From Pleurocapsa minor GSE-CHR-MK 17-07R (lineage in GTDB: Bacteria > Chloroflexota > Anaerolineae > Aggregatilineales > Phototrophicaceae), in assembly GCA_019359125.1 (NCBI GenBank), contig JAHHHY010000001.1:310001-374000 (forward strand): a DNA stretch of 64,000 nucleotides, written 5' to 3'. A program made the position numbers and the translations under genes. The notes below the pieces were generated by a model that saw only the letters and a program-made list of their open reading frames with translations, did no database searches and had not been told where the DNA came from. Positions 1 through 64,000 of this stretch are shown here, piece after piece. Positions within the stretch are counted from its first letter, which is position 1. Each line of letters opens with the position of its first letter.

Positions 1-687
1 GAAGACAGCCTGCACAGCGCGGTGGTGGAAATCATCGTCAAGGACGGCGGCCGCTGCCGCTACACGACCATCCAGAATTGGTCGAACAACGTGTATAACC
101 TGGTGACCAAGCGCGCCGTGGCTTACAAGAATGCCACCATGGAATGGGTGGACGGCAACCTGGGCAGCAAGGTGACGATGAAGTACCCAGCGGTGATCCT
201 GGCGGGCGAAGGCGCGCACGGTGAAGTGCTCTCGATCGCATTTGCGGGCAAGGGCCAGCATCAGGATGCGGGTGCCAAGATTACGCATCTGGCCCCGAAT
301 ACCACCAGCCAGATCATCAGCAAGTCGATCAGCAAGGACGGCGGTCGCGCCAGCTATCGCGGCCTGCTGAAGATCGCTGAAGGCGCGGACAACAGCCGCA
401 GCAATGTGGTGTGCGATGCCCTGCTGCTGGATGATCGCAGCCGTTCGGACACCTATCCGACCATCGAAGTCGATGCCAAGAAGGTGACGATGGGTCATGA
501 AGCGTCGGTCAGCCGCGTGGGCGAAGATCAGCTTTTCTACGCGATGAGCCGCGGCATGAGCGAAGACGAAGCCAATGCGATGATCGTCAACGGCTTCATC
601 GAACCGCTGGTGAAAGAACTGCCTATGGAATATGCGCTCGAACTCAACCGCCTGATCCAGATCCAGCTTGAAGGCTCGATCGGCTAA
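1..687 (+). CDS. sufB: Fe-S cluster assembly protein SufB (3' part)
   Basis: This is the C-terminal 228 residues of SufB; the gene starts before the window and the reading frame is open from base 1. SufB is the core scaffold subunit of the SufBC2D complex, on which Fe-S clusters are built in the cytosol. The segments [20 protein letters not shown] and [15 protein letters not shown] are typical of the SufB beta-helix and C-terminal helices. It is followed 31 bases later by sufD, so sufC is probably upstream, outside the window. The family identity is secure; nothing can be said about the missing N-terminus. Confidence 0.96.
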
Positions 688-718
688 ACAAGGCGCGTCC
701 TGAAGGAGAAATAAAGCT

Positions 719-2074
719 GTGGAAGCACAAAAACAGCGTCGTACGGCCGCCCCTGCGGCGCCCCTGTACACCCGCGCCGATGTGGAAAAACTGAGCGCAT
801 CGCTGAACGAGCCGCGCTGGCTGGCTGAAAGCCGCGAGGTTGCCTGGGACCTGTATACCAGGATGGAGATGCCTGGCCGTAATGAAGAAGCCTGGCGCCG
901 TACCGATTACCGACGTATCCGCTGGGATGAAGCGGGTACGTGGATTGCCCAGCCGAAGCAGGACGTGAGCGTGGTGCCGGCCGAGTATCTGGAGCCGTTG
1001 ATTGGCGATCAGCAGGGTGGCACAATCGTCTTCACCGACGGTGTGCTGGCCCAGCATGATGTGCATGCCTCGCTGACCGAGCAGGGCGTGGTCTTTGCCA
1101 GCCTGAGCGACGCCGTGAAGTCGCACGAATCGCTGGTGCGCGCCAACCTGATGACCAGCGCAGTGCTGCCCGGCGAAGGTAAATTCGCCGCGCTGCACGC
1201 CGCGCTGTGGACACATGGCGTGTTCCTGTACGTGCCGCGCAACGTGGCGGTCGAGCTGCCGCTGCATGTCGTGATGTACAACGCGCAGGACGGCGCCACG
1301 ATGGGCCATGTGCTGGTGGTGCTGGAAGAAGGCGCCCAGGCGACGCTGCTGGTGGACTACCGCTCGGCAGAAGGCGCAACCCAGAGCAGCTTTGTGGGCG
1401 CGACCGAACTGCTGGTGGGCACCAATGCCAACCTGCGTTATGTCAGCCTGCAGGACTGGAACCGCGAGACATATGAATTCAGTACGCAGCGCGCCCGCGT
1501 GGGACGCGATGGCCAGCTGGACTGGATCGTCGGCAACATGGGCGGCGAATTCGTCAAGCAGTTCATCGAAGTCGAGCTGGATGGCCAGGGCGCGAACGGC
1601 CGTGTGACCGGCATGTTCTTCGCGGAACATGAGCAGTTGTTCGACCAGGATACGCAGCAGGTACATAATGCCCCGCTGACAACCTCCGACCTGCTGTTCA
1701 AGGGTGCTGCGAAAGACGATGCGCGCACCGTGTGGCAGGGCATGATCAAGTCGCTGCCGAAGATGCAGAAGATTGACGGTTTCCAGGCCTGCCGCAACCT
1801 GCTGCTGAGCGAAGACGCCCGTATGGACGCCATCCCCGGCCTCGAAATCGAAGCTGATGATGTGCGCTGCACCCATGCGGCCACCTTTGGCACACTGGAA
1901 GAACAGCCTGTGTTCTACCTGATGAGCCGTGGCGTGCCGCGTGCCGAGGCAGAGCTGGCCGTCATCAACGGTTTCTTTGAGGAACTGCTGGACCGTGTGC
2001 CGTACGAGCGCGTGCGTGACCGCCTGCGCGCCTCGCTGGAAGCCAAGATCGTTGGCAAAAGCATCGGCCGCTGA
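719..2074 (+). CDS. sufD: Fe-S cluster assembly protein SufD
   Basis: This 451-residue protein is the SufB paralogue that pairs with it in the SufBC2D scaffold. The C-terminal half carries the family pattern of a beta-helix followed by VRCTHAATFGTLEEQ and the helix with YLMSRGVPRAEAE, matching the same region of SufB upstream. The start is GTG at 719, with a clear AAGGAG Shine-Dalgarno at 703-708. The length is usual for SufD. A strong hairpin terminator follows directly, so sufD may be the end of one transcript, with sufS-sufU-Rieske reached by read-through or by a separate promoter. Confidence 0.94.
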   Translation: MEAQKQRRTAAPAAPLYTRADVEKLSASLNEPRWLAESREVAWDLYTRMEMPGRNEEAWRRTDYRRIRWDEAGTWIAQPKQDVSVVPAEYLEPLIGDQQGGTIVFTDGVLAQHDVHASLTEQGVVFASLSDAVKSHESLVRANLMTSAVLPGEGKFAALHAALWTHGVFLYVPRNVAVELPLHVVMYNAQDGATMGHVLVVLEEGAQATLLVDYRSAEGATQSSFVGATELLVGTNANLRYVSLQDWNRETYEFSTQRARVGRDGQLDWIVGNMGGEFVKQFIEVELDGQGANGRVTGMFFAEHEQLFDQDTQQVHNAPLTTSDLLFKGAAKDDARTVWQGMIKSLPKMQKIDGFQACRNLLLSEDARMDAIPGLEIEADDVRCTHAATFGTLEEQPVFYLMSRGVPRAEAELAVINGFFEELLDRVPYERVRDRLRASLEAKIVGKSIGR

Positions 2075-2097
2075 CACTCCGGCGTGACGATAGAAAG

Positions 2098-2125
2098 AAA
2101 AGGGCGCTGTGATGGCGCCCTTTTT
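2098..2125 (+). terminator. Rho-independent terminator after sufD
   Basis: A perfect stem AGGGCGC (2101-2107) pairs with GCGCCCT (2115-2121) and is extended by A-T pairs, followed by a run of T. It lies inside the suf cluster, between sufD and sufS, so it could tune the ratio of scaffold to desulfurase transcripts. Confidence 0.8.
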
Positions 2126-2174
2126 GGTATAGATATTCGGTAAAACGGGGCCAATGCGACATGGAGATGAGCAC

Positions 2175-3422
2175 ATGACGATGCCCGACTACGCTTACGA
2201 TATCGACGCAGTGCGCGCCCAATTCCCTATCCTGCACGTGGAGCATCACCCGGGTGTGCCGCTGACGTATCTCGACAACGGAGCTAGCAGCCAGAAGCCG
2301 CTGGCCGTGATTGAGGCGATGGACAGCTACTACCGCACGACCAACGCCAACGTGCATCGCGGCATCCACAAGCTGAGCGAGCAGGCCTCTGAAGCCTATG
2401 AAGGCGCGCGCGTGAAAGTGCGCAGGTTCATCCATGCCGCCTCGAAACGCGAGATTGTGTTCACGCGCGGCACCACTGAGGGCATCAACCTCGTGGCGCA
2501 GACGTGGGGCAGGGCAAACCTGAAACCGGGCGATGTGATCCTGTCGACGCAGATGGAACACCATGCCAATATCGTGCCGTGGCAGATGCTGGCCGCGCAG
2601 ACCGGCGCTGTGGTGAAGTTCGCGCCCATCACGCCGGACGGCCAGATCGATGCTGATGCGTATGCGCGCATGCTGCGCGAACTGCCGGTGAAGCTGGTCA
2701 CGTTCACGATGGTGAGCAATGTGCTGGGCACGATTACGCCAGCGGCTGACATGGCGCGGCTGGCGCACGATGTCGGCGCGGTCGTGCTGATGGATGCTGC
2801 GCAGGCAGTACCGCATATGGCGATCGACGTGCAGGCGCTGGATGCGGACTTTCTGGTGTTCAGCGGGCACAAGATGTGCGCACCCACCGGCAGCGGTGTG
2901 CTGTATGGCAAGGCGGCGCTGCTGGATGCCATGCCCCCGTGGATGGGCGGCGGCGACATGATCTCGAAGGTCACGTTCGAGGGCAGCACGTGGAACGACA
3001 TCCCGTTCAAGTTTGAAGCCGGGACGCCGCTGATTTCCGAGCAGATCGGGCTGGGTGCGGCGATTGACTATCTGAACGCGCTGGGCATGGACAAGGTGCA
3101 GGCGCACGAACATGCCATGACCCGCTATGCGCTGGACCGGCTGGCCGAGCTGCCGTTTGTACATGTTTACGGGCCGGATGCCGATAAAAAGGGCGCTGTC
3201 GCTGCCTTCAGCATGGACGGTGTGCATGCCCACGATGTGGCGCAGGTGCTGGATTCGCAGGGGATCGCCGTGCGCGCCGGGCATCACTGCGCGCAGCCAC
3301 TGCACAGCCTGCTGGGCACGGCCGCCACTGCACGGGCCAGTTTTTATCTGTACAATACATTTGAAGAAGTGGATCGGCTGGTGGATGCGCTGTATGTGGT
3401 AAAGCGCACGTTCAGCGTCTGA
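2175..3422 (+). CDS. sufS: Cysteine desulfurase SufS
   Basis: This PLP-dependent, class-V aminotransferase-fold enzyme removes sulfur from L-cysteine for Fe-S cluster building. The PLP Schiff-base lysine is K233 in SGHKMCAPTGSGVLYGK and the persulfide cysteine is C372 in RAGHHCAQPLHSLLG. I chose ATG 2175 (415 residues, MTMPDYAYDID) because GGAG at 2163-2166 is well spaced for it; an in-frame ATG at 2154 has no such site. sufU follows 20 bases later, and SufU is the usual sulfur acceptor of this type of SufS. Confidence 0.95.
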   Translation: MTMPDYAYDIDAVRAQFPILHVEHHPGVPLTYLDNGASSQKPLAVIEAMDSYYRTTNANVHRGIHKLSEQASEAYEGARVKVRRFIHAASKREIVFTRGTTEGINLVAQTWGRANLKPGDVILSTQMEHHANIVPWQMLAAQTGAVVKFAPITPDGQIDADAYARMLRELPVKLVTFTMVSNVLGTITPAADMARLAHDVGAVVLMDAAQAVPHMAIDVQALDADFLVFSGHKMCAPTGSGVLYGKAALLDAMPPWMGGGDMISKVTFEGSTWNDIPFKFEAGTPLISEQIGLGAAIDYLNALGMDKVQAHEHAMTRYALDRLAELPFVHVYGPDADKKGAVAAFSMDGVHAHDVAQVLDSQGIAVRAGHHCAQPLHSLLGTAATARASFYLYNTFEEVDRLVDALYVVKRTFSV

Positions 3423-3442
3423 CGGCGGGGAGGTGGGTGCGC

Positions 3443-3850
3443 ATGTACGATTTCTATCGCGAGAATATTCTCGACCATGACCGCAATATGCGCTATCGCG
3501 GCGTGCTGGACCCGGCAGATATCGACTATGAGGCGGTTAATCCGCTGTGCGGAGACAAACTGCGCCTGACGCTGCGCCTGTCTGAAGACAAGACGCACAT
3601 CGAGGCGCTGGCGTGGGAAGGCGAGGGCTGTGCGATCAGCAAGGCCTCGGCGTCGATGCTGGGCGAAATGATCCTCGGCAAGTCGCTCGACGAAGTGCGG
3701 GCGATCAGCAAGCAGGATGTATTTGATCTGATTGGGATTCCCCTGTCCATGAACCGTGTGAAGTGCGGCCTGCTGTCGCTGAAGGCGCTCACGGTCGCGC
3801 TGTATGGGCTGGGAGAATGGGAACGCCGCGAACAGGCGGAGGAAGACTAA
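3443..3850 (+). CDS. sufU: SufU-type sulfur transfer protein
   Basis: This 135-residue IscU/NifU-N-fold protein is expected to bind zinc and accept persulfide from SufS by ligand swapping. The ligand set C36-x-D38, C63 and C108 (NPLCGDKL, EGCAISKAS, RVKCGLL) is seen in order, and the spacing between the second and third cysteines is longer than in IscU, as expected for SufU. ATG 3443 is preceded by GGGGAGG at 3427-3433; an upstream in-frame GTG at 3437 is too close to that site. The gene sits between sufS and a Rieske ferredoxin, a common arrangement in Gram-positive-type suf operons. Confidence 0.93.
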   Translation: MYDFYRENILDHDRNMRYRGVLDPADIDYEAVNPLCGDKLRLTLRLSEDKTHIEALAWEGEGCAISKASASMLGEMILGKSLDEVRAISKQDVFDLIGIPLSMNRVKCGLLSLKALTVALYGLGEWERREQAEED

Positions 3851-3852
3851 CT

Positions 3853-4161
3853 GTGGCTGAGTTTATCACGGTCGCAAAGGTGGCCGAGGTCCCCCCGGGG
3901 ACGCGTATTGTGGTGGCGTATCGGCGCGATGATGTGGCGCTGTTTAACGTGGATGGGCGCTATTATGCCTTTGAGGATCGTTGTTCACACGAAGATGTGC
4001 CGCTGTCTGACGGGTTTATCGATGGCGGGGAGCTGGAATGCACCGCGCATGGGGCGCGCTTTGACCTGAACACGGGCAAGGCGACGGCGCCTCCGGCCTT
4101 TGGTCCTGTGCGCCGCTATGAGGTGCGCGTGGAAGGTGACGAGATCCAGATTTCGCGGTAG
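3853..4161 (+). CDS. Rieske-type [2Fe-2S] ferredoxin
   Basis: This 102-residue protein has the Rieske ligand pairs C44-x-H46 (RCSHEDVP) and C63-x2-H66 (ECTAHGARF), as in the small Rieske ferredoxins of dioxygenase and nitrite-reductase type. No signal or transmembrane segment is seen, so it should be a soluble electron carrier. The GTG start is 2 bases after the sufU stop codon, implying translational coupling. Its place in the suf operon suggests a redox role in Fe-S assembly or an easily matured client; which one cannot be read from sequence. Confidence 0.9.
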   Translation: MAEFITVAKVAEVPPGTRIVVAYRRDDVALFNVDGRYYAFEDRCSHEDVPLSDGFIDGGELECTAHGARFDLNTGKATAPPAFGPVRRYEVRVEGDEIQISR

Positions 4162-4202
4162 TGATTTCATGCGTGCCGGGCTGTACCAGGGGGAAATGAA
4201 CG

Positions 4203-4937
4203 ATGACACCGCTTGTGTTTGGACACCGCGGCGCGAAAGCCTATGCGCCCATGAATACCCTGCCGGCCTTCCTGCTGGCTGCCGACCAGGGCGCCTATGG
4301 TATCGAGCTGGATGTCTGGCTGAGCGCGGACGGCGTGCCCGTCATCCTGCATGATGAGCGCGTCGATGGCACCACCAATGGCAGCGGCAACATCCGCGAA
4401 ATGACGTTGGCGCAGATTCAGTCGCTCGATGCTGGCTCGTATTTTTCGCCTGACTTTGCGGGTGTGCAGATACCCACGCTGGAGCAGGTGTTTACGGAAG
4501 TGGGGCAGCGTTTCAGCAGCATCAACGTTGAAATCAAGGCGCCGGGCGATGCCGACCCGCTGGCCAGCGATGGCGTAGAGCAGGCTGTGGCTACGCTGAT
4601 CGCCCGCTACAATATGCAGGACAAAGTGATCGTCAGTTCGTTCAGCGGGCGCGTGCTGGGCTGGTTCCGCGCCGTGATGCCGTCGGTGCGGCTGGGCTAT
4701 CTGTTCATGACCTTTGACGCGCTGGAGCATCCCATCATCTCGCACTGCGAGTACCTGCACCCGTATCACGAGATGATTGAGGCGGGCGGGCCGGTGCTGG
4801 CGATGGGCATGCCGCTCAATACCTGGACGGTGAACAGCCCACAGCGTGCGCGTGAGCTGGCCGCGCTGGGTGTGCATGCCATCATCACCGATGCGCCGGA
4901 CACCATCCTGGCCGCCTTGTCTGAAACGGCCGAATGA
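4203..4937 (+). CDS. Glycerophosphodiester phosphodiesterase family protein
   Basis: This 244-residue TIM-barrel enzyme is expected to hydrolyse glycerophosphodiesters to glycerol-3-phosphate and an alcohol. The HRG motif (H8-R9), E35-x-D37 (GIELDVWL) and H50 (VILHDERVDGTTNG) are present, as is the NVEIKAPG strand. The usual PENT motif reads PMNT here, a local deviation whose effect is unclear. No signal peptide is visible, so a cytosolic enzyme is likely. Its stop overlaps the start of the following methyltransferase by 4 bases (ATGA). Confidence 0.88.
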   Translation: MTPLVFGHRGAKAYAPMNTLPAFLLAADQGAYGIELDVWLSADGVPVILHDERVDGTTNGSGNIREMTLAQIQSLDAGSYFSPDFAGVQIPTLEQVFTEVGQRFSSINVEIKAPGDADPLASDGVEQAVATLIARYNMQDKVIVSSFSGRVLGWFRAVMPSVRLGYLFMTFDALEHPIISHCEYLHPYHEMIEAGGPVLAMGMPLNTWTVNSPQRARELAALGVHAIITDAPDTILAALSETAE

Positions 4938-5626
4938 GCCGACAGTTCGCCCCTGTTCGCGCTGCGTTCTGGCTGCTCTATCACCCGTTTGCCTTTGCCT
5001 ACGACCTGGTCGCCTGGCTGGTCTCGATGGGCACGTGGAAAGACTGGCAGCGGTCTGCGCTCGACCATCTGCCCCCTGCACCTGCGCGGGTGCTCGATCT
5101 GGCGCATGGCACGGGCACGCTTCAGCTTGACCTGTTTGGGCGCGGGTATCGGGCCATCGGCCTCGACTTTTCGCCCACTATGGGCCAGATCACACGCAGA
5201 AAATTACGCCGTGCGCGATTGCCCATCCGCCTGACGCGTGCGCGTGCGCAGGCGATGCCGTTCCCGCATGCGTCGTTTGACGCGATCATCTCCACTTTTC
5301 CGGCCGGATTCATCATGGAGGCAGACACGCTGCGCGAGTGTTTTCGCCTGCTGGCAGACGGAGGCCGCTTTATCATCGTGCCCTCGGCAGCTTTCACCGG
5401 CGGGGGCATCGTGCGCCGTGTGCTGGAATTCGCCTATCGTGTGACCGGCCAGCAGACGGGCAACCGCGATGATTCGGACCTGAACGTGGGGCTGGCGCAC
5501 ATGCACGCGTTCGCCACCCGTCTGCTGGGTCCGCACGGATTCAGCGTGACGGTGCATCATAAGGCGTTCCCGCGCAGCATCGCATTTGTGATTGTGGCGC
5601 AAAAACAGCCTAGTCAAACGTCCTGA
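4934..5626 (+). CDS. Class I SAM-dependent methyltransferase
   Basis: This 230-residue protein has a Rossmann-type SAM-binding glycine motif VLDLAHGTGTLQ at residues 53-64, the acidic strand AIGLDFSPTMG, and the post-motif strand FDAIISTFPAGFIM, as in UbiE/Methyltransf_11 enzymes. The N-terminal about 45 residues contain a hydrophobic helix that may lie on the membrane. The substrate is not identifiable. It is co-translated with the glycerophosphodiesterase through a 4-base overlap, which hints at lipid-related chemistry but does not prove it. Confidence 0.82.
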   Translation: MSRQFAPVRAAFWLLYHPFAFAYDLVAWLVSMGTWKDWQRSALDHLPPAPARVLDLAHGTGTLQLDLFGRGYRAIGLDFSPTMGQITRRKLRRARLPIRLTRARAQAMPFPHASFDAIISTFPAGFIMEADTLRECFRLLADGGRFIIVPSAAFTGGGIVRRVLEFAYRVTGQQTGNRDDSDLNVGLAHMHAFATRLLGPHGFSVTVHHKAFPRSIAFVIVAQKQPSQTS

Positions 5627-5652
5627 AGCATGATACTATTTCCCTCAGATAT

Positions 5653-5727
5653 GGTGGCTATAGCTCAGTCGGTTAGAGCGCCTGATTGTGGATCAGGAGG
5701 TCGAGGGTTCAAGCCCGTCTAGCCACC
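5653..5727 (+). tRNA. tRNA-His (anticodon GTG)
   Basis: The cloverleaf is clear: acceptor GTGGCTA (5654-5660) pairs with TAGCCAC (5720-5726). The extra G-1 at 5653 opposite C73 at 5727 is the histidine identity element. The anticodon stem CCTGA/TCAGG holds GTG at 5688-5690. The 3' CCA is not encoded (CCA would read CAT). The T-stem GAGGG/CCGTC has a G-G mismatch at its centre (5705/5717). A weak promoter (TAGTCA, 17 bases, TACTAT at 5611-5639) overlaps the end of the upstream gene. Confidence 0.95.
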
Positions 5728-5736
5728 CATATAAAC

Positions 5737-5770
5737 AAAAAGCCCTGTTCATGCGAACAGGGCTTTTTGT
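5737..5770 (+). terminator. Rho-independent terminator after tRNA-His
   Basis: A perfect 14-bp stem AAAAAGCCCTGTTC (5737-5750) pairs with its complement at 5755-5768 around a 4-base loop, with a T run on the 3' side. It ends the tRNA transcript and, being symmetric, could also block transcription from the other side. Confidence 0.92.
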
Positions 5771-5829
5771 ATTGGCGAAACACTTGGGTCAATATTTCGT
5801 TGTTTGAGTTTGCTGGGAGATGACGCCAA

Positions 5830-6378
5830 ATGGACGAAGGACAACAGCTATCCGACTTCGAAAGATTCAGGCGCTGGTACGTTGAACCGCTTTCAAAACT
5901 GGACAACGACGGGAGCTTTGTGAATCTCATAGTCGCGCTGACACTATATGAGCGGTACTTGCAGATTAAAGTATTCAGAATTACGAAAATGCGAAAACCA
6001 AAGCCAGGCAAAGAATGGAACATATGGCGCGACCATTTCGATGAACATATGGCTTCAGATCTCGAAATTACCACGGATTTTGCTAAGACATTCTGGACAT
6101 TTATAAGAAATGGCTTGATGCATGAAGGGATGCCACAAAAAACTGGAGGTAAGAATAATGTCTCGGCTCAGGGCTACTTCTTTGATTCTTCTTTCGACCA
6201 CAGGCCTTTCGAGGGTCGCGATATTGTAACGGAAGAGAAATTGATTTGCCTGAATCCATCAGCGTTCGCTGAGTATGTCATTGGCAAATATATGAGTGAT
6301 CCAACGCTAATTTCCGAGTCGGGTTTTCATCCTATTGCGCCGATCACACGCAAATTATCAAATGTTAAGCGCGTTTAG
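5830..6378 (+). CDS. HEPN-like domain protein (putative), orphan gene
   Basis: I recognise no full-length family for this 182-residue soluble protein. Residues 86-100 read KTFWTFIRNGLMHEG, with R93-N94 and H98 spaced as in the R-N-x3-H active site of HEPN RNase domains, and the flanks are predicted helices as in that fold. The gene is visibly AT-richer in base and codon use than its neighbours. It stands alone between the tRNA-His terminator and a perfect palindrome, suggesting horizontal acquisition beside a tRNA. HEPN proteins are often toxins or defence effectors, but no antitoxin partner (MNT nucleotidyltransferase) is adjacent, so a role is only suggested. Confidence 0.6.
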   Translation: MDEGQQLSDFERFRRWYVEPLSKLDNDGSFVNLIVALTLYERYLQIKVFRITKMRKPKPGKEWNIWRDHFDEHMASDLEITTDFAKTFWTFIRNGLMHEGMPQKTGGKNNVSAQGYFFDSSFDHRPFEGRDIVTEEKLICLNPSAFAEYVIGKYMSDPTLISESGFHPIAPITRKLSNVKRV

Positions 6379-6383
6379 GAGTA

Positions 6384-6411
6384 GTAGAGGCAAGGCATGC
6401 CTTGCCTCTAC
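6384..6411. repeat. Perfect 28-bp palindrome
   Basis: The half-site GTAGAGGCAAGGCA (6384-6397) is followed directly by its exact reverse complement (6398-6411), with no spacer and no T run. It lies just 5 bases after the stop codon of the HEPN-like gene. It resembles the dispersed GTAGGGGC-type palindromic repeats I know from cyanobacteria and Chloroflexota. A partial half-site GTAGGGGCAGGC occurs near 47845. Confidence 0.75.
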
Positions 6412-6449
6412 GGATCGCTAAGTTACGCTGATATGCCGGACATCCCGCC

Positions 6450-7763
6450 TTACTGCGGGAAGCGCACGCGCACGATACGGCGGCGGTCCTGGGCGCGGAA
6501 GCCCTGGCGGATGCTGGTCACAGGCGGCAGCGGAATCAGCACGGGGTCATTGACCGAGGTGGCCGATTTCAATGGCGACGGTTCCAGGTTTTCCGGGCGC
6601 GGCAGGCCCAGTTCTTCCCAGATGCTCTTGACCTGCACGACGGGCGCGGGTGGTTCTGGCTTTGGTGCCACAACCGGCTCGGGTGCGATGACCGGTTCGG
6701 GTGCAGGCGGCACCTGAGCGAGCACAGGCGACATCTCGGCCACTTCTGAAATCGACGGCTCTGGCTCGCTGGGCGGGGCGAGAAGCTCTGGCGGGATGGT
6801 CTCGATGGACAGCGGCAGAGTGGGCGCGGACGTGAGTGTCGGCTCTGGCTCGGGAATGGCGACTGGCGCAGGCGCTTTTGTGCCCAGTGGTGCATCGACA
6901 GCCACGTCCAGCGCAGTCGTCTCCACCTGCGAGGGACGCGCGTTGTGCAGCATGTCGTCCAGCACGGGCATGAAATCCGGCTCGCTGTCTGTCACCTTCA
7001 CGGCTGACGGCACAGATGCGGGCGGCGCGTCAGGCGGCGTCAGCACATCGGCCCCGTCATCAACCATCAGGATTGGATTCGGCTTGGTGTCTTCCTGCTT
7101 CACAGGTGGTTCCACAAACAGGGAACCAGACACTTCCGCTTCTACCGCGGGATCGGTCACGACGATCGGCGGCATGTGCATGACCGTCTGTTCAGCTTCC
7201 GGCATGCTTACCGGGTCGAAATTCGTCGATGACTTTTTTACGTCATATGCAGGGGTGTAGCGCGGCTGATACTGCTGCCGACCTTCCACATCTGGCGAGT
7301 CCTGCATCAGTGAGCGAATCGGCACCGCTTCCTTAGGCATCGCCTTGATGGCCTTGTAGAGCGCCTTCAGGCTGGCCGCCATGGAAGCCTCGACCTGGCG
7401 CGTGCCCCCGCGCAGGCCGCTCAGGACGCCTTTGGTCTCGAAGCTGAATGTCCATTGAACGACAGTGCCCTCGGCGATTTCCTGCAGGCGGATGCGCCCT
7501 TTGGTATCTGTCATCGAGGTGCCGTCGACGATCGTGTATTCGTAGCCGAGGCCGTTGTACCACGACTGGATTTCGTAGATGTGCTGCTGGGCTTTTTCCG
7601 TGGTGACGCGCCAGCGCGTGCCTGGGCCTTCGCGCTTTGAAGACAGGAATGAGACTGAACGACAGTCAGCCTGCCATTCGGCGTTCCTGGAAAGATCACT
7701 CAGATATTTCCAGACCTGGGTCTGACTGGCTGGGATGAGGATGCGCTGGTCGATAATTGGCAT
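6450..7763 (-). CDS. SRPBCC-domain protein with proline-rich tail
   Basis: The N-terminal about 145 residues of this 437-residue protein have the SRPBCC (START-like, polyketide cyclase/CoxG type) pattern: RILIPASQTQVWKYLSDL, a central GPGTRWRV strand, and the long C-terminal helix MAASLKALYKAIKAM. The remaining about 290 residues are low-complexity, rich in Pro, Glu, Ala and Val, and look disordered, ending in a basic RRRIVRVRFPQ. The SRPBCC fold binds hydrophobic ligands, but the ligand is not readable. It is transcribed divergently from the next small membrane gene; a consensus promoter lies at 7773-7801. Confidence 0.72.
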   Translation of the reverse strand: MPIIDQRILIPASQTQVWKYLSDLSRNAEWQADCRSVSFLSSKREGPGTRWRVTTEKAQQHIYEIQSWYNGLGYEYTIVDGTSMTDTKGRIRLQEIAEGTVVQWTFSFETKGVLSGLRGGTRQVEASMAASLKALYKAIKAMPKEAVPIRSLMQDSPDVEGRQQYQPRYTPAYDVKKSSTNFDPVSMPEAEQTVMHMPPIVVTDPAVEAEVSGSLFVEPPVKQEDTKPNPILMVDDGADVLTPPDAPPASVPSAVKVTDSEPDFMPVLDDMLHNARPSQVETTALDVAVDAPLGTKAPAPVAIPEPEPTLTSAPTLPLSIETIPPELLAPPSEPEPSISEVAEMSPVLAQVPPAPEPVIAPEPVVAPKPEPPAPVVQVKSIWEELGLPRPENLEPSPLKSATSVNDPVLIPLPPVTSIRQGFRAQDRRRIVRVRFPQ

Positions 7764-7772
7764 AGTATGCTC

Positions 7773-7801
7773 ATTATAGCCTGAAGCGTGGAAGTGTTCA
7801 A
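7773..7801 (-). promoter_or_regulatory. Sigma70-type promoter for the SRPBCC gene
   Basis: On the minus strand, TTGAAC (7796-7801) and TATAAT (7773-7778) are separated by 17 bases and lie 10 bases upstream of the start codon at 7763. Confidence 0.6.
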
Positions 7802-7824
7802 AACCTTATTACGCGTGATACAAT
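7797..7824 (+). promoter_or_regulatory. Divergent promoter for the small membrane genes
   Basis: TTCAAA (7797-7802) and TACAAT (7819-7824) are 16 bases apart. Its -35 box overlaps the -35 box of the opposite-strand promoter by 5 bases. Confidence 0.5.
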
Positions 7825-7870
7825 CCTAAAACACCTGAACCGGTGTAATGTGTCGGTCTGGGAAACAGCT

Positions 7871-8146
7871 ATGTCCGCTCCCACGTTCATTTTTGCCTTT
7901 GTGCTCTCCACCCTGATCGGTGCCCTTGCGCACCTGATCTTTGGGGGCGATGCCAAACGACTGGCCGCTTTTCTGCTGCTGAGCTGGCTGGGTTTTGCCG
8001 CCGGGCAGTTCATCGGTGTTGCATTTCAGATCACGATTTTCTCATACGGCACGCTCAATCTGTTTGCCGCCATCACGGGGAGCATTGTCGCGCTGGTGCT
8101 CAGCATCGCGCTGACGACCAGGCGCCCGCGCAAGCGAATTACATAG
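7871..8146 (+). CDS. Small membrane protein, unknown function
   Basis: This 91-residue protein has three hydrophobic segments (about residues 4-24, 32-52 and 58-82) and a basic C-terminus RRPRKR, as in a small polytopic membrane protein with an inside C-terminus. I recognise no family. I chose ATG 7871 over an upstream in-frame GTG at 7850 because it removes a poorly hydrophobic leader and has GGGA about 10 bases upstream. It heads a run of three short genes with small gaps or overlaps (8160 and 8644 follow). Confidence 0.7.
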   Translation: MSAPTFIFAFVLSTLIGALAHLIFGGDAKRLAAFLLLSWLGFAAGQFIGVAFQITIFSYGTLNLFAAITGSIVALVLSIALTTRRPRKRIT

Positions 8147-8159
8147 TAAGGAAGGGTCG

Positions 8160-8660
8160 ATGACTCCACAACTTCCGGCTTCAAGTCCTGTTACACCGCC
8201 CGTCAAGCCGTCGCGCTGGACGCTGCGCAATATCGTTATTCTGGCAGCAGGGGGCGTGTTCGCCATCATGCTGCTGATTTTTATCATCGCCATGCTGCTG
8301 GCTGCCAATAATATCGAGCAGACCGAGCAGATGGTGCGCCTGCTGCGCGACCTGATGATCATCTTCCTGGCCATGGAAGGCGCGCTGATTGTATTGGCGC
8401 TGGCCATCCTGATCCTGCAAATCGCCCAGCTCATCAACGTGGTGCAGAACGAGGTCAAGCCGATCCTGGAAAACACGCAGGACGCGGTGAATACGGCCAG
8501 CACGACGGTGCGCTTCGTCAGCAGCAATGTGACCGGCCCGCTGGTCGCGGCCAGTGGCTTTCTGGCCGGCCTGGGCACGCTGATTACCAACCTGTTTGGC
8601 ATTCGTCAGGCGGTGCGTCGCAGCCGCGAACAGGAGGCCTCTGATGACGCCAAGGCGTGA
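8160..8660 (+). CDS. Membrane protein, DUF948-like
   Basis: This 166-residue protein has a Pro-rich N-terminus, two hydrophobic helices (about residues 25-47 and 60-82), and then an amphipathic region with NVVQNEVKPILENTQDAVN that resembles DUF948/YtxG-type proteins, whose C-terminal helix is often followed by a YtxH protein, as here. A second hydrophobic stretch (about 124-145) may dip into the membrane. The end overlaps the next gene by 17 bases. The function is unknown; an envelope or stress role is only suggested by the pairing. Confidence 0.65.
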   Translation: MTPQLPASSPVTPPVKPSRWTLRNIVILAAGGVFAIMLLIFIIAMLLAANNIEQTEQMVRLLRDLMIIFLAMEGALIVLALAILILQIAQLINVVQNEVKPILENTQDAVNTASTTVRFVSSNVTGPLVAASGFLAGLGTLITNLFGIRQAVRRSREQEASDDAKA

Positions 8661-8910
8661 TGATCCGATTCACGGCGGTTGGCTGGCCAACGGCCTCATC
8701 CTGGGTGTAATCGCCGGGGCGGCTGCCGCGCTGGCGTGGCTGCCCATCAGCGGGAAGGCCCTGCGCGCGCGCCTGTTTGGACAGCTCAGCGAGACAGGCG
8801 ACAGCCTGCGCGAAGCCGCCCGCAACGCTGTGCCGAAAGACCCGGTGAGCGAGAGCCTGGCTGAAGGCAAGGCCGCTGCCCGCCGTCGCATGGACCTGAT
8901 CGGCCGCTAG
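8644..8910 (+). CDS. YtxH-like small membrane-anchored protein
   Basis: This 88-residue protein has one N-terminal hydrophobic helix with a Gly/Ala pattern (LANGLILGVIAGAAAALAWL) followed by a charged amphipathic helix, typical of YtxH-domain proteins. ATG 8644 has GGAGG at 8632-8636. It overlaps the end of the DUF948-like gene, so the two are likely made together. It converges on the nnr gene with a 4-base overlap of the two 3' ends. Confidence 0.65.
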   Translation: MTPRRDDPIHGGWLANGLILGVIAGAAAALAWLPISGKALRARLFGQLSETGDSLREAARNAVPKDPVSESLAEGKAAARRRMDLIGR

Positions 8911-10529
8911 CGCGGCTCCAGCGACTGAAGCGCGGCAGGCAGCGCGGCCAGGACATCGCTTGCCAATGCGGCGCGTCCCGATACGCCTTCGGCGGCGATA
9001 TTTCCGGCCAGTCCGTGCACATACACGCCCAGCCACGCCGCCGTAAACGGGCTTGTCCCCTGCGCGACGAGCCCGGTGATGATGCCCGCCAGCACATCCC
9101 CCGTGCCGGCTTTGGCCAGCGCGGGCTGTTTAAACGGCGACACCACAATCTCGCCAGACGGGCTGGCCGTCACAGTATGCGCCCCCTTCAGCATGACAAT
9201 CTGCCCCCACTTTTCCGCCGCGGCGCGCGCGCTTTCGATGCGATTTGCCTGCACCTCGGCGGTGCTTGTACCCAGCAGACGCGCCATTTCGCCAGGATGC
9301 GGCGTCAGGATGGAGCCTTCCGGCACGCTGCTCATCGCTGCATGTCCGGATGCAATCAGATTGAGCGCGTCGGCATCCAGCACCAGCGGCGGCAGCGCAT
9401 CTCCCTGTGCCAGCATGGCTGTCAGGAGAGCTGCCGCGTCATCGGACTGGCCCAGCCCCGGCCCGATCAGTACGGCCTGTGCGTCACCCAGCCCGGCGAT
9501 GACCTTTTGCACATCTGACCCATTCGCTGCATACAGCGGCAGCCAGACGGCTTCCGGGAATGTGCCTGCAACTGCCACCAGATGGGATTCCGGCACGGCA
9601 AGCTGCACCAGCCCGGCACCGATGCGATAGGCGGCCCTGCCAGCCATCTGTGGCGCGCCAACATAGTTGGTGCTGCCGCCGATGATGAGCGCACGGCCAA
9701 AGGTGCCTTTGTGACCATCCAGCGGGCGGGCGGGCAGCGCATCCGAGGCGTCCAGGCCGGAGACCATGCGCGCACCCGATGTGCGCAAATGCGATGTATT
9801 GGGCGGCACGCCCAGCGCGGTTGTCACCAGCCGCCCGACATAACCGGCAGCAGGGAAGCTCAACAGGCCAGCCTTGAGGGCGATAAACGCGATGGTCTCG
9901 TCTGCCGGGATGGTGTTGTCATCGGCCGCGCCGGTATCGCAGTCGACACCGCTGGGGCAGTCCAGCGCCAGCACACGCGGCCGCGTGCCGCGAAACATCG
10001 GCCGCGCTTCGGGAACAGAGAGAAAGTTGGCATACTGGGCTGATTCCGCCTGATAGTCGCGCAGCGCATGGCGGACGGCGCGCATAAGCGGGACGACATC
10101 CGGGCGCAGGGGCGGGCGCGTGCCCATGCCGAACAGACCGTCGATGACCAGCGACGCGCTGGAGACCAGGTTCGACAGCACCCGATAGCGCTGGTCGTCG
10201 TCAGCAAAGGCGACGAATGCGCCTGAATCACGCACGGCAGCCCAGTTGTCGTCGTCGTCAGCGCGGCGGCGGATCAGGTAAAAGCGCACGGGTGCGTCCG
10301 ATTCACGCGAGAGCAGCAGCCCGGCCACCAGCGCGTCTCCGCCGTTATTGCCGGGCCCCACCAGCACGGTCACTTTCGGCTCATCCGCCATCGATTCAGC
10401 GAGCAGCTGTTTGGCGCGTTCGGCGGCGGCGCGTCCTGCGTGCTGCATCAGCTTGGCATACGACAGCCCGGCCTGGTCAGCCGCCGCTTCAATCTCGCGC
10501 ATCTGCTCGGTGGACACAATCCTGATCAT
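8907..10529 (-). CDS. nnr: Bifunctional NAD(P)HX epimerase/dehydratase
   Basis: This 540-residue protein joins the YjeF-N epimerase domain (GPGNNGGDALVAG and LDCPSGVDCDTG) to the ribokinase-fold dehydratase domain (GPGLGQ, VLDADALNLIA, LTPHPGEMARLLG, GTGDVLAGIITGL). Together they repair hydrated NADH and NADPH: the first part interconverts R and S epimers, the second removes water using ADP (bacterial type). All signature motifs are present and the length is usual. The N-terminal half contains a longer than usual loop between about residues 140 and 175. It stands alone on its strand. Confidence 0.94.
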   Translation of the reverse strand: MIRIVSTEQMREIEAAADQAGLSYAKLMQHAGRAAAERAKQLLAESMADEPKVTVLVGPGNNGGDALVAGLLLSRESDAPVRFYLIRRRADDDDNWAAVRDSGAFVAFADDDQRYRVLSNLVSSASLVIDGLFGMGTRPPLRPDVVPLMRAVRHALRDYQAESAQYANFLSVPEARPMFRGTRPRVLALDCPSGVDCDTGAADDNTIPADETIAFIALKAGLLSFPAAGYVGRLVTTALGVPPNTSHLRTSGARMVSGLDASDALPARPLDGHKGTFGRALIIGGSTNYVGAPQMAGRAAYRIGAGLVQLAVPESHLVAVAGTFPEAVWLPLYAANGSDVQKVIAGLGDAQAVLIGPGLGQSDDAAALLTAMLAQGDALPPLVLDADALNLIASGHAAMSSVPEGSILTPHPGEMARLLGTSTAEVQANRIESARAAAEKWGQIVMLKGAHTVTASPSGEIVVSPFKQPALAKAGTGDVLAGIITGLVAQGTSPFTAAWLGVYVHGLAGNIAAEGVSGRAALASDVLAALPAALQSLEPR

Positions 10530-10584
10530 TGCGATTCGCCTGTTTTCGTTCGGTTGATATGATGGTGAGGCATTATAACGCGCG

Positions 10585-10626
10585 GAAAATAAAACAGGCC
10601 CGCAGCTTTTACGCCTGTGGGCCTGT
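10585..10626 (-). terminator. Terminator downstream of the polyprenyl synthase gene
   Basis: On the minus strand a 12-position stem ACAGGCCCACAG / CTGCGGGCCTGT (one A-C mismatch) is followed by TTTTATTTT. It separates the prenyl synthase from nnr. Confidence 0.8.
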
Positions 10627-10647
10627 TGTGATCCTGCGAAGGGGTGA

Positions 10648-11646
10648 CTAGAAGTCGCGCTCGACGACGGATTCGGCCAGCGCCATCAGCTCAGTTCGGG
10701 CGGCAGATTCGGGCAGGTGGCTGATGCCCTCGATGGCTTCGCGCACGAAGCGGCGCGCCTGTACGCGGGCTTCTTCCAGCGCGGTGCCGGCCAGCACGTC
10801 CTTGCGGATGGAGATCATCGGGTCTGCCGCGGTATCGTCGTGCTCCACAATCTGGCCGTTTTCGTTCTCGTAGGCGACCGCGAAGCCGCGTCCCTGGGCG
10901 ATATCAATGCCCGAAGTCTTGCCGAGCTGCTCTGGCGAGCCGACCACATCGAGCACATCATCCACAATCTGGAACGACAGGCCGATATTGAAGCCGAATT
11001 CGCCCAGTGCCTGAATGTCGCGCTCGGACGCGCCCGAGCATTTTGCGCCCAGCATGGCCGCAGCGCGGAACAAAGCTGCTGTCTTCAGGCCGATGATGCG
11101 GTAGTAGGTCTCGCGGGTGAACTGGCGATTCTTTACCGCGCTGGCCTGGAGCGTCTCACCTTCCACCAGTGCGGTGGTTGCTTCGGCCAGGATCGTGTTG
11201 TAGATGCCGTACGGTGCGATCAACTCGAATACCTTCGTGAACAGGAAGTCGCCGGTCAGCAGGGCGAAGGTGCGCCCCCACAGCGCATTGACAGACGGGC
11301 GTCCGCGGCGCAGCACGCCGTGATCGTTGATGTCGTCATGCACCACACTGGCCGTGTGAATCAGCTCTACAGCAGCAGCAATGGCGGTAACATCCTTCAG
11401 GTCTGCTGAAGTGCCGCCTGCTGCAAAGAATGCCAGCAGGGCAAGGCGCGGACGCACACGCTTGCCACCCGCGCCAATGATGTGGCGGCTGGCGTCACGC
11501 AGTACCTCGACGTCGCTGTTCACGAGGTCCATCATACATTTCTCGACGCCCAGCAGCGCCTGAGCGATGACTGATTCGTCAGGGGGGCTGGAAACAGCGG
11601 CTGCCGCGCGATCTAGTGTTGGCTGGAGATCGTGAACATTGTTCAT
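10648..11646 (-). CDS. Polyprenyl (trans-isoprenyl) diphosphate synthase
   Basis: This 332-residue enzyme condenses IPP with allylic diphosphates. The first aspartate-rich motif is D104-D-I-N-D108 (VHDDINDHG) and the second is DDVLD in QIVDDVLDVVG, with the GKRVRPRL motif before them. Product length cannot be set by eye, although small-looking residues precede the first motif (IHTASVVHDD), as in longer-chain (menaquinone side chain) enzymes. A second, different synthase lies at 45721. It is monocistronic, with a near-consensus promoter (11715-11743) and its own terminator. Confidence 0.9.
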   Translation of the reverse strand: MNNVHDLQPTLDRAAAAVSSPPDESVIAQALLGVEKCMMDLVNSDVEVLRDASRHIIGAGGKRVRPRLALLAFFAAGGTSADLKDVTAIAAAVELIHTASVVHDDINDHGVLRRGRPSVNALWGRTFALLTGDFLFTKVFELIAPYGIYNTILAEATTALVEGETLQASAVKNRQFTRETYYRIIGLKTAALFRAAAMLGAKCSGASERDIQALGEFGFNIGLSFQIVDDVLDVVGSPEQLGKTSGIDIAQGRGFAVAYENENGQIVEHDDTAADPMISIRKDVLAGTALEEARVQARRFVREAIEGISHLPESAARTELMALAESVVERDF

Positions 11647-11714
11647 CGTTTGTCCCTGTCTGAGCCGTCCTGAACTTATTGTGACGTTCAGAACAATCTG
11701 AATTTTATGAATTC

Positions 11715-11743
11715 ATTGTACACAGGATGACTTCCTGAGTCAA
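11715..11743 (-). promoter_or_regulatory. Sigma70-type promoter of the polyprenyl synthase
   Basis: On the minus strand TTGACT (11738-11743) and TACAAT (11715-11720) are separated by 17 bases. The predicted start leaves a leader of about 60 bases before the ATG at 11646. Confidence 0.65.
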
Positions 11744-11802
11744 CGAAAGTAGTTTAGACTGTCGCATGAATTCACTCAGATTTAGATGAGACGACCGCCC
11801 GA

Positions 11803-12975
11803 TTACTTCCGGACAACCGGCAGATTGAATGAGAAGCGGCTGCCCGCGCCCTCGGTCGAGAAGACTTTGATGTCGCTGCCATGCTTCTGTACGATGAGCC
11901 GTGCCAGGGTCAGCCCCACGCCGGTGCCCCCGTACTCTGCGGCCTGATGCTTGTGCACCTGATAGTATTCCTCGAAAATGAGCTTGATGTGCTCTGGTGC
12001 GATGCCGATACCGCAGTCCTGCACGGTGTAGGTCACACGGCGCGTGCTTGTCTGCGAAATGGTCAGGGTGACATCCCCGCCGCGCGACCCGTCAAGGGGA
12101 CGGCTGTATTTAAGGGCATTGGACAGCAGCTCGAAGAGCGCCATGCCCAGGGCCTCCTGATCACCCAGGACGATGGGAAGCGGATCTTCTTCTTCCAGCA
12201 GGATGCGCTGCACTTCATCTTCGTCGCCCAGCGTGCTGCGCAGCATCCTGATTGCGATCTCGACCGGGCTGCCAGGCCGCATCATCGAGATATTCGGTTC
12301 AATCCCGTGCTGCACCATACGAATCTTGTCGAACACGCCGGTCAGGCGTTCAAGGGCCTGATGGGCCATGTCCAGGGCGCGCGTGGGCGGAATGGTCGTG
12401 CTCAGGAACTGGAGCGCCGCGTTAATCTGATACAACGGGGTCTTCACTTCGTGGGCGGCGCGTTCCATCACTGGCTTGCCGAAATGCAGGAACTCGCGAT
12501 TTTTTTGCTGGGCCTCAAGCTCGGCCTGCGCGCTGCTGGCCCTGGCTTCGGCTTCCATCAGTGCTGCGCGCATCGTCAGGGCATTGGTCAGCGTGTGGAT
12601 GAGCATATCCGGCGAGTCAGGCACGAAGAAATCCCCAAACGGGATGGCTTCGGGGAGGCCTGAAATGCCGATCACGACCGGGCGCTCGGTATAGGGGGTC
12701 TTGCGTGATACGCGGGCAACCCACTTGCGTGCAGCGAGGCTGTCCCAGGCGATCACGCCGTCGGCCAACCTGAGGGATTCAGCACAGGCTTCCGAGTTGA
12801 TGCGGTTGTGGGGAATGATGGTCCAGACGGACGAATCGGCGAAAGCAGTAAAGGCAGAAGGCGTATCATCTGAGGCCAGGACACAGATCATGCTCTCGCC
12901 CGTCTGCGCAGGGATGGGTTCCGGGGCAACTGCTATGTGGCCTGCGCTGATGGCATTCGTACGCCGTGTTCCCAC
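11803..12975 (-). CDS. Orphan cytosolic histidine kinase
   Basis: This 390-residue kinase has an N-terminal, receiver-like alpha/beta segment (about residues 28-135) without a clear phosphoacceptor aspartate, a short coiled-coil helix (136-165), a HisKA box with H175 (ERAAHEVKTPL), and an HATPase domain with NALKYS, DCGIGI, FEEYYQ and GGTGVGL. No transmembrane segment is present. The GTG start is supported by GGAAGAG 8 bases upstream, within the end of the preceding Cys-rich gene, so the two genes are co-transcribed. No response regulator is adjacent. The receiver-like domain probably serves partner docking or sensing. Confidence 0.85.
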   Translation of the reverse strand: MGTRRTNAISAGHIAVAPEPIPAQTGESMICVLASDDTPSAFTAFADSSVWTIIPHNRINSEACAESLRLADGVIAWDSLAARKWVARVSRKTPYTERPVVIGISGLPEAIPFGDFFVPDSPDMLIHTLTNALTMRAALMEAEARASSAQAELEAQQKNREFLHFGKPVMERAAHEVKTPLYQINAALQFLSTTIPPTRALDMAHQALERLTGVFDKIRMVQHGIEPNISMMRPGSPVEIAIRMLRSTLGDEDEVQRILLEEEDPLPIVLGDQEALGMALFELLSNALKYSRPLDGSRGGDVTLTISQTSTRRVTYTVQDCGIGIAPEHIKLIFEEYYQVHKHQAAEYGGTGVGLTLARLIVQKHGSDIKVFSTEGAGSRFSFNLPVVRK

Positions 12976-12980
12976 GAGGA

Positions 12981-13334
12981 CTACTCTTCCAGTGCCTTTA
13001 AGAATTGATCCAGACCAGGCCTTTCTTCGTTACAACGCTCGCAGCCCACGAAAGGATCGGTGATCACAATGTCGTGTTTGCTGCAATGCGCCGCGACGGT
13101 GAGGTTGCGGCCCAGCCCAAGCAGCCTGGGTTTGATGATGACTTCAATGTCCATGTCCGCGCTGGCGTTTGCGTTCAGAATCTCTGGCACGGGACACGAG
13201 GCGCAGTCTTTCGGCTGCCATTGCAGGCTTGTTCCGGCTTCCGGCCTGCGTGCTGCCCGGCATTCCTGAAGATTGCGCCCGCGATTGAAGTCTTCGTAAT
13301 AGAAGCGGCACTGCTTGCCCGCTGGTGTCTTCAT
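12981..13334 (-). CDS. Cysteine-rich protein of unknown function
   Basis: This 117-residue soluble protein has seven cysteines: C9, C25, C44-x2-C47, C84, C98-x2-C101. The two CxxC pairs plus C9/C25 or H83/C84 suggest a zinc- or Fe-S-binding fold. I do not recognise the family. It lies 5 bases upstream of the orphan histidine kinase and is likely co-expressed with it, so it might be a redox or metal sensor for that kinase; this is inference. GGGTGAGAG gives a reasonable ribosome site. An ACGATA/TATCGT inverted repeat lies 20 bases upstream, near 13355. Confidence 0.65.
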   Translation of the reverse strand: MKTPAGKQCRFYYEDFNRGRNLQECRAARRPEAGTSLQWQPKDCASCPVPEILNANASADMDIEVIIKPRLLGLGRNLTVAAHCSKHDIVITDPFVGCERCNEERPGLDQFLKALEE

Positions 13335-13424
13335 CTGCTCTCACCCTCACGATAAATATCGTACCATAAGTGGCGCATAACATCCGTCCAGATAGTGCTA
13401 GACCTTCGTTACAGTAGCGTTTGC

Positions 13425-16229
13425 TTATGGACGCCTGATCCAGTTCAGGGATGCCCCCGCCAGCTCCTTTAGCGGCCCGGTATTCATGGTGCACTGGGGC
13501 AGGGCATCGATGAAGCGCATGCCATAGCCTTTGTTCAGCACGCGGCTGTCCAGCACGACCACGACGCCGCGGTCTGTGCGCGTGCGAATCAGACGGCCAA
13601 AGCCCTGGCGGAAGCGCAGCACCGCGTCTGGCAAGGAGTATTCGTCAAACGGGCTGCCGTAGGTTTCTGAGCGTGCCGCCACGATCGGGTCGGTGGGCAC
13701 AGCAAACGGCAGCTTGGTAATAATGAGCGCGCTGAGCGAGTCGCCGGGCACGTCCACGCCTTCCCAGAAACTGCGCGTGCCCAGCAGCACGGCGCGCTCG
13801 GTCTGTTTGAAGCCATCCAGCAGGGATTGGCGGCTGCTGCCGTCGCTCTGGTCGTAAACCGCGATGTCGCCCAGTTTCAGGCGCGGCGTGATGGCCTGTG
13901 CAGTCTGTTTGAGCTGGGTGTAGCTGGTGAGCAGCACCATCGTGCGGCCCTGAAGCGCGGCGGCCACCTCGATGATGGCGCGTTCCAGCGCCTGCTGATA
14001 CTTGAATTTCTCGGCGATGGGGGGCATGTCATTGGGGATATAGAGCAGCGTGCTCGCCTTGTAGTCAAACGGACTGCCGACATCGATCGTCTCGACGCCA
14101 TCGCAGCCCATGCGCTGCTGAATGTAGTCGAAGGAATTGTTCACCTGCAGCGTGGCGCTGGTCATCACGACAGTCTGCGCATGCTGAAGCAGGCTTTCCT
14201 GCACGTGCTGGCCCACGTAAATCGGCGCGCCATTGAGCGATGCGAACTCATTGTTGTTATGACCGGCCAGCCAGTAGACGAAATTGCTGTCCGGCTTTTT
14301 GAACACGGCGATCAGCAGTTCGGTGGTGGCGGCCAGGTCCCGGCCGAGGCTGTTCATGCTGCTGATGAGCTCAGGGATGTCGGCGTCGCCTGCCAGCTGC
14401 GCCTGCGTCATGATGAGCGCCAGGTCTTTTACGGCAATGGCGATCGCATCCAGATACTCCGCCAGGCTGCTGGCGCTGTTTGCCGCGGCCGAAAAAGCTG
14501 TGCTTTCGCGCACCTTGGGGGTGAAGCGCATCTGCTGGTTGTAATCGCCGCCGCCACCCGACTCGGTCATTAGCGTCTGAATGCTTTTGAAAAACTTGCT
14601 GACGGGCGCATTGATAAAGGCCATCACGTCAGACAGGTCATGCGCATAGCGCAGGAAATCGGCCAGCGCGTCGGCGGCGTTTGCGGAAGACAGGCGGGAG
14701 GTCACCGCGCCCAGCAGCCCTCGCGATGGCTCCAGAGAGCCGATTTCGGAAAGCTGGCGGCGCAGCGTTGGCTCGTCAATGCGGAAGGTCTGGCTGTTGG
14801 TGACGGCATCCTCAAACTGATGCGCTTCGTCCAGCACGACGCGGGTGAAATCCGGCAGCAGGGTGTGGCCGGTGACCGCGTCCGCTGTCAGCAGCGCATG
14901 GTTGACGACGATCACGTGGGCGGCCTGCGCGGCTTTGCGCGCCTTGTGCAGCGGGCACACGCCATGCATGTGATGGCTGCACTGTGAATCGGTACAGCCT
15001 TCATCCTGGCTGTTCAGCTTCGTCCACGTGTATTCTTCGGCACCACGCAGGCTGATTTCCCCGCGGTCGCCGCTCTTGCTGGACAGCGTCCAGATGAGGA
15101 TTTTGGCCATGATGCGCAGTTCGTCCAGAGACGTCGCTTTACGCTTGCGCTGAAACTCAAATCGGCGCGGGCACAGATAGTTGTTGCGCCCCTTCAGCAG
15201 CACGGCATTAAAGGGTGTGTCGAACGCGTGCCTGAGGGCAGGGATGTCTTTGTTGAGCAACTGCTCCTGAAGGTTAATCGTGCCGGTGGAGATGACCACG
15301 CGTTCGCCGGTGTGCAGCGCCCAGGCGATGCTGGGCACCAGATAGGCCATCGACTTACCCGTGCCAGTGCCCGCTTCAATCATGACCGGAGCGCCGTCGT
15401 TGAAGGCCCGCGTGACGGCCAGCGCCATATTGCGCTGCTGGGCGCGATCTTCGTAATCGGGCAGGCTGCCAGACAGCGGGCTGCCGGGAGAGAACAGGGC
15501 CTCCATCGCCGCTACATCCAGATGCCCATCGATGTCGAGGGGATCCAGCCGCTCCACATCCGGCGCTGATTCAGTAAAAACAGGTGCCGGGAAATAGGCG
15601 GTATTGGGCTGGATGCCCAGCTCGCGCAGCGCATTTTGCAGCGTATAGCGGGCGTCCCAGTTCGCGATGTCGGCCGACAGATAGTTGATCTCCAGCAGAA
15701 TTGCCGGAGGCACCTGAAGCAGTAGCTCCCACAATTTGAAGTAGACAAGACCTGAAGCACGGGCATCATCCAGTGCGCGGTGTGCCGACGCCAGCGGGAC
15801 ATTGAACCACGCCGCCAGACTGCCCAGGTTGTAGCGCGGCGCGCCGGGAACCAGCATTGACGCCAGTTCATAGGTGTCGATGCGCGGATTGAGCAGGCAG
15901 GCCTGGCGCTGATTCAGGAATCCCAGGTCAAAGGCGACGCTGTGGCCAACGATCGGATCACGGCCGGTGAAGGCCTCCAGCGCGTCGACAGCTTCGCGCA
16001 TCGGTGGCGCATTCGCCACATCATCATCGGTGATGCCGGTTAGCTCGGTGATAAATTTCGGGATCAAAGGATCTTTTGGGTTTTCAGGATTTCTTGGCTT
16101 AACGAATGATTTGAACTCATCTGTCGCGACGCCGTCTTCAAAACGAACAGCGCCGATCTCAATAATGTCATGAACCGTCGGGTATAGCCCGGTGGTTTCA
16201 AGGTCTACAGCGACGACTACGCCGCGCAT
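13425..16229 (-). CDS. dinG: DEDDh exonuclease-DinG helicase fusion
   Basis: The first about 170 of 934 residues form a DnaQ-type 3'-5' exonuclease (VDLETTG at 8-14, then HSVAFDLGFL and HRALDDARA). The rest is an XPD/DinG superfamily 2 helicase with Walker A EAGTGTGKS (near 285) and DEAH in VVLDEAHQFED (near 463). Four cysteines between them (LCPRR, CTDSQC, VCPLH) match the Fe-S cluster site of DinG/XPD. This domain order is known from Firmicutes DinG. I chose ATG 16229; the frame stays open 35 codons further up, but that stretch does not look like exonuclease sequence. It should act in DNA repair or R-loop and structure resolution. Confidence 0.92.
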   Translation of the reverse strand: MRGVVVAVDLETTGLYPTVHDIIEIGAVRFEDGVATDEFKSFVKPRNPENPKDPLIPKFITELTGITDDDVANAPPMREAVDALEAFTGRDPIVGHSVAFDLGFLNQRQACLLNPRIDTYELASMLVPGAPRYNLGSLAAWFNVPLASAHRALDDARASGLVYFKLWELLLQVPPAILLEINYLSADIANWDARYTLQNALRELGIQPNTAYFPAPVFTESAPDVERLDPLDIDGHLDVAAMEALFSPGSPLSGSLPDYEDRAQQRNMALAVTRAFNDGAPVMIEAGTGTGKSMAYLVPSIAWALHTGERVVISTGTINLQEQLLNKDIPALRHAFDTPFNAVLLKGRNNYLCPRRFEFQRKRKATSLDELRIMAKILIWTLSSKSGDRGEISLRGAEEYTWTKLNSQDEGCTDSQCSHHMHGVCPLHKARKAAQAAHVIVVNHALLTADAVTGHTLLPDFTRVVLDEAHQFEDAVTNSQTFRIDEPTLRRQLSEIGSLEPSRGLLGAVTSRLSSANAADALADFLRYAHDLSDVMAFINAPVSKFFKSIQTLMTESGGGGDYNQQMRFTPKVRESTAFSAAANSASSLAEYLDAIAIAVKDLALIMTQAQLAGDADIPELISSMNSLGRDLAATTELLIAVFKKPDSNFVYWLAGHNNNEFASLNGAPIYVGQHVQESLLQHAQTVVMTSATLQVNNSFDYIQQRMGCDGVETIDVGSPFDYKASTLLYIPNDMPPIAEKFKYQQALERAIIEVAAALQGRTMVLLTSYTQLKQTAQAITPRLKLGDIAVYDQSDGSSRQSLLDGFKQTERAVLLGTRSFWEGVDVPGDSLSALIITKLPFAVPTDPIVAARSETYGSPFDEYSLPDAVLRFRQGFGRLIRTRTDRGVVVVLDSRVLNKGYGMRFIDALPQCTMNTGPLKELAGASLNWIRRP

Positions 16230-16318
16230 ATGCGTATCCTGGGGTGTGCGGAAAATGAGCGGTGAGTATACCACGTCCCGCGTCTCGTGGAGACAACCGC
16301 TGAAAGATGCGTCATGAA

Positions 16319-16355
16319 TAAAAAACAGGGGCATGACTGTGTGTCATCCCCCTGT
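16319..16355 (-). terminator. Terminator of the His-rich membrane protein gene
   Basis: On the minus strand ACAGGGG-ATGAC pairs with GTCAT-CCCCTGT around a 5-base loop, with one mismatched position, followed by TTTTT. It separates the gene ending at 16382 from the dinG gene. Confidence 0.8.
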
Positions 16356-16381
16356 GTCTGACTGTGTAACCACTGGGCTGT

Positions 16382-17536
16382 TTAGCCCTGGGCGGCCTTC
16401 TCGTTATAGAAGGCGTCGTCCAGCGCTTCAAAGTTGGTGAACAGGAAATGGTCGTGGTAGTAGTGAATCCACAGGAACGACAGGATCGCGGTGTAGTAGG
16501 CGATGTCGAAGTGGGCATTGCCGTCGATGCCCGGGCGAACCAGCGGCGCGATGGAGTACACCACGATGAACACGACGGCCGAACCGACCAGCATGATCGT
16601 ACTCAGCACGAACAGGCCCTTGTTGCCATGCTTCTCGAAGCGCTTGACGACCGGGGCCGTTTCGCCCATCTTGCCGTATGCTGTGCGCACGCCCACGATG
16701 TAGAACGTGATCGCCAGATACTGGAACGAATGCCACGTGTTCAGGCCCTGGAAGGCGGTATCGAGATTCGGCAGCGACGGGATGACGAAGGCAACCGCCA
16801 CGGTGAGCAGAATGAATACCGTCTTGGGCACGTTCATGATATTGCGGCGGTATTCCACGATGGTCTTGACGAAGAAGGCCGTCGTCGCCACCAGGAAGAT
16901 GCCGGTCATGGCATAGAAGAACCAGGTCTGCTGGAAGAATTCCGGAATCACGCGGGTGAGGTCGTTGGTGCCGACTTCAAACTGGCCCTGGCTGATCTTC
17001 AGCGCTGCGAACGGGAACAGGCAGGTCAGGATCACGCCGTAGTCGATCAGGCGCGACACCATCGACACGGATGTGCCCTTGCGCACGAAGGTATGTTCCT
17101 TGTGGCTGTACAGTTCGCTGATGTAGGTCACCTGATGCAGCACATGCATCGCGGCCCAGAAGAAGAAAACAGTCAGCAGCAGCGTAAGGTTCAGAAATGC
17201 CAGCGAGACCACGATGATCGGGATGATGATCGAGGAGCGCAGCAGCATGGGGTAGCGTTTGCGGAAGTCCTTGTCCAGGCCGGTGCGCATGAAGGTGCTC
17301 ATCATGTGCGGGCCGCCGACGGCGACCGCGACGAAGCCATTGATCGAGTTGCGCGCCACGTCCTGGTCGACACCCAGGCGCACAGCCAGCAGGTACACCA
17401 GATAGGGCAGCGGTACGAGAATAACGCTCAAAGAAATAAAAAAGAGATCCCAACGCCGGTTGCGCAGCCACAGCCTGGACTGATTGACCGGTTGTACTGC
17501 GGGCTGCGCATTGAGATTTACGCTGATAACGCCCAT
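16382..17536 (-). CDS. Histidine-rich polytopic membrane protein, unknown function
   Basis: This 384-residue protein has about eight hydrophobic segments. Histidines sit at or near their ends: H77 (GGPHMMST), H131 and H134 (MHVLHQ), H145, H148, H269 (WHSFQYL), H342 and H358/H361/H363 (IHYYHDHFLF). Such a set suggests a membrane-embedded metal site, as in Brp/Blh-type or di-iron membrane enzymes, but I cannot match it to a named family. ATG 17536 has a strong GGAGGGA 6 bases upstream, better than the in-frame start 33 bases earlier. It is monocistronic, ends at a terminator and lies downstream of tdk. Confidence 0.7.
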   Translation of the reverse strand: MGVISVNLNAQPAVQPVNQSRLWLRNRRWDLFFISLSVILVPLPYLVYLLAVRLGVDQDVARNSINGFVAVAVGGPHMMSTFMRTGLDKDFRKRYPMLLRSSIIIPIIVVSLAFLNLTLLLTVFFFWAAMHVLHQVTYISELYSHKEHTFVRKGTSVSMVSRLIDYGVILTCLFPFAALKISQGQFEVGTNDLTRVIPEFFQQTWFFYAMTGIFLVATTAFFVKTIVEYRRNIMNVPKTVFILLTVAVAFVIPSLPNLDTAFQGLNTWHSFQYLAITFYIVGVRTAYGKMGETAPVVKRFEKHGNKGLFVLSTIMLVGSAVVFIVVYSIAPLVRPGIDGNAHFDIAYYTAILSFLWIHYYHDHFLFTNFEALDDAFYNEKAAQG

Positions 17537-17618
17537 ATTGCTCCCTCCATATCCATCCTTCGACATCATTCTACAATGATTTATTTAGCGATGCAAAGTA
17601 ATTCGTGCTGGAATTTGA

Positions 17619-18194
17619 TTAACGGCTTCCAGGAACCTCATGATGTTGGCGGCAGCGCGCTTCATAACGCTCGGATGCACCGATCAGCACGACCGGATCG
17701 TGGAAGTTGGCAGGCCGGCCATTGACGATGCGCTGGGTGCGGCAGGCCTGTTCGCCACACACCATGCAGATGGCATGCAGCTTGGTCACTTCTTCCGCGC
17801 GGGCCATCAGCACGGGCATGGCGCCGAAGGGCTCGCCACGAAAGTCCATGTCCAGCCCGGCGACAATCACGCGGATGCCACGCTCCGCCAGCTCATTGAC
17901 CACATGGCTGATGCCATCGTCAAAAAACTGCGCTTCATCAATGGCAATAACACGGGTATCGGGCGCAAGATGCGTCAGGATATCCTGGGCGTGGGGCACG
18001 GGCACAGCATTGACCGTCTGGCCGGTGTGGCTGGTGACGCTTTCCACGCCGTAGCGGTCATCGACGCTGGGCTTGAAGACCTGCACCTGTTTCTTTGCGA
18101 TCATCGAGCGGCGCACGCGGCGAATCAGCTCTTCGGTTTTGCCACAGAACATGCTGCCGCAGATTACTTCTACCTGTCCAAGGGTGGGGGTCAT
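17619..18194 (-). CDS. tdk: Thymidine kinase
   Basis: This type II thymidine kinase phosphorylates thymidine in the salvage pathway. The 191-residue protein shows the P-loop [11 protein letters not shown] (13-23), the Walker B strand AIDEAQFF, the lasso strand [10 protein letters not shown], and zinc-lasso cysteines ([13 protein letters not shown] and a late C in ARCRQHH). I prefer ATG 18194 because family members begin a few residues before GxMFxGKT; an upstream GTG at 18224 has no ribosome site. It follows the L31 terminator on the same strand. Confidence 0.93.
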
Positions 18195-18235
18195 AAGGAC
18201 ATCTCGCTGGGTACGGGGATACACGGGTAACAGGC

Positions 18236-18273
18236 AAAAAGAAAGGCAGGCATGAGGATGTCATGCCTGCCTT
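18236..18273 (-). terminator. Terminator of the ribosomal protein operon
   Basis: On the minus strand a 13-bp perfect stem AAGGCAGGCATGA / TCATGCCTGCCTT (18243-18255 and 18261-18273) has a 5-base loop and is followed by TCTTTTTG. It ends the L21-L27-L31 transcript before tdk. Confidence 0.9.
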
Positions 18274-18293
18274 CTATAGTACTATATCGTGAA

Positions 18294-18761
18294 CTACTCG
18301 GCGTCTCCACCGGGCAGGGTGTAATCACGGTTGCGCAGTTCGCGCTTCACATCCGCGAGCACCTTCTGGCCGATGCCGTCGATGTCGAGGATGGCCTGGT
18401 CGCCACCCTGTTCGAGGCGGGCGATGAAGTCACCCGCGGTGACGACGCCAGCTTCAACCAGGATGTTCAGATGACGCTTGTTCAGGCCGATTTCGGCAAG
18501 CTGGAGATTCTCCGGCTTGGACGATTCGATCTTGCTGGTGGCAGCGGCGATCTTCTGGTCACGAACCTGGAGGCGCTTGATGAAGCGGTCCACCTGGCCT
18601 TCGGTGTCGATGATGCGCTGTTCGCCGGTGTAGAAAGGATGGCAGCGCGAGCAGATATCGGTCTTGATGGTCGCCTGGGTGGCGCCGGTGACCCACGAGT
18701 TACCGCAGGCACAGGTCACAACTGCTTCAGGAAACCATGCTGGATGCAGATCAGTCTTCAT
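18294..18761 (-). CDS. rpmE: Ribosomal protein L31 with C-terminal alphaCTD-like domain
   Basis: Residues 1-75 of this 155-residue protein are zinc-type bacterial L31: C17-x-C19 and C37-x2-C40 ligands, HPFYTGEQRIIDTEGQVDRF signature. Residues 88-142 are extra and read LAEIGLNKRHLNILVEAG ... ILDIDGIGQKVLADVKREL, closely resembling the helix-hairpin-helix C-terminal domain of RNA polymerase alpha. Normal L31 is about 70-90 residues. ATG 18761 has AGAGGA upstream; an earlier in-frame start would add 8 residues. It follows rplU and rpmA in one operon. The added domain could bind nucleic acid or a transcription partner; its role is unknown. Confidence 0.9.
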   Translation of the reverse strand: MKTDLHPAWFPEAVVTCACGNSWVTGATQATIKTDICSRCHPFYTGEQRIIDTEGQVDRFIKRLQVRDQKIAAATSKIESSKPENLQLAEIGLNKRHLNILVEAGVVTAGDFIARLEQGGDQAILDIDGIGQKVLADVKRELRNRDYTLPGGDAE

Positions 18762-18818
18762 TGAGGTCCTCTCGTCTCCATACAACGCGTCGCTGTATGG
18801 TACTGAGCGTAAACGAAA

Positions 18819-19103
18819 CTAGTTACGAACAGCGGGTGTCGGATTTTCCGCGTACACGCTGATTTGCTGACGGCCGTTCTTGCCGGGAGCGTACTCGAAA
18901 ACGACGTACCCTTCCTGGACGGCGAAAATGGTGTAATCCTTACCCATATCCACGTTTTTGCCGGGGTGGAACTGGGTGCCGCGCTGGCGAACGATGATGT
19001 TGCCAGGGATGACGTGCTGGCCGCCAAAACGCTTTACGCCCAGGCGCTGCGAATTGCTATCGCGACCGTTACGGCTGGAACCGCCACCTTTTTTGTGAGC
19101 CAT
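18819..19103 (-). CDS. rpmA: 50S ribosomal protein L27
   Basis: This 94-residue protein begins [20 protein letters not shown], the canonical L27 N-terminus that reaches the peptidyl transferase centre, followed by [21 protein letters not shown]. No Firmicutes-type cleavable N-terminal extension is present at this start. GGAGAAGAG lies upstream of ATG 19103. It sits between L21 and L31, as in many bacteria for the L21-L27 pair. Confidence 0.97.
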
Positions 19104-19134
19104 AATCTCTTCTCCAGATGCTCGCCAGGGCTGG

Positions 19135-19446
19135 CTAGGCGTTGATTGCTTCGATACGAATACGGGTGTAGTAGTGACGATGACCGCGCTTGCGGCGGAA
19201 CTTCGTGCGCTGACGGTACTTGAAGACAATGACCTTCTTGGCGCGGAACTGATCGATAACCACGGCTGTCACCACGGCGCCTTCGACGTTCGGCTGGCCG
19301 ACAACAGTTTTGCTGTCGTCACCGACGAGAAGCACATCCTTGATTTCAATCGTGTCATTGACGGCGTTGGGCATGCGCTCGACATCGATGAGCTTGCCCA
19401 CTTCGGCGCGATACTGGCGCCCGCCGGTGCGGATGATGGCGTACAT
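19135..19446 (-). CDS. rplU: 50S ribosomal protein L21
   Basis: This 103-residue protein has the L21 start [20 protein letters not shown] and the C-terminal [21 protein letters not shown]. It binds 23S rRNA near L20. It is the first gene of the rplU-rpmA-rpmE operon. A consensus-like promoter lies at 19564-19592, giving a leader of about 110 bases, long enough for autoregulation, though no known L21 leader structure was identified. Confidence 0.97.
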
Positions 19447-19563
19447 ACTGATTTATCTCCAATTCTCGCTTCCAGCCGTCGGCGGCACACGGAGGGCATA
19501 TCTGCCCGCACGACGGGGAAAATTGGTCAACGAAGTAGGTTCATTGACAAAACGTGAAGCAGA

Positions 19564-19592
19564 AGTATAGGAAACTTTCCCGTGTCAGTCAA
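19564..19592 (-). promoter_or_regulatory. Sigma70 promoter of the rplU-rpmA-rpmE operon
   Basis: On the minus strand TTGACT (19587-19592) and TATACT (19564-19569) are exactly 17 bases apart. It lies in the 173-base space between queA and rplU. Confidence 0.75.
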
Positions 19593-19619
19593 TCCGAAGT
19601 TTGCGCCCAGTTTTCGCCA

Positions 19620-20684
19620 TCAGACGATGAACATGGCGTCTCCGAATGAAAAGAAGCGGTAGCCTTCCTGCACAGCAGTCTGATAGGCCGCCAGTACATG
19701 TTCGCGCCCGGCAAACGCGCCGATCATCATCATCAGCGTCGACTTGGGCAGATGGAAATTGGTGATGATGCCGTCCAGCACGCGCCAGCGATAGCCTGGA
19801 TGGATGAACAGGTTGGTGTCCACCTCGCAGGCGATCACGGGGCGCCACGGGCAGGCCTGCGCGGGCTCATAGGCGGTGTCAGGGGTGCCGCCTTCGCTGA
19901 GGATGCCGGCGGTCTCCAGCGTGCGCGCGCTGGTGGTGCCGACAGCGATGATGCGTCCGCCAGCCAGTTTTGCCTCGTTGATGATGCGCGCGTCATCGGC
20001 GCTGAGCTGGGCGCGCTCATAGTGCATGACATGGTCGGCGATGCGCTCCACCTTAACCGGCTGAAACGTCCCCAGGCCGAAGTGCAGTGTGCAGTAAGCC
20101 AGATGCACGCCCATGTCGCGGGCGGCCACCAGCAGCTCTGGCGTGAAATGCAGCCCGGCGGTGGGCGCGGCGGCTGAACCGGCGTGTTGGCTGTATACCG
20201 TCTGATAGCGCTCGCGATTGATGAGTGGGGTGTGGATGTAGGGCGGCAGCGGCATCTGGCCGTAGTCGTCCAGATACGGCTCAATCGGCTCGCTGAAGCG
20301 GATGACGCGTTCGCTCTGGTCAAGCACGGCTTCCACGACCGCTGATACCCCGCAGTCCAGCGTGATTGGGGCGCCCTGAAGCAGCCCACGCCCGCCCACC
20401 AGGGCGCGCCACGAAGTGTCATCCTGGCGACTGAGCAGCAGCAGCTCGACAGCGCCACCGGTGGCCGCCTTTTTGCCGAACAGGCGCGCAGGAATCACAC
20501 GCGTATTGTTCATGACGAGCACATCACCCGGGCGCAGGAAGCCGAGAATATCGCGGAAGATGTGATGGCTGACGGCCCCGCTGGCGCGGTCGAGGCGCAT
20601 CAGGCGGGAGGCATCGCGCGGCTCAACGGGCGTCTGTGCTATGCGGTCTTCGGGTAGATGGTAGTCGAAATCGGATACGTTCAC
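19620..20684 (-). CDS. queA: S-adenosylmethionine:tRNA ribosyltransferase-isomerase QueA
   Basis: This 354-residue enzyme transfers and isomerises the ribosyl group of SAM onto preQ1-modified tRNA to make epoxyqueuosine. Signature segments are DFDYHLPEDRIAQTPVEPRD at the start, VMNNTRVIPARLFGKK, PTAGLHFTPELL, the GLGTFQPVKVERIADHVMH strand and LHFGLG. The GTG start at 20684 overlaps the stop of the upstream DUF2905 gene by 4 bases (GTGA), so translation is coupled. The frame continues open upstream of this start, but that part overlaps the DUF2905 gene and is not coding. Confidence 0.95.
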   Translation of the reverse strand: MNVSDFDYHLPEDRIAQTPVEPRDASRLMRLDRASGAVSHHIFRDILGFLRPGDVLVMNNTRVIPARLFGKKAATGGAVELLLLSRQDDTSWRALVGGRGLLQGAPITLDCGVSAVVEAVLDQSERVIRFSEPIEPYLDDYGQMPLPPYIHTPLINRERYQTVYSQHAGSAAAPTAGLHFTPELLVAARDMGVHLAYCTLHFGLGTFQPVKVERIADHVMHYERAQLSADDARIINEAKLAGGRIIAVGTTSARTLETAGILSEGGTPDTAYEPAQACPWRPVIACEVDTNLFIHPGYRWRVLDGIITNFHLPKSTLMMMIGAFAGREHVLAAYQTAVQEGYRFFSFGDAMFIV

Positions 20685-20917
20685 TTGTTGATCAGTCTGA
20701 TGATGATATTGAGCACGATGGTGCCAATAACGCTGATAAGAATGCTGGCGACGATGGGAATCAGGCAGGTCATGCCGCCGCCCTCCAGCCGGATGGTGCC
20801 GGACGAGAGCAGGTTTTGCAGCCAGGGGGATCCCCCGGCCAGCCACAGCAGCCCGCCGATCACCGGCACGATCGCCCCGACGATGGCGAGAATTTTTCCG
20901 GTTGTCTGAATGTCCAT
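20681..20917 (-). CDS. DUF2905 family small membrane protein
   Basis: This 78-residue protein has two hydrophobic helices (about residues 6-28 and 47-70) separated by the segment LLSSGTIRLEGGG, which corresponds to the LPGDI-R-EG pattern of DUF2905 proteins. The function of that family is unknown. It is often found beside ruvA/ruvB/queA genes, and here it overlaps queA by 4 bases. I chose ATG 20917; the upstream in-frame start at 20959 adds 14 residues that do not match the family. Confidence 0.78.
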   Translation of the reverse strand: MDIQTTGKILAIVGAIVPVIGGLLWLAGGSPWLQNLLSSGTIRLEGGGMTCLIPIVASILISVIGTIVLNIIIRLINK

Positions 20918-21020
20918 GCGGCCCCCGGCCAATGGCCCGCTCTCAATTGTGAGCGCCATTGACGCACACTATAATTACGTACAAGTATGGGTCTCGTCAA
21001 TTGACGGAAAGAACGCCGCT

Positions 21021-22970
21021 ATGCAGTCACTGATTGGCCAGACGATCGGCGCGTATCTGATCGTGGAGCAGCTGGGGCAGGGCGGTATGGCGACCGTTTA
21101 CAAGGCGTCGCAGGCGCGTCTGAACCGCTTTGTCGCGCTGAAGATGATTCACGGCGCCTATCTGACCGACAGCCAGTTTATCATGCGTTTCGAGCGTGAG
21201 GCGACGGTCGCTGCTTCGCTGGAACACCCCAATATTGTCCCCGTGTACGACTATTCCGAGCATCAGGGCCATCCGTATCTGGTCATGAAGCTGATTGATG
21301 GCACCAGCCTGAAAGAATGGATGGTGTCGAACAGCCCCACACCGCAGAATCTGCGCCGGGTGCTGCGCCCGCTGGCCCGCGCGCTGGATTATGCCCACGG
21401 GAAGGGCGTGCTGCACCGCGATATCAAGCCTTCGAATATCATGCTCGACTCAAACGGCACGCCATACATCACTGACTTTGGCCTGGCCAGGCTGGCCTCT
21501 GCGCCGGACAGCACCATGAGCAAGAATATGATGATCGGCACGCCGGCGTATATGTCCCCTGAGCAGGCGCAGGGCGAGATTCTGCTTGATCGCAGGTCCG
21601 ATTTATACGCCTTTGCGGTGATGGCCTATGAGATGCTGACGGGCGATGTGCCGTTCAATGCGACGACCCCGCACACGGTCGTGCACGACCACATATATAC
21701 GCCGCTGCCGGTGCCGTCTTCTCGTAACCCGGCTTTGAGCAGCGCGGTCGATGCAGTCTTTTTGCAGGCGCTGTCCAAGGACCCGTCGGACCGCTACGAG
21801 AGCGCGGCTGCGTTCGTGCTGGCGCTGGAGAGCGCGCTTGGGTCTGCGACAGCCGGGGCACCTGCTGCGCCAGTGACTGCATCAAAGGCGCAAAAGCCCG
21901 CCGCGCAGACGCGTAATCTGGCGGCCACCCGTGAACTGCCGCCCGAAGCCGCGCCTGCCAAACGGCGTTCGCTGGACACGGTGCTGCTCGGCGTGCTGGC
22001 GGTGGTCGTGGTGCTGCTGATCATTGGGCTGGTGGTGCTGAACCGGCGCAATCAAAACCTGATTGCTGCCGCAGCGACTATCCTCGCCACACAGACCACG
22101 GTGGCCGAGGCGCCGCCCCCGGATGCCACCCATACAACCGATCCGCGCCCGACGCTGCCGGAGCCGTTCACCGCGACGCCGCCGCTTCCCACACAAATAC
22201 AGCCAGCGGCACGGTCGCCACAACCGCCACCGCCATCCGGTCAGGCTGCCTCACCACAGGTGAATCAGGGTGGTGGCCCGCCGGTGGGCAGTGGCCCGGG
22301 TGGGATGGAGTTCCTGCTGGATGTGCCTGAGATGGGCATACTGGCGGCGCGCAGCAATCTTGACGCGTATCCTGATTCTCCGGAGGCGCATCTGGCGCTG
22401 GCGTGGGCGCTGCTGGAGAATGGCAACGTTGCTTTGGCGTTGGGGGTTCTGGCCGACGGTGAGACCAACTTGCAAACCATCCAGGTGCGCGCGTCGTACT
22501 GGGGCACTGCCGCGCATCTGGCCTATCTGGAAGGCAATAATGCGGCTTCCTACTGGCTCTACAGCTATGCGCTCAGCATCGGGGAAGGCGTTCCCGGCAT
22601 CGACATGCCGCTGCGCAGCGGCGCCGGGCTCGACCTGTATACTGCCGCGCAGGAGCCGAATGCATTTGCAGGACTGCGTGCGCCCTCGCTGGCGACCATT
22701 TTCCGGGATAATCCGCCGCCTGTCATGCGTGCCATTCTTGCGCGTTCATATATCACCGATGGCGAATTTGGCCTGGCCGAAGCAGAACTGGCAGCTGCAC
22801 GGCGCGATAGTCCCCAATTGGCCGAGGCAACGCTGGCCGAAGCCGAGCTTGAAATCGCGCGTGAGAACTGGGCACGTGCGCGCGAATTGCTGACACGGGC
22901 ACCTGGGCAGGGCGGACCGCGCTGGATCCAGAGCACTGCGGGTCGGCTGCTGGAAACCATGGGGAACTGA
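21021..22970 (+). CDS. Transmembrane Ser/Thr protein kinase
   Basis: This 649-residue Hanks-type kinase has its catalytic domain at residues 11-275 (GQGGMATVY, K41 in VALKMI, H132-R-D in LHRDIKPSNI, DFGLA, GTPAYMSPEQ). One transmembrane helix (about 318-340) is followed by a Pro/Thr-rich linker, then about 190 residues of helical repeats (LAWALLENGNVALALGVL, AEAELAAARRDS) that look like TPRs. The kinase is therefore inside and the repeats outside the cell. Such Pro/Thr-rich linkers are common in Chloroflexota. ATG 21021 has GGAAAGAA upstream. The signal sensed and the substrates are unknown. Confidence 0.9.
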   Translation: MQSLIGQTIGAYLIVEQLGQGGMATVYKASQARLNRFVALKMIHGAYLTDSQFIMRFEREATVAASLEHPNIVPVYDYSEHQGHPYLVMKLIDGTSLKEWMVSNSPTPQNLRRVLRPLARALDYAHGKGVLHRDIKPSNIMLDSNGTPYITDFGLARLASAPDSTMSKNMMIGTPAYMSPEQAQGEILLDRRSDLYAFAVMAYEMLTGDVPFNATTPHTVVHDHIYTPLPVPSSRNPALSSAVDAVFLQALSKDPSDRYESAAAFVLALESALGSATAGAPAAPVTASKAQKPAAQTRNLAATRELPPEAAPAKRRSLDTVLLGVLAVVVVLLIIGLVVLNRRNQNLIAAAATILATQTTVAEAPPPDATHTTDPRPTLPEPFTATPPLPTQIQPAARSPQPPPPSGQAASPQVNQGGGPPVGSGPGGMEFLLDVPEMGILAARSNLDAYPDSPEAHLALAWALLENGNVALALGVLADGETNLQTIQVRASYWGTAAHLAYLEGNNAASYWLYSYALSIGEGVPGIDMPLRSGAGLDLYTAAQEPNAFAGLRAPSLATIFRDNPPPVMRAILARSYITDGEFGLAEAELAAARRDSPQLAEATLAEAELEIARENWARARELLTRAPGQGGPRWIQSTAGRLLETMGN

Positions 22971-23034
22971 GGGTATCATTCGGGCTGTTTCATGAGACCA
23001 GTTTCATCCGATCAACCCAAAAGGACGTGATACC

Positions 23035-23802
23035 ATGCGCAGGCCCGTCATCGCCGGCAACTGGAAGATGAACAAGACCGCCAGTGAAGCGGTCGCATTT
23101 GTGCAGGAGCTGGCCCCCCGGCTGGCCCCGTACACCTCGGTGGACAGCATCGTCTGCCCGCCGTTTATCGCAATTGAATCGACGGCCGCTGCGCTGCGTG
23201 GGACCAGCCTGAAAGTGGGCGCGCAGAACGTGAGCGCGCAGGAAAAAGGCGCGTATACGTCGCAAGTGTCGGGTGGCATGCTGGCCGGTCTGGTGGACTA
23301 TGTGATCATCGGCCACAGCGAATGTCGCGAATACCTGGGCGAGACCGACGCGGTGATCAATGCCAAAATCAAGGCGGCGCTGGCCCACGGCCTGACGCCG
23401 ATCTTCGCCTGCGGTGAGAATCTGGCCGTGTATGAGGCGGGCGAAACCAACGCATTTGTGAGCGCGCAGGTGCGCGCCGGGCTGGACGGCATCGACGGCG
23501 AGGCGGTCAGCCGCATGATCATCGCCTACGAGCCGATCTGGGCGATTGGCACGGGCAAGGCTGCGACGGCTGAAATTGCCGAGAACATCTGCGGCGGGGC
23601 AGTGCGCGCCACAGTGGCTGAACTGTATGGCCAGGCGGTGGCTGATGACGTGCGCGTGCAGTATGGCGGCAGCGTGAAGCCATCGAATATGCGCGAGTAT
23701 ATGAGCTGCCCGAACGTCGATGGTGCGCTGGTGGGCGGTGCCTCGCTGATTGTGGACGACTTCACCGCGCTGGTGGCTGCGGCCGCCGAAGCAAAAGGCT
23801 GA
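23035..23802 (+). CDS. tpiA: Triosephosphate isomerase
   Basis: This 255-residue TIM barrel interconverts dihydroxyacetone phosphate and glyceraldehyde-3-phosphate. Key residues are visible: N9 and K11 in AGNWKMN, the catalytic histidine in IIGHSECR, the catalytic glutamate in IAYEPIWAIGTGKAA, and the phosphate-gripping loop and strand YGGSVKPSN ... VGGASL. Length and start (AAAGGACGTGATACCATG) are ordinary. pgk, gap and yvcK lie about 4-8 kb away on the other strand. Confidence 0.97.
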   Translation: MRRPVIAGNWKMNKTASEAVAFVQELAPRLAPYTSVDSIVCPPFIAIESTAAALRGTSLKVGAQNVSAQEKGAYTSQVSGGMLAGLVDYVIIGHSECREYLGETDAVINAKIKAALAHGLTPIFACGENLAVYEAGETNAFVSAQVRAGLDGIDGEAVSRMIIAYEPIWAIGTGKAATAEIAENICGGAVRATVAELYGQAVADDVRVQYGGSVKPSNMREYMSCPNVDGALVGGASLIVDDFTALVAAAAEAKG

Positions 23803-23840
23803 TTGTTCTGGACTGGGGGCAGCTTGTCACGGGCTGGCTG

Positions 23841-24899
23841 GTGCTGGCCGTCCTGATCTGGCTGGTTCGCCGCCTGGAACGCTGGCTGCATGAGCATATC
23901 TTCAAGGTGGGCTGGCTGTTTACAAAACGCCTGTCCACCACCACGGTCACGTATTACCTGCTGTTTCTGCCCGGCATCGTGTTGTATGAGGTGACGCTCT
24001 ATTTCGCGGCGACCTTTCTGAATGTGCGCGCCTCAGTGCGCATCAAGGTCCCCGAAGAACAGGCGATGGCCCGCCTCCGGCTGGAATTTGTGCAGCTGGC
24101 GGACAAGATTGCCGGGCCGAAACAGCCGTTCCTCACATTTGCCCCGTTGGTCGTCGGACTGGCGGTGATCGGCGTGATTTCCACCAGCGTGCTGCGGCTG
24201 GACCGTATTTTCCTGGCGGTGCAGTTTGCCGGGCTGGAAGCCCTGCCAACGGTGCTGGCCGATGTGCTGGCCACGCCCGGATTCTGGCTGTGGGCGTATC
24301 TCATGTTCACGATTGCCAATACCATGTTCCCCTCAGATTTCAGCGCGATGCGGCGTTTGCGGCCGGTCGTTACGCTGCTGGCGCTAGTGATCGGCGTCGG
24401 TTTTTTGCTGGGCGTGAGCGATGACCTGCTTGGGTTTGCGCTGTCTGGCCCGCTGAACACGTTGGTTGTGTCGTTGATCGAGACTCTGGCGATTGTCGCC
24501 GCGCTGGATTTGTTCGTGACGCTGCTGCTCTCGATCGTCGAGAATACCTACGAGCGCATCCGCGGCGACAGCGCGACGTTTCAGAATGGCAAGCTGGTTG
24601 CGCTGACGAAGGCGCAGATTCAGGCCGCCAAAACAGCCGAGCGCGAAAAGGCGCGCAAAGCCGCCGAAAAGTCAAAGCAGCTTGAGAAGTACACCTCGAT
24701 TTATGACTTTCCGTTTCCGCTGCCCGCAGCCCCCGGCAGGGAAACCGAGGTCGTCATCACCAAAGAGGAGCCCGCAGCCCTGACGCCATCGGCAGCGACC
24801 AGTGCGCTAACCGGCCGTGAAGGGGCAAGCACCATCACCAGCCGGCCGCTGAGCGTGCAGGATGAGCAGATTGGCAAGTTATCTGAAGACGAGCTTTAA
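23841..24899 (+). CDS. Multi-pass membrane protein, unknown
   Basis: This protein of about 352 residues has five to six hydrophobic segments in its first 240 residues, then a charged, Lys/Ala-rich helix (KAQIQAAKTAEREKARKAAEKSKQ) and a disordered tail. I recognise no family. The start is uncertain: the reading frame is open back to the tpiA stop, but the only normal start codon after it is GTG 23841, which lies inside a hydrophobic helix and has a poor ribosome site. A rare ATT start near 23802, in the same frame, would complete that helix. The 3' end overlaps the convergent transferase gene by 4 bases. Confidence 0.65.
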   Translation: MLAVLIWLVRRLERWLHEHIFKVGWLFTKRLSTTTVTYYLLFLPGIVLYEVTLYFAATFLNVRASVRIKVPEEQAMARLRLEFVQLADKIAGPKQPFLTFAPLVVGLAVIGVISTSVLRLDRIFLAVQFAGLEALPTVLADVLATPGFWLWAYLMFTIANTMFPSDFSAMRRLRPVVTLLALVIGVGFLLGVSDDLLGFALSGPLNTLVVSLIETLAIVAALDLFVTLLLSIVENTYERIRGDSATFQNGKLVALTKAQIQAAKTAEREKARKAAEKSKQLEKYTSIYDFPFPLPAAPGRETEVVITKEEPAALTPSAATSALTGREGASTITSRPLSVQDEQIGKLSEDEL

Positions 24900-25972
24900 G
24901 GCGCGGGTGAATCGCCTGCGGGCGGCCTCACCGCCATGCGCCGCTGAAGGATGAAGAGCACCACAGCCACGATGGCCAGCAGCACGGCCAGCGCCACAAA
25001 TTTGTACAGCTCGCTGCTGATGATGAGCGTGAGCACCCCGAACAGCGTGCAGAAAGCGTAGTATCCGAGGACGATCTGGCGCTGCGTGAAGCCCAGGTCC
25101 TGCAGGCGGAAGTGCAAATGGCCCCGGTCGCCTGTAAAGGGGCTGCGACCGCGCAGTAAACGGTTGAAAATCTGCCAGACCACATCCACAAGCGGCAGCC
25201 CCAGTACCAGCAGAATGGTGCCCATTTTCGCGCCGCCGATGATGCTGAGCGCCCCCAGCGTGTAGCCCAGAAAATGCGCCGTGCCGCCCATGAAGACGCG
25301 CGCCGGATAGGTATTATGCACGAGGAAGCCGAGTGTGGCGCCCATCAATGCCAGCGGCAGCAGGCTGACCGATGTTTGCGCGGGGTCGATACGAAACGCG
25401 CTGTTGATGAACAGCATCGCCCCGGCGATCAGCGTGACGCCACCCGCCAGCCCGTCCAGCCCGTCCAGCCAGTTCATGGTATTCATCATCAGCACCAGCC
25501 AGAACAGGCTGATCGACACCGTGACCAGATAAGGGAAGCTTTCTGTTTGCTGGCCGGTGAACGGGTTGCTGACGTACTCGATGAAAATCTGAAAGATGAT
25601 GGCGATGGCTGCGGCGATGAACTGGCCCAGAAACTGCGGGAACGAGGAGAACTCGAAGATGTCATCGAGCAGGCCGACCAGAAATATAACGGCGCCGCCC
25701 AGCATCAGCCCGATGAAGCGGATGATCTCGTAGGCGTCAAAACGGTCGATGGGGATGAACTGGGCCGCTATGGCCGCTGTCGTGAAGCCAAAGAACAGGG
25801 CCACGCCGCCCAGCTTGGAGACGCGCCGCTTGTCGCCTTCATTCAGGCGTCGGCCACCATGTTTGCTGGTGATGCCGAAGCGCCGCCCCAGCCAGTCCAT
25901 CAGCGGAACCAGCACCAGGGTGACCCCCAGGCCAATCACGAAAACCAGCAGGAATGCGGCGCTGTCTGTCAC
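24896..25972 (-). CDS. WecA/TagO-type polyprenyl-phosphate sugar-phosphate transferase
   Basis: This 358-residue protein with about ten membrane helices belongs to the MraY/WecA family, which starts lipid-linked glycans by moving a HexNAc-1-phosphate onto undecaprenyl phosphate. Motifs are LVGLLDDIFE, MNTMNWLDGLDGLAGG and the cytosolic HIHxR-type loop TGDRGHLHFRLQDLG. The D-N-x-DG pattern and the absence of an mur/dcw context point to WecA/TagO rather than MraY. It lies next to upp on the same strand, separated by 9 bases. Confidence 0.9.
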   Translation of the reverse strand: MTDSAAFLLVFVIGLGVTLVLVPLMDWLGRRFGITSKHGGRRLNEGDKRRVSKLGGVALFFGFTTAAIAAQFIPIDRFDAYEIIRFIGLMLGGAVIFLVGLLDDIFEFSSFPQFLGQFIAAAIAIIFQIFIEYVSNPFTGQQTESFPYLVTVSISLFWLVLMMNTMNWLDGLDGLAGGVTLIAGAMLFINSAFRIDPAQTSVSLLPLALMGATLGFLVHNTYPARVFMGGTAHFLGYTLGALSIIGGAKMGTILLVLGLPLVDVVWQIFNRLLRGRSPFTGDRGHLHFRLQDLGFTQRQIVLGYYAFCTLFGVLTLIISSELYKFVALAVLLAIVAVVLFILQRRMAVRPPAGDSPAP

Positions 25973-25981
25973 GTGATGCGC

Positions 25982-26605
25982 CTAGGTGCCAAACTGGCGG
26001 TCGCCAGCATCGCCCAGGCCAGGCACGATGAAGCCGACGTCGTTAAGGCGTTCGTCCAGCGCGGCCAGATAAATGGGCACGTCGGGATGGGCCGCAGACA
26101 GCCGTTCGACGCCTTCGGGCGCGCCAATGATGCCCACATACTTGATATTGGTGATGCCCGATTTCTTGAGCAGCTCGACAGTCGCAGCCGCGGAGCCACC
26201 GGTCGCCAGCATCGGGTCCAGAATCAGGCAGAGCTGCACGCTGGCCTGGGCAGGCAAGCGATTGTAATAGTGCACCGGACGCAGGGTTTCCTCGTCGCGA
26301 TACAGGCCGATATGCCACACCTGTGCATCAGGCAGTAGCTGCATTACGCCTTCCAGCATGCCCAGTCCGGCGCGCAGCACGGGCACGACGCCAATTCGCT
26401 CTTTTGCTTTGAAGCCGCGGGCAGTGCCCATCGGCGTTTCCACCGGCACTTCCTGCACATTCAGGTCCTGGGTGGCTTCGTAGCACAGCAGCGTGGCCAG
26501 CTCTCGCATGAGCTCGCGGAAGGTGCGGTGGTCGGTCGTTTTGTCGCGGAGTAGGCTGAGCTTATGCAGCACCAGGGGATGATTTGAAACGTTCGGGCTG
26601 GCCAT
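25982..26605 (-). CDS. upp: Uracil phosphoribosyltransferase
   Basis: This 207-residue enzyme makes UMP from uracil and PRPP. The PRPP loop LILDPMLATGGSAAATVELL, the GLYRDEETLRPVHYYNRLP segment and the uracil-binding C-terminus GFIVPGLGDAGDRQFGT are all present. ATG 26605 is preceded by GGAGAG; the frame runs open far upstream but that region overlaps the ruvB gene. A near-perfect promoter lies at 26634-26662, and the WecA-type gene follows closely. Confidence 0.96.
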   Translation of the reverse strand: MASPNVSNHPLVLHKLSLLRDKTTDHRTFRELMRELATLLCYEATQDLNVQEVPVETPMGTARGFKAKERIGVVPVLRAGLGMLEGVMQLLPDAQVWHIGLYRDEETLRPVHYYNRLPAQASVQLCLILDPMLATGGSAAATVELLKKSGITNIKYVGIIGAPEGVERLSAAHPDVPIYLAALDERLNDVGFIVPGLGDAGDRQFGT

Positions 26606-26633
26606 GGGGACACACTCTCCTGTTTGCGCGCTC

Positions 26634-26662
26634 ATTGTACGCGCCGCGCCAAAGCGTGTCAA
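26634..26662 (-). promoter_or_regulatory. Sigma70 promoter of upp
   Basis: On the minus strand a perfect TTGACA (26657-26662) and TACAAT (26634-26639) are 17 bases apart. It lies in the 150-base divergent region between upp and ruvB; a weaker plus-strand candidate for ruvB has TATACT at 26713-26718. Confidence 0.75.
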
Positions 26663-26755
26663 AGCTGGTTTGGGGGTCCGCGGCGCATCTTTCTGGAACA
26701 GCGCGCTTAGGCTATACTTGCCATAGAACAGATTTGCAGGTTTCAGAGGCAGTTC

Positions 26756-27802
26756 ATGACAGACGATGGCCGCGTTGTAAGTGGCAAGCTGCAGATCGAC
26801 GAAAAAGAGAATGTCGCGCTGCGGCCGCATATGCTGGCCGATATCGTCGGGCAGATGCGCGTACGCGAGAACCTGCGCATCATCATCGATGCTGCCAAGA
26901 TGCGCGGCGAACCGATCGACCACACGCTGTTTTACGGTCCGCCAGGGCTGGGCAAAACGTCGCTGGCGCATGTGATTGCCAATGAAATGGGCTCGAATAT
27001 CCGCATCACGGCAGGGCCCAGCATCGAGCGTTCGGGCGACCTGGCGGCGATCCTGACGCATATGAAGCCCAACGATATTTTGTTCATCGACGAGATTCAT
27101 CGGCTGGGGCGCGCGGTTGAGGAAATCCTGTATCCGGCAATGGAAGACTTCGCGCTCGATATCGTGATCGGCAAGGGCCCGGCGGCCAAGAATGTGCGCC
27201 TGAAGCTGCCCCGCTTCACCGTGATTGGCGCCACGACCCAGCTGGCGCTGCTGGCCGGCCCGCTGCGTGACCGCTTTGGGGCGCGCTTCCGCCTGGACTT
27301 TTATGACCAGGAAAGCATGGAATACATCCTGCGCCGGGCAGCGGGCATGATGCGTGTGGAAATACGGCCGGAGGGAACCTCGGAAATTGCGCGCCGTTCG
27401 CGTGGGACGCCGCGTGTCGCGCTGCGCCTGCTGCGCCGCGTGCGCGACTTTGCCCAGACACGTGCTGACGGTATCATCACCGGGCCGGTGGCGGGAGAGG
27501 CGCTGGGGCTGATGGATATCGATTATCTGGGGCTGGATGATATCGACCGGCGGATTCTGCGCACCATTATCGACAACTACAACGGCGGCCCGGTGGGCCT
27601 GCCCACGGTGGCGGCGTCGATCAGTGAGGATCCCTCGACAATTGAGGATGTCTACGAGCCGTATCTGATGCAGCTTGGCTTTCTGAAGCGGACGCCGCGC
27701 GGTCGTGAGGCCACCAGCCGCGCCTATGAGCACCTCGGCATGGTGCCCCCGCGCAGCGCCTCAGGCGAGGACGACAGCGCGGGGATGCAGCGCCTGCTGT
27801 AA
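26756..27802 (+). CDS. ruvB: Holliday junction branch migration ATPase RuvB
   Basis: This 348-residue AAA+ motor drives branch migration with RuvA. Motifs are [12 protein letters not shown], Walker [13 protein letters not shown], Walker [10 protein letters not shown], sensor 1 GATTQ, the arginine finger region GPLRDRFG, sensor 2 [13 protein letters not shown], and the C-terminal winged helix [19 protein letters not shown]. The length is usual. It stands alone; ruvA and ruvC are not in this window. Confidence 0.97.
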
Positions 27803-27811
27803 TGCAGGAAA

Positions 27812-28999
27812 CTATTTGTCCTGAAGCACGTTCACGCCGGGCAGAACCTTGCCTTCCAGCATTTCCAGGCTGGCACCGCCGCCCGTGCTGATGTGCGTGA
27901 TTTTGTCGGCCAGGCCGGACTGCTCGACCGCCGCGGCTGAGTCTCCGCCACCAATGATCGTGACCGCGCCTGCCCCTGTGATGTCTGCCAACACGCGGGC
28001 GATGGCATTGGTGCCGCCGCTGAAGGGCGCTTTTTCAAACACCCCCATCGGGCCATTCCACACGACCGTCTTGCAGGTCCCCAGCTTTTCGGCAAACAGC
28101 GCGATGCTGGCCGGGCCAATGTCATAAATTGCCCAACCATCTGGCACGCCGTCATGAATGCCGATCGTGCGCGTGTTCGCCTCATCGCTGAAGCTGTCGC
28201 CCAGGATCGCATCCACGGGCAGCACCAGCTTGTCGCCACCCTTCGCCAGCAGCTCGCGCGCGACATCCAGCTTGTCGTCCTCACACAGTGATTTGCCGAT
28301 GTCTACGCCCTGCGCCTTGAGGAAGGTGTTGGCCATGCCGCCACCGATAATGAGCATGTCGACTTTGCCCAGCAGGGCATCGATTACGGCGATCTTGTCG
28401 CTGACTTTGGCGCCGCCCAGAATCGCTGCAAACGGGCGGGCCGGATTGGCGATAGCGCCTGCCAGGTAGTTGATTTCTTTTTCCATCAGCAGGCCGGCCA
28501 CCGAGGGCAGGTAGTCACTGACGCCAGCGGTGGACGAGTGCGCACGGTGGGCGGAGCCAAATGCGTCGTTGACGAACACGTCGCCCAGCTCAGCCATCTG
28601 CTTCGCCAGCGTGGCATCATTCTTTTCTTCGCCGGGGAAGAAGCGGGTATTTTCCAGCAGCAGCACGCCGCCTTCGGGCAGGGCGTCTGCGGCGGCGGCG
28701 GCTTCGGGGCCAACTGTAGCGGCGCTGAAGGCGACATCATGGCCGAGCTGTTTGGCCAGCTCTGGCGCGACCGGGGCCAGCGAATACTTCGGGTCCGGGC
28801 CACCTTTCGGGCGACCGAGATGCGACATCAGGATGACGGATTTGGGCTTCTGCGCCAGAATCGCCTTGAGGTTCGGGATTTCTGCGCGGATGCGGGTGTC
28901 ATCGGTGATGACGCCGCCTTCCAGCGGCACATTGAAGTCCACGCGCACGAGGACGCGCTTGCCGGAAAGGTCGATGTCGTTGATGGTTTTCTTGTTCAT
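27812..28999 (-). CDS. pgk: Phosphoglycerate kinase
   Basis: This 395-residue enzyme transfers phosphate between 1,3-bisphosphoglycerate and ADP. The N-domain motif [22 protein letters not shown], the hinge [12 protein letters not shown] and the nucleotide-binding [10 protein letters not shown] and [12 protein letters not shown] are present. It is the second gene after gap on the minus strand, with a hairpin between them at 29027-29064. It ends 9 bases from the convergent ruvB gene. Confidence 0.97.
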
Positions 29000-29026
29000 G
29001 TCGGGTGCTCCATGTCGTGTGATTCA

Positions 29027-29064
29027 AGTAAAAGAGGCGAGCCTAGGTGCAAGCGCTCGCCTCT
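29027..29064 (-). terminator. Hairpin between gap and pgk
   Basis: On the minus strand AGAGGCGAGC pairs with GCTCGCCTCT (29055-29064 and 29033-29042) around a 12-base loop, followed by TTTTAC. With only four T residues it may be a partial terminator or an mRNA-processing stem setting the gap to pgk ratio. Confidence 0.6.
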
Positions 29065-29087
29065 CAGAAACCAAATCGCGCTGCAAA

Positions 29088-30101
29088 CTACAGCTTGTCG
29101 CCGATGAGCTTGACCATGTCGGCGGTGCGGCACGAGTAACCCCACTCGTTGTCGTACCAGGTCACGACCTTCGCCAGCGTGCCACCCATGACCTGGGTGC
29201 TCTCGGCGTCGATGATGCTGGAACGGCTGTCGCCCTGGAAGTCCTTGGAGACCAGCGGTTCTTCGCTGTAGCCGAGGATGCCCTTCAGGCGCGGGGATTC
29301 ACTGGCGGCCTTGAGCGTGGCGCGCAGTTCGTCGGTGGTGGTTTCCTTCTCCAGCACGGCCACAAAGTCCACGATCGAGACCGTGGGGGTGGGGACGCGG
29401 AAGGCCAGACCGTCAAACTTGCCCTTCAGCTCGGGCACGACGAGCGCGACGGCCTTGGCAGCGCCGGTCGTCGTCGGGATGATGCTCTGGGCAGCGCCAC
29501 GGGCGCGGCGCAGGTCCTTGTGCGGCTGGTCCTGCAGCACCTGGTCATTGGTGTACGCATGAATGGTGGTCATCAGTGCGCGCACAATGCCGAAGTTCTC
29601 ATGCACGACCTTGGCGGCCGGCGCGAGACAGTTGGTGGTGCACGAAGCGTTGGAGATGATGTGGTGGTTGGCCGGGTCGTACTTGTCTTCATTCACGCCC
29701 AGGCACATCGTGATGTCTTCGCCCTTGGCCGGCGCGCTGATGATGACCTTCTTTGCGCCACCGACGAGGTGCTTGGATGCACCTTCGCGGTCGGTGAAGC
29801 GGCCGGTGCTTTCGATGACGATATCGGCGCCCACGTCACCCCACGGAATGAGGCTGGGATCCTTCTGCGAGAACACCTTCAGTTCGTCGCCGTCGATGAC
29901 GAGTGCGCCATCGCGCTTCTCGACGGTGCCCTTGTAGTGACCATACGTGCTGTCGTACTTGAACAGGTGATACATGGTGTCGATGTCACCGAGGTCGTTG
30001 AATGCCACGACGTCGATTTCGCCGGGGTAACGTTCGCGCAGAGAACGCAGCACGAGGCGGCCGATGCGCCCAAACCCGTTGATGCCGATGCGAATTGCCA
30101 T
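29088..30101 (-). CDS. gap: Glyceraldehyde-3-phosphate dehydrogenase (type I)
   Basis: This 337-residue enzyme shows the NAD-binding start [18 protein letters not shown], the catalytic cysteine in [17 protein letters not shown], the phosphate-site [14 protein letters not shown] and the C-terminal [15 protein letters not shown]. An acidic residue in the NAD site (AFNDLGD) suggests NAD rather than NADP use. AAGGAG lies 9 bases before ATG 30101. It follows yvcK by 50 bases and precedes pgk. Confidence 0.97.
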
Positions 30102-30151
30102 GAGTGAAGCTCCTTCATCCGAGACGAATAGCTATTAAGACTACCCCGACA

Positions 30152-31489
30152 TCAAATTTTTACAACTGAAGGCATCTCTCTGCTAATGAGATGCTGTGAG
30201 AGTAATTTTTCTGCCGCATTCGGCTGCAAAATCGCCGCAGCCAGTTTGACCGGATCGTGCCTCCACGGCCTGTCTTCATCCACCAGATCCGCGTAATAAA
30301 TGGCATAGCGCTGAAATATCTCGTGGCCATCAGGCACCATGCGCACATAGCGGGTGTTTGCACCCGCGTTGATGGGTGTGAAATTGTCATTGGCCAGGAT
30401 GACCTGCAAGACCCCGCGACCGATGATGCTTTCCAGGGCGAGGACGTGATCCGCCACCGAGAAGTTATCTGTCTCGCCGGGCTGGGTGGCGATATTGCAT
30501 ACATAGATTTTGAGCGCTGCTGTCTGCCTCAGCGCCTCCTGTATCCCCGGAACCAGCAGATTGGGAATGATGCTAGTGTACAAACTCCCTGGCCCTAAAA
30601 CAACGACTTCGGCGTTTAAGATCGCGTTTACACTGCCGGAAAAGGCCTTAACATCACGCGGGGTGATGAAGATATCCTCGATGTGCCCGTTGGCGGCGGT
30701 GATATTGCTTTCACCGCGGATCGTCTGCACCTTATTGCCCACGCGCACACTGGCGACCAGGTCAATGTCGTCCATGGTGGCGGGAAAGACTTGCCCCTGA
30801 ATGTTGAGCACGCGGCCAGTCTCGACCAGCGCGGATTCAAGGCTGCCGGTCACCGCTGCCAGCGCGCTGATGAACAGATTGCCGAAGGCGTGGCCGCCCA
30901 GGTCACCGCCGCTGAAGCGATGCTGAAAGAGCTGGGTCATCAGGCTTTCTTCCTCGGCCAGCGCCGCGATGTTATTGCGCAGGTCACCTGGGGGCAGCAC
31001 GCCCAGCTCTTTACGCAGTCGGCCGGAGCTGCCGCCGTCGTCGGCCACGGTGACGATCGCGGTGATGTGCGACGTGTAAGGCTTCATGGCGCGCAGCGAC
31101 GCAGGTAATCCGGTGCCGCCACCGATGGCCACGACGCGCAGGCCTTTTTGTCGCTTGTTATAGGCATAGACAGTGTCGACGAGCGTGTCTCGCCGGTTGG
31201 TGCGGAAGGGCTTCACCAGCGCATTCGAGAAGCCGATCAGGCCGATGACGACGCCTGCAATGCCAGCAACGACCAGTATGGCGATGAGGATGGGGGAGAG
31301 GAGAAGCGGGTTGTCAGACTGCCGGGCAGCGAGAGTGGAAAAGAGGGCGGCCAGCGCGAGGCTGATCAGGCCAAAGCCTGTAAATTGAAGGAATAACCAG
31401 CGCTTGATGCCGAGGCCGGGGGCAATCCACTTGGCTAGCGTCTGATAAATCTTCATTTGCCTGATCATATCCACCTTTGTTGAAGGCAT
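30152..31489 (-). CDS. yvcK: YvcK/CofD-like gluconeogenesis factor with membrane hairpin
   Basis: The C-terminal 320 residues of this 445-residue protein are a YvcK-type CofD fold: AIGGGTGLPASLRAMKP, VADDGGSSGRLRKELGVLPPGD, NLFISALAAV, and VLGPGSLYTSIIPNLLVP. YvcK binds UDP-sugars and controls carbon allocation and cell-envelope synthesis. The first about 105 residues contain two hydrophobic helices, making this a membrane-tethered form. Alternative starts exist at codons 8 and 12; the ribosome sites do not decide between them. It precedes gap-pgk, fitting a carbon-flux role. Confidence 0.88.
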   Translation of the reverse strand: MPSTKVDMIRQMKIYQTLAKWIAPGLGIKRWLFLQFTGFGLISLALAALFSTLAARQSDNPLLLSPILIAILVVAGIAGVVIGLIGFSNALVKPFRTNRRDTLVDTVYAYNKRQKGLRVVAIGGGTGLPASLRAMKPYTSHITAIVTVADDGGSSGRLRKELGVLPPGDLRNNIAALAEEESLMTQLFQHRFSGGDLGGHAFGNLFISALAAVTGSLESALVETGRVLNIQGQVFPATMDDIDLVASVRVGNKVQTIRGESNITAANGHIEDIFITPRDVKAFSGSVNAILNAEVVVLGPGSLYTSIIPNLLVPGIQEALRQTAALKIYVCNIATQPGETDNFSVADHVLALESIIGRGVLQVILANDNFTPINAGANTRYVRMVPDGHEIFQRYAIYYADLVDEDRPWRHDPVKLAAAILQPNAAEKLLSQHLISREMPSVVKI

Positions 31490-31542
31490 CGTCTACTCTA
31501 GCACCAGCGTGCCGCCGTGTCAAAGCTGAACCCACGTGCGGC

Positions 31543-32262
31543 TCAGCGACCGGTAAGACGCTTTGTGAGGGATGCCGTCAGCAGGATAAGCAGCGCACCT
31601 AAGATCGTGAGCACCCCGATGGCGATGGCTGCATCAAACCAGAACTGCTCTGGAAACAGGCGGATGAGCGTATCAGACCAGGCAAACAGCCAGGTGTCCC
31701 CCTCGAAAAAGAGCCGGTGGAAGCCTGTGAAGAAGACCTCCCAGCCGACGACAGCCAGCACGACGATGAGGATGATGAGCGCGAAGGTGGCATATGCGCC
31801 GCGCATCAGCGCATAACGCAGTCGGTCGCGCGACCCGTGTCTGAAGCGCAAGGCCAGCATGGCCGCCAGCACGGTGAATGCCAGCACGATGGCGCTGGTG
31901 AATGCCGCCTGCGTCACCTGCTTAACGTCAAACATGTGGCGCAGCTCGCGGGCATTGAACAGCGGCTGGCGCGTATCGAGGAATTCCAGCTCGCTGAGGT
32001 AGCTGATGTCTTCGCCGTTCAGCAGGTAATTGAGCGCGTATGGGGCGTAATACAGGCGATCTTCTGTCGTGAATCCGTAGACATCGCGTGGGAAGCCGTC
32101 GCGCAGGTATTCAAAGCGCAGGAAGGCGTCGGTCATGACCAGGCGTACGGCAAACAAGATGAGCAGCACGGGCACGCCGACGATGATAATGCCCTGGGCA
32201 AGGCGGTCTGGCCAGGCTGCGCGTTCGGCGGGTGCACCGGTAAGCTCAATGGAATCGGTCAT
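31543..32262 (-). CDS. Lit/DUF1461 (TIGR01906) family integral membrane protein
   Basis: This 239-residue protein has four membrane helices and a large extracytosolic loop, matching the TIGR01906/DUF1461 family. Some Gram-positive members of this family are the lipoprotein intramolecular transacylase Lit, which forms lyso-lipoproteins. Histidines H109 (ELRHMFDVK) and H182 (FFTGFHRLFFEGDTWLF) are candidates for the catalytic pair. It lies 5 bases after the spermidine-synthase-like gene. Lit activity is only one possibility, since most family members are untested. Confidence 0.78.
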   Translation of the reverse strand: MTDSIELTGAPAERAAWPDRLAQGIIIVGVPVLLILFAVRLVMTDAFLRFEYLRDGFPRDVYGFTTEDRLYYAPYALNYLLNGEDISYLSELEFLDTRQPLFNARELRHMFDVKQVTQAAFTSAIVLAFTVLAAMLALRFRHGSRDRLRYALMRGAYATFALIILIVVLAVVGWEVFFTGFHRLFFEGDTWLFAWSDTLIRLFPEQFWFDAAIAIGVLTILGALLILLTASLTKRLTGR

Positions 32263-32267
32263 GCTGG

Positions 32268-33881
32268 TTAGCCCCCCTGAAGCTGTTCGGCCCCGCCAGA
32301 CAGCAGGAAATTCAGCACGAGCGAATCGACCAGCGTCTCCACCGGCGCGCGGTCATCGGTGAAGATCAGATCGCTGGCCTGCACGGGCACCTGCGAACGC
32401 AGCGCCAGATCAAGCACCTGCCGCAGCATCAGCGGCGTGTCTGCGGGCAGGCGGGTGATGTTGCTGGCCAGGTTTTCCGGCGCGGACTGCTGAACGGTGG
32501 CCACGAGAATGGTATTGAACGAAAGCGGCACATCCATCGCGTGCACAGATGGGAAGACCTGAAGCAGCGTGGCGGTCAGCGCGTCCACCAGGCGGCGGTC
32601 GGTAGGCGTGCGGCCCACATTGATGACTGCTGCGCCGTCCGCGCTGAGCAGGTCACGCACCTCGCGGAAAAACTCGACTGTTGTTAGATGCCACGGGATA
32701 TATGGCGGCCGGTAGGCGTCGATGGCGGCGACGGTATACGACCCCGGTTCCAGCCCGCGCAGGCCATAGCGCCCGTCTTCAACGATGACGTTCAGGTTGG
32801 GCATGGACTCGGCATTCATGTCGAAATAGCGCGCACCGGCCTCGACAATGGCCGGGTCAATTTCGATGCCGTCCATACGCACATCTGGATAAATCTCCCC
32901 GTACTGGCGCGCAATCGTGCCGCCTGCCAGGCCGATGACCACCAGTGACTCCATGTCGTCAGGCGCGAATGCAGCGTTGAAATAGGGCGCTGTGAGGAAG
33001 AAATCCCAGGTGCGACCCGTGGCGGCGATTTCCGGCGTCCACTGGCTGTGCACGCCCTGGCCCTCGTTCAGCAGCAGATAACGCGTGCCGTCGGGCAGCT
33101 CCTGCACCTGAATGTAGTTATAGGCGCTTTCGTCCTCGTACAGCAGCGTGGCATTTCCGGCGGGCGCACGCAGCGCGCCATTCAGCACGATGACCGACAG
33201 GATGGCGATCAGCGCGGGCATCCACAGATAAATCAGCGCACGTGGGCCGCGTTCCTGAAACAGGCCGTACAGCGCGACGACGTACAGGATGCCTGCGAAC
33301 AGGATAAACGTGCCGAAGGTGCCGACTTCCGGGATGATGAGCAGGACGGGCAAGAATGTCCCGATCAGGCTGCCCAGTGTGCTGATGGCATAAATGCGCC
33401 CGGAGGTCTTGCCGGCGCTGGCGATATCCACCACCGCCAGGCGAATGGCGAACGGCGATGCGGTGCCCAGCGCGGTGATGGGCACGGCAAACAGGATGAG
33501 TACGGCGACCGCAGAACCCAGCGCGACGCCGGCATTCGCACCGGCGACTGCAAACGCGGCTGCCTGCAGCACGGGCCGGGCGGCCAATGGCACGGCTGCA
33601 CATAAAAACGCGCCCCAGATGAGCAGGGTATAGAATGTGGCACGGCGTGGCGACCGGTCGGCCCAGCGACCGCCAATGAAATAGCCAGCGGTGAGATAGA
33701 GCAACATCAGGCCAATCACATTGGCCCACACCAGGTTGCTGGTGCCAAACACGCTGCCCAGCAGGCGCGAGGCGACCATCTCCACGGCCAGCGTGGTCAT
33801 GCCGCTGATGAATACGGTGACATATAAGTACAGGTTGGATTTAGCCGGGGCGGCAGGGGCTGTCGTCATCGGTTGGCTCAT
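32268..33881 (-). CDS. Membrane-fused spermidine synthase-like protein
   Basis: This 537-residue protein has about seven membrane helices in its first 235 residues (TLAVEMVASRLLGSVFGTS, ISTLGSLIGTFLPVLLIIP), then a spermidine-synthase-fold domain with a nucleotide-binding motif VIGLAGGTIARQYGE, acidic GIEIDPAIVEAGARYF and DAYRPPYIPWHL at the catalytic loop. Such fused proteins are widespread but their product is not established; spermidine synthesis should not be assumed. Its start overlaps the DUF58 gene stop by 4 bases, so it belongs to the MoxR-DUF58 operon. Confidence 0.82.
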   Translation of the reverse strand: MSQPMTTAPAAPAKSNLYLYVTVFISGMTTLAVEMVASRLLGSVFGTSNLVWANVIGLMLLYLTAGYFIGGRWADRSPRRATFYTLLIWGAFLCAAVPLAARPVLQAAAFAVAGANAGVALGSAVAVLILFAVPITALGTASPFAIRLAVVDIASAGKTSGRIYAISTLGSLIGTFLPVLLIIPEVGTFGTFILFAGILYVVALYGLFQERGPRALIYLWMPALIAILSVIVLNGALRAPAGNATLLYEDESAYNYIQVQELPDGTRYLLLNEGQGVHSQWTPEIAATGRTWDFFLTAPYFNAAFAPDDMESLVVIGLAGGTIARQYGEIYPDVRMDGIEIDPAIVEAGARYFDMNAESMPNLNVIVEDGRYGLRGLEPGSYTVAAIDAYRPPYIPWHLTTVEFFREVRDLLSADGAAVINVGRTPTDRRLVDALTATLLQVFPSVHAMDVPLSFNTILVATVQQSAPENLASNITRLPADTPLMLRQVLDLALRSQVPVQASDLIFTDDRAPVETLVDSLVLNFLLSGGAEQLQGG

Positions 33882-35134
33882 AGTGCGGGCTGGCTCAGCG
33901 TGGCCGACAAATCGTCACCATAGTGCAGCGTGATAGACGGAATTTTGCCGGCCCGCAGCAGCTTTTCCATTTCGTCGATGCTGCCATGTGCTCCGAACGA
34001 GGTCGGGTCAATCAGGACTGCCATGGGGCGGATTCCTTTCTGTGCGAGAATCTGGGCCTCAAAGACCCATTCAGCGTCGAGACTCGATGTGATCATGATG
34101 AGCGTGGTGCCGCGTGAGAGATAGGCTGTCTCCAGCACCAGCGTTTCGGCAAACGTGTACTGTGACGTGGCGCGGGCGACGGCCAGCGTTTCCAGCACGC
34201 CCAGCATCTGTTTGTAACCGCGCTCCGGCTGTAAAACTTCGCGTTGGGGGATATAGGCGGTCATGCCCAGCGCGCGCTTTTCTTCCACGAAATAGTTGGC
34301 GATAGAGGCGGCTGCTACCACCGCATACTCCTCGGTTGAGCCTGGAATGGTCCCGGTTTCACGAGGCAGGACAGCACCCGTCCCATTCACACGCCGCAGA
34401 CCCGGCATTTCAACCAGCGAATCCGCGGAGAAATCGACAAACAGCCAGACATCCGACTGCGGGTCAATCTCAAATTCTTTCACCGTCAGCATATCGCGGC
34501 GGGCCGTACTGGCCCAGTGGATGCGGCTGAAGCTGTCGCCCGACACGTAATCGCGAACGCCGGACGCGTTGGACGTCGTGGTGGGCGAACGCTGGCGGCG
34601 CGGCTCTCCACCTGAAAGCGGGCCGGCCGGGCTGTCGAATTTGCTGATGGCGACTGTCTGCGGATAAACGACGATGCGGGCGTCATTGCGTGAGCGTCGT
34701 TCGCGCCGATACAGGCCGAATGGATCCATCGAGCTGATGCCCAGCGGCCCCAGGGTGAAGATGCCACGCACAATGCACAGCGTATCGGCCGTCCAGCGAT
34801 ACGCGGAGCGCGGCCCGATCAGCGGGACGATGTGCGAGGCGCTGTGTCCCGGCAGGTCGGAATAGTCGATAACTTCCAGCCAGAGCTTCGGCAGGAACGA
34901 GCGATTACGCAGGGTAAAGCTTTCGCCCAAACGCCGCCCAACCTGGGCATAGCGCACGCGCGTCTTGCGCGAGATTTCAAACTGGCGCACGCTGAGCCAC
35001 GACCAGAAGAACGCGATGAACAGCACCGCGCCAAACAGGTACGACAGGCTGAAGAAAAAGGCACGGCCTGTCAGCAGCCCGGCAAGCAGGCACAGAATGA
35101 TGAAGCCGTAAAGCGTATTGCGCCGGTTATGCAT
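33878..35134 (-). CDS. DUF58 domain protein
   Basis: This 418-residue protein begins with two membrane helices (residues 8-46), has a beta-rich region with DPFGLYRRERRS, and then the DUF58 core GVRDYVSGDSFSRIHWASTARRDMLTVKEFE, followed by a vWA-like fold (VWLFVDFSAD). DUF58 proteins work with MoxR ATPases, probably in assembly or maturation at the membrane. The moxR gene lies 17 bases upstream and the next gene overlaps by 4 bases. Confidence 0.88.
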   Translation of the reverse strand: MHNRRNTLYGFIILCLLAGLLTGRAFFFSLSYLFGAVLFIAFFWSWLSVRQFEISRKTRVRYAQVGRRLGESFTLRNRSFLPKLWLEVIDYSDLPGHSASHIVPLIGPRSAYRWTADTLCIVRGIFTLGPLGISSMDPFGLYRRERRSRNDARIVVYPQTVAISKFDSPAGPLSGGEPRRQRSPTTTSNASGVRDYVSGDSFSRIHWASTARRDMLTVKEFEIDPQSDVWLFVDFSADSLVEMPGLRRVNGTGAVLPRETGTIPGSTEEYAVVAAASIANYFVEEKRALGMTAYIPQREVLQPERGYKQMLGVLETLAVARATSQYTFAETLVLETAYLSRGTTLIMITSSLDAEWVFEAQILAQKGIRPMAVLIDPTSFGAHGSIDEMEKLLRAGKIPSITLHYGDDLSATLSQPAL

Positions 35135-35151
35135 GCTGTGGCGGCCAGCCT

Positions 35152-36153
35152 TTATCTGGACGACGCGCCGGGCACGGGGGTGGCGGCCAGTGCATCATGC
35201 ACGATCATGCGCGAGTTGATGTCGCGCTTGATGCGCACCGACGGGCTTACGATGATGCGGTGCGCCAGCGTGACTTCGGCCATCGCCTTGACGTCATCGG
35301 GCAGCACGTATTCGCGCCCGGCCATGGCGGCACGGGCCTGCGCCGTGTGGAACAGTGCCAGCGATCCGCGCGGGCTGGCCCCGATCGAGACATCCGGGTG
35401 GGTGCGTGTGGCAGTGACCAGATCGACGATATAGCGTTTGATCTCGTCGGCCACATACACCTCGCGCACGCCGGTTTGTGCTGCGATCAGCTCCTGCACG
35501 CTGACGACCTGATAGGTATTCATCAGCGGATGCACCATTTGCTGCGCGCTGAGCACCGCGATTTCGTCAGCAGGGGAGGGATAGCCAAGCTGGATGCGCA
35601 GCATAAAGCGGTCAAGCTGGGCTTCGGGCAGCGGGAACGTGCCTTCATATTCGATCGGGTTCTGCGTGGCCAGCAGCAGGAAAGGCTCTTCCATCGGATA
35701 GGTCGTGCCATCCACGGTGACCTGGCGTTCTTCCATCGCTTCCAGCAAGGCGGCCTGCGTCTTGGGCGTGGCGCGGTTGATTTCGTCGGCCAGCACGATC
35801 TGTGCCATGATCGGCCCGGCGCGGAACTCGAATTCGCGGGTCTTCTGGTTGAACAGCGAGACGCCGGTTACGTCGGAGGGGAGCATGTCGGGCGTGAACT
35901 GAATGCGGCTGAAGCTGCATCCAATTGAACGGGCGAGCGCCTTGGCGAGCATCGTCTTGCCCACGCCGGGGATGTCTTCGATCAGGATGTGACCCTGGCT
36001 GAGCAGGCCGAGGATCGTCAGACGAATCTCGTTGCGCTTGCCCATGATGACCTGGTTGACGCTGTGGGCGATCCGTTCAGCGACGTGCTGCACGATTTCG
36101 ACCGAGCGCTGGCGGCTGGCATTCACTTGCATGGTTTCATAGGGTGGGTTCAT
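35152..36153 (-). CDS. MoxR-type AAA+ ATPase
   Basis: This 333-residue ATPase has Walker [18 protein letters not shown], the [13 protein letters not shown] segment, Walker [24 protein letters not shown], and sensor motif [22 protein letters not shown], all standard for the MoxR family. It is expected to act as a chaperone-like motor with the DUF58 protein encoded next. It is the first gene of a four-gene operon. An internal ATG at 36132 could also serve as the start. Confidence 0.93.
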
Positions 36154-36246
36154 CTGGTTTCACAGTAAACAGACACATAAGGCCAAGTATAGCGAAACTT
36201 GCCCCCAAAATTAAGGTGACCTTGCCGACGCGTGGCCTATGCTGTC

Positions 36247-36274
36247 TTGTCGTTTTGTCTGCGTTCGGTATAAT
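36247..36274 (+). promoter_or_regulatory. Promoter of pyrG
   Basis: TTGTCG (36247-36252) and a perfect TATAAT (36269-36274) are 16 bases apart. The -10 box is preceded by CGG, and the same CGGTATAAT string occurs in the acpP promoter. The predicted start leaves a leader of about 110 bases. Confidence 0.65.
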
Positions 36275-36321
36275 GAAATTCCGTCCTGAATGATTTCAAC
36301 ATTCAAGAATCTGGACTTTCA

Positions 36322-36367
36322 CGGCGGGGAGCATTCGTGCAGCACCGTGCTCCCCGCCGCTTTATTT
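36322..36367 (+). promoter_or_regulatory. Candidate attenuator hairpin in the pyrG leader
   Basis: A perfect 12-bp GC-rich stem CGGCGGGGAGCA (36322-36333) pairs with TGCTCCCCGCCG (36348-36359), followed by CTTTATTTG. It looks like an intrinsic terminator placed between the promoter and the pyrG start, 33 bases before the ATG. In Bacillus subtilis pyrG is controlled by a leader terminator; here the mechanism is inference. The rest of the 240-base gap 36154-36392 holds the promoter and nothing else I can identify. Confidence 0.6.
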
Positions 36368-36392
36368 GTTGGGCAGAAAGGGCGTGACCCAC

Positions 36393-38042
36393 ATGGCAAA
36401 TCCAAAGTACATCTTCATCACAGGCGGGGTGGTGAGCTCGGTTGGCAAGGGCGTCACCGCGGCTGCGCTTGGGCGCATCCTGAAGGCCCGTGGATATAAA
36501 GTCAGCGTGCAGAAGCTGGACCCCTATCTGAACGTGGATCCTGGCACCATGAGCCCGTATCAGCATGGTGAAGTGTATGTGACCAATGACGGCGCCGAAA
36601 CCGACCTCGACGTGGGCCATTACGAGCGCTTCATCGACGAGAACCTGACGCGCTCGTGCAACGTGACGACCGGGCAGGTGTACAGCCATATCATCGACAA
36701 GGAGCGCCGGGGCGACTTCCTGGGCGGCACGATTCAGGTCATCCCGCATATCACCAACGAGATCAAGCGCCGCGTCATGCTGATGTCGAAGGAAAGCGGC
36801 GCTGACATCATCATCGTGGAAGTGGGCGGCACGGTGGGCGATATCGAGGGGCTGCCGTTCTTCGAGGCGATCCGCCAGATGCGTACCAGCGTTGGCCGCA
36901 ACGATGCCTTGTACGTACACGTGACCTTCCTGCCGTACATCGGCGCGACCGGTGAACTGAAGACGAAGCCGACGCAGCACAGCGTGATGGAGCTGCGCCG
37001 CCTCGGTATTCAGCCGCAGGTGATTATCGCCCGCACCGACCACCCGGTGACCAAAGATGTGACCGACAAGATCGCCCAGTTTGGCGACGTGGAGCCGCGC
37101 GCCGTGGTGCCGCTGGAGACGACCGACCTGATCTACAATGTGCCGCTGATCCTGGAGGATTCAGGCCTGGGCGAATACATCGTGGAACAGCTGCATCTGC
37201 GCACGGGCAAGCCGGCGCTGGATGAATGGCGCGCGCTGGTGAAGCAGATGCGCCACGCCCGCGAGGACTCGCATGGTGTGAAGATCGCCGTCGTGGGCAA
37301 GTATGTGGAACTGCGCGATGCCTATATGAGCGTGAAAGAGGCGCTTTTTCACGCATCCAGCGCGGTGGACCGCAAGCTGGAGATGATCTGGGTCAACTCA
37401 GAGGAGCTGGAAAAAGGGCGCGGCTGGGACCTGCTGGAACAGGGCGATGGCATCGTCGTGCCGGGCGGCTTTGGCTATCGCGGCATTGAAGGCAAAATTA
37501 TGGCGGCGCGCTTTGCCCGCGAGAAGAAAGTGCCGTATCTGGGCCTGTGCCTGGGCATGCAGATTATGTGCATTGAATTTGCGCGCAGCGTGCTGGGCCT
37601 GGAAGACGCCAACAGCAGCGAGTTTGAGGTGACCAGCGACAACTACATCATCGATATGATGCTGGAGCAGCGCGGCATTACCGACCTGGGCGGCACGATG
37701 CGCCTGGGCGTGTACCCGTGCGACCTGACGCCCGGCTCGGAAGCGGGCAAGGCCTACGGCGAAGATCAGGTGCTGGAGCGCCACCGTCACCGCTATGAAT
37801 TCAATAATCACTTTCGCGATCAGTTCGAGAAGGCGGGCATGCTGTTCAGCGGCCTCAGCCCGGACAAGAAGCTGGTCGAGATTGCCGAAGTGAAGGACCA
37901 TCCGTTCATGGTGGGCAGCCAGTTCCACCCGGAATTCCTCAGCCGCCCGAATCGCCCACATCCGCTGTTCAGGGCGTTCCTGGAAAAGTCGGCCCAGCGC
38001 GCCCAGCCTGAAACAGGCAAGAAGAAGCCCGCCAAAGCATAG
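36393..38042 (+). CDS. pyrG: CTP synthase
   Basis: This 549-residue enzyme aminates UTP to CTP. The N-terminal amidoligase domain shows YIFITGGVVSSVGKG, KLDPYLNVDPGTMSPYQHGE and VEVGGTVGDIEGLPF. The C-terminal glutaminase domain shows the nucleophile in YLGLCLGMQIM and the HPE strand GSQFHPEFLSRP. ATG 36393 gives the canonical start MANPKYIFITGG; the frame opens 9 codons earlier without reason to start there. It is monocistronic, between a leader hairpin and a strong bidirectional terminator. Confidence 0.97.
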   Translation: MANPKYIFITGGVVSSVGKGVTAAALGRILKARGYKVSVQKLDPYLNVDPGTMSPYQHGEVYVTNDGAETDLDVGHYERFIDENLTRSCNVTTGQVYSHIIDKERRGDFLGGTIQVIPHITNEIKRRVMLMSKESGADIIIVEVGGTVGDIEGLPFFEAIRQMRTSVGRNDALYVHVTFLPYIGATGELKTKPTQHSVMELRRLGIQPQVIIARTDHPVTKDVTDKIAQFGDVEPRAVVPLETTDLIYNVPLILEDSGLGEYIVEQLHLRTGKPALDEWRALVKQMRHAREDSHGVKIAVVGKYVELRDAYMSVKEALFHASSAVDRKLEMIWVNSEELEKGRGWDLLEQGDGIVVPGGFGYRGIEGKIMAARFAREKKVPYLGLCLGMQIMCIEFARSVLGLEDANSSEFEVTSDNYIIDMMLEQRGITDLGGTMRLGVYPCDLTPGSEAGKAYGEDQVLERHRHRYEFNNHFRDQFEKAGMLFSGLSPDKKLVEIAEVKDHPFMVGSQFHPEFLSRPNRPHPLFRAFLEKSAQRAQPETGKKKPAKA

Positions 38043-38055
38043 GGTGAGCGCAAAT

Positions 38056-38100
38056 AAAAAGAGAGGGCAGGGAAGCTGAATACTCCTGCCCTCTCTTTTT
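38056..38100. terminator. Bidirectional terminator between pyrG and the response regulator
   Basis: A perfect 16-bp stem AAAAAGAGAGGGCAGG (38056-38071) pairs with 38085-38100, with A runs and T runs on both sides. It can serve pyrG on the plus strand and the signalling block on the minus strand. Confidence 0.93.
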
Positions 38101-38109
38101 GTTGTCGCC

Positions 38110-38850
38110 TTAACGCTGGTTCTTGTAATCCATGAAGCGGTAGCCGATGCCCCGTTCGGTGAGAATATACTTCGGGTTGGCCGGGTCTTCTTCAATTTTC
38201 TCGCGCAGATAGTTTACATACAGGCGCACATAGTGCGTCTCATCGCGATACTCATAGCCCCACACTTTGGCCAGAAGCTGGTCATGCGGGACGGTCCAGC
38301 CTGCGTTCTCGATCAGATGATAGAGCAGCAGGTATTCCGTCGGACGCAGCTTGACGTACTCGCCGTTGACGATGACCTCATGGCGGTTGAAGTCTACGCT
38401 CAGCCGGTCATCTATCTTCAGGATGGCCTCGCTGGGGGAGGTCGAGGGGCGGTCGGTGCGGCGCAGCACGGCTTTGATGCGGCTGCTCAGTTCACGCGGG
38501 CCAAACGGCTTGACGACATAATCATCGGCGCCCAGCTCCAGCCCGTAGACGCGGTCATTTTCTTCGCTCTTGGCGGTCAGCATAATGACAGGCACGCTGG
38601 AAAACTCGCGCAGCATGCGCAGCGTCTCGTAGCCATCGAGCTGCGGCATCATCACATCCAGCAGCATGATATCGGGCAGCTTGGTGCGCACGGCTTCGAG
38701 GGCTTCCAGGCCGTTACGCGCTTCAATCACCTGATGCCCTTCCAGCTCCAGATTCATACGGATGAAGTTGATCATGCGCGGCTCGTCGTCCACCACAAGG
38801 ACGCGCTTGCCATCGCGTGAGGCAGGGCGGGGAGTGCGGGTGCTCGACAT
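38110..38850 (-). CDS. OmpR-family response regulator
   Basis: This 246-residue regulator has a receiver domain with acidic DDE at 21-23, phosphoacceptor D65 ([13 protein letters not shown]), T and K in VIMLTAKSE and [10 protein letters not shown] winged-helix DNA-binding domain follows ([39 protein letters not shown]). No histidine kinase is adjacent; it is the last gene of the block with the Ser/Thr kinase, PP2C, DnaJ-vWA and FHA genes. I chose ATG 38850; ATG 38871 is possible. It probably takes its phosphate from a kinase elsewhere. Confidence 0.9.
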
Positions 38851-38863
38851 ACTGTAGCGGCCC

Positions 38864-39109
38864 TCAGTCATTACGGAACGGCAGCGGGAATTCGGCTTCT
38901 TCTTCTGCGGAAGGAAGCACTTCCACGAAAGTGATGCGCCACCACGGAAAGACAACAGTGGTTACACCGGTTTCCAGCCAGGCGCATTCCTTGTCAGTTT
39001 TTTCCCGCGGGTTTTTGCCCACGAGCGTGCTGTCGGTGGGTTTGGGCAATTCTTCCACGTCAAGCTTGATCGGCTCGGCGTTGGCAATATGGACAAGCAG
39101 GGTGATCAT
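38864..39109 (-). CDS. Small hypothetical protein in signalling block
   Basis: This 81-residue acidic protein starts with [24 protein letters not shown] and ends with [19 protein letters not shown]. No membrane segment or cysteine motif is seen, and I recognise no family. It lies 18 bases after the FHA gene and 13 bases before the regulator, so it is very likely translated as part of the operon. It may be a small binding partner; nothing more can be said. Confidence 0.6.
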
Positions 39110-39127
39110 GCGCTCTCCGGCGTGAAG

Positions 39128-39643
39128 TTAACTCTTAAAGTAAATGTGCGCCACGAGCTTTCCAAGGCGGATCTCGTCGCCGTCACGCAGGACACGCGGC
39201 TGCTCTGGAATCAGACGCTGGCCGTTCAGGTGGGTGCCGTTGGCACTGCCCAGATCGACGATATTCAGCGTGTCTGTGTCTTCGTTGCGGGTGATCGCCG
39301 CGTGCACACGCGAGACGCCTTTTTCCAGCGCCCCGAACGGCGTCAGGTCAAGGTCCGGACGCTGCGTGCTGGATGTATCATACCGCCCCATGATGGTGCG
39401 CGTATCGGGCGTGATATTGACGGGTTCAGTAAAATCACGGATGTGCATCACAATTTGCGAGTTGCCTTCAAAGCGTGCCGTTCCCCAGGTGGCATGCACC
39501 GTGAACTGGTCGGTTTGTGGCTTGAAAGTTTTGGTCATGCTGACAGCTTCAGTGGCGGTCTTCCCGACGAGTTGTCGTCCGCATTCGACGCAGAACAGCA
39601 GTCCTTCGCGGTTGGAAATGCCGCAGTATGGGCAGGTCTTCAT
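39128..39643 (-). CDS. Zinc-ribbon FHA-domain protein
   Basis: Residues 4-21 of this 171-residue protein form a zinc ribbon (C4-x2-C7, C18-x2-C21: CPYCG and FCVECG). Residues 75-165 are an FHA domain with the phosphothreonine-binding pattern IMGRYD, GVSRVHAAI and LGSANGTHLNGQRL. FHA domains read phosphothreonine, so this should be a target or adaptor of the Ser/Thr kinase encoded upstream. It starts 2 bases after the DnaJ-vWA gene ends, indicating tight co-translation. Confidence 0.9.
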   Translation of the reverse strand: MKTCPYCGISNREGLLFCVECGRQLVGKTATEAVSMTKTFKPQTDQFTVHATWGTARFEGNSQIVMHIRDFTEPVNITPDTRTIMGRYDTSSTQRPDLDLTPFGALEKGVSRVHAAITRNEDTDTLNIVDLGSANGTHLNGQRLIPEQPRVLRDGDEIRLGKLVAHIYFKS

Positions 39644-39645
39644 AT

Positions 39646-41136
39646 TTAAGCGTCGTCCTCGGAGCCCGTCGACAGCAACAAGTGCCTTGTCTGATATTTT
39701 AAGGCCTTTTTGCCTTTATCAGATAAAGATTTTGTATAGGCCACCTGTTCGGCTTCCGATCGGGCCTGCTGTGCCAGATCGCTTTCACCCAGCTCGAACA
39801 GGCGACTTGCAAAATTTTCATAGCGGCGCGTGGCTTCCTGCACTTCGCCGGCCTCGGCTGCGGCGCGTGCGCGCTCCTGCATGCGATACAGCGACAGCTT
39901 TTCCATCGCATCCAGAATCGCCTTGGGGGGATCGTCCCGCCCGTCAGACGGCGCGATATCCAGCGACATATCGCTGATCGCCTGGTGGCGTTGCAGCTTG
40001 TTGGCCAGTACGTCGCCCGTGACGGACAAGCGGGCGATGCTGCGGAAGCCGGGTTTCTCCAGCCTGGGCATTTCGAATTCCATCAGCACGGAGATGGTGC
40101 GATTGATCTGCAGGCTGCCCAGTTGAATGATCGGCTGATCCGCCACCAGCGGTTGCGGGCTGGGCGCCAGCCGGAAGATGGACTCCAGCTTCACGTCCGG
40201 GTCTGGCGCGATGATCATCTGCACGCGCTCGGCAAACACATTGGCGAGGTTACGCACATGGTCATTGAGAAATTTGACCACGGCGGAGGTCGAATTGATG
40301 TACTGCGAGACGCCCCCTGTTGCGGCGGCCAGGTCGTCCAGGAATTTGTCATTCCATTCCTGGCCCAGCCCCATGGCGCTGATGCTGATGCCCTCTGCCG
40401 CAACTTCATTTGCCAGGCGGATGCAGGCTTCTTCGTCGCCGTATGTGCGGCCATCGGTGAGCAGGATGATGTGATTGACAAGGCGAGGGGCCAGATACTG
40501 CCGGTTTTGTTCCACACCGGCCGTCAGCCCCTTCAGGATTTCGGTGCTGCCTGATGCAGCCATCACGCTGACACGCGCCTTGAGCGCAGGCTTGTCGGTC
40601 ACGGTGCCCGCTGGAATGACGATCGTTGCGAAGTCATTAAAGCTGACGACGGACAGGATGTCTTCGGGGCCAAGCTGGTCGATAATCTGGTGCGTCGCCA
40701 CTTTGACGCGATCCAGGCGCGTGCCGCTCATCGAGTTGCTGTGATCCAGCACGAGGGTGAGATTCAGCCGTGACTCGCGTTTGACATCCGCTTCGCTGGC
40801 GCGCAAGTCGGGGATGATATCGCCCAGCATGTACAGGATCTGCGGCTCGGACATGATCGGCAGGTACGGCTTGCTGGCTACCACGCGAAACTGAAAGACA
40901 AGCTGTTCGTTATCGATCTGGGGGCGTGACCGGTCATAATCACGCCGCTTGTCAATATCGGTCAGCAGGTCGTGGGCGGCGGTGATTTCCTGAAACTGGG
41001 CATTAGCGCCGGGATTGCGGTTGACATCCGGATGCAGTCGACGCGCTGCTCTGCGATAGGCCGCCTTGATGTCATCGGCGCTCGCATCAGAAGCGAGACC
41101 TAAAATATTATAAGGGTCGTAATCAATTCTGGGCAT
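39646..41136 (-). CDS. J-domain/von Willebrand factor A fusion protein
   Basis: This 496-residue protein starts with a DnaJ domain (residues 6-68) holding the HPD loop H35-P36-D37, which stimulates Hsp70 ATPase. A vWA domain follows from about residue 124, with the metal-site D131-x-S133-x-S135 (VLDHSNSMSG) and a later threonine and aspartate (SGSTEILKGL, LLTDGRTYGDEE). The C-terminal 200 residues are beta-rich and then helical (RAAAEAGEVQEATRRYENFA). No membrane helix is present. A plausible role is to recruit Hsp70 to a vWA-bound client controlled by the neighbouring kinase and phosphatase; this is inference. Confidence 0.88.
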   Translation of the reverse strand: MPRIDYDPYNILGLASDASADDIKAAYRRAARRLHPDVNRNPGANAQFQEITAAHDLLTDIDKRRDYDRSRPQIDNEQLVFQFRVVASKPYLPIMSEPQILYMLGDIIPDLRASEADVKRESRLNLTLVLDHSNSMSGTRLDRVKVATHQIIDQLGPEDILSVVSFNDFATIVIPAGTVTDKPALKARVSVMAASGSTEILKGLTAGVEQNRQYLAPRLVNHIILLTDGRTYGDEEACIRLANEVAAEGISISAMGLGQEWNDKFLDDLAAATGGVSQYINSTSAVVKFLNDHVRNLANVFAERVQMIIAPDPDVKLESIFRLAPSPQPLVADQPIIQLGSLQINRTISVLMEFEMPRLEKPGFRSIARLSVTGDVLANKLQRHQAISDMSLDIAPSDGRDDPPKAILDAMEKLSLYRMQERARAAAEAGEVQEATRRYENFASRLFELGESDLAQQARSEAEQVAYTKSLSDKGKKALKYQTRHLLLSTGSEDDA

Positions 41137-41157
41137 CAGGCATCGTCCACGACTGCA

Positions 41158-42357
41158 TTATCCGGGCAGTTTTACTAATACTACCGACACATTATCTATG
41201 CCGCCTGATGCATTCGCAAGCTGGATAAGTTTCTGACAGGTTTCCTGTAGTGGACGGCCGCGGGTGATGGTCTCGGCAATCGCGTGATCACTGATTTGTC
41301 CCCACAGGCCATCGCTGCACAGGATGAGTGTGCTGCCCGCAGGCAGGCGGCGGGTGAGGGTATCCACTTCGACAAGGTCATTCTGACCAAGTGCGCGGTA
41401 CAGCACATTCTTTTGCGGATGGTCTGCGGCGTCCTCGGGAGATAACTGGTCCAGCTCGATTAACCGCTGCACCAGCGAGTGGTCGCGCGTCAGTTTTTCC
41501 AGGCTGCCCTGGTTAAACAGGTAGGCTCGGCTGTCTCCCACATGGCCGAAATAGCCGCGATCACCCATGAGCACACAGGCGCTCACCGTCGTGCCGCCAT
41601 CAGGCACGGCCGCGATCACTTTGCCGTTGGCGAACTGAATCGCATTTTCCAGCAATTCCGCGATGGGAACATCGTTGGGCGGGGCTTCGGTCGCCAGCAG
41701 CGGCAGATACAGCTTGCTGAGGATATATTCGCCGATTAGGCGCGCCGCGATGGCCGATGCTTTTTCGCCGTCCTGATGACCACCCATGCCGTCTGCAACC
41801 ACGAACACCCCAAAATCAGGGATCGTCTCTGAAGTGCGGCCGGTGGCGAAGAATGAGTAGATGGCATCCTGGTTGTTGGTGCGGGTGCGGCCGATATCTG
41901 TCGCCTGGCTGAAGGCGACATGCGCCAGCGGCACATAGTCGAAAGCGCTTTCAGGCGGCAGCTGTCGCGTGCCGTTGTCGCTCATCATCATGAGCAAATC
42001 GCCCGTGGCTGCTAATGGCGTGGTGTGGGCGGGCTGTGGGGCAGGCTCGCCCACCTCGATGACAATCGGCTCGTCGGGCGAATGGCTGACCGCGCCTTCC
42101 ATGCGCTGCACCAGCGGCACTTCCTCGTCAGCCGGGCTGGCAGGTTCGGCGTCCTCAGCACTAGCTTCGCTCTCCGTGCTGACTTCAGCATCGTCCGCCT
42201 GCTGATCGTCATTGGCTTCTACGGCTTTCGTCTCGCTCGTTGCCTGATTGGGCTTGGTATCTTCCAGTTCCTCCGCCGGTTCTGCCGGTGTCAACGGGAG
42301 TGCTTCTGGCAGATCGTCGGGCATTGCTGGCTGGGGTGTGTTGGATGCATCTGCCAT
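41158..42357 (-). CDS. PP2C-type Ser/Thr protein phosphatase
   Basis: The first about 140 residues of this 399-residue protein are acidic and low-complexity (Glu, Ala, Pro, Asp). The PP2C domain follows: DIGRTRTNNQDA, FVVADGMGGHQDGEKAS, GHVGDSRAYLF, LTRDHSLVQRL, LCSDGLWGQI and DNVSVVLVKL, holding all the metal-binding aspartates. It should reverse the action of the kinase encoded 93 bases upstream. ATG 42357 has AAGGA about 11 bases upstream; an earlier frame opening is unlikely to be used. It is soluble. Confidence 0.92.
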   Translation of the reverse strand: MADASNTPQPAMPDDLPEALPLTPAEPAEELEDTKPNQATSETKAVEANDDQQADDAEVSTESEASAEDAEPASPADEEVPLVQRMEGAVSHSPDEPIVIEVGEPAPQPAHTTPLAATGDLLMMMSDNGTRQLPPESAFDYVPLAHVAFSQATDIGRTRTNNQDAIYSFFATGRTSETIPDFGVFVVADGMGGHQDGEKASAIAARLIGEYILSKLYLPLLATEAPPNDVPIAELLENAIQFANGKVIAAVPDGGTTVSACVLMGDRGYFGHVGDSRAYLFNQGSLEKLTRDHSLVQRLIELDQLSPEDAADHPQKNVLYRALGQNDLVEVDTLTRRLPAGSTLILCSDGLWGQISDHAIAETITRGRPLQETCQKLIQLANASGGIDNVSVVLVKLPG

Positions 42358-42450
42358 GAATAAAAAATTCCTTTTCAGCTTTATGGGCCGCGTGCAAAAG
42401 CCCGAAACAGGTGCAGTTGGCGCAGACGGTGTCATCTGCGCATGCGGTGA

Positions 42451-44400
42451 CTAGTTGATAATCGGCAGTGCATAGAGCTTGTTGTCCATGGAGCCCAGCA
42501 GCAGCGTGTCGCCAGCGATGTAAGGCGTGGATGTGATCGACGCTCCGGTTTTGAATTTCCAGCGTTCCTTGCCGGAATCAACATCGAGGCAGTATAGATA
42601 GCCGTCGGTGTTGCCAATATACAGCATTCCGCGATGGATCACGCCGCCGCCGACGAATGGTTTGGAGGCGGTAAACTTCCACCGTTCACGAGAGCTTTGC
42701 GTGTTGACAGCGTACACGACGCCATCGGCCGAGCCAAAAAAAACGTAGCCTTTATGCTCCACGGGTGATGAAAAGATCGGCCCGTTGGTGCGGAAACGCC
42801 ATGCGTTGTAGCCGGAGGCGCTGTCCAGCGCATACAGGAAGCCGTCGTTTGCGCCGATAAAGCACGTGCCTTCGTCGTCAACGGTGGGTGCAGATGAGAT
42901 GCCCTTGCGCGTGCGGTAGCTCCATTTGCGGGCACCAGACAGCGTGATGCCGACCAGTTCACCGCCTTCGCAGCCGGCGATCACCAGTTCGTTGGTGACA
43001 AACGGGCGGCCGCGCACGGGGGAATTCATGTCATAGGCCCACATCTGGCGCCCATTGGCCAGCGATAAGGCGTAGACTTTGCCATCATCGCAGCCGACAA
43101 ACGCGACGTTGTGCGCCACGCGTGAGGTGCTGCGGAAGCGCCCCTTGGCCTGAAACGTCCAGTTGATGCGCCCGGTGCGATAGTCGACCGCATAAAACGA
43201 CATATCGTCAGAGCCGAACATGACCAGACGGCTGCCTTCGTCATAGACGGGGGCCGATGCGATGCCGCCGTGGGTGGCATGCTTCCACATCATCTCGCCG
43301 GTTTCCATCTTCACGGCCCAGATATTGCTGTCGTATGAGCCCACATAGGCGACGTCTTTGCTGGCCGCGGGCCCCACACGAATTTCGTCTTCTGTGGTAA
43401 AGACCCACTTGGGCTGAATCGCGCCGGCACCCTCTTCCAGGAAGCCGGTGCCGGTGGGTGAGACTGCGACGCCTTCTGCGACAGCGCCTGTCGCGCCAGG
43501 AGTCGCGGTGGGTGCCAGCGTCATACCCGACATGCGCAGGCGCACGCGCTCCAGATCCAGCTTCATTTCGGAGCAGGTCTGATAGCGTTCGCTCTCTTTG
43601 AAAGACAGCGCCTTTTCGATGACCCGGGTGAAATCCGGCGGAACCTTGCTGTTATAGTTCGGGATAGGACGCTCGTGAAACGTGAAAGGCGTCTCGGTGC
43701 GCGGGTCTTTGCGCGTGAGCAGATGATGGAAGGTTGCCCCCAGCGCGTAGATGTCACTTCGCGGGTTGGCATCCCCTTTGTACTGCTCAGGTGCCGAGTA
43801 GCCTTCCGTGCCGATCATGGTGATCTTCTGGCCGCTGACGAAGGTTCGCGCGATACCAAAGTCGATCAGGCGCACCTTGCCAAAATTGTCGATCATCACG
43901 TTCGACGGCTTCATATCGCGGAAGATGATCGGGTCCGGCGTGAGACTATGCAGGTAATGCAGCACGTCGCACAGGTCAATGGCCCACTCGACCAGCTTGT
44001 CCAGCGGGAGCTCTTTGGCCTTCGTCATCAGCAGTTCAAGGTCGCTGCCGTTGATGTACTCCATCACCAGATAGGCGCGGTCGTTGATCTCGAAAATGTC
44101 GAAGATGCGCGGAATGGCCGGGTGATTGAGTTGCGCCAGCAGGTTGGCCTCGCGCCTGAACGTCTTGATCATATTGGAGCGCATGGCTGCGTCGGTGACG
44201 TTAGACTGCATCTCCTTGATCGCGACCATACGTTTGACGTCGGTAAAGTTCAGGTCACGGCCCTGATACACCGTGCCCATGCCACCGCCGCCGATCACGC
44301 TGATAATCTTGTAACGATTAGCGATTACGTGATTGGGTTTTAATGAAGTATCACTTCCTGCGTCATTCTCCATGCCGGAGAATTGGGTTGTTTCTGGCAT
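42451..44400 (-). CDS. Ser/Thr kinase with PQQ-like beta-propeller
   Basis: The kinase domain (residues 30-290) of this 649-residue protein shows GGGGMGTVY, K62 in VAIKEMQ, the catalytic loop IIFRDMKPSNVMI (Phe replaces the usual His of HRD, while Asp and Lys are kept), DFGIA and GTEGYSAPEQY. After a Thr/Gly/Ala linker, residues 330-649 make a beta-propeller of repeats such as VAYVGSYDSNIWAVKMETG and LYIGNTDGYLYCLDVDSG. There is no membrane helix, so both parts are cytosolic, unlike most propeller kinases. It heads the signalling block. Confidence 0.92.
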   Translation of the reverse strand: MPETTQFSGMENDAGSDTSLKPNHVIANRYKIISVIGGGGMGTVYQGRDLNFTDVKRMVAIKEMQSNVTDAAMRSNMIKTFRREANLLAQLNHPAIPRIFDIFEINDRAYLVMEYINGSDLELLMTKAKELPLDKLVEWAIDLCDVLHYLHSLTPDPIIFRDMKPSNVMIDNFGKVRLIDFGIARTFVSGQKITMIGTEGYSAPEQYKGDANPRSDIYALGATFHHLLTRKDPRTETPFTFHERPIPNYNSKVPPDFTRVIEKALSFKESERYQTCSEMKLDLERVRLRMSGMTLAPTATPGATGAVAEGVAVSPTGTGFLEEGAGAIQPKWVFTTEDEIRVGPAASKDVAYVGSYDSNIWAVKMETGEMMWKHATHGGIASAPVYDEGSRLVMFGSDDMSFYAVDYRTGRINWTFQAKGRFRSTSRVAHNVAFVGCDDGKVYALSLANGRQMWAYDMNSPVRGRPFVTNELVIAGCEGGELVGITLSGARKWSYRTRKGISSAPTVDDEGTCFIGANDGFLYALDSASGYNAWRFRTNGPIFSSPVEHKGYVFFGSADGVVYAVNTQSSRERWKFTASKPFVGGGVIHRGMLYIGNTDGYLYCLDVDSGKERWKFKTGASITSTPYIAGDTLLLGSMDNKLYALPIIN

Positions 44401-44469
44401 GAGGTAATGCCTTCACGAGGAATAAAGCCTGCGAAAAAAGCATGCAAATGATGAATGAAATCTTGATTG

Positions 44470-44498
44470 ATTATAGGTTACCTAGCAGAATACCGCAA
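44470..44498 (-). promoter_or_regulatory. Promoter of the kinase-phosphatase block
   Basis: On the minus strand TTGCGG (44493-44498) and a perfect TATAAT (44470-44475) are 17 bases apart, about 70 bases upstream of the kinase start at 44400. Confidence 0.65.
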
Positions 44499-44508
44499 TG
44501 AAGGTAAC
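44477..44508. repeat. Inverted repeat GTTACCT-N18-AGGTAAC over the promoter
   Basis: The 7-base arms at 44477-44483 and 44502-44508 flank the spacer and -35 box of the kinase-block promoter, in the space shared with divergent hemW. It could be an operator for a dimeric regulator. Confidence 0.45.
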
Positions 44509-44529
44509 GAACGATATAATTAAGGTGAT

Positions 44530-45708
44530 ATGGACTTTCTGAAGCAATATCCCACCAGCATCTACCTGCACATCCCCTTCTGCACGACCAAGTGCACGTA
44601 CTGTGCGTTTAACACCTACACCCATCTCGAACATCTGATTGACGGCTTTGTCGATGCACTGGCTGCCGAGACAAGAATTGCAGGCAGGGCGGGGCAGCGT
44701 CCACGAGCCGGGACGATCTTTTTCGGTGGCGGCACGCCCAGCCTGCTGACGCCGCACCATTTCGACATCCTGTTTGCTGCGCTGCATGAAGCGTTCTATA
44801 TCGAGGACGGCGCGGAGATTACGTTTGAGGCCAACCCCAACGATATCTCGTATGCGTATGTGCGCGACCTGCGCGCTGTCGGGTTCAATCGCATCAGCCT
44901 GGGCGTGCAGACTGTGCATGCCAGTGAGCTGGCGCTGTTTCGCCGCAGGCATGACAACGACCAGGTGGCGCAGGCAGTGGCTGCGGCGCGCAAGGCCGGC
45001 TATGACAGCCTGAACCTCGACCTGATTTATGGCTTCCCGCATCAGACGATGGAAAACTGGCGCGAGACGCTGGCGCAAACGCTGGCCTTACAGCCGGAGC
45101 ACGTGTCGCTGTATGGCCTGGTTTTGGAAGAGAACACGCCGATGCTGGCGTGGGTCGAGGGCGGGCGTGTGCCTGAGCCAGACGATGATCTGGCGGCCGA
45201 GATGTACGAGGTGGCAGGTGAGATGATGCAGGCGGCCGGGTTTGGCCAGTACGAAATCAGTAACTGGGCCAGGCCGGGTTACGAGTGCCGACACAATTTG
45301 CAGTACTGGTGGAATCACCCGTATGTGGGGTTGGGGCCTGGGGCGCATGGCTATGCCAACGGCGTGCGCTATGCCACGCTGCTGTCGCCCCAGCGCTACA
45401 TCAAAGCGCTGCGCGAAGCCCCATTGGACGGGCAAGATTATCCGCATACGCCCGCTGTGCAGGACACCGACCCGGTGTCGCGTGATGGCGAAATCACGGA
45501 TACGCTGCTGATGGGCCTGCGCCTGACACAGACCGGCATCAATCGCCACGACTTTCAGCAGCGCTTTGGCGAAGATGTGATGGATGCGCGCGGTGATATT
45601 CTGGCGCGACATGCAGCAACCGGCTTGCTGGAAGTCAGCTCTGAACGGGTGCGTCTGACGACAGAGGGCCGGTTGCTGAGCAATCTGATTTTCCGCGATC
45701 TGGTTTAG
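44530..45708 (+). CDS. hemW: Radical SAM protein HemW
   Basis: This 392-residue protein belongs to the HemN/HemW branch, with the cluster motif C-x3-C-x2-C in FCTTKCTYCAF, GGGTPSLL, FEANPND and the HemW-type RISLGVQTVHASEL. The absence of a further cysteine right after CxxxCxxC points to HemW, a heme chaperone, rather than the coproporphyrinogen dehydrogenase HemN. The start ATG 44530 follows AAGG closely. It is divergent from the kinase block. Confidence 0.88.
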   Translation: MDFLKQYPTSIYLHIPFCTTKCTYCAFNTYTHLEHLIDGFVDALAAETRIAGRAGQRPRAGTIFFGGGTPSLLTPHHFDILFAALHEAFYIEDGAEITFEANPNDISYAYVRDLRAVGFNRISLGVQTVHASELALFRRRHDNDQVAQAVAAARKAGYDSLNLDLIYGFPHQTMENWRETLAQTLALQPEHVSLYGLVLEENTPMLAWVEGGRVPEPDDDLAAEMYEVAGEMMQAAGFGQYEISNWARPGYECRHNLQYWWNHPYVGLGPGAHGYANGVRYATLLSPQRYIKALREAPLDGQDYPHTPAVQDTDPVSRDGEITDTLLMGLRLTQTGINRHDFQQRFGEDVMDARGDILARHAATGLLEVSSERVRLTTEGRLLSNLIFRDLV

Positions 45709-45720
45709 CGAGAGGCGCGC

Positions 45721-46731
45721 TTAATAGGTGCGCCCGAACAGCGCGTGGGCAAGCTGATGCAGCTTGTGCATGGCGTCTGATTTCATTCCGGTCTTTTCCA
45801 GCGCAGCCAGTGCAGCCGCAAAATACTCGGATTCCAGCCGCTCGGCATAAGCAGCCGCACCCACGTCGCTCAGATAATCCAGGGCCGCGACGACTTCATC
45901 CTCGCCGAATTTTTTGCGTCCATACAGTTTGACCAACTTCTTGCTTTCGGCCAGTCCAAACAGGACAGGGAGCGACTTCTTGCGCTTGAGAATATCGGTT
46001 GCGGCAGACTTTCCAGTGACTTTTGGATCACCCCAGATGCCGAGGATGTCGTCACGGATCTGGAAGGCGACGCCTAGATTGGTGCCAAATTCCGCGAAAT
46101 GCGCGGCGATGTCGGCCGAGCCGCTGCCCACCAGGGCGCCCATCTGTGCGCTGGCGCTGACAAGCGCGGCAGATTTCCCGCCTACCATCGAGATATAGTC
46201 GTCCACCGTGACCGTGGCCTGGTGCTCGAAGCGCATGTCCAGATGCTGGCCGCGCGTCAGCTCCAGGTTGGTGCGGTTGAAGATGCTCCACACGCCCAGC
46301 GCGACTTCCGGCGCGACGGTGCCGATCAGGCGTTCCAGCGCGCAGTAGGACAGTGTGAACAGCGCATCGCCGCCATTGATGGCATTGGCGGTTCCCCAGA
46401 CCCGCCAGACGGTGGGCCGGCCGTGGCGGATCGGGCTGTCATCCTGAATGTCGTCGTGGACGAGCGAGAAATTGTGCAGCAGCTCCACGGCCGCGGCGAC
46501 AGGCAGGGCGCGCTCCCAGTCACCTCCGGCGGCCTCGGCGCACAGCAGCACCAGCAGCGGACGGATGCGCTTGCCGGTGGGCTGATTGTAAGGCGCGCCG
46601 TGTTCATCCACCCATCCGAGTGGATACTGAATGAGAACATCAAACCCTGGGGCGGCCGGTGCGGCAACCACCACATCGTGCATCATCTTGTCCAGCTTGC
46701 CAGAATAGCGTGCTGCGAGTTCTGAAAACAC
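45721..46731 (-). CDS. Second polyprenyl diphosphate synthase
   Basis: This 336-residue trans-prenyltransferase has GKRIRPLLVLLC, the first aspartate motif D93-D-I-Q-D97 (VHDDIQDDSPIRHGRP) and a second site QIRDDILGIWGD. It differs clearly from the synthase at 10648. The gene starts 9 bases after fni, which supplies the DMAPP isomer, so the two act in sequence in isoprenoid synthesis. The short first-motif environment (LHNFSLVHDD) would fit a GGPP- or FPP-range product, but this is not decisive. Confidence 0.9.
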   Translation of the reverse strand: MFSELAARYSGKLDKMMHDVVVAAPAAPGFDVLIQYPLGWVDEHGAPYNQPTGKRIRPLLVLLCAEAAGGDWERALPVAAAVELLHNFSLVHDDIQDDSPIRHGRPTVWRVWGTANAINGGDALFTLSYCALERLIGTVAPEVALGVWSIFNRTNLELTRGQHLDMRFEHQATVTVDDYISMVGGKSAALVSASAQMGALVGSGSADIAAHFAEFGTNLGVAFQIRDDILGIWGDPKVTGKSAATDILKRKKSLPVLFGLAESKKLVKLYGRKKFGEDEVVAALDYLSDVGAAAYAERLESEYFAAALAALEKTGMKSDAMHKLHQLAHALFGRTY

Positions 46732-46740
46732 GATAGGTTG

Positions 46741-47781
46741 TTATCCCTTCATCAATGGGGTGTGCTGGAGCGACGCGATATCGCGCGCACTGGTGCACAG
46801 CATGGCGATGCGCAGCTGTGCGATACATTCGCGGGCGAACTGGTCGGCTTCTTCGGCCGATTTATCCGCAGCTTTGAGGAACGGCCCAGCCATGCCGCCC
46901 AACGTCGCGCCCAGCGCGACACATTTGGCCACATCGATGCCATCTTTCAGGCCACCGCTGGCGAAAATGGGCACGCCGTGCGCGCCTGCCACTGCAAAGC
47001 GTACGGCGTCGGCGGTGGGGATGCCCCAGTCGGCAAAAGCGCCGGCCACGCGTGCATGGAATGCGTTGGGGGCGCGGTGGTACTCGACTTCGCTCCATGA
47101 CGTGCCGCCCGCACCCGCCACATCGATGGCGGCGACGCCGGCATTTTTCAGGTCGCGGCAGTTGGCTTCAGAGAAGCCCCAGCCGACTTCCTTGGCGATC
47201 ACCGGGACGGGCAGGTCGCGGCAGACCTGCTCGACGCGCGCCAGCAGCCCGCTGAAGTTGGTGTCACCTTCGGGCTGTACTGCCTCCTGAAGCACATTGA
47301 AATGCAGGATGAGCGCATCGGCCTCGATCATCTCGACGGCTTCACGGCACTCTTCCACGCCGTAGCCATAGTTGAACTGCACCGCACCGATGTTGGCAAA
47401 CAGCAGAATATCCGGCGCGATATCGCGCACCTTGTAGGTGTAGGCGACGTCTGGATTCTTGATGCCGGCGCGCTGCGAGCCGACGCCGAGGGCGATGTTA
47501 TTGGCCTGGGCAGCCTCAGCCAGATGGCGGTTGATGCGCATCGCCATATCGGTGCCGCCGGTCATGGATGAGATAAAGACAGGCGCGCTGACCGTTTTGC
47601 CAAACAGGGTGACGCGTGTATCGATGTCCGACAGGTTCAGCTCTGGCAGGGCGTTATGCATGAAATGGAGATCGTCGAGGCCGGTGCGCAGGCGCGGAAA
47701 CTGCACATCTTTTTCGAGGTTGATGCGAATATGGTCGGCCTTGCGATCTTCGATGACGGTCTGTTCCGTGACTTTGGTCAT
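46741..47781 (-). CDS. fni: Isopentenyl-diphosphate delta-isomerase, type 2
   Basis: This 346-residue FMN-dependent TIM barrel interconverts IPP and DMAPP. Signatures are [15 protein letters not shown] at the start, [38 protein letters not shown] and [11 protein letters not shown], ending with a [11 protein letters not shown] phosphate loop. It is first of a two-gene operon with the second polyprenyl synthase. A promoter with a perfect TTGACA box lies at 47813-47842. Confidence 0.95.
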
Positions 47782-47812
47782 AAACGGGTGTTCCTTATAT
47801 CGGCAGGCAAAA

Positions 47813-47842
47813 ATCGTACCTGATGAACAGGACGAGTGTCAA
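47813..47842 (-). promoter_or_regulatory. Promoter of the fni operon
   Basis: On the minus strand TTGACA (47837-47842) and TACGAT (47813-47818) are 18 bases apart, about 32 bases upstream of the fni start. Confidence 0.6.
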
Positions 47843-47866
47843 CCGTAGGGGCAGGCGAACATCACA

Positions 47867-47895
47867 CTGGCAGCAAATGCTTTTGTCGGTATAAT
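47867..47895 (+). promoter_or_regulatory. Promoter of acpP
   Basis: CTGGCA (47867-47872) and a perfect TATAAT (47890-47895) are 17 bases apart. The -10 is preceded by CGG, the same CGGTATAAT string as in the pyrG promoter. Confidence 0.6.
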
Positions 47896-47946
47896 CCTTT
47901 CAGCATGCTTGCACAAAAAGTCACCCGAAAAAGGGGAGGGAATGCA

Positions 47947-48186
47947 ATGGCTTCAACTGAAGAGCGTATTCGTACACTGGTCGTCGATCTGCTTGGCGTC
48001 GATGCTGAGCGCGTGACGCCGGACGCGCGTTTCCGTGAAGATCTCGAGGCGGATTCGCTCGACCTTGTTGAGCTGATTATGGCGTTCGAAGAAGAATTCG
48101 GCGGCGAAATCAGCGACGAAGATGCACAGAAGATTACCACGGTGGGCGAAGCTGTGTCGTACATCGACACGCACATGAGTGGCTGA
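47947..48186 (+). CDS. acpP: Acyl carrier protein
   Basis: This 79-residue acidic protein has the phosphopantetheine attachment serine in [17 protein letters not shown], as in fatty-acid ACP, and a four-helix length. GGGGAGGG before ATG 47947 is a strong ribosome site, and upstream in-frame codons are not needed. It is monocistronic, with its own promoter and terminator, and is not beside fab genes in this window. Confidence 0.95.
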
Positions 48187-48195
48187 TTCAGCCGT

Positions 48196-48849
48196 TTATT
48201 GCTTGACACCAATAGAAACGGGACGCAGTTTTTGCTGTGGTCCCGTTTTTGTTTGGATAGCCACCACAGCCAGCAAGATGATGACCCCTGCCAGCGCCAG
48301 ACCGAGCAACCAGGCCCCAGGGCCCGCGGACACGGGCAGCGCCAGCTCTGTCATCAGGCTGATCACACGCGCCAGACCCGCCAGCAGCCCGGCCAGCCCG
48401 ATAGTCCCTGCTGCCAATCCGGGCAGCCATGACCAGCGCGCGCGCGGCCAGAGAACGCAGGCTGTCCCGATGCCCAGAAAACCCAGCGCGATCAATAACT
48501 GCTGCTGATAATTCGTATTGCCACGCTCCCCCAGAAACTCAAAAGGCGGCAGTTGTGCCGCAAACAGGACGGCCAGCGCGATCAGCGCACTGGCGCGATT
48601 GAAGCGCGCCGACAGGCCGAATGCTGTCACCAGCCCGGCGCAGGCAAAGGCGAGGCGCAGCAGGCCTGATGTGAGCAGGGCCGGATTCTCGGTCTGTACG
48701 GCCGGATGCAGGCTGGACCACTCGGCCGTATCCAGCAGCACAAACGTCAGCCCGGCACCCGGATTCACGACGACCGGCAGCATCGACGCCCCTATCAGCG
48801 CGATAAGCCCGAATATCAGCAGCAGTCCTGAACGAGTGTTGCGCGTCAT
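48196..48849 (-). CDS. Membrane protein, unknown function
   Basis: This 217-residue protein has about six hydrophobic helices with short charged loops and a basic tail KLRPVSIGVKQ. I recognise no family. Its start overlaps the stop of the ChlI-like ATPase gene by 4 bases (ATGA), so the two are co-translated and could work together at the membrane. Its 3' end carries the terminator of the convergent acpP gene. Confidence 0.7.
   Translation of the reverse strand: MTRNTRSGLLLIFGLIALIGASMLPVVVNPGAGLTFVLLDTAEWSSLHPAVQTENPALLTSGLLRLAFACAGLVTAFGLSARFNRASALIALAVLFAAQLPPFEFLGERGNTNYQQQLLIALGFLGIGTACVLWPRARWSWLPGLAAGTIGLAGLLAGLARVISLMTELALPVSAGPGAWLLGLALAGVIILLAVVAIQTKTGPQQKLRPVSIGVKQ
48216..48250 (+). 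terminator. Terminator of acpP inside the 3' end of the next gene
   Basis: AAACGGGAC (48216-48224) pairs with GTCCCGTTT (48240-48248), with a loop of 15 bases that contains a small CAG/CTG stem, followed by TT. It lies within the last codons of the convergent membrane gene (48196-48849), so those codons double as terminator sequence. Confidence 0.75.
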
Positions 48850-50018
48850 GACTTGTCTTTCAGATGGGTATCGGCCAGCACGCGGATTGCCTCATCCTCT
48901 GACGCCTGAATCTTGAAGAAATCGACCATATACTCGCTGCGGCGCTGGCGCAGGGCCAGCGGGGCGACTGCGCGCACATCGTGGGTGGTGGCCAGCGTGC
49001 GGCCGTCGGCGGCAGCGTAGGCCTTGGCCGCCTCGAACATGGTGTATTCGGCGCGATGGCTGTCGATATCCAGGGCGTGCACGAGAAACATGCCCAGATC
49101 GTAGGCTTCGTCCGCGATGGTGGCCTGCTGCACCCGTTCGCGGGCCAGAATGACCTCGTCGCGGGTTTCTGCCGTGATCACTTCCCACTGGCGCACAAAC
49201 GCGGCTTTGTTCTGGCGATAGGCCTGCACCCGCTTATACACCTCCAGCCGCTCGGCCGGGTCAAACAGGCCGCGCACGCTGACGCGCAGGCCAAAGCGAT
49301 CGAGCATCTGCGGGCGCAGGCGGCCTTCCTCAGGATTCATCGAGCCGATCAGCACAAAACGCGACCGGTAAGTGCCGGCCATTGCCCCGCGCCGCACCGT
49401 GAAAGAGGCCTGCGCTGCGGCGTCCAGAATGGCGTCGGCCACGTCATTGGCCAGCAGATTGACCTCATCGATATACAGGATGTTGTTGTCGGCGCGCGAC
49501 AGGATGCCGCGTTCAAGGCGCATACGTCCCTGCGCCGCGGCGCGCTCGCTGACGCCGCCGACGACGTCGTCCAGGCGCGCATTCAGGGGCAGCTCCACCA
49601 GGCGCACAGACTCATAGTGCGATATCGGCTGCCCCGCCTGAAATTTCTCGAACGATTCGGGATACAGGACAGCGGCGTCGGGGTGCTGCATGTCGTCATA
49701 GAGCGCGCCATCTTCGCTGTCGCTGACCTCGACTTCGGGCAGGATGCCGGTCAGGCTGCGGACAGCCGTCGTCTTGCCCGTGCCGCGCGGGCCGATGAGC
49801 AATACCCCGCCCACCTGCGGATTGATGACGGACAGCATGAGCGCGATGCGCATCTCGTACTGCCCGACCAGCGCGATAAATGGGAAAGGCACATTTTCTG
49901 CGATGCCCAGGTCTGGCGCAGGGGCAGACATCACGCGGCGTGCGCCCGCCTCGCTGAGGATGCGCAGCAGCGCGGATTGTTCTATCGCCGAGCCAAAATC
50001 GGGCAGGACTTCACTCAT
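48846..50018 (-). CDS. Magnesium-chelatase ChlI/BchI-like AAA+ ATPase
   Basis: This 390-residue protein has the ChlI hallmark FPFIALVGQYEMRIALMLSVINPQVGG, Walker A GPRGTGKT (76-83), an insertion with acidic residues, Walker B NNILYIDEVNLL, and SMNPEEGRLRPQMLDRFGL. In phototrophs this subunit helps insert Mg into protoporphyrin, but no ChlD/ChlH or pigment genes are here, and stand-alone relatives occur in non-phototrophs. AAGGTGA lies just before ATG 50018. It sits between the beta-flower-like gene and a membrane protein, with which it likely forms an operon. Confidence 0.88.
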   Translation of the reverse strand: MSEVLPDFGSAIEQSALLRILSEAGARRVMSAPAPDLGIAENVPFPFIALVGQYEMRIALMLSVINPQVGGVLLIGPRGTGKTTAVRSLTGILPEVEVSDSEDGALYDDMQHPDAAVLYPESFEKFQAGQPISHYESVRLVELPLNARLDDVVGGVSERAAAQGRMRLERGILSRADNNILYIDEVNLLANDVADAILDAAAQASFTVRRGAMAGTYRSRFVLIGSMNPEEGRLRPQMLDRFGLRVSVRGLFDPAERLEVYKRVQAYRQNKAAFVRQWEVITAETRDEVILARERVQQATIADEAYDLGMFLVHALDIDSHRAEYTMFEAAKAYAAADGRTLATTHDVRAVAPLALRQRRSEYMVDFFKIQASEDEAIRVLADTHLKDKS

Positions 50019-50027
50019 TGTTTCACC

Positions 50028-50423
50028 TTACTCTGCATCCGGGGTGAGGTCGCTCAGGCGCTTGAAGACTTCCGGGTCCTCGTCCAGCACGTCCAGCTTG
50101 TCGAAGCCCAGCTCGCCGTTCTGTGGCGGCAGCGGCGCACGTGCCGGAAAATTGGCGGGTTTTGGCGGCTTGGGCGGAAGCTGTTTCAGCAGCGGAGGAC
50201 GCGGTGTGCCGCGCTTGCGGATAATGCGGCCATCCGGATACAGGTTGCCGATCCACTCGCCGGACGCGGTGAAGACATCGTGCTGTTCGCCCATGACGAA
50301 GCCAATGTACTCACCACGCGAGTCGAAGATGTAGTGATGCAGCACGACGGCATGCCAGTCACCCGGCGTATCGAAGACGAAGAACGGCTTGGAATGGTCA
50401 AGTTTGAAAGGACGTGCGGACAT
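50028..50423 (-). CDS. 4-fold beta-flower-like protein
   Basis: The first about 70 residues of this 131-residue protein carry short repeated strands with FDSRGEYIGF, FTASGEWIGNL and DGRIIRK, as in the 4-fold beta-flower domain family, whose function is unknown. The tail is Pro-rich and then acidic (LDVLDEDPEVFKRL). It is the first gene of the operon with the ChlI-like ATPase, 9 bases away. ATG 50423 removes five extra residues compared with an upstream in-frame start. It may be a client or adaptor of the ATPase. Confidence 0.65.
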   Translation of the reverse strand: MSARPFKLDHSKPFFVFDTPGDWHAVVLHHYIFDSRGEYIGFVMGEQHDVFTASGEWIGNLYPDGRIIRKRGTPRPPLLKQLPPKPPKPANFPARAPLPPQNGELGFDKLDVLDEDPEVFKRLSDLTPDAE

Positions 50424-50491
50424 CGCAAGACACCCCATAAATGCGCATGAAAGTCAGACTGTATTATAGCGAGGAATCGTTCTCCTCACGT

Positions 50492-51649
50492 CTATACTTT
50501 TTTGCCCAGCACCTGTGCGTACAGGGCGTCAAGCTGAACAGCCGCGCCTTCCCAGGTGAAACGCGTGGCCTGGCGCAGGCCTTTGTCGATCATCGATGCG
50601 CGCAGCGCCGGTTCCGTCAGCACGCGCTGGGCCGCGTCGGCGATGGCACCGACATCCGTGGGCTGAATGAGCAGGGCAGCATCCCCTGCAACTTCGGGCA
50701 GCGAAGAAATGTCGCTGGTGATGACGGGCGATCCACACGCCATTGCCTCCAGGACGGGCAGGCCGAAGCCTTCGTACAGCGAGGGCATGGCGGTCAGCGC
50801 AGCCGCACTGTACAGCGCGGGCAGGTCTTCGTCGCGTGCAAAGCCGATGAAGCGCACATGGCCCTTCATGCCGGATGCCTCCATCGACGCATAAATCGGG
50901 TCGTCCAGCCAGCCTTTGCCACCTGCGAAGATAACCTGAATGTCGTGGCCGCGACGGCGCAGCTCGGCCGCCGCCTGAATCAGCCGGCCATAGTTCTTGC
51001 GCGGTTGCACGGTGCCCACGGCCAGGATGTAGGGCCGCTCGTCAATCTCGTAGCGCGCACGCACGGCTGCCTGTGCCGCGCGGTCCGGCTGTGGGTGAAA
51101 ACGACCCTCCACGCCGCTATAAATCACCGTGATTTTCTCTGGTGGTGTGTTGTACAGCGCGATCAGATCCTGACGCGTGGCCTCGGAATCCGCGGCGATA
51201 TGGGTGGCGCGCCGGACCGATTGCGGCACGACGCGATTGAGCAGCGCCATCAGCGAGGCATTGGCGGTTTCAGGCACCCGCGCAAATGACAGGTCATGCA
51301 CGGTCAGCAGCGTGCGCGTCCCCGGCAGGACCGGCGGCAGCATGAAGTTTGTAGCGTGGAACAGATCGACGCGGCCGACGAAGGTTTCGATGGGCAGCGG
51401 CAGGTGCGCGCGGTACCACAGCCGAATTAACCACTCGGCGCTCAGGGCTGTGGTATGCCATGTAAACTGTCGATTGGGAAGCTGAGGAAACGAGTTGGAA
51501 CCGGCACCTGCCACAAACAGGCGGACATCATCGCTGATCGATGACGGCAGGCGGCCGTATGCCCCGATCATCTCGCGGACGAGCCGGCCGATGCCAGCTT
51601 TTTCATATGCCGGGGTGTAGTCGATTGCGATCCTGGGCGGGGTGGTCAC
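50492..51649 (-). CDS. Glycosyltransferase family 1-type (GT4-like)
   Basis: This 385-residue GT-B enzyme shows the N-domain AIDYTPAYEKAGIGR and FHATNFMLPP, and the C-domain AVGTVQPRKNYGRLI, FVGFARDEDLPALYSAA-like segment and the PSLYEGFGLPVLEAMACGSPV donor-site motif with its conserved glutamates. Such enzymes add a sugar from a nucleotide donor to a glycan. The GTG start at 51649 overlaps the gtrA-like gene by 4 bases. The frame stays open upstream but that part lies in the gtrA-like gene. Sugar and acceptor are unknown. Confidence 0.9.
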   Translation of the reverse strand: MTTPPRIAIDYTPAYEKAGIGRLVREMIGAYGRLPSSISDDVRLFVAGAGSNSFPQLPNRQFTWHTTALSAEWLIRLWYRAHLPLPIETFVGRVDLFHATNFMLPPVLPGTRTLLTVHDLSFARVPETANASLMALLNRVVPQSVRRATHIAADSEATRQDLIALYNTPPEKITVIYSGVEGRFHPQPDRAAQAAVRARYEIDERPYILAVGTVQPRKNYGRLIQAAAELRRRGHDIQVIFAGGKGWLDDPIYASMEASGMKGHVRFIGFARDEDLPALYSAAALTAMPSLYEGFGLPVLEAMACGSPVITSDISSLPEVAGDAALLIQPTDVGAIADAAQRVLTEPALRASMIDKGLRQATRFTWEGAAVQLDALYAQVLGKKV

Positions 51650-52236
51650 GACACGTCGTTGTAGGTCCAGTAGCGATTCGCCAGGAAGTTCCACACCAGC
51701 ACGATAATCACGCCGATGAACCAGGCTGCCATCGTGCCCAGCTTGGCTTCGGCGGACGCTGATGGCACGTAGCCCGGCCGCAGAAGCTGAATTTCCGGCA
51801 GCAGGAATTGCCCCAGCGCGTTGCCCAGCCACAGATAGGCAGAGCTGATCCACAGGGTGCGGCCGAACCAGCCGACAAAGCTGATAAAGGCAAACTGCGT
51901 GAGCTGGCGACGGATAGAGCGCGTACGCGAATCCGGGTATGTCCAGTAACGATTCCAGATGAAATTGCTGGTGACAGCGAGGACGAAAGCGATCGTGCTG
52001 GCCAGCGCGACCTTGAAGCCCTTGTCTGGTTCGACGGGCGAGAGCACCGTCGCCTGGAGCACGAACAGCGTGCCGGCATCGATGACGGCGCCGATGAAAC
52101 CAACGGTGGCGAACTTGAGGAAACGCTCGACTTCTTTGGAGCGTTCACCGAAGCGGCGCGACACGGCGAGGATGGGTCCATCCAGCGGGTTTCTGACCGC
52201 GATGCGGCGCACCTTAATACTGTCGGTCTGGGTCAT
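51646..52236 (-). CDS. GtrA-like membrane protein
   Basis: This 196-residue protein has a charged N-terminus (about 38 residues) and four membrane helices with FLKFATVGFIGAVIDAGTLF, SNFIWNRYWTYPDS and NFLANRYWTYNDV, the repeated N-x-RYWTY motif being typical of GtrA. GtrA proteins are thought to flip or help transfer lipid-linked sugars. It overlaps both neighbours by 4 bases, inside an operon for glycan assembly. Confidence 0.9.
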   Translation of the reverse strand: MTQTDSIKVRRIAVRNPLDGPILAVSRRFGERSKEVERFLKFATVGFIGAVIDAGTLFVLQATVLSPVEPDKGFKVALASTIAFVLAVTSNFIWNRYWTYPDSRTRSIRRQLTQFAFISFVGWFGRTLWISSAYLWLGNALGQFLLPEIQLLRPGYVPSASAEAKLGTMAAWFIGVIIVLVWNFLANRYWTYNDVS

Positions 52237-53717
52237 CTGTGCCTCAGAAAAGGGATACCTGCATGGGTTTGCCGAAAGAGAATTGCCAGCAGGCCGAGCT
52301 GGAAGCCAAGGTGCAGAAACAGATTGTTGACGAGAAGATTATCGGTCAGGCTGTGGACTGAGAAGTACGTCCATGCCCCGAACAAACCGATCACAATCCC
52401 ACGCGCGCTGATGTCCGGGTGTGAGCGTGCACGCCATGTCAGCACGAGGATTCCCCCCCACATTGCGAGGTATCCCACTAATCCAATAATGCCAGTCTCG
52501 GCAAAAACATTCAAGTAGAAATTATGCGCGTGACCGAGCGGGAACTTCCAGTTAATCAGCCGATACGTCGGATAGGCGTCTTCATAGCCGCCCAGCCCAA
52601 CGCCTGTAAACGGGTGTGACTCGGCCATCAGCAGGGCAGCCTGCCAGTGGGCCAGGCGCTCGACGACGGCGTAGTTTTCGGTGGTGATATCGACGCCGCG
52701 CACGTCACTGGCGGAAAACGTGTCAGTGAAAGCGCTGCCCAGTCGGTCGGTGATCGATGCGGGTAACAGCCCGGTGGTCCACAGGATGAGCGCGCTGGCC
52801 GCCAGCACGAACAAAATGGCCAGGCTGTGACGAAAGCGGCCAGGCAGGGCAAACACGACGGCGGCCAGCCCGGCGGCCAGCCCCAGCCACGACCCGCGGC
52901 TCCATGAGATCAGCACGCCTGCTGGGAACATGACGGTGCAGGCCAGAAAAAACAGCGTGGCCAGCGTGTGCGTCAGCGACACTTTGCCCGTCCGCTGCAA
53001 CAGGCGAATGAGTTTAATCCCGCTGCCGAGCGCCGCGCCAAATGCCAGCGGTGCCAGCAATCCCATCATCCCGCCAAACGGATTGGGCTGTCCAAAAGTG
53101 CCAAAGGCGCGGAAGAAACGCCCCTCGATGAGCAGATGCAGCGCACCGCTGCCGCCGAGGAACTGATACAGTCCGACGAGGAAATTGGCGATGCCGGCCA
53201 ACATGAGCGCGAAGACCAGCCACCACCACGCACGGGCGACGGCCATGTCCAGACAAAGCGTGATGATGATGAGGATTTGCAGCCACTTCAGCCACTCGAT
53301 CAGCCATGCGCTGACAGAGAGCGCGCTGAACAGCGACAGCGTGCCAGCGGCAAAGAAGATCAGCACGCAGGCGAACACGGGGCTGTGTCGCCAGTTCAGC
53401 AGGGTGCGCCTCAATACGATGCGATGCAGCAGCCACACGCCCAGAAACAGCGCGAACATGAGCTGGCCGATGTCGACCGGCAGATTGATGGCTGATTCAG
53501 TAAGGACGAGCGCGCGCAGGGGCGCCAAAACCAACAGGGCAGCCGCCGCAGCCAGCGGCGTCGCGAAGATGCAGACCAGCAGCGCCAGCCCACCCAGCAC
53601 GAGAATCACCGTGTCTGAGGGGAAAGCAGCAATCAGCAGCGCGATCCCCACAGCCGCCGATGTGAATACGAGCGGCTGCAGGGACGGCATCGGTCGGGGA
53701 AAGGTGATCGCTTTCAA
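52233..53717 (-). CDS. O-antigen ligase/polymerase-like membrane protein
   Basis: This 494-residue protein has about eleven membrane helices and the Wzy/WaaL periplasmic loop with [16 protein letters not shown] and [20 protein letters not shown], including the conserved arginine/histidine region. It should polymerise or attach a glycan outside the membrane. In a cell without LPS it would act on a capsule, a wall polymer or protein glycans. It overlaps its neighbours by 4 bases at both ends. Confidence 0.88.
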
Positions 53718-54649
53718 ATGGTGCTTCGGAAATACTCGATCGTCTTGGCCAGGCCTTCATTCAGGCCGACCACAGGTTCCCAGTCCAGGACGGTCCTGGC
53801 GCGGGTGGAATCCGGACGGCGCGTCTGCGGATCGCCCTTGATGCGGTCATTCGACTTGTACACAATGCCCGCGGTATTGCCTGTCAGCTCGTTAACGAGG
53901 CGGGCAAAATCCGCAATCGACAGCTCCAGCTGGGTGCCAATATTGACCGGCTCATGGAAATCGGTCATCAGCAGGCGATACACGCCTTCCACCAGATCGC
54001 TGACATACTGGAAGCTGCGCGTTTGCGCGCCGTCGCCGTACACCGTCAGCGGTTCGCCACGCAGCGCCTGCCCGATAAAGTTGGGGACAACGCGGCCATC
54101 ATCGAGGCGCATGCGCGGGCCGTAGGTGTTAAAGATGCGCACAATGCGCGTGTCCAGCCCGTGGAAGCGGTGATAGGCCATCACCATTGCCTCGGAGAAA
54201 CGCTTGGCCTCGTCATAGACGCCGCGCGGGCCGATGGAATCGACATTGCCCGCGTAGTCTTCGCGCTGCGGATGCACCAGCGGGTCGCCATACACCTCGC
54301 TGGTGGAGGCCAGGAAGTAGCGCGCGCCCTTGGCCTTTGCCAGTCCGAGGGTATTGTGCGTGCCCAGGGAGCCGACTTTCAGCGTCTGGATTGGGAATTT
54401 GAGATAGTCGATCGGGCTGGCGGGGGAAGCGAAATTCATCACCACGTCCAGCGGGCCATCGACATACAGGTAGTTTGTGACGTCCTGTTTGATGAAATGG
54501 AAATTCGGATTGCCGGCCAGATGCGCGATATTGCGCGTGTTGCCGGTAATGAGGTTATCCATGCCGATGACGGAGTGACCTTCAGACAGAAAGCGGTCGC
54601 ACAGATGCGAGCCGATGAAGCCCGCCGCGCCGGTAATCAGTATACGCAC
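53714..54649 (-). CDS. UDP-glucuronate decarboxylase-like SDR epimerase
   Basis: This 311-residue extended SDR enzyme has the NAD motif [12 protein letters not shown] (5-16), the catalytic T/S in [11 protein letters not shown] and Y145-x3-K149 in [11 protein letters not shown], which is the UDP-xylose synthase signature. It probably converts UDP-glucuronate to UDP-xylose, giving a donor for the next glycosyltransferase. GTG 54649 has AGAGGA 8 bases upstream; an earlier GTG lies at 54670. It is the first gene of the glycan operon. Confidence 0.88.
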
Positions 54650-54730
54650 AGTCGCAGTCCTCTTGTGCACATCGGTTGAAAGACAAGGCCAGAGTGTATC
54701 ATATGCGCTTCTGAAACTGCTATGCCGCGC

Positions 54731-55279
54731 TCAGACCTGGCTGACGGCGTCGGCGTCGAGGTCTTCGATCTGGCGCGCCAGCTCCTGCGTGAAGACGGCA
54801 TAGGGGATGTCTTCGGGCATCGACAACCAGATACCGCGCAGCGAGCGCAGGTCCTCAAAGGTAAAATCGATGATCTGTGAAAGCATGGTCGCGGCGCAGT
54901 TCTCGATAGGATAGCCGTTCGCGCCCGTGCTGAGGGCGGGGAAGGCAACCGACTTCAGCTTGTGCTGCTCGCACAGGCGCAGGCACTCGAACACGGCGCT
55001 GGCCAGCTTGCCGCGCTCGCTGCCTTCTCCCCAGCGGGGTGATACGGCGTGGAGGATCTGTTTGGCTTTCAGGCCGCCGCCAGAGGTCATGACCGCGCTG
55101 CCGACCTCGCTGTAGCCAACGAGGGAAATCTCGCGCTGGATGCCCAGCCCGGCCCGCGAGAGCAGGATCGGGGACAAATTCAGGTTGGTGTTCGTCTCGC
55201 TGACCAGTGCGGTCACAGGAAGGTCGAACAGGTCGTCACGTACGATCTGAATGGTCACTTTATGGACCTTCACCTTCAT
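54731..55279 (-). CDS. Macro-domain protein
   Basis: This 182-residue protein has a macro-domain fold: VTALVSETNTNLNLSP, a GLGIQREI loop, AVSPRW, and SVAFPALSTGANGYPIENCA. Macro domains bind ADP-ribose or related compounds and some remove ADP-ribose from targets. The usual GG-G loop is altered here (LLSRAGLGIQ), so hydrolase activity is uncertain. It lies on the same strand between the fusion protein gene and the glycan operon, with a 33-base gap to the former. Confidence 0.85.
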   Translation of the reverse strand: MKVKVHKVTIQIVRDDLFDLPVTALVSETNTNLNLSPILLSRAGLGIQREISLVGYSEVGSAVMTSGGGLKAKQILHAVSPRWGEGSERGKLASAVFECLRLCEQHKLKSVAFPALSTGANGYPIENCAATMLSQIIDFTFEDLRSLRGIWLSMPEDIPYAVFTQELARQIEDLDADAVSQV

Positions 55280-55312
55280 GGCCGCCCCCAGCAGTGCTGC
55301 GCTTTCTTTTGA

Positions 55313-58300
55313 TTAATGCACTGTTTGGCGCTGCCCGTCAAGTAATTGTAGTGACGATAAATTTGCCAGCAGGCCAAGACAGCCCGCAAACAGGAAGGCC
55401 AGATCGATCACGAAGATGCTGTTATCGACCAGACCATGCGCGGCCAACCCGGCCAGCATGCCCAGCGCACCTGCGGCCAGCGCCCCATTGAGCGCATCGC
55501 GCCGGACCCAGTAGCGAAAGGTGCGCAGCCCGGTGCTGACGGTGATGATGCTTGTGGCCAGTAAAAATGCGATGCCCCCCGCACCCAGCCGAAGCCACAG
55601 ATCGAGGATGATATTGTGCGGGTGCGACAGGTTGGGTTCCTGCCAGGCATCCGGCAGGATGTAGCGCCCCCTGTACAGATACAGGAACTGGTCCAGCCCG
55701 ATGCCGGTGACGGGATGATCGCGCAACATTTGCAGCGCACTCTGCCACACGCGCACGCGCAGGAAGCTGGTGCCCTCACCTGTGAGCACGCGTGAGAATC
55801 GTTCGCTGGATGAGAGGAGCGCAAAGATAACGCCAGCGGCGGCCCCGGTCGCGATGACGGCCAGGATGCCACGTCGCCCCAGCCACAGCATCAGCACGAC
55901 CGCGACGGCGGCCGGGGCGCCCAACAGCAGCGCGCCCGCGCTCTGTGTCAGCAAGATGGTCACGCCATACAGGGCGATCAGCCCGGCCAGGCCCAGCCGA
56001 ATCCATCTTTCTCTCGCCCAGATGATCAGCGCCAGCGCGAAGGGCAGGGCGCGCTCCAGCATCAGTGCGACATTGTTTGGGGAGCCATACACCCCGGCCA
56101 GACGCCGGGCACCGCCCTCCGCCGTGATAATCGACTGACCCAGCGCGAATTGCCCCAGCCCGATGATGCACACCAGCGCACCTGCGGCCAGCAGCCCGCC
56201 AACCACCCATAGCAGGTCGCGTTTTCCACGGGCGCAGACGCGTAACACGAAGTAGAAAATCAGCGGCTCGGCAAATAGCACGCGATACTCGGTCACGGCG
56301 ATTTCGCGGTAGGCGGCAGTCAGCAGGCCGAAAATGCCGAGGGCACCATATGCGATCATGACGAAATCGAGGGCATGGGGGGTGATGCGCGCGCGCCGCG
56401 CACCCGTCCGACGGGCCCGCGCCCAGTCGACTGCGCCGCGCAGCGCAAACGCCGCGCCCAGAATCAGTGTCAGCAGCTCGACCATGGGGAAGGCGAAGCG
56501 ATACAGCCCCACCGGGAACAGGAAGAATGGCGCAAACAGCATGACCAGCACCAGTCCCCACAGGGGCCGGTGAAAGAAGATGACAAACAGGATCGCCGCT
56601 GAAAGAAGCGAGAGGATGAGCGGCGGCGAGAGATACAGCAGGCCGGCGGTTGCCAGCGCCAGCCCAAATTGCACAGGCTCGCGGCGCAAAATATCAGGGA
56701 CGGCGGAACCCCAAGTCAGCAGCATGCCGGCCAGCAGCAGCAGCGACGATGCCAGCGTGAGCAGCACCTGCACCGCCTGACCGGCACCCGTCCAGGCCAG
56801 GCGCAGGGGACGGGTGAGCGGCCCCCAGTGGACTTCGCGCCCGCTGACCAGCACTGCGGCTCCGGTGACAATCGCCGCCAGGAGGGCCACATTGACCGCG
56901 TTTACATACGGCGTGGCCAGATTGCCGGGGCCGACGCCGTAGCCGACGATAGCCCAGCGGTCCCAGCCGCGGTCTGCTGCCAGTTCGAGCGTGTGCTGCG
57001 CCTCGTTATTCAGGCCGGAGGCAACGGGCACAAGCTGCGTCTGTGGGCCGAGCGTGTCGCTGGTGAGCTGAATGAAAGCGCGTCCGCCAGCATCGAGGGG
57101 CAGCAGATTGGGAACAGAGCCGTCGACAGTGGGATAGAGCAGGGCGACATAGTCATCCTGGCGCAGCAGCAGCGAGACAGCCGCGCTGGTGAAGGTGAAG
57201 CTGGCACGGCTGTCGCTGCCCCAGCCCAGGTCGGCGCCCAGCGGGCCAAAAGTCCAGATGCCGCTGTAAGACGCATTCGTGTTCTGGGCGACATACAGAC
57301 CAGGCGCTGGTCCGCTGTTCATCGCGTCCAGCGCGCCAAATAACGGCGAGTAAGCGCCGTCCGCGCCCACCAGCGCAAATCCCCATGCGGGATCATGAGC
57401 TGGGGCATTCGGCTGATAGCTGTGCAGGATCATACCGCCCAGCCACGGCCACTCGCGCTCGGCCCGGGCGATGGCGCCTACTGTGTAGTCTGATTGTTGT
57501 TGTGCCGTGACCTGTCCCCAGATTGAGGACTCGCCCGTCCAGTCCTCTGGAAGCGCGTTCCAGCCAAAATTGCTGATCCACAGCGCGGAGGTGAAATCCC
57601 CGTGTGCTTCCATGACTTCGCGCAGCGCCACGACGCGCGAGAAGTTGAGGACATCGTTTGAGACCGTGCGGTCTTCGGGCGATGCATCGAAGCCATACGG
57701 CTTGGCCGCCGCGCCATCGAACCAGGCATCGGCGCCCAGCGCGTAAAGCTGATCGAGATAGGTGATGTCGGATAAATTTTGCGGGCCAGACTCGCTGTTG
57801 GGGGCAAGGGCGGCCGCCAGGACAGTGCTGCCCGGGTCGGCTGACAGGATGGCTGGATATGCCTCGGCCAGCAGCGCGGTGTAGGCTGTGGCGCTCGGGT
57901 CCAGCCCGCCCCAGCCGTCGCGGATATTGGGTTCATCCCACACCTGATAGACATCGATCAGGTCGGCATAGCGCGCTGCAAATGCCGATGCAAAGGCGGC
58001 GAAATCAGCCGGGTCGCGCGGTGGGGCAGCCGCCTGTTCAGGTGCGTCAGCGTGGCGGGCCCAGCGCGGCGTGTGCATCAGCACGGGCAGCAGGCGGAAG
58101 CCGGCTTGTTCTTGCCGCATTGTGTTCGCCAGTGCATCCCACGCCGACCAGTCAAACTGGCCGCGCACGGGCTCGATGTCGTCCCAGTACACGGGCTGGC
58201 GCACCCATGCAGCGTCTAATGCCTCTATATCACTCAGTGCACGGGAAAGCGCGTCTGGCGGATATTGCAGCAGGTCGGCATTGACGCCAAAGCGCGGCAC

Positions 58301-58444
58301 CCGGAAGGGCAGACTGGCATCCTGCGAGGCATCGCGCACGCCACGCAGCATCAGGTCGCGCTCGCGGATGGCCCCCATGAGGGCAGTCACGCTGCCGAAG
58401 AAAGCCGCCAGCGCGATGACAAAAATCAGCAGTGCGCGCTTCAT
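55313..58444 (-). CDS. Glycosidase-like/O-antigen ligase-like fusion protein
   Basis: This 1043-residue protein starts with a signal-anchor helix (5-22). Residues 50-380 resemble a TIM-barrel glycoside hydrolase (GH5/GH39-like): VYWDDIEPVRGQFDWSAWD, YQVWDEPNIRDGWGG with E171 as probable acid/base. At the usual nucleophile strand the sequence is ALWISNFGWNA, with N292 where Glu is expected. Residues 560-1043 contain about twelve membrane helices and a WaaL-type loop (HPVTGIGLDQFLYLYRGR, SHPHNIILDLWLRLGAGG). It overlaps the propeller lipoprotein gene by 4 bases. Confidence 0.8.
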   Translation of the reverse strand: MKRALLIFVIALAAFFGSVTALMGAIRERDLMLRGVRDASQDASLPFRVPRFGVNADLLQYPPDALSRALSDIEALDAAWVRQPVYWDDIEPVRGQFDWSAWDALANTMRQEQAGFRLLPVLMHTPRWARHADAPEQAAAPPRDPADFAAFASAFAARYADLIDVYQVWDEPNIRDGWGGLDPSATAYTALLAEAYPAILSADPGSTVLAAALAPNSESGPQNLSDITYLDQLYALGADAWFDGAAAKPYGFDASPEDRTVSNDVLNFSRVVALREVMEAHGDFTSALWISNFGWNALPEDWTGESSIWGQVTAQQQSDYTVGAIARAEREWPWLGGMILHSYQPNAPAHDPAWGFALVGADGAYSPLFGALDAMNSGPAPGLYVAQNTNASYSGIWTFGPLGADLGWGSDSRASFTFTSAAVSLLLRQDDYVALLYPTVDGSVPNLLPLDAGGRAFIQLTSDTLGPQTQLVPVASGLNNEAQHTLELAADRGWDRWAIVGYGVGPGNLATPYVNAVNVALLAAIVTGAAVLVSGREVHWGPLTRPLRLAWTGAGQAVQVLLTLASSLLLLAGMLLTWGSAVPDILRREPVQFGLALATAGLLYLSPPLILSLLSAAILFVIFFHRPLWGLVLVMLFAPFFLFPVGLYRFAFPMVELLTLILGAAFALRGAVDWARARRTGARRARITPHALDFVMIAYGALGIFGLLTAAYREIAVTEYRVLFAEPLIFYFVLRVCARGKRDLLWVVGGLLAAGALVCIIGLGQFALGQSIITAEGGARRLAGVYGSPNNVALMLERALPFALALIIWARERWIRLGLAGLIALYGVTILLTQSAGALLLGAPAAVAVVLMLWLGRRGILAVIATGAAAGVIFALLSSSERFSRVLTGEGTSFLRVRVWQSALQMLRDHPVTGIGLDQFLYLYRGRYILPDAWQEPNLSHPHNIILDLWLRLGAGGIAFLLATSIITVSTGLRTFRYWVRRDALNGALAAGALGMLAGLAAHGLVDNSIFVIDLAFLFAGCLGLLANLSSLQLLDGQRQTVH

Positions 58445-60048
58445 CGCGTCCAGATCGGCTGCTGGGCGTTTCCGTCCAGCGTGAGCTGGTTGGCGGCGCC
58501 TGATGTGGTGTCCACCAGCCACAGGTTGCCCTGATAGATAAACGCAATCTGATTGCCATCCGGCGACCAAACCGGGTTGGCATCGGGACGCAGCGCCTGT
58601 TCGCCGGGCGCGGGGAACAGCAGGCGCTCGTTACTGCCGTCGCGGTCAGCGATCATGAGTGTGTATTCGGCGCTCTGGTTGATGCTGTTGGACAGGTCAC
58701 GCGCACGCAGATAAGCGATGTAGCCTTCCTGTGCGCCGGTGGCCGGGTTGGTGAGGATGGGCGAATACACGGGCATCGACCAGATACCCGTATTACGCAT
58801 GACCTCTGCATTGAAGCGCCCTTGAATATCGGTGACAGCTACATGAAAGGCTGGGCTGGTCTGGGGCGGCTCGTTGCCGATGGGGTCACCGTGCACGGTC
58901 GTCAGGATCAGCGACTGGTCTGGCGAGAACGAGACAGTGGCGCGCCATGACCACGACTGGCGGGTTTCAAACACGGGGTAATCGAGCAGCGTCTGAAATT
59001 CGCCGGTCGAGAGGTTCACCAGGCCCATCGAGTCGGCGCGCACCCACGCCAGCTCACTGCCATCGGGGGACCAGTGATAGCCGGTGCCCCACCAGTTGTA
59101 CAGGCCAAACGAATTGGCCGGGATGAGCGGGTTGATGCCGCTAGTGGTCCCGTTTTCTAAATTCACCGTCATCAGGAACAGGTCGTTGTTGGCGCGCCAG
59201 CCAGGGGCGACATCGGTAACTTCGCCGGTGGAATAGCTGACCAGATTCTCGTCTGAGGGCACCCACGAGGCAGACAGCACATTTTCCGGCATCAGCGTGA
59301 CGGGACCGATTTCGCGGGTGATATCGGGGAACATCCAGAGCTGATTAAAAATGCCGGTCTCATTTTCGTCCGGCATGCGGCGCGTGAACAGGATGCGCTG
59401 GCCGTCGGCAGACAGGCTGAACACGCGTCCGTCCACATCGTTGGTGTCCGTCAGCAGGCGTTTAGACGTGCTGGAGCCACGGATCAGCCAGATGTTGCCA
59501 CTGGAAAGATAGGCCAGCGTGCCATTGATCGGCACAGCGTCCAGCTCGCCAGACGGCCCGACGAAGATGATTTCATCCTGCGGCTCGGAGACGGGCACGC
59601 GGCTGACAGGAATCGGATCCTGGCGTGCACCATCGCGAATGGTCACGCGATAGCACACCTGCTCGACGCCGGTGATGCCTGGCTGTCCGAGACGGGTCTC
59701 GCCGGGGGCCAGCGCCTCATTGGGAATCGTGCGGCTGTTGAACGCAATTTCCACATCTTCACACTGCGTTTCCTCGCGCACCCGCGCCACGGTGATGCGC
59801 ATGCCATCGGCTATCTGGCTGTATTGAGGCGGATTGACCTCGTCCAGGTCGCCCAGCTCCACTTCTTCACGGCGAAGCAGCTCAGCCACGGTAATGGCAA
59901 TATTTTCAGTGAGTGCCTGCTCTCGACCATCGACCACGAGCATAATGACCATCGCGGCCCGTTCCTCGGTCGGGCGGCACGCGGCGGCCAGCAGGACCAG
60001 AAGTACAAGCATTCGGGGGATGTGAAAAGTTCGTAACAACTGGCGCAT
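58441..60048 (-). CDS. Lipoprotein with DUF348/G5-like and beta-propeller domains
   Basis: This 535-residue protein has a signal peptide with a lipobox LLAAAC (C24), so it is likely lipid-anchored outside. Residues 35-85 resemble a DUF348 ubiquitin-like domain (VDGREQALTENIAITVAELL) and residues 100-150 a G5-like domain (ETRLGQPGITGVEQVCYRVTI). The rest is a TolB/WD40-like propeller with repeats such as FSLSADGQRILFTRRMP and VWSPDGNQIAFIYQGNLW. G5 domains bind glycans, which fits the glycosidase-ligase fusion translated right after it. Confidence 0.85.
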   Translation of the reverse strand: MRQLLRTFHIPRMLVLLVLLAAACRPTEERAAMVIMLVVDGREQALTENIAITVAELLRREEVELGDLDEVNPPQYSQIADGMRITVARVREETQCEDVEIAFNSRTIPNEALAPGETRLGQPGITGVEQVCYRVTIRDGARQDPIPVSRVPVSEPQDEIIFVGPSGELDAVPINGTLAYLSSGNIWLIRGSSTSKRLLTDTNDVDGRVFSLSADGQRILFTRRMPDENETGIFNQLWMFPDITREIGPVTLMPENVLSASWVPSDENLVSYSTGEVTDVAPGWRANNDLFLMTVNLENGTTSGINPLIPANSFGLYNWWGTGYHWSPDGSELAWVRADSMGLVNLSTGEFQTLLDYPVFETRQSWSWRATVSFSPDQSLILTTVHGDPIGNEPPQTSPAFHVAVTDIQGRFNAEVMRNTGIWSMPVYSPILTNPATGAQEGYIAYLRARDLSNSINQSAEYTLMIADRDGSNERLLFPAPGEQALRPDANPVWSPDGNQIAFIYQGNLWLVDTTSGAANQLTLDGNAQQPIWTR

Positions 60049-60181
60049 GGGGTAACGGTCTCTGTCAACGTCAATTTTCGGGAAGGTGCTGTATTCTATT
60101 TATTATGACGCATTTTGAACACCAGCGTGATTGTGATACGCTACGATTGCACGGCGGGATGCAAACCATCGGGGAAATTCC

Positions 60182-60886
60182 ATGAAGGTCATGATTGTCG
60201 ATGACGAGAGCGCGATTCGCGAGGCGCTGGGCAGAAAGCTGGCGCGCGAGGGCTATGACGTCGTGCTGTGTAAAGACGGCCTGGAGGCGCTGAAGGAATT
60301 TCACAACCGGCGGCCAGATCTGGTCATACTGGATATTGTGATGCCTGAAGGCATGGATGGCCTGACGGTGTGCCGCCGCATCCGCGAAGTGGCCGATACC
60401 CCGGTGATGATGCTGTCGGCCAATGCGATTACCGAGGCTGATATCATCGACGGGCTGAACGCCGGGGCAGACGAATACCTGACCAAGCCCGTGCGCCTGG
60501 GAGAGTTTGTGGCGCGCGTGGCGGCTATCCTGCGCCGCAGCAGCCTGACAACCACCGACGGGGAACAGAAATACGATGATGGTTACCTGAGCGTGGATCT
60601 GCATCGGCGGCATGTGCATGTCAGCGGCAAGAAGATTCACCTCACGCCAACCGAGTTCAAGCTGCTTGCGGTGCTGATGGAAAGCTCTGGACGGGTGGTG
60701 CATCAGCGCGACCTGCTGGAACAGGTGTGGGGCCGTGAGTATATCGATGATGTGTATTATCCCCGCGTGTATATCAGCCAGCTTCGGCGCAAGATCGAGC
60801 GCGATGCAGCCAATCCTGCCTACATCCTGACCGAACACCGCGTTGGCTATCGTTTTGAAAGACAGCCGAACGTGACTGCGCGTTAA
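60182..60886 (+). CDS. OmpR-family response regulator
   Basis: This 234-residue regulator has receiver residues DDES (7-10), phosphoacceptor D51 (VILDIVMPEGMDG), a serine and lysine in MMLSANAIT and YLTKPVRL, and a winged-helix domain ending in DDVYYPRVYISQLRRKIE and HRVGYRFERQ. ATG 60182 is well placed. It lies 12 bases before a membrane histidine kinase and divergent from the lipoprotein gene, which may be a regulated target. Confidence 0.93.
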   Translation: MKVMIVDDESAIREALGRKLAREGYDVVLCKDGLEALKEFHNRRPDLVILDIVMPEGMDGLTVCRRIREVADTPVMMLSANAITEADIIDGLNAGADEYLTKPVRLGEFVARVAAILRRSSLTTTDGEQKYDDGYLSVDLHRRHVHVSGKKIHLTPTEFKLLAVLMESSGRVVHQRDLLEQVWGREYIDDVYYPRVYISQLRRKIERDAANPAYILTEHRVGYRFERQPNVTAR

Positions 60887-60898
60887 AGCGCCCATACT

Positions 60899-63124
60899 AT
60901 GGTCTCTGGCGAAAACGCAGTTGCGCTGCTGGTCAACGGGCTCACCCTGGCCGTCGCGCTGACCCTGCTGATTATCCTGCTGTGGCACGACTCGCGCAGC
61001 GAAGTCACCCAGTTTTTCTCAGTATTTCTGGGCCTGATCATGTGCTGGAACCTGGGCGCGCTGCTGGCGCAGGCTGGCGCACTGGTCAGCCTGCCCAGTG
61101 GCTTTCAGCGTATTCCCCTCATCATTCTGGAATTAGGCTTTACCGGCTCCAGTATCGCGCTGTATGCGCTGACCGCGGCGCTGGTTAAGGTGTTCACGCG
61201 CCGGTTTCGGGCGCTGGTGCTGCTGGCGCTGGTGTTGTTTGGCGCGTATCGCGTGCTGCTGACGGTATCAGGCGCGCCCGATCCGTTTGTGGTGCAGGCC
61301 GATGGCGCGCTGTCGATGGCGTCGCGCAGCTCGCTGACGCTGTTTTATCTGGTGTTCGACGGCGCATCGGCTTATTTGCTTTGGCGTTTCCAGCGCAAGA
61401 TTCGCTCTCGTCTGCTGAAGGCCGGACTGGTGGCGTTCATCGTTGGCCAGACCATTGGCTTTTTGAATCCTGAACTGTCATCGTTCGTGATCGCCACAGT
61501 GATAGCGGCATTTGCTGCGCTTGTGATCGGTTTTGGCATATTGCAGCAGCAGATTATTCGACCGCTGGCCACGCGCAAGTCGGAAGTGGAGGCCCTGCGC
61601 AACGTGATCGGCTCGATCGCCAATCAGACCGAGTCGGGCGCGGTGCTGCAGCAGGTCGCGCGGCAGGCGGCCCAGGTCATCGGGGCAGATGCGGTGGGTA
61701 TCCTGCTGCTGGATGGGGATGAGCTTGTCCTGAAGACGGCCTGGGAGCTGGGCGTGGAGCCGGAAGCGGTCCGGCTGGCGCGCGGGCACGGCATGGCCTG
61801 GCAGTCCGTGCTGACGAAGCAGCTTGTGCAGGTGGAAGATTACCGGCGTGACTGGAAAGGTGCCCCCGACTTTCCGATTGCCACGGAGGTGTTTGGCGCT
61901 GTGATGTGCACACCATTGATTGCTGGTGGCGATCCATTGGGCGCAATGATGGCGGTGGCGTCAAAACAAGGGCGGATGTTCGACCGCGAGGATGCCTATC
62001 TGCTGCAACTGCTGGCTGCGCAGGCGGCTGTTGCCGTGACCCAGGGGCATCTGTTCCACGAGCAGTCGGCGCTGACGAGCGCAGTCGAGCAAAGCCGCAA
62101 TCAGCTGGAGACTGTGCTCGCCAGCACGGACAGCCCTGTGATTGCCATTGACCGAAGCTTCGCGGTGATTTTTGCGAATCCGGCAGCACAGGCCCTGTTT
62201 GGGGGATTCAACCCGGAAATGCGCGGGTCGATTGCGGAACTGCTGCCTGCGTCTGCGTTTCCGGCTAATTTACGTGGGGCGCTGCGCGAGCTTCGGCGCA
62301 ATCGCACGCTGACTTATGAGGCGGAATTTGGCGAGCAGGTGTTTCTGGCGCACGTGGCGCGGCTGGGCGGCCCGCGTGTGGAAGGCTGGGTGACGGTGCT
62401 CAATGACATCACTCAGTTGAAAGAGCTGGACCGCCTGAAGAGCGAAATGGTGCGCATGACCAGCCATGACCTGAAGAATCCGCTGCAGGCTGCCATGTCG
62501 AATCTGGAGCTGCTGCGCGACGATGTGTACGACGACGGCACGCAGGATGTGCGCGAGTCGGTGGATGCGATTGACCGGCAGTTGATGCGGATGAATCGCA
62601 TCATTCGCGGTATCCTTGACTTAGAGCGTGTGAAGAATGGTGTTATTGCACTTGAAATGTGCCGTCCTGAACGCATAATCAAAGATGCTGCACAGGAAAT
62701 GGCTGAGTTTGCCCGCGAACACGAAGTGACGCTGACCAGCGAAAGCGCGCCTGATCTGCCCCCGGTGGCCTGTGATGTCGAACAATTTGGCCGTGCCCTG
62801 ATCAATCTGGTCGAGAACGCGATCAAGTTTACGCCGTCCGGCGGACGTGTGCTGCTGAAGGCCGCAAGTCATGATGGTTTTGTCGACTTTGTGGTCAGCG
62901 ATACGGGCGTGGGCATCGCGCCTGACCAGCAGGAACGGGTATTTGACCGCTTCTTTCGCGCCAAACAGAAAGGCGTCGAACACGTCAGCGGGTCTGGCCT
63001 GGGTCTTAGCCTGGTGAAGACAATTGTCGCCAACCATAAGGGCCAAATCTGGCTGGACAGCGAAGAAAAGGTCGGCACAACATTCACCATCCGCCTGCCA
63101 GCAGCTCAAGACACCGGCCTGTGA
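60899..63124 (+). CDS. Membrane histidine kinase with GAF and PAS domains
   Basis: This 741-residue kinase has about seven membrane helices in the first 220 residues, a GAF domain (about 245-390, VLQQVARQAAQVIGADAVGI), a PAS domain (about 395-510, TVLASTDSPVIAIDRSF), a HisKA box with H523 (MTSHDLKNPLQ), and an HATPase domain with NLVENAIKF, DTGVGIAP, FDRFFRAK and GSGLGLSL. The 7TM-GAF-PAS set suggests sensing of a small ligand or a membrane state. It pairs with the regulator 12 bases upstream. Confidence 0.93.
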   Translation: MVSGENAVALLVNGLTLAVALTLLIILLWHDSRSEVTQFFSVFLGLIMCWNLGALLAQAGALVSLPSGFQRIPLIILELGFTGSSIALYALTAALVKVFTRRFRALVLLALVLFGAYRVLLTVSGAPDPFVVQADGALSMASRSSLTLFYLVFDGASAYLLWRFQRKIRSRLLKAGLVAFIVGQTIGFLNPELSSFVIATVIAAFAALVIGFGILQQQIIRPLATRKSEVEALRNVIGSIANQTESGAVLQQVARQAAQVIGADAVGILLLDGDELVLKTAWELGVEPEAVRLARGHGMAWQSVLTKQLVQVEDYRRDWKGAPDFPIATEVFGAVMCTPLIAGGDPLGAMMAVASKQGRMFDREDAYLLQLLAAQAAVAVTQGHLFHEQSALTSAVEQSRNQLETVLASTDSPVIAIDRSFAVIFANPAAQALFGGFNPEMRGSIAELLPASAFPANLRGALRELRRNRTLTYEAEFGEQVFLAHVARLGGPRVEGWVTVLNDITQLKELDRLKSEMVRMTSHDLKNPLQAAMSNLELLRDDVYDDGTQDVRESVDAIDRQLMRMNRIIRGILDLERVKNGVIALEMCRPERIIKDAAQEMAEFAREHEVTLTSESAPDLPPVACDVEQFGRALINLVENAIKFTPSGGRVLLKAASHDGFVDFVVSDTGVGIAPDQQERVFDRFFRAKQKGVEHVSGSGLGLSLVKTIVANHKGQIWLDSEEKVGTTFTIRLPAAQDTGL

Positions 63125-63173
63125 GTCTTCAGTGTGTCGGTGATTCCGTTCATCAGGATTAAGGGAAATTAAA

Positions 63174-64000
63174 GTGGCGAAACAAATACTTGCACTGGTG
63201 TCCGCGCTGGGCTGCGCCGCGTTGTATGCGGTCGCGATTTCTGCCCAGGACATGACGCCCACGGCCGCACCCGAAAAGACGGATACGGTGACGCTGGAGG
63301 TCACGCCGCTGGCTGCTGACCCTGTATCATCGGCAGTGCCCACCTTCGATGCGCTGACGCAGGAAGACCTGTCAGTGCTGACGGGCAACGTGCAGCGCCC
63401 GAATGGCATCGCCTACTTCAATAATTTCCTGTATATCGCCTGCACGGGCGATCAGACCATCTACGAGACGAACAGCGAAACCGGGGCGACGCGCACCTAT
63501 ATCTGGGGTTTGAATAATGCCCACACCCTGTATGTCGAAGGTGAGGCCTCTGCCCCGCTGATTTTCGCGCCGGACTACCTGACCAATGAGCTCAAGCTGA
63601 TTCGTCGCGGCGGCACCGTGCAGACGGTCGCCACCGGCTTTAATGGGCCATGGGGCATCGAGTTTCTGGATGAACAGCAGTTTTTTGTCAGCAACCTGCT
63701 GGGCGATTCGGTCGATGTGGTCACGCGCGAGGGAGACCGCCAGCCGTGGCTGGAAGACCTGTCTGCGCCTGCCGGGCTGGCCTGGGATGGCGCGGACACG
63801 CTCTATATCGCCAATAATGGCAGCACCCGGCGCGCAGTGATGTTTGCCACAATGGCGCCCGATGGCAGCGCCTCTGAGCCGGAGGTTCTGGTGAGCGGCC
63901 TGCAAAACACTACTGGCCTTCAACTGGCTGCCGATGGCAACCTGTATTTCGCATACTCGCTGGGCACCCGTGGCGTGGTGGGTCGTGTCGATCCGGTGGC
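63174..64000 (+). CDS. Secreted NHL/SMP-30-like beta-propeller protein (5' part)
   Basis: The first 275 codons are present and the gene runs past the window. GTG 63174 has AGGGAAA upstream and opens MAKQILALVSALGCAALYA, a signal peptide likely cut near AISA-QD. A short Thr/Pro/Val-rich linker (30-55) is followed by repeated strands such as NGIAYFNNFLYIACTGD, GPWGIEFLDEQQFFVSN and AGLAWDGADTLYIANNG, as in NHL or SMP-30/gluconolactonase propellers. It lies 49 bases after the sensor kinase and could be a sensed or regulated outside protein. Confidence 0.75.
   Translation, partial: MAKQILALVSALGCAALYAVAISAQDMTPTAAPEKTDTVTLEVTPLAADPVSSAVPTFDALTQEDLSVLTGNVQRPNGIAYFNNFLYIACTGDQTIYETNSETGATRTYIWGLNNAHTLYVEGEASAPLIFAPDYLTNELKLIRRGGTVQTVATGFNGPWGIEFLDEQQFFVSNLLGDSVDVVTREGDRQPWLEDLSAPAGLAWDGADTLYIANNGSTRRAVMFATMAPDGSASEPEVLVSGLQNTTGLQLAADGNLYFAYSLGTRGVVGRVDPV

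Follow-up and report, generated by a model that had tools for sequence, protein, structure and literature searches.

An alphaCTD-like domain fused to zinc-type ribosomal protein L31 in Anaerolineae

In the class Anaerolineae of the Chloroflexota, ribosomal protein L31 can carry a C-terminal extension that is a homologue of the C-terminal domain of the RNA polymerase alpha subunit (alphaCTD) and forms a conserved, folded domain. The domain is termed alphaCTD-like here, not alphaCTD, and the fused gene that is described in the following is encoded in a stretch of 64,000 nucleotides of an Anaerolineae genome that is called the window (Table 1). Within the class, the fusion is frequent in some families and absent from many.

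Table 1. Positions in the window of the fused L31 gene, its parts and its neighbourhood
Feature	Position	Strand	Extent or basis
L31 (rpmE-like) gene: bL31, helical linker, alphaCTD-like domain	18294..18761	minus	155 aa + stop
Zinc-type bL31 body, residues 1-64	18570..18761	minus	profile matches and alignment
Linker, residues 65-82	18516..18569	minus	AlphaFold2 model; less conserved than either domain
alphaCTD-like HhH domain, residues 83-150 (68 residues)	18312..18515	minus	profiles and predicted fold
Shine-Dalgarno-like GAGAGG	18768..18773	minus	read by eye; 6 nt 5' of the ATG at 18761
Terminator-like hairpin 3' of the L31 gene	18242..18274	minus	consensus match only
bL27 gene, upstream, same direction	18819..19103	minus	NCBIfam L27, 1.6e-36
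bL21 gene, 103 aa, upstream, same direction	19135..19446	minus	NCBIfam L21, 3.5e-31

A first-pass annotation of the window had described a complete zinc-type L31 in an unbroken frame, and in both respects it was right. On translation the frame has no internal stop over its full length, and a search of the genome returned the fused gene as the sole L31 match. Residues 1-64 match the Pfam family Ribosomal_L31 (PF01197) with 2.8e-25 and 88.7 bits at a cut-off of 27, the fused protein is also above the cut-off of the NCBIfam L31 model NF000612 (88.1 bits, cut-off 70), and the A-type zinc cysteines C17, C19, C37 and C40 are invariant in the window's protein and 80 relatives (81/81). The linker lies mostly within a continuous helix (residues 56-81) in the AlphaFold2 prediction. 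Downstream of L31 follows a thymidine kinase gene. Of the normal terminator that had been claimed for the operon, a hairpin of 14 pairs with a T-run is indeed present behind the L31 stop, but the pattern match is no better than chance, with one such match found and 1.8 expected in shuffled sequences.

Taken alone, the match of the window's extension to the alphaCTD family of Pfam (RNA_pol_A_CTD, PF03118) is marginal, with 6.7e-4 and 19.8 bits for the extension and 0.0035 and 17.5 bits for the whole fused protein, both below the curated cut-off of 23.8 bits, which is why the kinship with alphaCTD has to be settled by the profile of the relatives. The profile check that had been proposed for the extension thus stays below threshold for the single sequence, but it succeeds with a profile of 81 modules (the window's and those of the 80 relatives), which was run against PDB sequences and found the alphaCTD of T. 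thermophilus (1doq) as best match with 4.2e-11. Among the 49 PDB matches below 0.001, 48 are RNA polymerase chains, alpha by name in all but one, and the remaining one is a helicase, so that the resemblance to alphaCTD noted from the letters of the window has held up. The repeats AR1 and AR2 of NusA are similar to alphaCTD, and with regard to a kinship to those of E. coli, no NusA chain is found among these 49 matches. The NCBIfam rpoA model matches the extension with 2e-5, and two related L31 fusions exceed the cut-off of PF03118 even when scanned singly (L171 with 33.7 bits, L172 with 25.8 bits); a third one, L169, has no PF03118 match below 0.01, yet its module is detected by the module profile. 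A separate rpoA in the same genome encodes an alphaCTD of its own (77.9 bits), and the module described here sits on L31 and not on alpha. The comparison with this rpoA, which had also been proposed, shows 20 of 67 residues to be identical, and as no L31 row stands among the RpoA rows in the module tree, a recent copy of the genome's own rpoA is ruled out.

The reading of the extension would have fallen if it were unstructured and not conserved in relatives, but AlphaFold2 predicts a confident domain, and this domain is kept in all 81 sequences. Modelled alone, it has a pLDDT of 86.8 and a pTM of 0.68. For the whole fused protein these values are 81.2 and 0.44, and a pTM of 0.44 means that the model is silent on where the module sits. 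In the structure comparison of the domain alone, alphaCTD ranks first with a Z score of 10.4 and an rmsd of 1.2 A over 60 aligned residues, and with the whole model the first 29 of 50 rows of VIA-align are RNA polymerase entries (Z 10.2-8.9; alpha chain by residue range). Foldseek gives a weaker signal than the structure alignment, with a best E value of 0.011 for the domain alone, where the first 22 rows are RNA polymerase; with the whole model, L31 chains come on top and 1doq follows at rank 48 with 7.4e-3. HhH domains of RAD51 and Dmc1 come behind alphaCTD in the structure comparison, with Z scores of up to 9.0. The specificity for alphaCTD comes from the sequence evidence, and the kinship is closer to alphaCTD than to HhH domains in general. 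Across the 81 relatives, the L31 body is the best conserved part (mean share of the majority residue 0.81), followed by the module (0.61) and the linker (0.48).

In the structural alignment, residues 83-150 of the window's protein pair with residues 252-315 of E. coli alpha (68 and 64 residues), and counted from the ends of the alignment, R96 corresponds to R265, G131 to G296 and K133 to K298. Together with N268, N294 and S299, these are what we take to be the DNA-binding positions of the E. coli alphaCTD. Three of the counterparts are well kept in the L31 modules (R265 in 70/81, with Q replacing R96 in eight modules, G296 in 81/81 and K298 in 75/81). At the other three, all 26 RpoA rows of the class have N, N and S, whereas in the L31 modules position 129 (N294) is G in 79/81, position 99 (N268) is N in only 20/81, and the counterpart of S299 is S in 36/81. 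The L31 modules have basic positions of their own, namely K139 and a K or R at 140 (each in 81/81) and R143 (77/81), and K139 is, like G131, invariant across many families. Position 140 is E or D in 69% of the 26 RpoA rows of the class. K133, K139, K140 and R143 fall into a sector of about 120 degrees of an ideal helix wheel, and R132 is common (70/81), with Q at this place in the window's sequence. The pattern fits a nucleic-acid face that may have drifted from promoter recognition. Overall, the module is not a strongly basic domain, its mean net charge being close to neutral (-0.65, n=81; RpoA domains of the class -1.23), and net charge is therefore a weak argument for rRNA binding. The earlier suggestion that the extension could connect the ribosome with transcription or with a further RNA goes beyond these results; the DNA-binding positions of alphaCTD are only partly kept.

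The relatives were collected from one genome per species, and the best 80 of 548 were used together with the window; all of these carry the extension in proteins of 150-172 residues, and as the query included the extension, the best 80 of 548 say nothing on prevalence. The best match among them, L002, belongs to the Anaerolineae, which points to this class for the window as well, a record titled Anaerolinea thermophila (L070) also carries the fusion, and the record titles of 79 of the 80 carry what we take to be names of Chloroflexota. The exception, L013, is titled Bacteroidetes, and it is likely a mislabelled bin, since its module hardly differs from the one in the Chloroflexi record L019. 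Prevalence was estimated by searching 400 genomes of the phylum with a profile that covers the full fusion, where a match reaching at least position 145 was counted as fusion. Within the window's class, 40 of 55 genomes have the fusion, and in the remaining 15 the profile covers only L31 and a short tail. In a reading of 15 of 30 loci, the stop within the matched span of two fusions (G397 and G387) was located behind the module, after residue 153 and 151 respectively, where the gene ends. Among the best 150 rows listed in this search, no fusion was found in another class; a candidate from another class, G053, matches profile positions 2-134 but has a stop directly after L31 and no domain behind it. 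The survey of L31 lengths that had been called for thus gives fused proteins in 40 of 55 class genomes, and with the fusion at the loci of 80 relatives as well, an assembly artefact is ruled out, as the unbroken frame had already led the first-pass annotation to assume.

A second sample was balanced by family and comprised 60 genomes of the class, 59 of which have an L31 by search. The module follows L31 in the same frame in ten of the 59, one of which (G441) is cut by the contig end, and in the other 49 no module overlaps L31. An eleventh pair of neighbouring L31 and module matches, in G403, is no fusion of L31, as the module belongs to L21. In two families of the class there are L31s without the zinc cysteines (L222 in G037, L223 in G152 and L232 in G144), and the one of G144 keeps the module.

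The same 60 genomes were searched with the module profile, which found modules on several proteins besides RpoA, and part of the ORFs found were scanned with PF03118. On NusA, the module is found behind the KH part in 14 fetched ORFs (L157-L161, L163-L165, L167, L168, L176-L179; two modules in tandem in L158), seven of them by Pfam, with PF03118 above cut-off, and all by similarity to one. Six RpoC ORFs carry it (L166:3537-8147, L183:3204-7634 and L184-L187), inside the domain Rpb1_3 in both that were scanned with Pfam. A C-terminal module behind a linker is present on S16 in three genomes (L156 and L151 in G403, L173 in G429, L190 in G128; 18.3 bits to PF03118 and thus below cut-off in L190), the sample having S16 matches in 58 of 60 genomes, and on L21 in one genome (L170:1664-2275 in G403, 51.8 bits), where the fused L21 gene is close to an unfused L31 on the same contig. 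Modules were also seen inside a deoxynucleoside kinase (L193:772-1878 in G417), behind an HTH_3 domain (L162:619-1137 in G402) and, with three occurrences, in two proteins with sigma region 4 and HARE-HTH (L180:1292-3538 in G409 and, by similarity, L191 in G408), and there are weak matches at L174, L181 and L182. In the window's own genome, the module profile at 0.01 finds only L31 and RpoA, and PF03118 at E values up to 10 adds one weak match and an ORF of 86 residues, a stand-alone HhH-like frame with 22.8 bits (L113:1414-1671, contig C17).

A tree of the modules (67 columns and 85 rows, with every third of the 81 L31 rows and five others representing L31) resolves few forks. It places 30 of 32 L31 rows in one group (97/78), with L171 and L172 apart, and as a single L31 clade is compatible with the AU test (p 0.478), there may have been one or two fusion events. 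On L21, the module of G403 falls together with those of S16 from G403 and G429 (92/82), while the S16 module of G128 is placed with those of RpoC, so that S16 probably gained its module twice. That S16 and L21 bear kindred modules in other families of the class points to a repeated use of the same trick.

As to the function, the tentative first choice is a nucleic-acid clamp on the head of the 30S subunit that would extend bridge B1b/c. According to PMC7530986 and PMC10931766, bL31 is held by 5S rRNA and uL5 and touches uS13, uS14, uS19 and helix 42 of 16S rRNA with its C-terminal part. As in other bacteria, the zinc part would seat bL31 on the central protuberance of the 50S subunit and the C-terminal part of bL31 would cross to the 30S head, and the long predicted helix (residues 56-81) may then bring the module to the outside of this head. 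There its basic face (R96, K133, K139, K/R140 and R143) could grip nucleic acid, most likely the head's 16S rRNA, or proteins of the head, and the clamp would strengthen or tune bridge B1b/c and the movement of the head, with the alphaCTD scaffold being reused for binding RNA or ribosome and not for promoter recognition. This role is ranked likeliest because the predicted helix runs on from the site of the head contact, and because many of the unfused L31s (n=17) have a basic stretch in their tail at the place of the module (G053 and G137 have none). The homology and fold, the conservation of the module and the basic positions that are specific to the L31 modules count in its favour, as does the relaxation of the promoter-type positions corresponding to N294 and N268. 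Against it stand the near-neutral net charge, the Q in place of R96 in eight modules, the window's Q at R132 and the low pTM of the whole model. With a view to a compensation for a lost rRNA helix, a 16S match was obtained in 28 of the 60 class genomes, and among the ten with the fusion there is one of full length (G005) and one partial (G410).

Somewhat less probable than such a clamp is a tether between transcription and translation, in which the module of the leading ribosome would bind NusA, RNA polymerase or upstream DNA and thereby aid coupling. The module is after all an alphaCTD homologue, the class has modules on both machines (NusA and RpoC, S16 and L21), and the E. coli alphaCTD binds to NusA-AR2 and the NusA N-terminal domain according to PMC7171158. 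But the residues at N268, N294 and S299 that are fixed in RpoA of the class are relaxed in L31, and a search of the window's own NusA found no module above noise. Nor is a module on the other machine significantly tied to the fusion: NusA has one in 5/10 genomes with and 11/50 without the L31 fusion (Fisher p 0.11) and RpoC in 0/10 and 13/50 (p 0.10), both tests ignoring kinship and counting some cases by ORF length only, namely 2 of 16 for NusA (G152, G432) and 7 of 13 for RpoC (G412, G440, G444, G088, G419, G436, G416). The S16 module occurs in 0/10 genomes with the L31 module, which for three S16 cases is the chance expectation. Moreover, S16 and L21 are located far from the mRNA entry. It is unlikely that the Anaerolineae use alphaCTD-like modules in general as a shared connector that joins or regulates ribosome and polymerase, a lineage-specific form of expressome in which one type of module was added to RNA polymerase (alpha, beta prime) and NusA and, repeatedly, to different ribosomal proteins (L31, S16, L21).

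It is quite unlikely that the module serves protein-protein contacts at the 30S head, where a factor associated with the ribosome or a second ribosome, in dimers, would dock on it. The binding of alphaCTD to NusA (PMC7171158) speaks for it, and so does the report in PMC7530986 that bL31 without its last seven residues is impaired in subunit association and 100S formation, but the conserved surface of the module is basic. It is more doubtful still that the module is a near-neutral decoration, grafted by chance at an exposed place, where it was tolerated and kept without a special job. The class genomes and L31-bearing genomes without the fusion (15/55 and 49/59) would agree with this, as would the similar modules taken up at the ends of other ribosomal proteins; the domain is, however, kept across many families, with its two invariant residues and basic positions of its own. 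Least probable is a binding of RNA outside the ribosome, such as autogenous control of the L31 mRNA: gamma-proteobacterial bL31 sets a precedent in repressing its own mRNA, but through its N-terminal segment and not its C-terminus (PMC10931766), and the present gene lies behind those of L21 and L27 in one direction.

Among the known systems, alphaCTD itself is the closest, with the agreement in fold, in profile and at R265, G296 and K298 described above, but the module differs from it by its place on L31, by being four residues longer than E. coli alpha in the aligned part, and by the G at N294, the variable N268 and the basic last helix. With zinc-type bL31 (PF01197, TIGR00105) the fused protein shares the body and its four cysteines, but it continues for about 90 residues past the Pfam domain, and the solved L31 chains (the best 60 of 71 matches) are 30-148 residues long, mostly below 100, and none has a best stretch spanning both parts. 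The extended L21 models PRK12278 (216-223 residues) also describe a ribosomal protein that is extended at its C-terminus, but it is another protein, and the matches of the window's L21 and of the fused one (L170) end at model position 103 and 132, so that they show no kinship between the extensions. AR1 and AR2 of NusA are likewise small modules, sitting on a transcription factor and binding alphaCTD among others (PMC7171158), but the E. coli repeats are acidic and non-ribosomal, unlike the near-neutral L31 module with its basic face. The RpoC model PRK14906 is weakly matched by the extension at positions 1316-1370 of 1459 (5.7e-5), but this region is near the C-terminus of beta prime, whereas two Anaerolineae RpoC carry the module inside Rpb1_3. 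No description of an alphaCTD-like domain on L31, S16 or L21 was found in titles and abstract beginnings of the open-licence papers listed, and in PMC11515920 on insertions in RNA polymerase the terms CTD, HhH and helix-hairpin-helix are absent. Extended ribosomal proteins are already known, and the alphaCTD homologue on L31 is new among them.

A module of the transcription machinery is a fixed part of L31 in many bacteria, and it is found in a protein that bridges the ribosomal subunits. This gives a handle on how lineage-specific extensions of the ribosome change subunit dynamics, and on whether the coupling of transcription and translation uses links besides NusG and uS10.
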